Below, one piece after another: positions 1-33,041 of a stretch of DNA of 33,041 nt. Under the pieces are notes generated by a model. It had not been told where the DNA came from. It worked only from the letters and a program-made list of their open reading frames with translations, and ran no database searches. How positions within the stretch are numbered: position 1 is the first letter of the stretch; each line of letters opens with the position of its first letter. Origin of the DNA: a virus. A program made the translations under genes and the position numbers. The stretch spans positions 1 through 33,041 of the IMG/VR virus record IMGVR_UViG_3300030098_002065; one strand, given 5' to 3'.

Positions 1-87
1 AGCAACTAATTAATTAGCATTTCATTCAGTTTCTATTAGTAATACCAACTTATTATTATTAATTTCAGTTAGTTCCAGGAAAATCTT

Positions 88-120
88 GTTAAATATAAAT
101 AAATAATGACCCCAATGGGG
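88..120 (-). terminator. Probable rho-independent terminator after the sulfotransferase-like gene
   Basis: On the minus strand a CCCC-ATT-GGGG hairpin (110-120) is followed by a T-rich tract (TCATTATTTATTTATATTT). It lies about 65 bases past the stop of the last gene in the window, as expected for the end of the late transcript. The stem is only four G-C pairs with a three-base loop, so strength is uncertain. I see no gene in 1-183. Confidence 0.4.
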
Positions 121-183
121 GGAACAGCGTCCAGGCTAGAACGTTATACCCCTTCAGACATTTTTATCATTTTTTTATGGTAC

Positions 184-804
184 TTATGCAGTATTTTGAG
201 AGCTTTCTCCCGATTTAAACATAGTTGAGCCTTCTTTTGAAGTTTCAGCAACTTCAGCGTGTCCTTTTTCGTCATTAAGCCAATATTTGGAACCTTTAGG
301 CTCATTTAGTCGGTGTTGCTTAACGGTAAAGTCTTTTCTAAGGTTTTGAGGTATAAATTCGGGAAAATCTTGTAATTCGTCAGGATATCTTACTTCAGTC
401 CAGTTATCTTTGGGTAAAAGTTGTTTTAGTAGTCCCCATTGGGAGTTCATATAGCGTATATGATCAGTATAGAACGGTAAGGGGTCAGTATAGACGTCTT
501 GCATCCATTTTATACGTTGCATAGAGGTTATTATATCATTTTTATCACGTTTACAGCATACCCAGTGAATTTGAGGTATCATGTGATGAATGAAATGGAA
601 ATTATATAAAGCTTGAGGAGATTGAATTACCAATCTAGTTCTACCACTATAAACTAAATCTTTAAGAGTTTGAACATGTTGGGGAGTAGGAGCCCAATCT
701 GTGTCTTCTAAGACTATATACTGTTTAGCATTAGCTAAGATATGGGCAGTTATAGTAGTACCGCTTCTTTGACAGCCTGTTACTATTATAGGTGTATCTG
801 TCAT
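184..804 (-). CDS. Sulfotransferase-like P-loop protein
   Basis: This 206-aa protein opens with a short beta strand and the loop GCQRSGTT (residues 10-17), the 5'-phosphosulfate-binding loop typical of PAPS-dependent sulfotransferases. A second matching element is RDKNDIITSM (86-95), where the family usually has an Arg and Ser that contact the 3'-phosphate of PAPS. It is shorter than most cellular sulfotransferases (250-350 aa), and its tail from about residue 165 is polar and probably disordered. It starts with ATG overlapping the TGA of the upstream membrane-protein gene, so the two are translationally coupled. It sits after the terminase, where such phages keep accessory genes. The acceptor is unknown; a host surface glycan or small metabolite is a guess. 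The loop makes the fold fairly secure, the activity less so. Confidence 0.65.
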   Translation of the reverse strand: MTDTPIIVTGCQRSGTTITAHILANAKQYIVLEDTDWAPTPQHVQTLKDLVYSGRTRLVIQSPQALYNFHFIHHMIPQIHWVCCKRDKNDIITSMQRIKWMQDVYTDPLPFYTDHIRYMNSQWGLLKQLLPKDNWTEVRYPDELQDFPEFIPQNLRKDFTVKQHRLNEPKGSKYWLNDEKGHAEVAETSKEGSTMFKSGESSQNTA

Positions 805-941
805 AATAACACTTCTCTAAGTGCTGAAGTTAAGCCTCTATAGCTTATAGCTACATATATTTGACCTAATACAACTGCTAAAGTTGCTATAGACCAGAAT
901 ATATAATAATAACGCTGTTTAAGTTGTTTTGGGGCAGTCAT
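801..941 (-). CDS. Small single-pass membrane protein (T7 gp19.5 position)
   Basis: A 46-aa protein beginning MTAPKQLKQR, a basic N terminus, followed by one hydrophobic helix (about residues 11-34) and a short polar tail. The TGA stop shares bases with the ATG of the downstream sulfotransferase-like gene (ATGA overlap), which argues that it is translated. T7 has a membrane-type small gene, 19.5, at the same place immediately after the large terminase; position and size agree but I see no sequence identity that proves homology. The predicted place of action is the host inner membrane. Function is unknown. Confidence 0.6.
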   Translation of the reverse strand: MTAPKQLKQRYYYIFWSIATLAVVLGQIYVAISYRGLTSALREVLL

Positions 942-968
942 GGGTAGTTTAGTGGTGGTAATTAAAGG

Positions 969-989
969 GATATCCAATCAGAGGATATC
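969..989. repeat. Inverted repeat GATATCC/GGATATC
   Basis: Seven-base perfect arms (969-975 and 983-989) surround a seven-base loop. It lies between large terminase and the small membrane protein in a 134-base gap (942-1075) without any gene. It could be a hairpin in the late mRNA or a protein-binding site; the sequence does not decide. Confidence 0.4.
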
Positions 990-1000
990 AAGTTAATAGA

Positions 1001-1025
1001 GAGGAGGGTCGTGAGATCCCTCCTC
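1001..1025 (-). terminator. GC-rich hairpin after large terminase, possible weak terminator
   Basis: Arms GAGGAGGG (1001-1008) and CCCTCCTC (1018-1025) are perfect 8-bp complements with a nine-base loop. On the minus strand the hairpin follows the terminase stop by about 50 bases, and the sequence after it (TCTATTAACTT) is only modestly T-rich. It may terminate partially, or protect the terminase mRNA end. Next to it, toward the terminase, is a G/C-run segment (about 1030-1075). Confidence 0.4.
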
Positions 1026-1075
1026 ATAGGGGTCGGGTCCACCCTTCCCTTCCCCTGTATAAGGATGGGGTCGGT

Positions 1076-2812
1076 CTAAACCCAGGTAGGGACTGAAGAG
1101 TTACCATCGTGACCTTGAGATCTATCTCTTTGGTCTTTATTCATTCCCAACACTAGATGATTAGCAGATTTATGAGGATGTTCAAGGAAATCTTGCATTA
1201 TACTATTCCACTCATCACGCTTACGCATTGCTATTGCTTCTTTAGCAGAGATGGACATAGCATCAGTGAAGTATTGTACACCTTGAGCAAGGCAGTCAAG
1301 ACGGTCATCATGCTTTACTGCACCTTTTTCACGACACATTCTACTCATTTGATAGAAGAGCATATACATGAGTCTAAGTTCAGGTGCTTCATTAGGATTA
1401 GATTTATAATCCCATTCTATAACCTTCCTATCAACCACAAGTCTGTGCTGATTAAGGACAGGTTCAAGAGCATCAATAATACGGTCTTCTTTTCTAACAT
1501 TAGCACGTACTTCATCTACATCTATAAATTGTTTTGTCTGTTGAATATGCTTCTTAAAGAGTTCAGAGACCATACCATCACCAAAGTTAGTTTCTATGAC
1601 TAATTTAGTAGCACCGTATTTACTACATCCCTTTAGGATGTCGAGGAGTGTACGGTCTGAGTATCCATCTCTATAAGCTCGCATTTCATGGAGGTATAGG
1701 AACCCATTCTTTTGGGATATATAGGAGGCAGCTGTTTCATCTGTTCCTCTTCCAGAGGGATCCACACTGCAAATTGTTTCGGTGTAAGGTGTCCACTCTC
1801 CTTGTAACTGCATAGGAGAGTAAAAGTAGTCACCAGGGAGTCCCACTGTTGGGAGATCTTTGATGACGTTTGAGGGGTCTGAGCACCATACGCAGTTGTC
1901 TGGAGCCTCATTAGGCCCAACAGAAGTGACAACCAGATCAGCCATCTTAAGGGGGAACTTTTCCGCATCTGTTAAGCTGGTATCCAGCTGGAATTGAAGC
2001 ATGTAGTTAGAACGACCCATGGATGCTTCACGTTCCAATAGGTCGTCATTATTAAATCTGTCTGGGTCTGTACAATCCCATTCATCTACACCATTATCTA
2101 TATCTTCAACTATTTGGGGAGCGAGGAGTCCTTCATATTGACTAAGTTTACCTTTTCTTGGGTATCGGCTGGGCCAAACAAAGGGACGATACGAACGCTC
2201 TGCCAGCTTACGATAAACAGTAAAAGTAGTCTGAGGAGTCCCGAGATACATAATACGGCTATCACTTTTGGGTGTGAGGATGGATTCAGCTTCCGTACAG
2301 AGCTGAAGAAGTTTTTCACGCATTAACTCCGTCATGGAGTTTCCAGGAACTTCTATATCGTCCAAAATCATTAAATCTGCTCTGCTTCCTGTTAGCTGTC
2401 CAGTGATGCCCACCGACTTTACGCTTGGGGCTTGGTGAGGAGAACAGTTTACGTCGAAGCTGATGCGACTCCAGCGAGAGTCGTCCGATTTGGGTTGGAG
2501 ATGATTGAGCCATGGAGTTTCAATAATTAGTTTTTGTAAGAAGATTGACATGTTATCCGCACGTTCCTTAGATGCGGATATAATCATTATTTTTCTTTCG
2601 GGGTCATTAAACAAAGTCCAGAGAACAAAAGCACCAGTAATCCAGCTCTTACCAACTCCCCTAAAGGCCTGGATCTGTAATCTTTTGGGACCATTCTGCA
2701 GGTAATCTGCAATTGAGTATTGGGCACGGGTCGGGCTAGGTAAGTCTAATTGAGACCATAATGCTTGTAGGAATAGTTTAAAGTCTTGCTGTAAGGCAGT
2801 TAGAGTATTCAT
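1076..2812 (-). CDS. terL: Large terminase subunit (DNA packaging ATPase/nuclease, T7 gp19 family)
   Basis: This 578-aa protein drives DNA into the prohead and cuts concatemers. It matches T7 gp19 (586 aa) along its length. The Walker A motif is RGVGKS (51-56), followed by ISASKERAD (78-86) and VKSVGITGQLTGSRAD (131-146). The Walker B motif LMILDDIE is at 147-154, and YLGTPQT (189-195) is the coupling-motif region. The C-terminal RNase H-like nuclease shows acidic residues in DPSGRGTDET (351-360), IETNFGDGM (406-414) and HDDRLD (501-506). The ATG overlaps the stop of the upstream 677-aa gene (ATGA), so translation is coupled. Nothing appears broken. Confidence 0.96.
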   Translation of the reverse strand: MNTLTALQQDFKLFLQALWSQLDLPSPTRAQYSIADYLQNGPKRLQIQAFRGVGKSWITGAFVLWTLFNDPERKIMIISASKERADNMSIFLQKLIIETPWLNHLQPKSDDSRWSRISFDVNCSPHQAPSVKSVGITGQLTGSRADLMILDDIEVPGNSMTELMREKLLQLCTEAESILTPKSDSRIMYLGTPQTTFTVYRKLAERSYRPFVWPSRYPRKGKLSQYEGLLAPQIVEDIDNGVDEWDCTDPDRFNNDDLLEREASMGRSNYMLQFQLDTSLTDAEKFPLKMADLVVTSVGPNEAPDNCVWCSDPSNVIKDLPTVGLPGDYFYSPMQLQGEWTPYTETICSVDPSGRGTDETAASYISQKNGFLYLHEMRAYRDGYSDRTLLDILKGCSKYGATKLVIETNFGDGMVSELFKKHIQQTKQFIDVDEVRANVRKEDRIIDALEPVLNQHRLVVDRKVIEWDYKSNPNEAPELRLMYMLFYQMSRMCREKGAVKHDDRLDCLAQGVQYFTDAMSISAKEAIAMRKRDEWNSIMQDFLEHPHKSANHLVLGMNKDQRDRSQGHDGNSSVPTWV

Positions 2813-4842
2813 CTGTCTGGGAATTCCTTATCAAGATTTAATTCTAACTGAGTATATCTACCTTTCTGCCATAGTAAAAATTGTTTCTTCCACCATCTAT
2901 CTCTAGCTCTTTGTATTTTAGGTGTAGTTTTAAATATTTTAAAACCTTGTGGATCAGGATCTACAGGTTTACTTAAAGTAGATTCACCTAAACTTTGATA
3001 GGCTGGATCTTGCTGTAATCCACCAGGAGCAGGTATTTCTACTTCAATACCATAATCCTTTAATAACTGTTCAGTTAGATCTTCTAATGCAACCATACCA
3101 GGTTCATTACCTTCTAAAACAGCATCAATATAACTTCGTACAAAACTATTTGCTAGATCTTCTGGTATAATTCTTTCTCCTGTAGTAAGATCTTTTGCAT
3201 AAACATTTGCATACCAATTAGGTAGTGTTGCAACTATTTGACTTTCATTTACATTAGGACTAGGATTATATGCACGTATAGTTAAATTAGTATATGTACT
3301 AGATTTAGGATTTGCATCATATCCTATAACAGCATTCATACCAGCATATGGACCACCAGTGAATGTTTTAACAGGATTAACTCGTCGCTTTAGACCTGGA
3401 TATACTTCTTCTTTACTACTAGGAGTTATATACTCTGCAATACTATCCTTCATTGCTTTGAATCTAGGATCATTTAGGAAAACAATATTACCTAAACCTT
3501 TCTCAAGATCATAAACATCATTATTCATGTAACCTAATGCTTTACCAGCTCCACTATTCCAGAATTCAGTTTCATCAAGACCAATCATGTGTTCATGATA
3601 GTTCTGTCCGCTAGTATCTGAATTCCATTGGATTAACCATGGATTTTCTCTTTCTAAAGCATTTCTATCAGTTACATTTAATTTCATCAAACTTCTAAGC
3701 AGTACCCTTTCCTCTTCATTAGTATTTTCAGCTTTTAATTTCCTTGAATCTATCTCATTAAGAGGCATAGGTTCATAAGGCTGATCTGGTCCTGAAGCAT
3801 TCTTATCTGTTCGGACTAATCTCCACTCCATTCCTTGTGAATCATAAAAGGATTGATTAGAATGGAAATGTGTAAAAGGAGTCTGAGGATTTATTAATTG
3901 AGCATTATATCTATTTATCAAACTCTGTGTTAACCAACTTTTATATCTAGATTGTTCTGCTGGATTATCCATACCAGGCACGTCTAAGATACGATGCCCT
4001 GTTATATCGTAGTAGAATGTTTTATCCCCTTGTCTTGCTTTCCTTTGCCATTGTGGTTTAAAACTTTCTGTAAGTTCATCTTCACCTAGTATTGGATCAT
4101 AGTTAGCACCACCACCAGTTGAAGTATACATATAATTTGGATCTAATTTATCAGGATCAAAAGGACCACCTTTCTTTAGTGCTAGGTTAGAATCCTGATA
4201 CCAGTATTTAGAACCTGATCTTGGGCTTATTTCTGTTCTGTTTGTACCCCAAACCTGGTTAATAATTTCTGAGCCTTCTTTGAAATTTATCCGTTTAGCG
4301 TTTGGAGGAAATAGTAATCTAAAAGGAGAATCCCATTTATCACCATAACCTAAAACATCTTCTCTATTTTCTTGTGTTTTAAAATTTGCAAGTTGCCGCT
4401 GATTCCTTCTTCTAGTCCCAACTGCAGCTCCAGCTCCTCCACCTATTATTGCAAGTTGTTGGATTAAAGCTTTAACATTATCTGCATCTTTAAAGTCTGT
4501 AGTAGCTGCTTTTACATAATCCTCATTATTATATATGAACCTCATTATAGGTTCGTTAGATGGATTAATTATACTTCTATTAGGTTCTGCGACTATAACT
4601 CCATCTTCAAAGTTCATCCTTATTGCTTTAGGATTAAACCCTTGATTCATGAATTGAGCACGAACATCCAAGACTTCTTTTGGTGTACTATCTCTACCTT
4701 CAAGCCATTTTTCAATAGGTACAGGCTTTTTAAAATCTATCTTACCTCTAATAGTAGGGAAAGTTGGGAAACTTACATAATTCGGATCTTCTGGATTATC
4801 ACTAAAAGGTGTATACCTATAATCCTCTTCATTATAACCCAT
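2809..4842 (-). CDS. Unknown 677-aa protein between the terminase subunits
   Basis: I do not recognise this protein. It is hydrophilic, with one Gly/Ala-rich stretch near residue 130 (IIGGGAGAAVG) followed by an Arg-rich patch that could be a membrane-active or nucleic-acid-binding element. Around residues 420-475 there is a pattern of His, Asn and Lys (YHEHMIGLDE, then LGNIVFLNDPRFKAMKD) that loosely resembles an HNH-type nuclease arrangement; this is a weak visual match only. The start is well fixed: a GAGGAGG ribosome site (4848-4854) lies just upstream of the ATG, inside the end of the preceding gene. The stop overlaps the terL start. In T7 this interval holds lysis genes 18.5 and 18.7, so this is an unusually large gene here. 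A packaging accessory or internal virion protein are both possible. Confidence 0.85.
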   Translation of the reverse strand: MGYNEEDYRYTPFSDNPEDPNYVSFPTFPTIRGKIDFKKPVPIEKWLEGRDSTPKEVLDVRAQFMNQGFNPKAIRMNFEDGVIVAEPNRSIINPSNEPIMRFIYNNEDYVKAATTDFKDADNVKALIQQLAIIGGGAGAAVGTRRRNQRQLANFKTQENREDVLGYGDKWDSPFRLLFPPNAKRINFKEGSEIINQVWGTNRTEISPRSGSKYWYQDSNLALKKGGPFDPDKLDPNYMYTSTGGGANYDPILGEDELTESFKPQWQRKARQGDKTFYYDITGHRILDVPGMDNPAEQSRYKSWLTQSLINRYNAQLINPQTPFTHFHSNQSFYDSQGMEWRLVRTDKNASGPDQPYEPMPLNEIDSRKLKAENTNEEERVLLRSLMKLNVTDRNALERENPWLIQWNSDTSGQNYHEHMIGLDETEFWNSGAGKALGYMNNDVYDLEKGLGNIVFLNDPRFKAMKDSIAEYITPSSKEEVYPGLKRRVNPVKTFTGGPYAGMNAVIGYDANPKSSTYTNLTIRAYNPSPNVNESQIVATLPNWYANVYAKDLTTGERIIPEDLANSFVRSYIDAVLEGNEPGMVALEDLTEQLLKDYGIEVEIPAPGGLQQDPAYQSLGESTLSKPVDPDPQGFKIFKTTPKIQRARDRWWKKQFLLWQKGRYTQLELNLDKEFPDR

Positions 4843-4844
4843 AC

Positions 4845-5090
4845 TTACCTCCTCAACCTACCGCCTCTACCACGGTTAGTCTTCCGACTCTCTGCTTTAT
4901 AAGAACCATCAGCTTGCTTAGAAGCATCCTGTTTAGACCCTCTATGGATCTTTAGGCTCTCTCTAGCGGCTTCGTGTTCTCTTTTGTACTTTTTTGAATG
5001 AGCATACTTACCGCCAGGGCTATTATCCTTCACATGCTTAGCACGGGATTTAGCGTTGGTACGATACTGCTCGGTTGATGTTTTTGCCAT
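4845..5090 (-). CDS. Small very basic cyanophage protein with NRxRGG-type tail
   Basis: An 81-aa protein extremely rich in Lys and Arg, starting MAKTSTEQYR and ending in NRGRGGRLRR. The layout of a Lys/Arg-rich N terminus, a KQDASK-like middle and a closing NRxRGG motif recalls small conserved proteins common in cyanophage genomes, whose role is unknown. Such charge suggests nucleic-acid binding. It overlaps the end of the putative small terminase by 41 bases, and its own tail contains the ribosome site of the 677-aa gene, so these genes are coupled. Function is inferred from composition only. Confidence 0.75.
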   Translation of the reverse strand: MAKTSTEQYRTNAKSRAKHVKDNSPGGKYAHSKKYKREHEAARESLKIHRGSKQDASKQADGSYKAESRKTNRGRGGRLRR

Positions 5091-5337
5091 AAAGCCTACT
5101 TTTTACTAAGTTTGGATCTACTTGTGGAATAACTTTAGCTAACTTATCTAAAGGTGTACCTTCAAAAGGTACTCCAGTAATATCATTAGTTTTAAGCCAA
5201 TCACATGCAGCTTTTAAATCTTGAGTAGTAGCTTGGCCACTACGAACTCTACTTAAGAATTCTTCAGTGACCAAGTTATGTAACTCGTTAAACTTATCTT
5301 CAGTAGCCTTTTTAGGGATTACTGATACTTGTTCCAT
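5050..5337 (-). CDS. terS: Probable small terminase subunit (T7 gp18 position)
   Basis: A 95-aa protein with two predicted helices around FNELHNLVTEEFLSRVRSG (about 15-33) and TTQDLKAACDWLKTNDITG (37-55), a pattern seen in small terminase proteins of marine T7-like phages. The later part (TPLDKLAKVIPQVDP) also matches that type. T7 gp18 is 89 aa and precedes gp19 in the same way, although here two genes intervene. Small terminase would recognise the packaging site and load the large subunit. Its ATG overlaps the stop of the upstream 51-aa gene in TAATG. Similarity is by pattern and position, so the assignment is moderate. Confidence 0.6.
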   Translation of the reverse strand: MEQVSVIPKKATEDKFNELHNLVTEEFLSRVRSGQATTQDLKAACDWLKTNDITGVPFEGTPLDKLAKVIPQVDPNLVKSRLYGKNINRAVSYQR

Positions 5338-5492
5338 TAACTAAATAATTTTGTTTTTACTATTGCTAGTGCTTGATCGTCTAACTTATTATCGGTTCTC
5401 TTCACATAAGCTTCAAGTAGATCAACTACTAGCTTTTTAACTGAATCCGACTTCAAGAAGGCGAAAAGGATGGGCTTGATTACTAGGATCAT
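5337..5492 (-). CDS. Small conserved-type cyanophage protein, 51 aa
   Basis: The protein starts MILVIKPILFAFLKSDSVKK with a short hydrophobic N terminus and continues as an amphipathic helix rich in Leu, Val and charged residues. The hydrophobic part (about residues 1-13) is too short for a secure membrane span. It is joined to neighbours on both sides by TAATG overlaps (start in the stop of the 33-aa gene, stop in the start of the small terminase). That coupling and the clean codon pattern are the reasons to call it. I cannot give a function. Confidence 0.6.
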   Translation of the reverse strand: MILVIKPILFAFLKSDSVKKLVVDLLEAYVKRTDNKLDDQALAIVKTKLFS

Positions 5493-5593
5493 TATTCTTT
5501 AGATTTAGGGGTTTCTTTTTTGGGTTCTGCTTTTTTAGCTGCAGCAGCTTTTTCGTTTAAGATTTCTCTTGCACTTTTATTTGCGTAAGTCAT
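5492..5593 (-). CDS. Tiny Lys/Ala-rich protein, 33 aa
   Basis: It begins MTYANKSAREILNEKAAAAK and ends in a Lys/Glu/Pro-rich tail. It is hydrophilic and probably helical then disordered. It is called because its ATG overlaps the TGA of the secreted-protein gene upstream (ATGA) and its TAA overlaps the ATG of the 51-aa gene downstream (TAATG), so it fits an unbroken chain of coupled genes. Function is unknown; the length makes it tentative. Confidence 0.5.
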   Translation of the reverse strand: MTYANKSAREILNEKAAAAKKAEPKKETPKSKE

Positions 5594-6345
5594 TTACTAA
5601 AAGGGTTGAGTTTTTGATACCACTTCTTAGGTGGTGGGGGAGGAAGTGCAGCTTGTTGAGCTTTAAGTACTTCCGCTTTAAATGCAGCTATAGGAATAAC
5701 ATCACTACAAATATGATATACCCTAGTGTTAGGGCGTATCATAAAGCCTTTTTGTTGTAAGCTAGCACATTCTTTTAAACGTACTAACTCATAATCTAAA
5801 GACATCTTTGCAGCATGTTTCTTTGCTATACCTTTACATATTTCAACAAGAGAACCATCTAATGGAACCATAAAGTTTAATTGCATTCCCCAGTTCTCAG
5901 CTACAGTATAGCTTTGTTGATCCATATGTTCATCAAATGGCTTTGTATGATTGCCCATATAGAATGGGCTGAAAGTCATTGTTGCACCATTACATGAGTT
6001 ATTAGGTCCATAGACCTGCCTAGATGGTGCTCCATTATTTTGAAATTGGACGGCTTGGTTGGTAACATTTCCGGTTGCAGCTGCCACAGGGTTGGAAGTG
6101 TTATTGGTTTCTCCTTCTTCTGCTCTAACAGGTGTACCTATTGCGAGAAGACCGATAAGGAGGTAGTAGTAGCAGTAGTTTCGATAGTTCTTTCGATTTC
6201 TGTTACTTCTAATACTTGACTGGCTGCTCTTGTTACTATTTCTAGAGAGAAATCTGAACCAGCTGTTGTCATGTTGAATACCGAGTCTGAATCGGCTATA
6301 CCGCCTGACGAGGTTGAGGTATGGGTTATATTGTCCCCAGACCAT
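5590..6345 (-). CDS. Secreted-type protein with proline-rich tail; start uncertain
   Basis: The convincing part of this frame begins near 6175: a basic segment (NRKNYRNY), a hydrophobic core (YYYLLIGLLAIG), then TPVRA, a textbook signal-peptide layout with cleavage likely after ARA/VRA before EEGE. The mature part, about 165 aa, has four Cys, a helical region near its end, and a PPPPPKKWYQKLNPFSK tail. The problem is the start. Between 6342 and the signal peptide the frame has no ATG, GTG, TTG or CTG; the nearest ATG (6345, used here) adds about 55 odd residues that overlap the upstream gene, and another ATG at 6501 adds more. A non-standard start (ATT), a frameshift from the upstream frame, or an assembly indel are all possible. 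Cyanophages often carry paired secreted proteins here; their role is unknown. Confidence 0.5.
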   Translation of the reverse strand: MVWGQYNPYLNLVRRYSRFRLGIQHDNSWFRFLSRNSNKSSQSSIRSNRNRKNYRNYCYYYLLIGLLAIGTPVRAEEGETNNTSNPVAAATGNVTNQAVQFQNNGAPSRQVYGPNNSCNGATMTFSPFYMGNHTKPFDEHMDQQSYTVAENWGMQLNFMVPLDGSLVEICKGIAKKHAAKMSLDYELVRLKECASLQQKGFMIRPNTRVYHICSDVIPIAAFKAEVLKAQQAALPPPPPKKWYQKLNPFSK

Positions 6346-6509
6346 TTGTTTAACGCTGACCCATAAGTTGTGGTGGTTATTTCCTCGGTTATTTCTTGGG
6401 TCGTAGTTGTTGTTGCATTCATCGAGCCCTGGGTGAATTGAGGCGTGACTAATTCTGCTCTTGCCACCGTGGGTGATGCCAGCATTAAGAGTAATAACCA
6501 TTTTTTCAT
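6138..6509 (-). CDS. Secreted Thr-rich cyanophage protein with signal peptide
   Basis: A 123-aa protein with a clear signal peptide, MKKWLLLLMLASPTVARA (1-18), with cleavage predicted before ELVT. The mature part is rich in Thr and Ser (runs such as TTTTTQEITEEITTTTY) and contains VFNMTTAGSDFSLEIV, a stretch I associate with secreted proteins in many cyanophages. The protein should enter the periplasm or envelope. Its ATG overlaps the stop of the holin-like gene (ATGA). Its 3' part overlaps the second secreted protein in another frame. Neighbours suggest a job in lysis or the envelope; no enzyme motif is visible. Confidence 0.8.
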   Translation of the reverse strand: MKKWLLLLMLASPTVARAELVTPQFTQGSMNATTTTTQEITEEITTTTYGSALNKWSGDNITHTSTSSGGIADSDSVFNMTTAGSDFSLEIVTRAASQVLEVTEIERTIETTATTTSLSVFSQ

Positions 6510-6811
6510 TCTTCTTTCTTTTTAGCCATAGGACAATTGACGGGTGTTCCTTTACCGTTTTTATTACCAGTGGTCAAGCCAAAAGTGGCTAATGCACCCG
6601 TAAACACACTTGCCACGAACGTGATATCTGAGTTACCAGATTTCTTAACCATAGGTATTTCCACGTAGTTTAATGTTATTATGAAACCACTCCAAACCAC
6701 AACGCCAAGTCTAACGAATGTTCCAAGGATCTGGATTTGGTGTTCTTGATCCTCTGCAGCATCTTTCAGCTTTCCGAGGAGTCCTTTCTTTTTTTCCTGT
6801 TCTCCTTCCAT
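6506..6811 (-). CDS. Holin-like small membrane protein
   Basis: A 101-aa protein with a charged, helical N terminus (Lys/Glu-rich, about residues 1-28), a first hydrophobic segment around 29-50 (including LGVVVWSGFIITL), a second around 62-82 (ITFVASVFTGALATFGLTTG), and a Lys/Glu-rich tail. Two membrane spans with charged ends fit a holin or another small inner-membrane lysis protein. The sequence looks like a family that is strongly conserved in marine cyanophages. It overlaps the upstream gene by 46 bases and the downstream secreted-protein gene by 4 bases. The holin role rests on topology and context only; no endolysin is seen in this window. Confidence 0.7.
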   Translation of the reverse strand: MEGEQEKKKGLLGKLKDAAEDQEHQIQILGTFVRLGVVVWSGFIITLNYVEIPMVKKSGNSDITFVASVFTGALATFGLTTGNKNGKGTPVNCPMAKKKEE

Positions 6812-7164
6812 TTATTGACTTTACCTTGTAGGAATTTCTGGATTTTTTTCTTAATACCTTTAGATACAGGTTCAGCAAAGGTAGTTACAACTACGGCTGA
6901 TACTGCTGCATATGATGCTACAGCCACTACTTCTACAGTAGGGATAGGTAGCTGTATGTCTATTACAGGTATCTTTAATTTAGGTGGGGGTGGTTGTTCT
7001 GTTTTCTCTTCCTTCTCCTCCGCCTTCTGTGTGCCCTCTGGACGCTCCAAATCAGCTGGGGGGATGACTATAGGGCGGAAGGCAGGAACGTCTGCTGTAG
7101 GCTGTCTCAGGTACATCTGAGGGATGTCCAGAGCTTTAGGTAATTTAGCGGAGGGTATTTCCAT
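6766..7164 (-). CDS. Membrane protein with proline-rich N terminus and basic tail
   Basis: A 132-aa protein in three parts: a Pro-rich extended region (about 1-75, with APTADVPAFRPIVIPPADL-like and PPPPKLKIP segments), one hydrophobic helix (about 78-97, VVAVASYAAVSAVVVTTF), and a strongly basic C terminus (KKKIQKFLQGKVNKWKENRK). A Pro-rich arm and one membrane span could bridge envelope layers in the manner of a spanin, but no lipobox or signal peptide is visible, so this is only a thought. It is linked by overlap with the holin-like gene. I believe this type is widespread in cyanophages without known function. Confidence 0.75.
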   Translation of the reverse strand: MEIPSAKLPKALDIPQMYLRQPTADVPAFRPIVIPPADLERPEGTQKAEEKEEKTEQPPPPKLKIPVIDIQLPIPTVEVVAVASYAAVSAVVVTTFAEPVSKGIKKKIQKFLQGKVNKWKENRKKRKDSSES

Positions 7165-7214
7165 TATCCAGCTTCTAATGCAGCGACTTTAGTTTTTACT
7201 TGAGTTAATGCCAT
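7164..7214 (-). CDS. Possible 16-aa leader-like or remnant ORF
   Basis: The predicted peptide is MALTQVKTKVAALEAG. Its stop overlaps the ATG of the next gene (TAATG), the same junction used throughout this phage. Its first residues resemble the start of the upstream fibre protein (MALTEVNSKG), so it may be the stump of a lost fibre-type gene, or a coupling peptide. There is no clear ribosome site. Low confidence. Confidence 0.25.
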   Translation of the reverse strand: MALTQVKTKVAALEAG

Positions 7215-7220
7215 AATTAT

Positions 7221-8645
7221 TTAACACGCCATTAAGACGCAAGGATAAGCTTTACTTCCATCTGCATAAGTTTCAGTTGAATTAGTTGATATAATTTTAG
7301 CAATAGTACTACTACGGATAATATCATCCGTTTGTGGTTTGGCTGTACCATCACCAGCAGAGATTAATAAATCTCCTCTTGCAACAGAAGTTGTTCCAGC
7401 GACACGAATTACCATATCTCCAGTCATAGCGATATAAAAATCATTTACATAGTCTTCGATATCAGCATATGGTTCTGATTGTGCATCATTATCCCATTCC
7501 CAAAAAACTCCTGCAACGTCTTTATCTCCTACTACATCCGATACTTTAGTCATATTCAACTGGTCATTAGGTTCAGTAGTAGCAGGTACAGCAGCAGTTT
7601 TTACACTCCCTTTTGCATTTTTTATATCACCAATACTTTTACCAGATGGCAAAGTACCAGCATCAGCATCTTTTTGTGTATATAAAACATCTTCATCATA
7701 AAGAACTTCAGCTATTTCAGCATGGCTCCATACACACATATCATCTAGGTTACTTAGTACAGTTCCTCTATAAATTGTAGGACGTGCTGATTTATCGGTA
7801 GTAGATAAACCTTTAAATTGAGACCAACGACTTAAGTGACCGCCGTTATAACTAATAGTTGAGCCAGATACAGAAATATTACCTTCATTTGTACCTCCCT
7901 GATGGAACCTAACTAATTCTCCATCATTAGTTCCTCTATTCAATGAAAGTGGGATACTTCCATCTTTAGTAATCCAGACTTCTCCACCGTCTAAAAAAGT
8001 AATACCTTGAGTACCTATAGCAATGGTGGATTTTCCTATACAGACACCGTCAGACACCGTTTCTAGCTTTTTACTATTGTTATGATAGAGTTCACATGCA
8101 CCGTCAGCTAGGAACTTAGCTACTGTTTCAGTACCAGCTTCGTTATAAACACTAAAATTACCAGCTCTTACATAGTACCAACCAGATGCTTGCTGGATTG
8201 TTTGACTAGCACATGAGACTATATGTTTAGAAGCACTATTATCCCAATAATATTCAACATCATTTCCAGTTCCGAAACGTACTTTAACATCATCGTTATA
8301 ATCAGTACCTGTTGCTCCTCCTGCTCCAGCAGCAACATCCTCAAAAGCTGGAGGTGAACCAGCTCCTGTTGATGTTAATACTTGTCCATCTGTACCTGGT
8401 CCTACTGCAACTGGATCTCCATTAGCATCGTATGTAATTATTTGACCATCTGTACCACCTGCCATTTTAGCAAGGGTAATTTGGTCATCAGCTATGTGAG
8501 CTGTATCTATAGAGCCGTCTGTGTAATGTTCAGAATCTATAGCGTTATCCGCTATCTTTGCACCAGTTATAGCATCAGCTGCTATATCTCCGGTGGCTAT
8601 ATCGGCATCCTTTATACCTTTTGAATTTACTTCTGTTAATGCCAT
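7221..8645 (-). CDS. Second tail-fibre-type protein with decapeptide repeats
   Basis: This 474-aa protein starts MALTEVNSKGIKDADIATGD and in residues 1-80 carries the repeat type (AITGAKIADNAIDSEHYTDG, DTAHIAD) also found in the long fibre. A Gly/Ala-rich linker follows (about 80-105), then a beta-rich body of spike-like character. The C terminus (about 370-474: GDMVIRVAGTTSVARGDLLI, DDIIRSSTIAKI, ending AYPCVLMAC) is a pattern seen at the end of many cyanophage fibre proteins and may be a trimerisation or adhesion domain. It probably forms or tips a fibre that meets the host surface. It is coupled by TAATG to the 57-aa gene upstream. Confidence 0.8.
   Translation of the reverse strand: MALTEVNSKGIKDADIATGDIAADAITGAKIADNAIDSEHYTDGSIDTAHIADDQITLAKMAGGTDGQIITYDANGDPVAVGPGTDGQVLTSTGAGSPPAFEDVAAGAGGATGTDYNDDVKVRFGTGNDVEYYWDNSASKHIVSCASQTIQQASGWYYVRAGNFSVYNEAGTETVAKFLADGACELYHNNSKKLETVSDGVCIGKSTIAIGTQGITFLDGGEVWITKDGSIPLSLNRGTNDGELVRFHQGGTNEGNISVSGSTISYNGGHLSRWSQFKGLSTTDKSARPTIYRGTVLSNLDDMCVWSHAEIAEVLYDEDVLYTQKDADAGTLPSGKSIGDIKNAKGSVKTAAVPATTEPNDQLNMTKVSDVVGDKDVAGVFWEWDNDAQSEPYADIEDYVNDFYIAMTGDMVIRVAGTTSVARGDLLISAGDGTAKPQTDDIIRSSTIAKIISTNSTETYADGSKAYPCVLMAC
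8440..8610 (-). repeat. Fibre repeat block in the second fibre gene
   Basis: This block encodes decapeptide units of the type xAITGAKIAD, NAIDSEHYTD, GSIDTAHIAD. Near-identical units occur at 11040-11760 in the longer fibre gene, making the two genes candidates for recombination with each other or with fibre genes of other phages. Limits are approximate. Confidence 0.65.
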
Positions 8646-8818
8646 TAGTCTGCTGCCTCCGCTGTGTTTGTTTTAGCCCACTCTAGGTACTCTTGGTAGT
8701 CTGTGTTTGCAGCAGCAAAAGGTATAGATGAAATTGTTCCATCATCTAAAGTTCTCTGTATAGCCTTCCTATCCCTACCGTTTTCATCTTTTGGATATAG
8801 TTTATATTTAGTTGCCAT
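8645..8818 (-). CDS. Small fibre-associated protein, 57 aa
   Basis: The protein begins MATKYKLYPKDENGRDRKAI and ends with a DYQEYLEWAKTNT motif. Short proteins of this kind, with a KLYPK start and a YLEW-type ending followed by acidic residues, accompany fibre genes in cyanophages and resemble the tail end of fibre-assembly proteins. It sits exactly between the two fibre genes, 2 bases after the long fibre stop-to-start order would place it, and its TAA overlaps the ATG of the second fibre gene. A chaperone or fibre-joining role is an inference from position. Confidence 0.65.
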   Translation of the reverse strand: MATKYKLYPKDENGRDRKAIQRTLDDGTISSIPFAAANTDYQEYLEWAKTNTAEAAD

Positions 8819-8820
8819 AG

Positions 8821-11800
8821 TTAAAGCTCCGCTGAAAATTGAAGAAAACCACTATTTGCTGTAAATTCCAACATACCAGCTTGACCAGCAGTCATTCCAC
8901 CTGCGTCATATTGGAGAACAAATCCACAAGGGTTACCTGTGCCGGGTTGAGAAATAGCAAGGTTATTGCAATTAAATGAACTGCTATCATCCGAAGAATC
9001 TACCTTCATGGAGGTTGCACTACCTGTGTAACTAGGTGCGGTTCTCATAGGAACTGGTACTTGTACCATAGCTCTAGCGGTTGTAGCATTATTAGCATAA
9101 GTAGGTATACCAGGTAAATCATATTCATCACCTGTAATAGCATAAAAATAACGAGAACACCTTAGTAATTCATCACCATACGATCTATGCTCAAAGTCAG
9201 TGGCTGTAGCTCCTACTTCTAATTGAATACCTGTTATATGCCACTCATTACTTGTTGAATCGGCTAAATTAACTTGTCCTACGTGTTCATTTGCTGCTGC
9301 ATAACTAGCCCAACTTGAAGCTAAAGTACCACTTGTTCTATCAGATCCAATAGACAATCCGAAATAGAACTCTAAACTTGAATTATTGTCATTTCCAAAT
9401 GCTCCAGTTGTATCTGCAGGTATAGCTAAGGTATATCTATTCCAATTAGTATCACCTACTGTATAAGAACCAGACCATATTCTACTGTTATCGTTATCAT
9501 ATAACATGACAGTATAAACACCAGTTTTATTAGTTTTTACATAAAAAGATAGAACACTTGCTTGAGCACCTGAAGTCCCTTTAGCTAAAACTTGTAAATC
9601 GTATCCTTCAAGTTTTGTAATCAATCTACACGCTTGCCCTGCGGAAGGACTTGTATCTGCAGTTGTGCAATCAACTTTAAGTGAATTACCAAAACCATCA
9701 GGAGATTCAGTCGATTGAGTTACAGTAAAAGCAGGTGTACCACTACTGTTTCTAAATTTCCATCTATCTAAAGTGTATTCATTTGTTGAATCAGCAAAAC
9801 TTGTCCCACGTTGAGCAATCTGCATTGCTCCATTAATCATTAAATTTCTAAATGAAAGAGTATCACTAGTTGATACTGTAGCCCAACTATTATCTCCTCT
9901 TAAATAAGTAGAACTTGAAGCTGTACCTGTTGCAGAAAGTTCAGCTACTCCAACTGCATCATCTGCCATTAATGCATTAGTAATTGCATTATCTGCTATG
10001 GCTGCAGTAACTACAGCGTCATCAGCTATTAAAGCAGATGTTATTGCATCGTCAGCTATTGCAGCTGTTACGACAGCATCGTCTGCAATAAGGGCTGAAG
10101 TAATTGCGTCATCTGCAATCTTTGCAGACGTTACAGCATCATCAGCTAACTTAGCTGTCGCTACTGCACCACTTGCTATCTTAGCTGCACTTACTGTACC
10201 ATCTCCTGGTGTAGGAATACTTACAGCTGAACCACATTGGATTATAAACGCAGTTGATCCACTAGGAGGTGCTGTTGCAAATCTAATAGTATCAGCATCT
10301 GTTAGGTAGAAACCTTCTCCAGATCCACTCCAAGAACCAGAGTTTGGCTTTTGAATTACACCATTTAAACTTACTATAAGTTGGAATACACTAGTAACAC
10401 TAGCTGCACTACCACTATTAGTACCTTCTTTTAAATCAAAACTTGTATCACTTCCATCCCATGTAGCTGCTGTAGTTGTACCAGCATCAACAGGTACTAA
10501 GAATTTAAAGTCTCCAGTTGATGTAACTTCACCCCAAGATGAGCCATCATAGACTTTCATCTTGTTAGCAGTAGTATCAAATAAGAGGTCACCCTCATCA
10601 TTATCTGAACCTGGTTCACTAGAAGCTATACGATACCTAGCATTAAAGTCATTTATATCATCAGATAACTGTTTAACATCAGATTCAGTTGCTAATATCT
10701 TATGATAATTATAGGTATTACCTGAGCCAGTAGAACTGACCTGCATACCAACACCAGCTGCTAAAGTCTCGCTATAAAGACTAGAAGGAGCACCATTAAT
10801 TGTTACTGTTGCTGGTGTACCATCTGTTGTTCTACCTGTTGTGGATACACCACTACCGTTAAAAACAACGCCTCCAGCATCTGCAATACTAATTACAACT
10901 CCAGCTGCTGGTTGACTAGCAGTAGCAGGGAAAGCTACTTCTGTAGCAATGACTTCAAGACCACCAATAGGTGCTAGCTGTGCTGCAACATAGTCTACAA
11001 CAGCTCCAGAAGTAGGAAGATGAGAGTCACTGTCTGATATAGTTGTTTGCTCACAACCTATCTTAGCAATGGTTACTGAGTCAGCTGCTAGTTTATCTGT
11101 AGTTACATTAGCATCTGTTATCTTAGCTGTAGTTATAGCATTAGAAGCTAAATTAGAAGCTTCAATAGTAGTACCAGCTATCTTTGCTCCTGTAACTTGA
11201 GCATCAGCTATATGTGCTGTGTCTATAGATGCATCAGTATAATGTTCTGAATCTATAGCATCATCTGCAATCTTAGCACCAGTAATAGCATCTGCAGCTA
11301 TCTTACCTGTAGTTACATTTAAGTCAGCTATATGTGCAGTATCAATAGATCCATCTACATAGTGTTCTGAGTCTATGGAATCATCGGCTATCTTTGCTCC
11401 TGTAACCGCATCCGCACCAAGAGCTGTAGTGTCTACAGAACCTGCTGCATAATGTTCAGCATCAATAGAATCAGCTGCTATATGTTCAGAGTCAATAGCA
11501 TCGTCAGCTATCTTAGCTCCTGTAACAGCATCAGCGTTAATCTTAGTTGTAGTAACTGCACTGCTTGCTATATGAGCTGCGTCTATACTACCATCTGTAT
11601 AATGCTCAGAATCTATAGCGTTATCAGCTATCTTAGCACCTGTAACTGCATCTGCATTTATTTTAGCAGTCGTTACAGCATTACTTGCTATATGAGTTGC
11701 ATCTATACTACCATCTACTAGTTCATCAGAATCAACTGAATCAGATGCCAGCATTGTAGCTGTAACTGTTGCTGTATCTCCTGTTGTTACTATATTACCA

Positions 11801-12270
11801 CTTACGTTAGGAAGACTAATTGTACGATCAGCAGTAGGATCAGTAACCTGAAGAGTGGTTTCATAAGCATCGTCTGTTGCACCTTCAAATACAATACTAG
11901 TACCCTCACCCATGTTGAGGTTACCAATCATGGTAGATAGTCCAGTATTCTCAAAAAATCTATTATTTACTTCTTGAGTAACATATAAGTTTTGGGTGAA
12001 GTTATCATTTAAGTCTTCTGATTTAATAGCAGACCCTGCATAGAAGGTGGCTGTTAAATTGTCAACATTCGTGTCTCTAAGTATTTTGATTTTAGCTCCA
12101 CTAGCTGGAGCACTATTAAATTGTACTGTGGTAGCATTAGCTAAAGACCATGCAGTAGTAGCTACCTGGTCAACTTGAACTGCAATGTCAGTTGACTTTA
12201 AATATGGAAATGTGAATGAGTAATTGGTGGTGGAGCCATTACCTGTATACGATTGTTCTGTAACAGCCAT
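8821..12270 (-). CDS. Tail fibre protein (T7 gp17-type N terminus)
   Basis: This 1149-aa protein attaches the phage to its host. Residues 1 to about 110 match the T7 gp17 virion-anchoring domain: SYTGNGSTTNYSFTFPYLKS at the start, a FNSAPASGAKIKI strand pair, and IKSEDLNDNFTQNLYV. A long section of decapeptide repeats follows (about 170-410), then a mixed beta domain, a second repeat block (about 690-773), and a C-terminal beta-sandwich-like region from about residue 810 (NLMINGAMQIAQRGTSF, later a W/Y-rich jelly-roll-like stretch and LLRCSRYFYAI), of the type found at the tips of marine phage fibres. T7 gp17 is 553 aa, so this one is doubled by repeats. It follows the gp16-type gene by a few bases, as in T7. 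Confidence 0.93.
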   Translation of the reverse strand: MAVTEQSYTGNGSTTNYSFTFPYLKSTDIAVQVDQVATTAWSLANATTVQFNSAPASGAKIKILRDTNVDNLTATFYAGSAIKSEDLNDNFTQNLYVTQEVNNRFFENTGLSTMIGNLNMGEGTSIVFEGATDDAYETTLQVTDPTADRTISLPNVSGNIVTTGDTATVTATMLASDSVDSDELVDGSIDATHIASNAVTTAKINADAVTGAKIADNAIDSEHYTDGSIDAAHIASSAVTTTKINADAVTGAKIADDAIDSEHIAADSIDAEHYAAGSVDTTALGADAVTGAKIADDSIDSEHYVDGSIDTAHIADLNVTTGKIAADAITGAKIADDAIDSEHYTDASIDTAHIADAQVTGAKIAGTTIEASNLASNAITTAKITDANVTTDKLAADSVTIAKIGCEQTTISDSDSHLPTSGAVVDYVAAQLAPIGGLEVIATEVAFPATASQPAAGVVISIADAGGVVFNGSGVSTTGRTTDGTPATVTINGAPSSLYSETLAAGVGMQVSSTGSGNTYNYHKILATESDVKQLSDDINDFNARYRIASSEPGSDNDEGDLLFDTTANKMKVYDGSSWGEVTSTGDFKFLVPVDAGTTTAATWDGSDTSFDLKEGTNSGSAASVTSVFQLIVSLNGVIQKPNSGSWSGSGEGFYLTDADTIRFATAPPSGSTAFIIQCGSAVSIPTPGDGTVSAAKIASGAVATAKLADDAVTSAKIADDAITSALIADDAVVTAAIADDAITSALIADDAVVTAAIADNAITNALMADDAVGVAELSATGTASSSTYLRGDNSWATVSTSDTLSFRNLMINGAMQIAQRGTSFADSTNEYTLDRWKFRNSSGTPAFTVTQSTESPDGFGNSLKVDCTTADTSPSAGQACRLITKLEGYDLQVLAKGTSGAQASVLSFYVKTNKTGVYTVMLYDNDNSRIWSGSYTVGDTNWNRYTLAIPADTTGAFGNDNNSSLEFYFGLSIGSDRTSGTLASSWASYAAANEHVGQVNLADSTSNEWHITGIQLEVGATATDFEHRSYGDELLRCSRYFYAITGDEYDLPGIPTYANNATTARAMVQVPVPMRTAPSYTGSATSMKVDSSDDSSSFNCNNLAISQPGTGNPCGFVLQYDAGGMTAGQAGMLEFTANSGFLQFSAEL
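9950..10200 (-). repeat. Second decapeptide repeat block in the tail fibre
   Basis: Tandem 30-base units encode variants of DDAITSALIA and DDAVVTAAIA. The units are very similar to each other at DNA level (for example around 9995-10100), so slippage or unequal recombination can change the count. Boundaries are approximate. Confidence 0.6.
11040..11760 (-). repeat. Main decapeptide repeat block in the tail fibre
   Basis: About 24 units of roughly 30 bases encode three alternating decapeptides: xAVTGAKIAD, xAIDSEHYTD and xSIDTAHIAD. The regular ten-residue period suggests a trimeric beta or coiled fibre shaft whose length follows the unit number. The same unit types appear in the second fibre gene. 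Confidence 0.7.
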
Positions 12271-12277
12271 AATTTAT

Positions 12278-15200
12278 TTATCGTGATCCTCCGTATTGAA
12301 GGAGTTTTTGTTTTTCAAGATTCTGTTTTTGCATATTAGCAGCACCTTCTACATTACCTTTCTTCATTTCTTCATTAATATATAATTGAGTATCAATAGT
12401 TTGGGCAATATCTGGACGTTCTACAAGAAGTTCTGCTTCAGCTCTCTGCTGTGCATCTCTTAGAAGGTCATTAATTTCTTGATAAACAGGTAGTAATTTC
12501 TTTTTAAGAATTGCCATATCATTCTGACCATCTACATCAGTACTTCTATGAGCACGTAATGCGTTGATCTGTTCTTGATATGCTTTATTTTTCATGATTC
12601 TTTGAATATCTTTATATAATTCATAAGAACCAATCTTTTTCATAATATACTCTCTTTCAGGAGCACTGTACTCATAAGAACCTGTAGAATCTTTTGTCAA
12701 CCTACCAAGTCCATCAAATTGAATAGACTGTAACCACTGTCTCCAAGGTTCAGAAGTACCACTAACTTTAATAGGAGATATAGCATTTAGCATTCTAAGG
12801 AATGGATGATCTATATCATTAAGAGGTTGGCCTGTCCATATATCAATTTGTTCTGGAAGATTTAGGTTAAATCCAGGTAATCTATTTGCTATATACTCAT
12901 GCACTTCACCTTCAATATCCTTTTGTGAACTAGATATTGCATTAGCAGCTACACCAGCACCACCTGATAGAGGTAGCATTGCTCTAGTAGAGTTAGCTAT
13001 TAATCTATTCCAACCACTCAAGTCACCATTAGTAGCAGCTATGAGAGGCTCGAAACCTTGAAGTGGTGTTTCATTAAGGAAGGTAGAAGCTAATGTCCAA
13101 GTAAGTTTAGCTTGCCAGTTAGCTATTGCAGGTTCATTAAGATCTGAAGCATAATATGCCATATCACCTAATACACTTAATACCTGTTCAATACCAAGTA
13201 AACCTTTATAACTAACCCATTTACCAGCTATATTAATGGTCTTAGGTTCATATCCAAAGTTATCACGTTCTTTCTTACGCCTAGATGCATTATAGTTACC
13301 ATTACCTCTAACATTACCACCCATAGCATAACCCCAAAGACTACCTACAAGCAATCCACTAAAAGCTAATCTACCAGTATACTCTGCTCTAAGGTTCTCA
13401 AAGATAACTTGAGCATTAGGTGTACTAGCCATATCAATACCATGTTCAGCTAATGCGGTTGCTATTTGTTCAGGAGTTCTTGCATATATAGTTTTAGAAT
13501 ATCTATTAAAACCAGGTATTAATGATAAAGGAGTCCAAGAAGCTGAGTTCTTAATATAGTTACTAGATGTCCTAGGGAACATCATTAAGAATTTAGTTAT
13601 TGGATAAGCTGTTGTACCTTTATTTAACCAGGTAGCAAGTCCATCATCTAAGTTAAGCTGTACTTCACCAGCAACTGCACGTAGTACATCATCTTTAATA
13701 AGACCATTAGCATCAAAGAAATTCTTATAATGCTTTGCTTCTGCTACCAGTACATTAGATCGTTTGAAATAACCAAGTTCACTAAAGACATCATCATAGG
13801 CTTTTACCCTTGCTAAGTGATGAGCTAACATTGTAGTTGTATAAGCATCAGGGAATACCAGTCCGGTCATCCCGTATCTCATAGCTGGATGTCTACCCAA
13901 ATCTTTCAAGGTTTTAGCTAAATCATATTGATAGATTTTACCAAAGTTACCTTCCTTTACCCATGCTGCTCTCATATCCTCCATGATGTCCCATTTTGCA
14001 TCAGCTTGGAAAGTGAAATCTTTACGATAAGCCTTGATCATCATGTCAGGATCTTTATGAGCCTTCTTCATCATCTCATAAGCATCACGTATTGCTCTTC
14101 TGTTGGTTTCAAATAAAGCACCATTATAATATAAGGTACGCTTTACACCTTCAAATCCATCAGGAGCACCCCATAGAGCATGACCCATTAATTGGGTTAG
14201 AGGTTTTACTGTTAGTTGGAATGTATTACCAACTGCAGCTCTAGCTGCTGAAAGTCCAGATAGAACGTTGTTCATTACAACACTCCATAAACCTTTAGCA
14301 AAGAGGTTCATTTCTTTAGGGTCAGGACTTCTAATCATACCCATAGGTGTGACTTGTTGTGCTGCCCACTTATTAAGTTTAGCTAAACTATCTACATCAC
14401 CATTAGTGTGTGCAAATGCATCAACTAAAGGACGTATGAATTGTGGTTTTTCTTTCTTTAACTTCCTGAGTGTTTCAGTGAATCGCATATTCTTAGCATG
14501 AATAGCATTCTCTGCATCAGTAAACTCCTTAGTCAACTGTTCAATAACAGTGTCTAATTCTTTAGGAGGTACTTGATCGAACCAGTTCTTATTCCGTAGA
14601 CTCCAACCAGATAGATATTTATTAAGTGCATACTCATCTAATAAGAATTGCATCTTATCAATAATGAGATCCATTACTCTAGCATCATCTACATAAGGCC
14701 CACCTTTTTGTATGGCCTCGGCTAATGTAGCAGACTCTCTACCTAGGGTGTCCATAACCCTTGCAGATGCCTCTGAAACTTCTCTTCCAACGAATCTATC
14801 AGTAAGGTCTCTTAAAGCGAATGCAGCGGCTCTCGCTTGCTCTTCGTTAAATACCTCTACTTTAAATCGACCCATCAAGAAGTTCTTAACATCTCTGTTC
14901 TCATAAAAGAGTGCTTTAACATCGTCTAAATTCTCAGCAGCTATGATACTTGTGTATATATCCCATGCTGCAGCGTTCATCTGTTTAGCACTATATCTAA
15001 TACCATCAACGACAGCATTAAATCTACCTATATCTCTAGTTTCTTCAGCTACACCCATAACAGCATCACGAGATTTAGAACCAATCATTAGTCCTTTCTC
15101 TCTCATAGCTTCTGTTATAATTGGAGCTGGATCACCTACAGAAGTACCATTTTTAATGGCAGTAGTATCAGCCATATTCCTTGCTACATTAGCAGGAGGT

Positions 15201-16537
15201 ACACTTGATCTAGCACTAGAAGATGGATCTACAAGTTCACGTTGTATATCACCATCTAATCCTAACTCTAATTGATTTACATTAGGATCACTGAGCTTCC
15301 TTCTAGCAGCTGCATTAGCTTCTGCCTGGAATCCTAGTTCTTTACGCCTTAGAGCGTCATCAGCACCCATTGGCCTACCGATTCTTTGTTCAATCTCTAT
15401 GATTTCATTTACAAGTTGATTCTCTACCTGTCTGTTTACTTTACCAGAGGAAAGTAGTGTATCAATTTCTTGAAGTCTTATAAGATCATCTTCATCTCCA
15501 AGCTTAATAAGCTCTAGCTGCTTATACTTAGCTGAAGCTTCATCTAAAGGTTCAATAAACTCTACTGCATTCTTAACTCCAGATTTAGCATCAATGAAGG
15601 CTCCTAATATAGAACCTATTCCTGCAAGACCAAAGTTCTCCCAGAAATGAAGCCATTTATTAGCTGATGGGCTATTAGACTCTTTAGTCTTCCAAGCTTC
15701 TGGTAAAGGTACCATACCTTGTTGACCAAACATCCCTGGCATTAAATCAGCAACTACCTTAACAGCATTATCATCTTCACTAGTATCACTAAGTAAAGCA
15801 ATAGTACTATCAGCTAGTCCAAATGCACCTAATCTAGTTAGGTGTTTGGCTAAGAATGGGTATTGATTAACTCCTCTTGCTCCTAACATTGCATTCACTT
15901 TACCACCTGTATGGATAGCAGGTAATACAATAGAAAGAACTCTTCTTATATTCTGATGTATTGGGTTATCTAATTGAGTAGCTTCATCCCATCTATCATC
16001 TACTTTATCCATCCCAGGTATAACTGTACCCATTGCATCCATAGCAAAGTCAGCATAAGCTAATCCTGGTACTGATAAACCTTCAAATGTATTTTTTAGA
16101 TTACCTAATGGGTCATTAGCTCCTGGATAGAAACCACCATTCTTTCTTACATCTTCAGTTCTTGCTTCTGCATACTCCTCCAGAGACATTCCATGGTACT
16201 TTTTATACCATCTATCTTTTAGTCCATTCCTTTCTGTTTGATATTCAGATCCAGTATAAGGGAACACCCCCCACTTTCTCTTTCTACCTAAGTTCCACCA
16301 TTCATCATATTCCTGTTTCATTACTGCTGCATTATTTTCATCAGATAAATCAACAGTACTTTTACCTATTTTACTACCAAATGCAGCTGGAAATGATCCT
16401 CTATCAATTTCTTCAGGTTCGACTAATGGTTCTTCATCTACTACTATTTCTTCAGTTATAGCATTTTCTGAACCAGCACGATTATAGTAGTCTTGATTTT
16501 CTACTGGTTGTAGTTCAGCTAATAGTTGTTCATCCAT
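12278..16537 (-). CDS. Internal core / ejection protein (T7 gp16 counterpart)
   Basis: A 1419-aa protein in the T7 gene 16 position, between the gp15-type protein and the tail fibre, and of similar size (T7 gp16 is 1318 aa). It would travel into the host at infection and help form the DNA-ejection conduit across the envelope. Hydrophobic, membrane-active stretches appear near residues 305-320 (NFGLAGIGSILGAFI) and about 1050-1070 (LAFSGLLVGSLWGYAMGG). I see no soluble lytic transglycosylase motif at the N terminus, which T7 gp16 has. Its ATG overlaps the stop of the preceding gene (TAATG). The assignment is by order, size and character. Confidence 0.8.
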   Translation of the reverse strand: MDEQLLAELQPVENQDYYNRAGSENAITEEIVVDEEPLVEPEEIDRGSFPAAFGSKIGKSTVDLSDENNAAVMKQEYDEWWNLGRKRKWGVFPYTGSEYQTERNGLKDRWYKKYHGMSLEEYAEARTEDVRKNGGFYPGANDPLGNLKNTFEGLSVPGLAYADFAMDAMGTVIPGMDKVDDRWDEATQLDNPIHQNIRRVLSIVLPAIHTGGKVNAMLGARGVNQYPFLAKHLTRLGAFGLADSTIALLSDTSEDDNAVKVVADLMPGMFGQQGMVPLPEAWKTKESNSPSANKWLHFWENFGLAGIGSILGAFIDAKSGVKNAVEFIEPLDEASAKYKQLELIKLGDEDDLIRLQEIDTLLSSGKVNRQVENQLVNEIIEIEQRIGRPMGADDALRRKELGFQAEANAAARRKLSDPNVNQLELGLDGDIQRELVDPSSSARSSVPPANVARNMADTTAIKNGTSVGDPAPIITEAMREKGLMIGSKSRDAVMGVAEETRDIGRFNAVVDGIRYSAKQMNAAAWDIYTSIIAAENLDDVKALFYENRDVKNFLMGRFKVEVFNEEQARAAAFALRDLTDRFVGREVSEASARVMDTLGRESATLAEAIQKGGPYVDDARVMDLIIDKMQFLLDEYALNKYLSGWSLRNKNWFDQVPPKELDTVIEQLTKEFTDAENAIHAKNMRFTETLRKLKKEKPQFIRPLVDAFAHTNGDVDSLAKLNKWAAQQVTPMGMIRSPDPKEMNLFAKGLWSVVMNNVLSGLSAARAAVGNTFQLTVKPLTQLMGHALWGAPDGFEGVKRTLYYNGALFETNRRAIRDAYEMMKKAHKDPDMMIKAYRKDFTFQADAKWDIMEDMRAAWVKEGNFGKIYQYDLAKTLKDLGRHPAMRYGMTGLVFPDAYTTTMLAHHLARVKAYDDVFSELGYFKRSNVLVAEAKHYKNFFDANGLIKDDVLRAVAGEVQLNLDDGLATWLNKGTTAYPITKFLMMFPRTSSNYIKNSASWTPLSLIPGFNRYSKTIYARTPEQIATALAEHGIDMASTPNAQVIFENLRAEYTGRLAFSGLLVGSLWGYAMGGNVRGNGNYNASRRKKERDNFGYEPKTINIAGKWVSYKGLLGIEQVLSVLGDMAYYASDLNEPAIANWQAKLTWTLASTFLNETPLQGFEPLIAATNGDLSGWNRLIANSTRAMLPLSGGAGVAANAISSSQKDIEGEVHEYIANRLPGFNLNLPEQIDIWTGQPLNDIDHPFLRMLNAISPIKVSGTSEPWRQWLQSIQFDGLGRLTKDSTGSYEYSAPEREYIMKKIGSYELYKDIQRIMKNKAYQEQINALRAHRSTDVDGQNDMAILKKKLLPVYQEINDLLRDAQQRAEAELLVERPDIAQTIDTQLYINEEMKKGNVEGAANMQKQNLEKQKLLQYGGSR

Positions 16538-19275
16538 TATTTGTCACCTGGGTATTTTATTTTAAGTATTCTATTCAGACCGAAGTTCTTATCGAAATCT
16601 TCATATGATAATAAGTCTAAACCACTTGCTTGAATTAATCCGTTTACATTAACTTTATCACCATGAATGCTTCCATAACCAGCCATCTCAAGATACTGTA
16701 TCAATGCTTCTTTAGGAGGTAATTGTCCTTCTGAAGCTAAACGAACCAACTGGTGCATAGGTATAACATTTTGATTCTTTATTGCTTTATCTATAGTAGA
16801 TGCAAATACATTTGGCTCAGAAACATACTGACCATTTCTTAAGAAAGCAGCACTATTACCATCATCCATGAAAAGAACAGGCTCTTCTCCTAGAAGTTTA
16901 GCAGTATGCTTTTGTACTTCGTTAGCTATTACGTGAGGAGGTTTGTTAAACATCCTAGAAAGTTCCATTATCGTATAAGGATAATTTATTGTTATATCTT
17001 TCTTAGTTTCTTCACTCCTAAAACCTTTAATAGTATTCTTGTTAGCTAAATTTACAGCTACTCTATTCAAATCAGCTCTAAACTGAGGAGGAATTGCACG
17101 ATGATCTGTAATCCATGCTTCAAGTGATTTATGCCCTACACCTAAGTTTGTAATAGTACCAGGTTTATAGGGGTTTATAGTTGCTGAGTAGTAATCAAAT
17201 TTAGTAAGTCCTGTAGGAGTTTCACCTTTGGTATCTAAAGGATTGGCTTCAAATTCACCAGTTATAAATAAATTCTCTAAATCTGTATCAGGATTACTCT
17301 TGAAGGACATCCCTTTAACATTTTGGCCGAACTCATTTTTATATCTACCTGATTTTCTTGCATACTTACCTTCACCATATTCACTTGGTTTGCTAGCATT
17401 AAATCCTCTTGCAAATTCAACAAAAAAAAGTTCCTTAGCTTTCGCCATGGCAGCTACAGGTTTATCTTTATACTTATCTTCTGTTAGTAGATTTTTATAG
17501 ATACCAATGATATCATTAGATATCTCTACAGCTTTAGTTTTACTTCCTGCACTTAAACTAGTAGCATTTATTCCAGTACCACGTTGATTTTGATCTCCTA
17601 GTATTATCTGCTCAATTTCACCAACAAGTCTAAGTGGTGTAGTATTAGCCCTACCTAAATCTTTGAAAGGTTCAAGGTGAGCCCATATATCTTTCTGCTC
17701 GTCTTTTGTATAAAGATCATTATCATTCAGAAGCTCAAACACTTTTGCTTGTGCTTCTATATCAGTTAATTCATCATTCTGATCATAAAGAAGTTTTTCT
17801 AAAGGTAGAATTAGATCATAATGTTTACGAGCATTTTCATTATACCCTAAGTCAAATAGTATAGCATCCCTATTACCAGAATCAATATCAGCGGTTGTAA
17901 GCTTTGTACCCCAGGCTTGGTTGAATTCTTTTAGAGTTGTATACCCATATTTTTCCTGACGTTCTTCTGTTTTCATTCCTTGGAAGGTTACTTTATCTTT
18001 ATCGTAGTCAGTTCTGAATGCAGTACCACGTTGTACTTGTAGGTTTTTTGCTTCATTACCTTTCTCTTTAGATGCTGCTTTCCACTTCTCTACAATCCTT
18101 TCAACTCTTGCTGCATGTTTTACATCCCACTGTTCACCTTCACTTGTCTTTAAATTTTTAAAGAAATTCCTTACGTCTTCTTCAGTTCTGAAATTACCAG
18201 TATGTTTTTCTACTACTGTAGTACCTAGTATTTCAAAAGCTGCTCCTTTTCCTATAGGTGTTTCAGTAACTTGACCACTACGTGCTTCAAATGCACCTTC
18301 TGATATAGTAGAAACTGCAGCATTCAATTGAGAGTTAAACTGAGAAAGCTTACCTTCTGTAACTACTGTTCTACTAGCTATATTTAAAGATACCAAATCC
18401 TCTGCTGAAGTCAGTACTAAGTTATCAGTATCACCCTTTTTCTGATTAAGTCTTATCTCATTATTTCTCAGTACACCTTGGGCTTTAAACTTACCCAATA
18501 ACATTCGGCCATATTTAGAAGTAGGTGAAATTCCTAGTTGCTTCAAACGTTCAACACCATAAAACTTCCACCATTCATCAGCAGTAGTTTTGGTTTCTTG
18601 AGCACCTTGTTTTTGTAATACATCCTGACCAAATGCTATTTCTCCCTTCCAATTTTCAGTAACCCTTTTATATATCTTAGCATTCAGACGTTCAAAAGAA
18701 GAGCCAAATGTTTTACTATAAACAGCTAGTTTCTCCTCCCATGTCTTTAGTTTATCAATGTCTATTCCTGCATCATTCAGCAGGCCAGTCAGTGCTTTTT
18801 CTAACTCAACACCATGCTTTTCAAAGACACCTGCGTCATCTAATTTATTAAAGAGTTGGGTAGCTCTCCATTCTTGACCTAAAGCAGTCAAGCCTTTAGC
18901 CATATCACCAAAAGCTTTAGCTTGTTTAGGTGCAAGATCTTTTAAATGGTCAGCGTACTTTTTCTTCTCTGCAGCAATACCTTCTAGTCTAGCTACATCT
19001 GTGTCCGCACGTTTTTGTTCAGCTTGAAGCTTATGCTGTCTTATAGAGTTTTCTAGCTTTTGTTTCTCGGTTAATACTCCTTGCTCAAATCTAGCTTTAC
19101 TTGAGAGGCCAGCTATATGTAAATTAGCGACCTCTTTAGCACGTTCTTTCTCAAGCTGCATAGCTTGCTGTTGGATTTGAGCCTGTTCTTTAAGACGTGT
19201 TTCACCTCTTTGGAGACCGGCTCCTATTCCTTTAAAGCTTCGGCGCGTAGCCCCACTTTTAAATTTTCTTGCCAT
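16537..19275 (-). CDS. Internal core / ejection protein (T7 gp15 counterpart)
   Basis: A 912-aa protein (T7 gp15 is 747 aa) in the gene 15 position. The N terminus is basic (MARKFKSGATRRSFKGIGAG) and leads into a long Gln/Lys/Glu-rich coiled coil (about 25-110), with a mostly helical hydrophilic body after it. Such helix-rich architecture fits gp15, which builds the inner core and is ejected into the periplasm. It begins 10 bases after the gp14-type gene and its TAA overlaps the gp16-type start. Function is inferred from order and composition. Confidence 0.8.
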   Translation of the reverse strand: MARKFKSGATRRSFKGIGAGLQRGETRLKEQAQIQQQAMQLEKERAKEVANLHIAGLSSKARFEQGVLTEKQKLENSIRQHKLQAEQKRADTDVARLEGIAAEKKKYADHLKDLAPKQAKAFGDMAKGLTALGQEWRATQLFNKLDDAGVFEKHGVELEKALTGLLNDAGIDIDKLKTWEEKLAVYSKTFGSSFERLNAKIYKRVTENWKGEIAFGQDVLQKQGAQETKTTADEWWKFYGVERLKQLGISPTSKYGRMLLGKFKAQGVLRNNEIRLNQKKGDTDNLVLTSAEDLVSLNIASRTVVTEGKLSQFNSQLNAAVSTISEGAFEARSGQVTETPIGKGAAFEILGTTVVEKHTGNFRTEEDVRNFFKNLKTSEGEQWDVKHAARVERIVEKWKAASKEKGNEAKNLQVQRGTAFRTDYDKDKVTFQGMKTEERQEKYGYTTLKEFNQAWGTKLTTADIDSGNRDAILFDLGYNENARKHYDLILPLEKLLYDQNDELTDIEAQAKVFELLNDNDLYTKDEQKDIWAHLEPFKDLGRANTTPLRLVGEIEQIILGDQNQRGTGINATSLSAGSKTKAVEISNDIIGIYKNLLTEDKYKDKPVAAMAKAKELFFVEFARGFNASKPSEYGEGKYARKSGRYKNEFGQNVKGMSFKSNPDTDLENLFITGEFEANPLDTKGETPTGLTKFDYYSATINPYKPGTITNLGVGHKSLEAWITDHRAIPPQFRADLNRVAVNLANKNTIKGFRSEETKKDITINYPYTIMELSRMFNKPPHVIANEVQKHTAKLLGEEPVLFMDDGNSAAFLRNGQYVSEPNVFASTIDKAIKNQNVIPMHQLVRLASEGQLPPKEALIQYLEMAGYGSIHGDKVNVNGLIQASGLDLLSYEDFDKNFGLNRILKIKYPGDK

Positions 19276-19285
19276 TGTTTAATTG

Positions 19286-20200
19286 TTATCCTCCGAAGAG
19301 TCCTTCTTCTCCTACACCTGCCGCTGCAACTCCAGCACTTCCTATAGCAGATCCAATACTTGTAATGGTTTGTCCCCATACAGCATTAGCTGCAGCACTT
19401 GGTGAAGCCATAGCTCCCATGACTGGTTGTGGTCCAAAGTCATATTCTTGTAGTGCTCTTGGTAATGTGAATTCAGCAACTGGTATTGGTTGTTGTTTAA
19501 GTGGCATTGGTAAAACGCCTGGGTCTAGCATCTTACTTGCATAAGCTACTAAATCTGCTGATGTTTTATCTCTTATTATCTCCTCTAAGACTGCTCTAGT
19601 ATTACGACCTGTGCTATCCATTGAAGCATTCAACATCTCCATCTGCCTACCGTAGTCGGCCATGTTAGATTGAACTGCTTTACTAGCACTTCTACCAGAC
19701 GATCCTTGAGCTCTTAACTTACCTTCCATTTTTATGGCTTCTAGGTAAGCTTCATTCCTATCGAAAGCTTGCTCATCATATAATTCTTGCGTTTTTATGA
19801 TCTCACTATCCATAGCACCTTTAGCTGATGCTTGGTTTAGGTCAGTAGTATCATAAAAAATATCTGATGATCTTTGATAAGCAGCTTCGTTTGATGCTTG
19901 CTGTGCATTCCTTATTTTTAATGCATACTGATATTGATCTTCAGCGGCTGCATCTTTATATGCTCGTATCTTTCCTTCATTACGAGCTTCGGCCATGATT
20001 CGATCAACAGCTTCCTGCCTTTCAGCATTAAGTTGTGACTTCTTCATGTCCCACATGTTTAGGTCATATTGATACCTAGCATGTGTTGCTCTATTCTGTG
20101 CTTCGGCTTGTTCGGCTGCGGCATTTGCGGCTTTATTACCACCCCAAAGACCCATACCGACGTTTACTGCGGTGCCGATACCGATTGCCCATGCTGCCAT
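19286..20200 (-). CDS. Internal core protein (T7 gp14 counterpart)
   Basis: A 304-aa protein in the gene 14 position. It starts with a Gly/Ala-rich hydrophobic segment (AAWAIGIGTAVNVGMGLWGG, residues 2-21), then a long Gln/Ala/Glu-rich helix with many Arg (about 22-150), matching the layout of T7 gp14 (196 aa), which inserts in the outer membrane during ejection. The Ala/Gly-rich C terminus is also membrane-compatible. A strong AGGAGGAGA ribosome site (20206-20214) precedes the ATG and lies in the gap after the tail tube B stop region, one of the few clear Shine-Dalgarno sites here. Confidence 0.8.
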   Translation of the reverse strand: MAAWAIGIGTAVNVGMGLWGGNKAANAAAEQAEAQNRATHARYQYDLNMWDMKKSQLNAERQEAVDRIMAEARNEGKIRAYKDAAAEDQYQYALKIRNAQQASNEAAYQRSSDIFYDTTDLNQASAKGAMDSEIIKTQELYDEQAFDRNEAYLEAIKMEGKLRAQGSSGRSASKAVQSNMADYGRQMEMLNASMDSTGRNTRAVLEEIIRDKTSADLVAYASKMLDPGVLPMPLKQQPIPVAEFTLPRALQEYDFGPQPVMGAMASPSAAANAVWGQTITSIGSAIGSAGVAAAGVGEEGLFGG

Positions 20201-20202
20201 AT

Positions 20203-22968
20203 CTATCTCCTCCTATAGAACATTGGTGAATAGTGACCTTCCCACATCATTGAATTTAAAGATACAGGGAATGGTGAATCATTAAATACTCTTAGTTGGA
20301 AATTATTTGTACGTTGATGGATTGGTATAGACACAACAGACTGATCTTTAATTGCAATATCATTGCCTAAGTATGTATCAGCTATAGTAGTAGGACTTAA
20401 GTTATACCACTCATCAAGGAATATTTTTATTTCTGTATTATTAGCAGGTGCTGAGTCAAATGTAACTTGCTTATCAGCAGATACAGTAAAGGCTGTAGTA
20501 GTAACACCATCTATACTACACTTGATTTGATCATCATCAACATAAGTAAAGTCTTCAGCAATCCAGTTATATACAGTAGTAGATCCGTCTCCAGTAAACT
20601 CCTTACTTCCTGGAAGCCTACCTGTTTGTTTTAGTTTAAATCCACATACACCAGAAAGACCGAGTGCAAACTTCATTCTATTGATAGTAAGACTAGCAGT
20701 GAAATCTGTTAATTTCATCTTTTCATCTGATCTAAAGTATGTTTTCGGAAGTATAATATCATAATCATATTTCCATCCAACTACTACATCACTAGCTACA
20801 CCACTTAAATCCTTTCTAAGCACTTTAAAATAAGTGCTACCAGTTCTTAAGTAATCCCATCTAGCAGAACCATCTGTTATATTTGCTGATGTACCTGTAG
20901 GTCCACCTGAACCTGCAGAGGTACCTGCAGTATCACATACATATACCTTGTCACTATCATTAACAACAACATCTCCTACTATATAAGCAGTACTCGCAGC
21001 CCAATTAGTATCAGTAGCTACGGTAGGTGTTGTAGTAAATCCAGATTCAATAAATTGTCCTGTAGCTGTAGTACCTTTAATTATGATAACAGGAGATAAT
21101 CCAGATACATTATTCCAAGGTATATAGCATTTAGAAAAGTCCTCACTTGTTCTATATGTTACATTAGGTGCTTCTTTATATAAATCCATGCAAGGATTAA
21201 TTGCAGATCCATCATTATTAACAATGATAGCATCTTGTGGACTCTGACTTAAACTAGCTTGAGATAAAGTAAACTGACTACCTTGTTTAGTAACTGCAAA
21301 GAAATCGTCTGAGTCAACAGCAATTGTCTGTACAGTTCCTGGTAGTTGCCAGTTAAACCAAGCTTCAACCAAATTCTCTTTACCATCATTATAAGTTCTA
21401 AAGAAATATATATACCTAGAAGATTGATCAGACATTGCTAGAAACTTATTTTGTGGACTAGCAATTAAAGTATCTACAGACTCTGGTACCCACTCATTGA
21501 CTACTCTTCCTATATCTAATATCTTAGGATTCTCATCTTGACCAAAAGTTTGCATTCCAAAGATTCTAGTATAGCTAGGAGTCTTACTTACAAACTGTAT
21601 AATACCACCCATGTCTACAGGAGTTATATCAATATCCATATCATAGTTAGATATAGCTCTAGCGTTAGCTGTTGTAGGTGTTAAAACTCCATCAGCAGAT
21701 GACAGTAGGAACTGTTGATCCTTACTGAATAGAAGTAAACCCTGAGTAGTAGGTAAAACAGAAACTAGAGTAGCAGGTCTAATAGTAGATACACTTAAGT
21801 CAATTGGATCAGCATCTGTTACTGTTTGAGCTGAAGTATGATAGAAGTTAAAGAACTCCTGTGACTGGCTCATAGAAACATTATCGGCAGAACAGAATCC
21901 TAATCTATTGTTATAAAAGAATCCCGCTTGAATTTTTGCTCCTACAAAACTAGGGTGTGAGTTAGTATTATCATCCCCTACAGCTCTTGCTGTCCAACTA
22001 ACCTGTCTAAATGTAAAGGTATTGAGTGATGAATTAACAAGCTCATGTGGCATTGTAGAAGCATCTAATCCTACAGAAGTTGCAGGATCTAATCCTTCAG
22101 CCCAATGACCAGGACCAGATGTACCATCATCAGCTATAAATTTAGCAAAATAAGTATCATCAGTAGAAGTTGTATTCATAATTTTTACCACATGACCATT
22201 GAAGGACTGTTGTGGAAGCATTGTTACATTATCTACCTGGTCTTGGAAGACATACATAGAATCTCCTGCTTGACCACCTGTAGCAGTAATAGTTATAGTA
22301 GAATTACTATCTGTTAGTTGTAGTGACTCTCTATATTTAACTGTTGATAAACCAGATATACTCAGAGCATCAATAGCAGTCTTAATTGCAGTTAAAATAG
22401 AATCATAAGTACCACTAGCATTAGAAGTATGAGTTATAGTATTACCGTCAACAACTACTGTATATACATTACTAACAGGTGAACCACTTAATACAAGTGT
22501 AGCTTTTCTGTTAGCATTGAATGTAGGATCAGCTTGTTTAGCAACAGTAACTAGGTTATTTGTTATAATAGATGTATCTTGTACAGTTAGTACTTCGTAA
22601 TTAAGACGAGATCCTGTTAAATAATTAACTGCATTAACTGATGTAGATGTATCCATGTTAACAGTACATGCTGTACCATCTACATTCCATATATCTATAT
22701 CCCCAAAACCACTAGTAGGTTTGGGAGTGATACATCCTATGTATCTTTCATCTTTTGTTCTAGCTATGTAGAACCATTTTGAATTATCGTATGTAGTACC
22801 AGTACCTAGATTCGCTATCCAATTAAAGCCGGGTCTTTTAGTGAGTCCAAATGTAGGATCTGGATACCCATTAAGACACTCTTTAACTTGGCCTGGAAGC
22901 TTTTTATCGTCTGATTGTCTTGATACTCCACCGAGATAATTATCAACTCGTTGGCTTATGGCTGGCAT
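20203..22968 (-). CDS. Tail tubular protein B (nozzle, T7 gp12)
   Basis: A 921-aa tail nozzle protein. The N terminus (MPAISQRVDNYLGGVSRQSD, then LNGYPDPTFGLTKRPG) is the classic gp12 opening, in which a KRP motif follows a Gly-rich segment. T7 gp12 is 794 aa; the extra length here includes two modules. Around residues 655-705 there is a carbohydrate-binding-like repeat pattern (STAYIVGDVV, YVCDTAGTSAGSGG, ITDGSARWDYL). Around 790-848 there is a copy of the fibre anchoring fold (FTGDGSTTVYNW, then FDSAPANNTEIKIF). Its ATG overlaps the stop of tail tube A. The product sits at the tip of the stubby tail and seals the DNA channel. Confidence 0.92.
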   Translation of the reverse strand: MPAISQRVDNYLGGVSRQSDDKKLPGQVKECLNGYPDPTFGLTKRPGFNWIANLGTGTTYDNSKWFYIARTKDERYIGCITPKPTSGFGDIDIWNVDGTACTVNMDTSTSVNAVNYLTGSRLNYEVLTVQDTSIITNNLVTVAKQADPTFNANRKATLVLSGSPVSNVYTVVVDGNTITHTSNASGTYDSILTAIKTAIDALSISGLSTVKYRESLQLTDSNSTITITATGGQAGDSMYVFQDQVDNVTMLPQQSFNGHVVKIMNTTSTDDTYFAKFIADDGTSGPGHWAEGLDPATSVGLDASTMPHELVNSSLNTFTFRQVSWTARAVGDDNTNSHPSFVGAKIQAGFFYNNRLGFCSADNVSMSQSQEFFNFYHTSAQTVTDADPIDLSVSTIRPATLVSVLPTTQGLLLFSKDQQFLLSSADGVLTPTTANARAISNYDMDIDITPVDMGGIIQFVSKTPSYTRIFGMQTFGQDENPKILDIGRVVNEWVPESVDTLIASPQNKFLAMSDQSSRYIYFFRTYNDGKENLVEAWFNWQLPGTVQTIAVDSDDFFAVTKQGSQFTLSQASLSQSPQDAIIVNNDGSAINPCMDLYKEAPNVTYRTSEDFSKCYIPWNNVSGLSPVIIIKGTTATGQFIESGFTTTPTVATDTNWAASTAYIVGDVVVNDSDKVYVCDTAGTSAGSGGPTGTSANITDGSARWDYLRTGSTYFKVLRKDLSGVASDVVVGWKYDYDIILPKTYFRSDEKMKLTDFTASLTINRMKFALGLSGVCGFKLKQTGRLPGSKEFTGDGSTTVYNWIAEDFTYVDDDQIKCSIDGVTTTAFTVSADKQVTFDSAPANNTEIKIFLDEWYNLSPTTIADTYLGNDIAIKDQSVVSIPIHQRTNNFQLRVFNDSPFPVSLNSMMWEGHYSPMFYRRR

Positions 22969-23591
22969 TATCTTTGAAGTGCTTGAAATGGTTTGTAACT
23001 AGAGTAATAGTTACTCTTATCATATGGGTGTCCGAAAATAGTATATTCACCTTGAGAGGTTTCATATTCTAATGCAGTAGATCTAGCAAATGCCTCCTGT
23101 TCTTGCAACATTTGGTATTGATTAGGATCTCCTATTATTCTTTGTGATGTTATTGTAGCTGCTCTTGCTACTATGAAATTCTGTATAGGTTCAGGTATAT
23201 CTACCCAATCAAATTCCCATATCACATCACATTCTACCTTGCTATGATCTGGCCAGGTATATCTATGGTGTAACCTATCATATAATTTACCGTTTCTTCT
23301 AGTACCATCATATTGTCCATTAGTACCAGTTTCAGATAATTTTATTTGTAGTATATTACTAGCTATAGGTATCTCAGTATTTGTATCAGGGACAAACTCA
23401 TAATGAGGTTCCCTATTGAAGGTCCATCCTTCAGCTTGTATCTCTCTATTTACCTGCAGCAACGTGTCGTATGCTATCGCAACGTCAGGGTTGGTAGTGT
23501 CTAACGTGGTTACAGGTGCCTGACCACATGACGACAGTATTTGATTTATGGCAGGTAATTCTTGCGTGGCGTTAGTGGTTGGAAAAGGCAT
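22968..23591 (-). CDS. Tail tubular protein A (gatekeeper, T7 gp11)
   Basis: A 207-aa protein, close to T7 gp11 (196 aa), in the expected place after capsid and terminator. Typical features are the N-terminal AINQILSSCGQAPVTTLD, which resembles the gp11 opening, and IQAEGWTFNRE (about 54-64). It binds the portal and joins it to the tail nozzle. Its translation starts about 20 bases past the T-phi-like hairpin with an AT-rich leader and no obvious Shine-Dalgarno site. The TAATG junction couples it to tail tube B. Confidence 0.93.
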   Translation of the reverse strand: MPFPTTNATQELPAINQILSSCGQAPVTTLDTTNPDVAIAYDTLLQVNREIQAEGWTFNREPHYEFVPDTNTEIPIASNILQIKLSETGTNGQYDGTRRNGKLYDRLHHRYTWPDHSKVECDVIWEFDWVDIPEPIQNFIVARAATITSQRIIGDPNQYQMLQEQEAFARSTALEYETSQGEYTIFGHPYDKSNYYSSYKPFQALQR

Positions 23592-23599
23592 AATTATTA

Positions 23600-23630
23600 T
23601 TAAAGAAAAAAGGGGGAACCGAAGTCCCCC
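23600..23630 (-). terminator. Strong rho-independent terminator after capsid (T-phi position)
   Basis: On the minus strand GGGGGACTTCGGTTCCCCC forms a stem with GGGGGA pairing TCCCCC around a CTTCGGT loop, then TTTTTTCTTTA follows. The stem is very stable and the T-run is uninterrupted for six bases. It starts 15 bases after the capsid stop and ends before tail tube A. In T7 the T-phi terminator lies between genes 10 and 11 and reduces expression of tail genes relative to capsid; the same use is inferred. Confidence 0.9.
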
Positions 23631-23644
23631 GTATGTATAAGCTA

Positions 23645-24820
23645 TTAAGCGTTAGCTGGATATGTTGTACCGAATGCGGCTGGCTTAGTTGTAGTTCCTG
23701 CGAACAGTTCTACACAAGCAGCTGGGTTCAGGAAGTCAGCACCCATTGCTAGGCGTCCGAGGATCACATCACCCTGGTAGATTACATTTATGTCACCAGA
23801 TGTTACTTGAACTTGTGGTCCAATTGCTTCGACAACACCTGCGGCTTCCTTCTGGAAGATAAGTCCACAAGAGTTACCAAAGTCAGAAGAGTTACCATAG
23901 TTGTTGTTGATACCTGTAACAGAAGAACGAGCATCTTCAGTAGATACTTCAACAAATGAACCAGTGTTACCTGGGTTCACTGTATCAAGGTCACTACCAG
24001 CAGATGCACCTGAAGCAGGAGCATATTTAGTACCGTATCTATTGAAGAATGGTACATTCATTGACTTGTAGATATGGATACCTGCAATTTCAATGATTCC
24101 TTCTCCGCTTTGTAAGGCTGTACCTTGTACGTCACGGTTGATCAGGTTGTTGTTAGAACAATCTTTAATCAAAGCATAATATTGCCTTGGGTTCAAGACA
24201 GCACAACGACCATCGTTACTGATTCCCTTCTCGTCTAGAGCTGCAGCTGCATCATAGAATGCAGTTACAAGAGTAGATGCTGTTAGTGCGTCATCAGCAT
24301 TAGAACCAGCTCCTACTTGGATCTGTGTTCCACCTGGCTCAACGAAGTTTGCCTTCGTGATAGGGCTGGCTTGACGAGCACCTTTAGCAATTGCTCTAAA
24401 GATTAGGCGGTCATACTTTTCTGCAAGTGCATAACCAATCTTCTTAGAGATCTCGCCACGTAAGTCATAATGGGCAAGTGTCTCATCTAATTCATATACG
24501 AATGCACTAGAGATCAATAGATCGTCAATAGTGATCGTCTTCTCAGCTACTGGAGGTGCTCCATCACTGTTACCTAGGATGCTTTGGCCTGGTACATGGT
24601 ACTCGGCTGTGGTGCGACCCGTGTAGATGAACTGTAATGATTTACCGTTCTTCAGGGTTCTCTTGGTAACAAGGTCTCTAGCGATTGTATTACGCTGGAA
24701 GCCTTTGAACATCTCTCCACTAAACAGCTTGAGGTATAGAGCTCTTGAATCGCCGGTCGAGTTCGATTGACCCGGCCGCGTCAGATCGGCAAGAGGCTCA
24801 TTACTATTTTGATGTGCCAT
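23645..24820 (-). CDS. Major capsid protein (T7 gp10)
   Basis: A 391-aa coat protein that forms the icosahedral head (T7 gp10A has 345 aa). The N-terminal arm (SNEPLADLTRPGQSNSTGDS) is followed by LYLKLFSGEMFKGFQRNTIA, the conserved gp10 segment, then the beta-hinge and spine regions including GKSLQFIYTGRTTAEYH and a PGQSILG loop. The stretch DDLLISSAFVYELDETLAHYD and the later RPRQYYAL-type motif (VLNPRQYYALIKD) fit HK97-fold podovirus coats. It has its own 126-base leader and a strong terminator after it, so capsid mRNA is probably abundant. Confidence 0.96.
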   Translation of the reverse strand: MAHQNSNEPLADLTRPGQSNSTGDSRALYLKLFSGEMFKGFQRNTIARDLVTKRTLKNGKSLQFIYTGRTTAEYHVPGQSILGNSDGAPPVAEKTITIDDLLISSAFVYELDETLAHYDLRGEISKKIGYALAEKYDRLIFRAIAKGARQASPITKANFVEPGGTQIQVGAGSNADDALTASTLVTAFYDAAAALDEKGISNDGRCAVLNPRQYYALIKDCSNNNLINRDVQGTALQSGEGIIEIAGIHIYKSMNVPFFNRYGTKYAPASGASAGSDLDTVNPGNTGSFVEVSTEDARSSVTGINNNYGNSSDFGNSCGLIFQKEAAGVVEAIGPQVQVTSGDINVIYQGDVILGRLAMGADFLNPAACVELFAGTTTKPAAFGTTYPANA

Positions 24821-24946
24821 TTATATGGGATAAATTTAAGTTATATAATTTCTTCAGCTGAAAATTTTTCTCGAGTTTTATTAAGTTGTCGTGGTCTTTC
24901 CCACCGTCTAGACGGCAAAGGGTATCCTCGTAAGGGCCAATGCCAA
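24821..24946 (-). promoter_or_regulatory. Capsid leader region with 12-base palindrome
   Basis: This gap holds the 5' leader of the capsid gene. On the minus strand it starts moderately GC-rich and becomes AT-rich before the ATG. It contains a perfect palindrome CCGTCTAGACGG (24904-24915) and another, TTCAGCTGAA (24853-24862). T7 has its strongest late promoter here. I cannot name a promoter consensus with confidence, and no good Shine-Dalgarno site precedes the capsid ATG. It is reported as a candidate regulatory region only. Confidence 0.35.
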
Positions 24947-25090
24947 TTAGATAGAGATCCGACTCTGAGGTGTCTCTATCCTTGCACAATAAGGTGCAGC
25001 TTTGTGATGATATCGAGTATGTAATCCCTCGATAAATATAAAAATAGCCAGCAGTCCGAAGACTGCCAGCCACAGTTCATTCACTTTCAT
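24947..25090 (-). CDS. Small membrane protein upstream of capsid, 47 aa
   Basis: The protein opens MKVNELWLAVFGLLAIFIFI, a single membrane helix over residues 5-21 with little positive charge before it, then a His/Arg-rich polar part (about 22-47). The ATG overlaps the TGA of the upstream 53-aa gene (ATGA). It would sit in the host inner membrane or thylakoid. No function is known to me. Coupling and the clear helix support it. Confidence 0.6.
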   Translation of the reverse strand: MKVNELWLAVFGLLAIFIFIEGLHTRYHHKAAPYCARIETPQSRISI

Positions 25091-25248
25091 GAAGTTAATG
25101 CTTCTTCTAATGAATTGTATTCTTCATCAACACCTGGAGGTTGCTTGTCACTAGGTAAAGTATCAGGATGTTCCTCTGGTTTATTGTGATGAGTTTGAGG
25201 AGAGAAAGACGTAATAAACGCAGTTCTTCCTTTACTTTGATGAGACAT
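25087..25248 (-). CDS. Small hydrophilic protein, 53 aa
   Basis: It begins MSHQSKGRTAFITSFSPQTH and continues with Pro, Glu and Asp, ending in an acidic helix (EEYNSLEEALTS). It is probably disordered or partly helical. Its ATG lies in the stop of the 33-aa YRG peptide (TAATG) and its TGA in the start of the membrane protein (ATGA), so the three are translated as a chain. That chain starts just after the riboswitch-like RNA, so all three may be under its control. Function is unknown. Confidence 0.6.
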   Translation of the reverse strand: MSHQSKGRTAFITSFSPQTHHNKPEEHPDTLPSDKQPPGVDEEYNSLEEALTS

Positions 25249-25349
25249 TAATTCTTTTTGGTGTAAGTTATGCCACGATACTTGAGTTTTTGTTCCTTTT
25301 TAAAAAATTCTTGCTCTTTAACACGAGCTTGAAGTTCTAATGGAGACAT
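25248..25349 (-). CDS. Downstream peptide with YRG motif (DUF4278-like), 33 aa
   Basis: The peptide starts MSPLELQARVKEQEFFKKEQ and continues to LKYRGITYTKKN. The L-x-YRG-x-x-Y pattern is that of the small cyanobacterial DUF4278-type family, also found in short peptides of cyanophages. It has a good Shine-Dalgarno site (GAGG, 25357-25360) that lies a few bases from the predicted pseudoknot of the upstream RNA, an arrangement suited to ligand-controlled initiation. In picocyanobacteria small peptides are the usual genes behind the Downstream-peptide RNA. A role in host nitrogen metabolism is an inference, by analogy with the small glutamine synthetase inhibitor regulated by the related glnA RNA. 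Confidence 0.75.
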   Translation of the reverse strand: MSPLELQARVKEQEFFKKEQKLKYRGITYTKKN

Positions 25350-25356
25350 AATAATA

Positions 25357-25420
25357 CCTCATAGTACCTAGCCCCCGTTCCATGACTAGGTTTCATGCGT
25401 CCTTAGACAGGATGAACGGA
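25357..25420 (-). promoter_or_regulatory. Putative glutamine riboswitch (Downstream-peptide RNA class)
   Basis: On the minus strand three pairings can be drawn. P1 pairs CCGTTC (25414-25419) with GAACGG (25375-25380). P2 pairs TCCT with AGGA (25409-25412 and 25400-25403) around a five-base loop. A pseudoknot pairs ACCTAG (25386-25391) with CTAGGT (25366-25371). The bases CGTTCATCC and GGACGCATGAAACC agree, from memory, with the conserved core of the Downstream-peptide RNA, a glutamine aptamer found in Synechococcus, Prochlorococcus and their phages. The pseudoknot ends six bases from the Shine-Dalgarno site of a short peptide gene, the genomic context this class is named for. I could not run a covariance search. 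Confidence 0.8.
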
Positions 25421-25427
25421 CGTGGCG

Positions 25428-25487
25428 TTAATATGAAGGTCTTGTAGGTCTAGGCTTTTTAGTACCTTTTTCTTTTTTCTTAGGCAT
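25428..25487 (-). CDS. Possible 19-aa basic peptide overlapping the psbA end
   Basis: A short frame begins at an ATG inside the last codons of psbA and encodes [19 protein letters not shown]. It is almost purely Lys, Arg and Pro. The overlap with psbA resembles the coupled junctions elsewhere in this phage, and the frame ends exactly before the riboswitch-like RNA. It is very short and there is no independent ribosome site, so it may not be a gene. Confidence 0.35.
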
Positions 25488-26565
25488 ATTCTATAGTTGG
25501 TGCTGTTAGAGCAACCTCAGATGTTTCAGCTGAAGCTAGATCGAGTGGAAAATTATGTGCGTTCCTTTCATGCATTACTTCCATACCTAAGTTAGCACGG
25601 TTAAGAACGTCTGCCCACGTAGGTACTACTCGACCACTTGAGTCTAAGATAGACTGATTGAAGTTAAAGCCGTTGAGATTGAAAGCCATAGTTGAGATTC
25701 CCATAGAGGTAAACCATACGCAAACGACTGGGAAAGTGGCCAGAAAGAAATGAAGAGAACGGCTATTATTAAAGCTTGCATATTGAAAAATTAATCTACC
25801 GAAGTAGCCATGAGCAGCGACGATGTTATACGTCTCTTCCTCTTGACCAAATTTATAACCATAGTTTTGTGATTCAGTTTCAGTAGTCTCTCTGATGATT
25901 GAAGAAGTAACGAGACTTCCGTGCATAGCAGCGAATAAAGCTCCCCCGAACATCCCAATAACACCCAACATATGGAATGGATGCATGAGGATATTGTGTT
26001 CGGCTTGAAAGACAAACATAAAATTGAAAGTACCGGAAATACCAAGAGGCATACCATCACTGAAACTCCCCTGTCCGAATGGATATATAAGGAAGACAGC
26101 AAAGGCTGCTGATACTGGTGCTGAGTAAGCTACTGTTATCCATGGTCTCATTCCTAGTCTGTAACTAAGTTCCCATTGTCGTCCCATGTAAGCAGAGATA
26201 CCAATGAGGAAGTGCATGATAACGAGCTGGTAAGGTCCGCCATTGTAAAGCCATTCATCGACACTAGCTGCTTCCCAGATTGGGTAGAAGTGCATTCCGA
26301 TGGCATTGGAGCTGGGGACCACTGCTCCTGAGATGATGTTGTTGCCATAAAGTAAAGATCCAGCAACTGGTTCACGTATGCCGTCTATGTCTACAGGCGG
26401 TGCTGCGATGAAAGCGATAATAAAACAGGTTGCTGCTGTTAAAAGTGCGGGTATCATAAGAACACCAAACCACCCCACATAGAGGCGGTTATTAGTGCTC
26501 GTAACCCAGTCACAAAATTCATCCCAATTCTGAAGAGGGGATTTTTGTACTGAGATTGTTGTCAT
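25480..26565 (-). CDS. psbA: Photosystem II reaction centre protein D1
   Basis: A complete 361-aa D1 protein, full length for cyanobacteria, which replaces damaged host D1 during infection and keeps electron flow running. Landmark residues are in place by standard numbering: Gln130 in YMGRQWEL (a D1:1-type residue), Tyr161 (Tyr-Z) in FLIYPF, Asp170 in GSFSD, the [16 protein letters not shown] segment around the P680 histidine, and [10 protein letters not shown] in the plastoquinone (QB) pocket. The C terminus keeps NFPLDLA followed by a removable extension, as for processing after Ala344. No intron or frameshift is seen. It lies 3 bases after the beta-barrel gene and downstream of hli, in the usual cyanopodovirus site before capsid. 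Confidence 0.98.
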
Positions 26566-26568
26566 AAT

Positions 26569-26931
26569 TTAGAATGCGTATTTAACGCCTAGTTTTGTAC
26601 CATAAGAGTTGTCGGTATCTTCATCAAATAAATTTGAGAAGGCTACCTCACCATAAACATCTAGTTTATCTGTAGCAGCTACGGAACCACCGAACTTACC
26701 AGACCAAGCTGAGTCAGAGTCAACGCCATCTGCAGCGTTGATTGTCTTACCACCTTGTACATAGTAATCAAGTGATCCGAATGCATTCTCATAACCTACA
26801 TGTAAGTCAGTAGCTCTTGATGTATAATCAGAGCCAGTGTAAGAAGCATTAGTTTCTACATTAACATAAGGTCCAGCGATTGCAGGAACTGTAAAGATAG
26901 ATGCTGTTAGTGCAAGTACTATTTTTTTCAT
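26569..26931 (-). CDS. Small outer-membrane beta-barrel-like protein
   Basis: A 120-aa protein with a clear signal peptide (MKKIVLALTASIFTVPAIA, cleavage before GPYV). The mature part of about 100 aa is made of alternating polar and aromatic strands (YVNVETNASYTG, DLHVGYENAFGSLDYYVQGG, AWSGKFGGSVAATD, LDVYGEVAFSNLF, YGTKLGVKYAF) separated by Asp/Gly/Asn turns. It ends in a Phe, the C-terminal signature that the BAM machinery recognises. About six strands is short for a porin, so it may form a small barrel, or a multimer, or be a periplasmic beta protein. The ATG overlaps the hli stop (TAATG) and psbA follows directly, so it belongs to the photosynthesis cassette. Role unknown. Confidence 0.8.
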   Translation of the reverse strand: MKKIVLALTASIFTVPAIAGPYVNVETNASYTGSDYTSRATDLHVGYENAFGSLDYYVQGGKTINAADGVDSDSAWSGKFGGSVAATDKLDVYGEVAFSNLFDEDTDNSYGTKLGVKYAF

Positions 26932-27116
26932 TAAAAGATTCCAGGAATAATTTGTCCAGTGAATATGTAAGAACCGAGGGCAGCAATGATACCAATCATA
27001 GCTAGTTGACCATTGACACGCTCTGCATTCTCAAAATAAGGTTGTGATATTACTTCTACTTGAGGTTCGGTAGCAAATCTATTTTGCCTTCCACCTGGTT
27101 CAGTTGTAGTAGTCAT
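26931..27116 (-). CDS. hli: High-light-inducible protein
   Basis: A 61-aa one-helix protein of the chlorophyll a/b-binding superfamily. The signature AERVNGQLAMIG (31-42) supplies Glu, Asn and the Gly-x-x-Ala pattern that bind chlorophyll, and the helix runs on through IIAALGSYIF. Such proteins bind chlorophyll and carotenoid at the thylakoid membrane and protect photosystem II during repair, complementing the phage D1 encoded two genes on. Start is the only ATG in frame, 13 bases after the T-rich end of a hairpin. Co-translation with the downstream beta-barrel gene is indicated by the TAATG junction. Confidence 0.97.
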   Translation of the reverse strand: MTTTTEPGGRQNRFATEPQVEVISQPYFENAERVNGQLAMIGIIAALGSYIFTGQIIPGIF

Positions 27117-27121
27117 TGATA

Positions 27122-27175
27122 GTTAAATAAAGAACGATGCCGAGGATGATAGGTCAGGTCGGCACACATTCTTTA
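27122..27175 (-). terminator. Long imperfect hairpin between scaffold block and hli cassette
   Basis: On the minus strand AAAGAA (27174-27169) pairs with TTCTTT (27134-27129), and inside it TGCCGA (27164-27159) pairs with TCGGCA (27143-27138) around a 15-base loop, separated by small internal loops. The hairpin begins on the stop codon of the 52-aa gene, and the descending arm runs into TTCTTTATTT. It could terminate or attenuate transcription before hli, or act as an RNA processing site. Confidence 0.45.
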
Positions 27176-27331
27176 AGCTGTGTTACGCCTATGTGCGTCC
27201 TTATCATGTGCATTCACATGTTTAGCTAATTTAGGTGTTGGCTTTGGCTTTGGCTTTGGTGGCTTATCATAAGGACCAGGTTTCCATGGTCTATAAGGAG
27301 CGTCTTCTGGGTTAGGTTCTTTTCCTGGCAT
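27173..27331 (-). CDS. Proline-rich small protein, 52 aa
   Basis: The protein starts MPGKEPNPEDAPYRPWKPGP and carries a KPPKPKPKPKPTPK stretch (about 23-36, partly from a repeated DNA triplet series), then a His/Asp/Arg-rich tail. It is certainly disordered and basic. It begins just after the scaffold stop and ends in the hairpin before hli. Its place next to scaffold and portal suggests a minor structural or assembly part, but there is no direct evidence. Confidence 0.55.
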   Translation of the reverse strand: MPGKEPNPEDAPYRPWKPGPYDKPPKPKPKPTPKLAKHVNAHDKDAHRRNTA

Positions 27332-27333
27332 AG

Positions 27334-28146
27334 TTAAAAATTTAAATCAGATCGTTGTACTTTTTCCATCACATCTCTACGATATGCTGGGTCTTTATCA
27401 TATTTAGGATCACTCATAGCAGCAACCATTTCGGCTTGACTACGATAAGTATCTCCTTTATTTGAAGGTGCATTTCCTGTTAACATTTTACCGTCGTATC
27501 CTACTCTATCATTATATCGTTGAGCTAAAGAATTGACTGCAAAGAAAGCTGAATTAATATCACCATTTTGCATGACAGCATCAAACATTCCTATCTCTTG
27601 TTCAGTTAGATTTGTTTGAGCCCACTGTAACATGTTAGCATAGTTCTGATCTCCACCTACCAAACCTTTTAATTCTTTAACATCTTGTTGTGATAGATCA
27701 GGTATAGCTTGGTATTTAGATTCAGCATCAGCTCTAAACTGTAGGAAGTTTTGTATAATATCCTGCTTACTCATACTACTGAGTTTATCCATCATATCCT
27801 TACTGATCTCTCCTTTCTCAGACGAAGCTTGTTCATATAAGTCTTCTAAGAAAGCATATCCATCAGGAGATTCAGGCTTCTCATCTGTATCAGTTTTTGC
27901 TTCTGTCTCGGGCTCTTCAGAACTTTGTTCTTGTGAATCCGGTGCAGATTTTTCGCCCAATTTTTTCTCTAGTTCTATATAAGCATTCTCTAGTTCTTGA
28001 GCATTTTTATATTTACCAGCAAGCATACTCTCTTGCTGTTCCTCCATTGCTTCTCCTACTTCGAGAGAATTCTGTTCGTCTGGAGTTAAGTTTTCAGATG
28101 TGGAGACTGTATCAGTCCCCGCATCATACGTCATTGTTTCTGCCAT
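27334..28146 (-). CDS. Capsid scaffolding protein (T7 gp9)
   Basis: A 270-aa acidic, Gln/Glu/Ser-rich protein in the gene 9 position, after the portal and before the coat gene. The N-terminal YDAGTDTVSTSENLTPDEQNS and the GKYKNAQELENAYIELEKKL helix (about 45-65) are typical of the gp9 family, in which a disordered acidic first half is followed by a helical coat-binding C terminus (FDAVMQNGDINSAFFAVNSL, ending in a basic SDLNF). T7 gp9 is 307 aa. It directs head assembly and leaves before DNA packaging. It overlaps the portal stop in TAATG. Confidence 0.93.
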   Translation of the reverse strand: MAETMTYDAGTDTVSTSENLTPDEQNSLEVGEAMEEQQESMLAGKYKNAQELENAYIELEKKLGEKSAPDSQEQSSEEPETEAKTDTDEKPESPDGYAFLEDLYEQASSEKGEISKDMMDKLSSMSKQDIIQNFLQFRADAESKYQAIPDLSQQDVKELKGLVGGDQNYANMLQWAQTNLTEQEIGMFDAVMQNGDINSAFFAVNSLAQRYNDRVGYDGKMLTGNAPSNKGDTYRSQAEMVAAMSDPKYDKDPAYRRDVMEKVQRSDLNF

Positions 28147-29738
28147 TAGATCTGTTCTTCAGGTGGTGGTGCTAATGCTTGTTCAAGCTGAGGATTTTTA
28201 GTTGGATCAGCTAATGGTGTATTCATCATAGCTGGTGTTTGTTTTATTGCTTCCATCTCTGCTTGTTGTTGCATCTGTTGTTGTTGCTGGCCTTGTATTT
28301 CTTCCATACTCTTAACGAGATTAAGAACGTCAATACCTTGAGCAGCAGCAAGCCGCTTAATAAGTTCATCAGGATTAATGTACTGTTGGATAGCTTCTGC
28401 ACCCATTGTCTGTGCAATGGTAGTGAGGAATTGTCCTAATGCTTGTACATCTTGTCCTCTACCTAGACTATTAATACCAGCTACAATGGTTGGTTTAACT
28501 AATCCTTTAGGTATACGTGGGATCTCTCCTGTCTTTTGGAATACATTTAATATTCTATTTAGATATGGGACTAGGAACTCTGTTGTTAATAACCCGAATA
28601 ATCCTCCTAACTGTTGTTCCAATTCCAGTTGAGTCATCCTTACTTCTTCAGCAGTAGTACGTTCTGACTGCCTTACATTAAGTATAAGGAATGCCTCACT
28701 TAATCTTTTCTCTAACTGACCCATTAGCTCGTAAGCTGTTTGGAAGTCAGCAGTCTTCCCTACTTGTACAACACCGATATCGTCTGGTCGTCCTTGAACG
28801 ATTGCTCCATTGCCTGCTTGGGCTAGAGTGGCTGGTTTAGTTGTGCTTGAGGGTGATACTACAAAGACAACCTTAGCTGCCGCTGCAGAGCCTTCTACGA
28901 TAGCCTGAGAGAGTGCTTCAAGAGACTTAAGATCTCCTATGAATTGCCCTACTCTACCTCTACCGTAAGCTTCACCATCTACTGTATTAAACCTTAAAGG
29001 TAACCACGGAGTAGCATCTACTGGTGCTTTACTTATTGATTTAGGAATTACTTTACCGTATACTTCTTGATGCCAGATGTATCTATTATTATCACGTTTA
29101 ACGTGTGTGTATACATCACATTCTTCCTTACCTGCTGTATTATATCCCTCTTCATTAGGGGACTGAGCTGAGTATTTATCTTCAACTTCTTTAGGTAAGT
29201 CTTGTTCTATTAACTTTTTATTGATACGTTCTTTTGTGACTATCTCAATTACTTGACCGTTACCATCTCGTTCTATAACGTAGCGATTTAGAGGAAATAA
29301 TTTAAGACCTGCTTTGCCCATAAAGATAAGAGCATTACCACCGACAACTAAATGCTGTAGTGCTTGGTGTATTACTACACGATCATCTGATGCAGCAATA
29401 GCATCAAGGATAGTGCGTTCTATCTTAGCAAAGGATAAGTCTATTTCTGATTTCATTTCTGGTGAAAACTCCTCACCTAACTGAGACTCATCTACTTGTA
29501 GCTTAAAGAAGCTGGTCTGTGGAGGGACTAATGACAGTGATAGCTTTGAAGCTAATGCCACTACTCCCTTCGCACCAACGCTTTGCCATGGAGTCTTAAG
29601 TTGTTTCATACCCATGGTTCTTTCTTCATGACCACGGATAAGATAAGGTAGAGTTAATTTAGAAGCCTCTTCTGCTTCGCTTAGAAACTGGGAACGATCA
29701 CTTGTTAAATAGTCATAACGTTCTTTAGCTGTTGCCAT
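28146..29738 (-). CDS. Portal protein (head-tail connector, T7 gp8)
   Basis: A 530-aa protein (T7 gp8 536 aa), which forms the dodecameric portal through which DNA enters and leaves. It starts MATAKERYDYLTSDRSQFLS, followed by ASKLTLPYLI and TPWQSVGAKGVVALASKLSL, the conserved gp8 N-terminal block. Other clear segments are VVGGNALIFMG (about 130-140), GRGRVGQFIGDL, and SEAFLILNVRQSERTTAEEV in the wing and crown region. The C terminus is Gln-rich (MEEIQGQQQQQMQQQAEMEA), probably disordered. Its ATG follows the gp7.3-like gene by 5 bases. Confidence 0.95.
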   Translation of the reverse strand: MATAKERYDYLTSDRSQFLSEAEEASKLTLPYLIRGHEERTMGMKQLKTPWQSVGAKGVVALASKLSLSLVPPQTSFFKLQVDESQLGEEFSPEMKSEIDLSFAKIERTILDAIAASDDRVVIHQALQHLVVGGNALIFMGKAGLKLFPLNRYVIERDGNGQVIEIVTKERINKKLIEQDLPKEVEDKYSAQSPNEEGYNTAGKEECDVYTHVKRDNNRYIWHQEVYGKVIPKSISKAPVDATPWLPLRFNTVDGEAYGRGRVGQFIGDLKSLEALSQAIVEGSAAAAKVVFVVSPSSTTKPATLAQAGNGAIVQGRPDDIGVVQVGKTADFQTAYELMGQLEKRLSEAFLILNVRQSERTTAEEVRMTQLELEQQLGGLFGLLTTEFLVPYLNRILNVFQKTGEIPRIPKGLVKPTIVAGINSLGRGQDVQALGQFLTTIAQTMGAEAIQQYINPDELIKRLAAAQGIDVLNLVKSMEEIQGQQQQQMQQQAEMEAIKQTPAMMNTPLADPTKNPQLEQALAPPPEEQI

Positions 29739-29743
29739 TGTTA

Positions 29744-30193
29744 TTAGATATTAAGTGATCCAGATTGTAATTGATTTCTATTTAATGAGCCTGTTCCTGA
29801 TACTCTTGGTTTAGTAAATGTCAAACCACCTTGTGATCTAACACCTGTTACTCCCTTACCCTCTTGGGCTAGGTTGTATAGGTCTTTCATTTGTTGCTGT
29901 TGTGCTCCTGACAGACCTGCAAAGTCTGAGGTTAATGCTTGCTCCCCTCTTTGTAGGTTTTCAATATTAGCTCTAGCTCCAGCAAAATCTGCTTGTAATC
30001 CAGAGAGTCCTGTACGCAGTTGATCTCTGATATCCTGTTCTCTACCTAAACTAGCTTGTCTACCAGCCTGCCAGTTAGAGAATCCTAATGCTTGTTGATC
30101 TAGCTCGCCAAACTTTTGTCTGATCCAAGCGTCATCATAGTCATTAGGTGTGAGTGTTGTTTGATAAACGGTTTTTCTTTTTTTGCCGCCCAT
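29744..30193 (-). CDS. Likely virion protein, T7 gp7.3 counterpart
   Basis: A 149-aa protein with a basic opening (MGGKKRKTVYQ), a Gln/Leu/Ala-rich helical middle (about 45-110) and a Gly/Ser/Thr-rich end (SGTGSLNRNQLQSGSLNI). T7 gp7.3, a tail-assembly protein found in virions, lies just before the portal gene in the same way and has the same start (MGKK) and a similar SSGGGINI end. The match covers only the two tips and the position. It may help tail assembly and host range. T7 gp7.3 is 99 aa, so this protein has a longer coiled middle. Confidence 0.6.
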   Translation of the reverse strand: MGGKKRKTVYQTTLTPNDYDDAWIRQKFGELDQQALGFSNWQAGRQASLGREQDIRDQLRTGLSGLQADFAGARANIENLQRGEQALTSDFAGLSGAQQQQMKDLYNLAQEGKGVTGVRSQGGLTFTKPRVSGTGSLNRNQLQSGSLNI

Positions 30194-30203
30194 AGTTCTT
30201 TAC

Positions 30204-30623
30204 CTAAAGTGTAAGTGTTACATAGGAATGTGAGTCATTCCAGTTTAAAGTTTTTAATTTTTTAGCAAGACCTTTCCTGGTCTTTGCCTCTATAAAATCA
30301 CAACCATTAATCTTAGCAAAGTTTATTACAGAATCATTAAATGTTTCCATGACTTCATCAAAATCAAAGCCTGATTTAGTAGACCATCCATGTATATGAA
30401 ATCCTTTTTTATTTGGATACTCTGTAATTTCTCCAAAACATACGGATACTATATCATGGTCTTCAACTACTATCCATAAGAAGCATGCTCCATTGATGAT
30501 TGGTCTTAACATATCATTAGCGTCAGCTCCTTCTGGGGAGTGAGCTAATGCTTTATCAATTAATGGTTTTACTTCAATCCATACACTAGGTACTTCATGG
30601 GGTGGTACAAGTAAGGCTCTCAT
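30204..30623 (-). CDS. GNAT-like acetyltransferase-fold protein
   Basis: A 139-aa protein whose layout suggests the GNAT fold: an N-terminal helical part (PSVWIEVKPLIDKALAHSPE), then strands CFLWIVVEDHDIVSVCFGEIT and a helix region FDEVMETFNDSVINFAKING, and a last pair of strands (CDFIEAKTRKGLAKKLKTLNW, YVTLTL). Proteins with the same W-I-V strand and a closing GxxKxLKxLG-like turn occur in many podoviruses next to structural genes. The acetyl-CoA P-loop (Q/RxxGxG/A) is not clear, so enzyme activity is doubtful. Its ATG overlaps the stop of the 344-aa gene. Confidence 0.5.
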   Translation of the reverse strand: MRALLVPPHEVPSVWIEVKPLIDKALAHSPEGADANDMLRPIINGACFLWIVVEDHDIVSVCFGEITEYPNKKGFHIHGWSTKSGFDFDEVMETFNDSVINFAKINGCDFIEAKTRKGLAKKLKTLNWNDSHSYVTLTL

Positions 30624-31654
30624 TTTATCTTATGTGGTGGTCTCTTATCTTCTCTTGGTGTCTCTAATTTTCTCTGGAACTGAGTCTTGGATTTAATCTC
30701 ATTCTCTAGTTCATTGTATTGATCTATAGGTATGAAGACATCATACTTAAAGTCTTTAGCAGTACCAAGTTTCTTAGCTAAGTCATATGCTCTTGCTGCA
30801 ACGACTCCTCCTTCTATAAGGTCTCCATGATGTTTACTCTTCCAAGGCTTGTAATTACGATCAGGATCTACATCCCATGTATCTTTTATTCGGTAACCTA
30901 TGAGTTCACCCTTATCATTTTTCTCTGGTACAAAGTTTAGGTGACCTAGAGATCCTAGTGTACGTTTAGATCCTGTGTATCCACTACCATATGTACTTAG
31001 TAATGTACTCTTAGGATCGTAGGCAGGGTTATCCATCCATGCTGGTCCTAAATCAGATAAACCTTCTGGGTTGTTAGGGTGTGGTATCTGCTTATCTCTA
31101 TCAGGGTAAGCACCTCTTACATGCTCACCAACGACATCAAGTAAGATGTTCCGTGGTAGCTCAGTAACTACATCACCTTTAACTCCACCTGTAAGGTATT
31201 GTGCGAAACGTTTATAGTGTTCAGGTGTACCTATCTTGTTTAAGAAAGCATCTCTTATACCTAGAGGGTTTTTTCTTACCTGATTAGCACCCTGTATAGT
31301 TAATCCTCCTACACCTAATGCAGCGGCTGGTGTTGGACCAGTAGCTAACATCTTAGGTGTGAATGCTTTCCAAGGTCTTAGGTGCTGCCAGTTTTTAATA
31401 CCACTTCTAGTAAGTTCAGGTAACATTCCTTTCTTAAATGCAGTATCACTGATAGTCATCTTACCTACTTCATTCTTGAGTAGGTTCTTAGCTCCACTTG
31501 CTAATGCTGGTAGTGCAGCTCTTGCTCCACCATATAAACCACCAATAGCAAGTGAATTGGTTACATGATCTTCAGTCTTACCTCCAATCTGCATATCTTT
31601 CAACATACCTGGAGGTAAGGACTGCTTATACTTTTCTAGCTCATCTTTATTCAT
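30620..31654 (-). CDS. Unknown 344-aa structural-type protein
   Basis: I do not recognise this protein. It contains an Ala/Gly-rich stretch near the start (GGLYGGARAALPALASGAKN), another at about 103-120 (TPAAALGVGGLTIQGANQV), and a long hydrophilic part rich in Asp, Pro, Lys and Tyr. The hydrophobic pieces could be amphipathic helices for a virion or membrane-contact role. The ATG at 31654 is chosen because a strong AGAGAGAGG ribosome site (31659-31667) precedes it and it overlaps the stop of the upstream gene by 8 bases; a longer frame opens only with TTG at 31681. Position before the portal matches the T7 gene 6.7-7.3 group, of which gp6.7 and gp7.3 are virion proteins. Confidence 0.8.
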   Translation of the reverse strand: MNKDELEKYKQSLPPGMLKDMQIGGKTEDHVTNSLAIGGLYGGARAALPALASGAKNLLKNEVGKMTISDTAFKKGMLPELTRSGIKNWQHLRPWKAFTPKMLATGPTPAAALGVGGLTIQGANQVRKNPLGIRDAFLNKIGTPEHYKRFAQYLTGGVKGDVVTELPRNILLDVVGEHVRGAYPDRDKQIPHPNNPEGLSDLGPAWMDNPAYDPKSTLLSTYGSGYTGSKRTLGSLGHLNFVPEKNDKGELIGYRIKDTWDVDPDRNYKPWKSKHHGDLIEGGVVAARAYDLAKKLGTAKDFKYDVFIPIDQYNELENEIKSKTQFQRKLETPREDKRPPHKIK

Positions 31655-31829
31655 CGATCCTCTCTCTGTACCACTCCACAACGGATCGTTGTCCTGCTTT
31701 ATACATGATAGTGTTCAACTCCTCTTTGGGATGTGGGTTTACAGGTGGGAATTTATCTTCCATCTCTAATGCTAGAGACTGGATGTTTGGCCCGAGTAAT
31801 GGCTCAAGCGTATTTGGGTAGGTTGACAT
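31647..31829 (-). CDS. Small conserved-type protein after the reductase, 60 aa
   Basis: The protein begins MSTYPNTLEPLLGPNIQSLA and is rich in Pro, Glu and Asn, with a C-terminal helix (AGQRSVVEWYRERIDE). It overlaps the reductase beta stop by 26 bases and the next start by 8. I believe short proteins with a similar MSTxPNTLEP opening follow the reductase in related cyanopodoviruses, but I cannot check. The chain of overlaps supports it as a gene. Function unknown; a partner of the reductase or a small virion protein are both possible. Confidence 0.7.
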   Translation of the reverse strand: MSTYPNTLEPLLGPNIQSLALEMEDKFPPVNPHPKEELNTIMYKAGQRSVVEWYRERIDE

Positions 31830-32535
31830 TGCTATGCTCGAAGAAAGCTGGCATGCGGGCTCGCTGTGTCTCAGAAAAGCTTGGTGCTTTGCCTTGATAC
31901 ATTAAGGAATCGCTAGCATCCAGCCAAAATTTTTTGTCCAAATATTTATCGGCAGTATTTATACCTAGAGGTTGTAGAATCCAGTTAATCGTGGCCTTCC
32001 TAAGTTTATCCAAAGAAGGAGAAGGAGATAACCCCAACTCAGTACATACAAGAGAATTCGTTCCGACATGGATCTGCTCGTCCCTGGAGATATCGGCAGA
32101 TACTGTACGAAGAGGAGCATCCCCATTAAACCTAAACATAGGGAGTAGAACGAAGAAGATGGCCCGTTCTGCGACCAAAGCTTTTGTAATAGTGTGGTCA
32201 GGGTGTGCAATCCAGGCATCTCTTATTCTTTTAGCCTCCAATTCTTCTGATGCATCTTCTTTAATTCCATGTGCATCTACAATATATCCCAGTGCGAGAT
32301 CATGTCGTACCTCGTCTTCAACATTTGAGAGCAGAAGCTCCCGAGCGTGTTCGGGAACTTCCTTTTCAAGTGCTTCAGTAATGAATTCTCCCACTGGTAG
32401 CTCCATGTGACGTATTGCCAATGCACGTCTAATAGCATCTTCTGATCCATCTTTAAATATTCCAGCGGTAGGGATTACGGGGGACCACTTCCGCTTACGG
32501 TCCATTAATTTTTGATACGGTGTTTTTCTCATCAT
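31804..32535 (-). CDS. nrdB: Class I ribonucleotide reductase beta subunit
   Basis: A 243-aa protein of the ferritin-like helical-bundle family, which generates and stores the oxidant for reductase alpha. The E-x-x-H pairs that hold the two metals are visible: Glu75 and His78 (VEDEVRH), Glu153 and His156 (SRDEQIH), with Glu123 (VAERAIF) as the other carboxylate, and a further acid near residues 45-50. It is shorter than E. coli NrdB (375 aa). By spacing from the first His, the usual radical Tyr is a Leu (residue 82), suggesting a Tyr-free type. The ATG at 32535 overlaps the alpha stop in ATGA; a longer frame would need a TTG. Cyanopodovirus reductases of this kind were re-annotated as class I in published work. 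Confidence 0.85.
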   Translation of the reverse strand: MMRKTPYQKLMDRKRKWSPVIPTAGIFKDGSEDAIRRALAIRHMELPVGEFITEALEKEVPEHARELLLSNVEDEVRHDLALGYIVDAHGIKEDASEELEAKRIRDAWIAHPDHTITKALVAERAIFFVLLPMFRFNGDAPLRTVSADISRDEQIHVGTNSLVCTELGLSPSPSLDKLRKATINWILQPLGINTADKYLDKKFWLDASDSLMYQGKAPSFSETQRARMPAFFEHSNVNLPKYA

Positions 32536-33041
32536 TCTTGACAATCGCAGGTTATCGGCTCGGGTTTACCGAGTATATCCTGCAAGTAATCATCGACTTC
32601 AGCTTGATCCAATGCTGCATACGCATCTGTCTTATCCTGTACGTCTCCCATAACTTGCAGACTGTAGTAAAGGGAGGTCTGGGGTGAAAGTAACCACTCT
32701 TCTACGAATTGTCTATCGTAGGTTACAACATCACTCCAAGAGTTGAAGCTGTATCCGTGAAGAAGTCCCGTGTTATTAAACATTTTAATTGTTTCATCGG
32801 CTACTTTTTTATAAGCATTCCAGCCGACTTTACTAGCGATTTCTACATCGCCATAATCATAGTGTTGTACACCAAAGGTTCCACTATCTCTATCTACAGA
32901 GGTAGCTATTGGTGGTGCTATTTCAGGCGTACATGTGTACCCATCACGATCCTTACTACGATAAGAGCAGGATGCGGTAGGAGCTATAGCAAAAGCTCTT
33001 ACCATATTATTTTCTCTAGCTACATCAGCTGCTGCATCAAT
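32532..33041 (-). CDS. nrdA: Class I ribonucleotide reductase alpha subunit, C-terminal part (cut by window edge)
   Basis: Only the last 169 residues are present; the gene continues past the right edge. The finger-loop region APTASCSY and EIAPP (near the start of the visible part) fits reductase alpha. Later SLYYSL is the Tyr-Tyr pair that carries the radical from beta in class I enzymes. The C terminus ends CDCQE, a Cys-x-Cys pair that reduces the active site after each turnover. The presence of the Tyr pair, and the beta gene right behind, argue for class I rather than the B12-dependent class II that such phage genes have often been labelled. It makes deoxynucleotides for phage DNA. Confidence 0.9.
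   Translation of the reverse strand: MDAAADVARENNMVRAFAIAPTASCSYRSKDRDGYTCTPEIAPPIATSVDRDSGTFGVQHYDYGDVEIASKVGWNAYKKVADETIKMFNNTGLLHGYSFNSWSDVVTYDRQFVEEWLLSPQTSLYYSLQVMGDVQDKTDAYAALDQAEVDDYLQDILGKPEPITCDCQE

Follow-up and report, generated by a model that had tools for sequence, protein, structure and literature searches.

A Glutamine-II riboswitch-family RNA of T7-like cyanophages and its conserved pairing with codons of the YRG mini-ORF that follows it

The locus and its neighbours

The window analysed here is a whole stretch of 33,041 nt of viral DNA (virus record IMGVR_UViG_3300030098_002065 of IMG/VR). In transcription order, its relevant part holds a scaffold gene, a 52-aa ORF, hli, a gene for an OMP-like barrel (PF24653), psbA, a 19-aa ORF, a riboswitch aptamer, a mini-ORF with a YRG motif, a 53-aa ORF, a 47-aa ORF, and the major capsid protein gene (Table 1). 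The three small ORFs that follow the aptamer (25349-24947, minus strand) overlap head to tail through TAATG and ATGA, and these overlaps suggest a translational coupling to the riboswitch-controlled ORF. The 19-aa ORF on the other side of the aptamer is rich in lysine and proline and ends one base before the 5' strand of a helix named here P0, so a ribosome terminating at this ORF would cover P0. The cyanophage OMP-like beta-barrel gene (26569-26931, minus strand) adjoins psbA in the window, and in other phages it has been found directly 3' of the YRG ORF.

Table 1. Features around the aptamer, in transcription order (positions in the window)
Feature	Positions	Strand	Basis or remark
psbA (photosystem II D1), upstream	25480..26565	minus	phrog_182, E 4e-193
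19-aa ORF overlapping the psbA stop	25428..25487	minus	read from sequence
P0 5' strand GCCACG, directly 5' of the aptamer	25421..25426	minus	pairs with the Arg-Gly codons 25277-25272; covariation
Glutamine-II riboswitch aptamer (RF01704)	25366..25421	minus	cmscan, 59 bits
Six-base pseudoknot, CCGUUC 25419-25414 with GAACGG 25380-25375	25375..25419	minus	
P1 hairpin, UCCU 25412-25409 with AGGA 25403-25400	25400..25412	minus	cmscan alignment
P2 helix, CCUAGU 25390-25385 with GCUAGG 25372-25367	25367..25390	minus	P2 loop holds the 3' strand of the pseudoknot
P3 5' strand, GGUACU, bulged A, UGAG	25358..25368	minus	end of P2 3' arm plus ribosome-site spacer
Shine-Dalgarno-like GAGG	25357..25360	minus	7 nt ahead of the start codon; sequence
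33-aa YRG mini-ORF, MSPLELQARVKEQEFFKKEQKLKYRGITYTKKN	25248..25349	minus	ORF list
Strand inside the ORF, CUCAAGUAUC followed by GUGGC, codons L-K-Y-R-G	25272..25286	minus	3' strand of P3 (25286-25277) and of P0 (25277-25272)
53-aa ORF, start overlapping the mini-ORF stop (TAATG)	25087..25248	minus	homologues in other phages
47-aa ORF with hydrophobic stretch, overlapping the 53-aa ORF (ATGA)	24947..25090	minus	weak match to phrog_27060 (function unknown), E 3.3e-4
Major capsid protein gene, downstream	23645..24820	minus	phrog_267, E 6.7e-84

An earlier note on this DNA had placed the RNA at a junction between psbA and the capsid gene, and only one half of this description has proved general. 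In a first neighbourhood set of 122 viral matches, in which the window is counted twice, the capsid gene lies downstream in 104, at a distance of 226-1527 nt; for the other 18, the sequence available on the downstream side is shorter than 1000 nt in 16 and about 1.2 kb in two, and none of them has the capsid gene upstream. psbA was found upstream in 88 of the same matches, and therefore the capsid gene, not psbA, is the constant neighbour. The link to psbA has to be considered incidental, because the aptamer precedes the capsid gene also where psbA was not found; psbA was rejected as the defining neighbour for this reason, the capsid gene being always downstream given enough sequence.

Family membership, distribution and the YRG mini-ORF

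A search of the window with cmscan returned a single Rfam match in the 33 kb, to RF01704 (Glutamine-II, formerly Downstream-peptide), with 59 bits against a gathering threshold of 33, an E-value of 5.2e-12 (1.2e-15 when the record was searched alone) and the full length of the model covered (1-60). The glnA RNA model (Glutamine-I, RF01739), which the earlier note had proposed to run beside it, gave no match in the window at its gathering threshold. P1, P2 and a six-base pseudoknot had been drawn from the letters within a 64-base stretch; the positions agree with those of the alignment, and the strand is the minus strand. Among 244 phage homologues, the cells of P1 are 98% paired, the fourth pair being A-U, C-G or U-A, and those of P2 are 99% paired, with covariation at four of its pairs. 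Related phages thus carry co-varying pairs at several positions of P1 together with P2, whereas the pseudoknot is kept (98% paired) but near-invariant, and therefore gives no covariation signal. In the crystal structure available for a family member from Prochlorococcus, the glutamine pocket is built by bases of the pseudoknot, and the pocket nucleotides in that numbering (C1, G2, U3, U4, C5, G18, C19, A33, and G35-G42) are all present in the window RNA (PMC6698751). Covariance score, covariation, and pocket conservation bear out the reading of a glutamine riboswitch-like RNA: on every point that can be judged from sequence, the window RNA is a member of the Glutamine-II riboswitch family, and by analogy with that family it would bind glutamine.

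The Glutamine-II aptamer is not unique to the window but widespread across T7-like cyanophages. RF01704 scores above its cut-off (48-56 bits) in all five T7-like isolates examined, P-SSP7, P-GSP1, 9515-10a, S-RIP2, and S-TIP37, so that the presence of a Downstream-peptide RNA in a cyanophage, which the earlier note had mentioned, can be seen directly. The taxa of this RNA were given as 'Cyanobacteria, marine' in its description (Weinberg et al., 2010; PMC2864571). In the four T4-like isolates examined (P-SSM2, P-SSM4, S-PM2, and Syn9), RF01704 did not rise above its cut-off. T4-like contigs gathered with a looser pattern bear Glutamine-I (RF01739), often as tandem matches, and the idea that all viral matches are Glutamine-II was rejected on this ground; since the looser-pattern matches are mostly Glutamine-I, the covariation sets do not contain them. 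In a series of T4-like contigs (L244, L256, L263, L280, L287, L304, L307, L312, L317, and others), glutamine-aptamer matches stand in tandem, separated by about 3 nt, ahead of YRG ORFs; the tandem of L244 was confirmed as RF01739, and the tandem copies seemingly have one common inner helix. PhotoRC-II RNAs (RF01717) were also observed in T4-like contigs bearing glutamine aptamers (L246:1021-1116 and L265:1397-1492). Glutamine-II itself occurs also outside the T7-like phages, since a 75-kb viral contig carries it beside a tRNA and a 39-aa YRG ORF (L267:7960-8105).

Both a ribosome site six bases past the 3' end of the aptamer and a 33-aa peptide with a YRG motif had been described from the letters, and both hold. 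A complete YRG ORF started by ATG was found in 286 of 298 T7-type matches; of the remaining 12, ten run off the end of their contig, and in two the YRG codons follow a TTG start. The dN/dS ratio of the mini-ORF is 0.24 (57 distinct homologous N-terminal stretches of long-type ORFs, with the paired codons left out), and by this measure the mini-ORF is conserved and protein-coding. Its product resembles a fragment of DUF4278 (PF14105), a domain that forms the N-terminal part of IF17, a glutamine-synthetase inactivating factor (PMC6316151). The window peptide matches the last DUF4278 unit only (profile positions 46-57), with 15.7 bits, below the Pfam cut-off of 25.3. The cut-off is passed by three of six YRG proteins tested from T4-like contigs (27.3-38.8 bits), where a YRG ORF lies within 80 nt of 111 of 132 looser-pattern motif matches. 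In the hosts Prochlorococcus and Synechococcus, the ORF after the aptamer encodes either a DUF4278 protein that contains several YRG-like units or a member of another family, of 56 aa. In the model phage P-SSP7 the YRG ORF has 17 aa (MKVTFVYRGVAYTRVIG) and bears no annotation in the record examined. A GC-rich hairpin resembling a tRNA T-arm lies 3' of the YRG ORF in this phage (L362, GGGAGGTGCGAGTCCTCCC) and, as a close variant, in P-GSP1 (L369); ARAGORN found no tRNA at either hairpin, and NATL1A-7 has a tRNA-Gly between psbA and the capsid gene.

Pairing of the YRG codons with both flanks of the aptamer

Folding of the window module (-42.6 kcal/mol, z -2.4 against shuffled sequence) places one strand of the mini-ORF, CUCAAGUAUCGUGGC (codons L-K-Y-R-G), against two sites. 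Its first part, CUCAAGUAUC, pairs with GGUACU(A)UGAG, that is, with the end of the 3' arm of P2 and the spacer with the Shine-Dalgarno sequence, in a helix named here P3; its second part, GUGGC, forms P0 with the GCCAC that immediately precedes the aptamer. The Shine-Dalgarno sequence of the window has a predicted probability of 0.69 of pairing with the ORF strand. The predicted pairing of the Shine-Dalgarno sequence with the YRG strand is 0.61 with the own ORF vs 0.22 with an ORF swapped from another phage.

P3 shows strong covariation. At least six of its seven pairs can form in 220 of 244 distinct T7-like sequences, and its variable pair is C-G in 114, U-A in 75, A-U in 16, and G-C in nine of them. 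Spacer and codons change as partners (CU with AAG, UA with GUA, AA with GUU, and G with ACC), and the helix is 88% paired in register vs 18-67% when slid. In an alignment of 55 sequences, with the variable pair as U-A in 24, C-G in 19, A-U in five, and G-C in five, its covariation score was reached by none of 500 shuffles. An unbiased scan of spacer by ORF returned P3 as the top register in T7-like phages (0.93 paired); the same scan gave nothing similar in the T4-like set (peak 0.60) or in the host set (0.77, with one extra pair type and little diversity). In a phylogeny-aware test on a tree of the module without the helix strands, both sides of the variable pair change on 17 branches vs 4.3 expected (p < 0.0005), 13 of these changes being from pair to pair, whereas eight mismatched control pairs gave p from 0.04 to 1.0 with at most one pair-to-pair change each. 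A good P3 is absent from S-RIP2 and S-TIP37. By covariation, P3 is established as a conserved pairing in T7-like phages, and in most of them part of the mini-protein's coding sequence has co-evolved to fold back over its own start site, a pairing that appears to be the working part of the switch.

P0 is a probable pairing in T7-like phages, with weaker phylogeny-aware support than P3. In the window, five of its six pairs have a probability of 0.83-0.87. P0 is the best six-base window in the whole upstream-by-ORF matrix, and at least five pairs can form in 179 of 244 T7-like sequences, the helix being absent in about a quarter. The synonymous third positions of the Arg and Gly codons match the 5' strand of P0, one site being G-C in 111 and A-U in 92 sequences, with no G-U, and the other A-U in 206 and G-C in 18. 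The 21 independent contrasts of A-U vs G-C all agree on a tree of the capsid gene; the module tree was used for P0 because linked transfer could inflate the contrasts of the capsid tree, and on it seven and five contrasts agree, with none of the opposite G-U/A-C type, the same-branch co-changes giving p 0.06 and 0.10. The presence of P0 in all groups was rejected: its pair counts fall into two peaks, with six pairs in 156 sequences and three in 45, and the host and T4-like sets have no clear excess. In spacers of the group lacking P0, and only there, GAAC is enriched (22% vs 4% in shuffles), as would fit a possible pairing between the pseudoknot strand and the ribosome site. Phages of the S-TIP37 type, which lack P0 (L006, L040, L056, L061, L073, L090, L098, L101, and L370), carry UUCGUAC just 5' of the aptamer, whose complement, GUACGAA, immediately precedes the start codon, and this complementarity is a possible alternative platform.

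Proposed mode of action and comparison with known systems

According to published work, the Glutamine-II family binds glutamine and acts as an ON switch, judged to be translational from its position (PMC6698751, PMC6316151); in one Prochlorococcus strain, glutamine has been reported to activate expression under the type 2 riboswitch (PMC6316151, PMC6698751). The reading preferred here, with a probability of roughly 0.6, is a translational, glutamine-activated riboswitch on a polycistronic phage mRNA, which would control the YRG mini-protein, perhaps together with the small ORFs that are coupled to it, by means of an expression platform within the controlled ORF. With the aptamer unbound, the codon strand around YRG would pair with the spacer and the Shine-Dalgarno region (P3), covering the ribosome site, and the same strand would probably be paired also with the 5' flank of the aptamer (P0). 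Glutamine would stabilise the pseudoknot and P2; the two terminal G residues of P2 are common to P3, so that P3 would be weakened and initiation favoured, after which the first ribosome would clear the YRG strand. The ON direction, the competition between P2 and P3, and the effect on the phage are what we infer from these relations. Against the proposed switch counts the finding from earlier in-line probing, as given in PMC6698751, that P2 is already formed without ligand. ViennaRNA modelling supports the competition in part: with P1 and P2 forced and the pseudoknot strands blocked, modelled P3 falls from 0.75 to 0.52, and the mean accessibility of the ribosome site stays at 0.42. The computed switch is therefore small, and a simple accessibility switch, which ViennaRNA did not reproduce, was rejected.

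The mini-ORF might instead be mainly a glutamine-gated leader that controls the next ORF (the small ORF, the OMP-like barrel or, more remotely, the capsid gene) through the overlap of stop and start, a tentative reading that draws on the ORF overlaps in the window and on the constancy of the capsid gene downstream. Of 202 homologues, 128 have a further ORF that begins at -12 to +40 nt relative to the mini-ORF stop, overlapping or abutting it in 45, and therefore coupling effects on neighbours are possible; yet the other 74 homologues have no such ORF, the gap between the mini-ORF and the capsid start is at least 149 nt, and the dN/dS ratio, together with the retention of YRG across unrelated aptamers and hosts, argues for a functional peptide. 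An OFF switch is unlikely. In that case the glutamine-bound aptamer would join its two ends, and P0 and P3 would be stabilised as one closed structure that covers the ribosome site at high glutamine. One continuous strand does serve both helices and bridge both ends of the aptamer, and imposing P1 and P2 in the model leaves P0 at 0.68; on the other hand, ON behaviour has been reported for the family in a picocyanobacterium (PMC6698751, PMC6316151), and P3 drops when P2 is forced, because of the two shared G residues. It is improbable that P0 and P3 are unrelated to the ligand and form a stable fold marking a boundary of RNA processing or stability between the psbA and capsid messages, since P3 specifically covers and covaries with the Shine-Dalgarno region and the aptamer pocket is fully conserved, although shuffled sequence folds less well than the module, and the genes on both sides of it are probably strongly expressed.

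To our knowledge, the working ends of phage riboswitches are mostly unknown. One riboswitch at a fixed site ahead of the capsid gene across T7-like cyanophages, which are probably abundant marine viruses, would under the preferred, glutamine-activated reading directly connect infection with the glutamine of the host, which serves picocyanobacteria as a nitrogen signal. The comparative data yield a specific expression platform that is open to compensatory mutation, and they offer a handle on the role of DUF4278 mini-proteins. Among the papers searched, none joining DUF4278 with phage was found, and searches on Glutamine-II, or on P-SSP7 with riboswitch or phage, returned none on the topic by title and abstract. 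No earlier description of the codons around YRG in T7-like phages pairing with the ribosome-site spacer was found either, although Additional File 1 of Weinberg et al. ('a possible regulatory mechanism') may foresee part of it. Riboswitches have been described as rare in phages (PMC9004378). A broader, doubtful proposal is that two unrelated cyanophage lineages use two different glutamine aptamers, releasing only at high host glutamine mini DUF4278 (IF17-like) proteins that would act on nitrogen assimilation of the host, with the anti-ribosome-site strand of the T7-like lineage lying in the motif codons.

The closest known system is the Glutamine-II RNA of Prochlorococcus and Synechococcus, including Yfr6, to which the window RNA is alike in aptamer sequence, in the fold of P1, P2, and pseudoknot, in the pocket nucleotides, and in the short ORF downstream. 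It departs from the family in two respects, a phage-specific expression platform within the ORF and a controlled protein cut to one YRG unit. In contrast to the host RNAs, it is phage-borne and next to a capsid gene, its ORF is reduced to the last YRG unit of DUF4278, and the ORF strand pairs with the spacer (P3) and the 5' flank (P0), neither of which is shown by the host set. Glutamine-I (glnA RNA, RF01739) in T4-like cyanophages is also a phage-borne glutamine aptamer ahead of YRG ORFs (PMC9964418, PMC9004378), but it has a different fold (a three-way junction), is often in tandem, precedes longer DUF4278-like proteins, and no P3-like pairing was found in it. Another example is the Glutamine-I RNA of the methylophage Melnitz, which is linked to tmRNA and not to a peptide (PMC9964418, PMC9004378). 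Finally, the type 1 glutamine riboswitch of IF17 (gifB) in Synechocystis likewise governs a small DUF4278-containing protein whose synthesis is activated by glutamine (PMC6316151); IF17, however, is a full glutamine synthetase inhibitor of which DUF4278 is only the N-terminal moiety, whereas the phage mini-ORF consists of the YRG unit only, and any target is putative.
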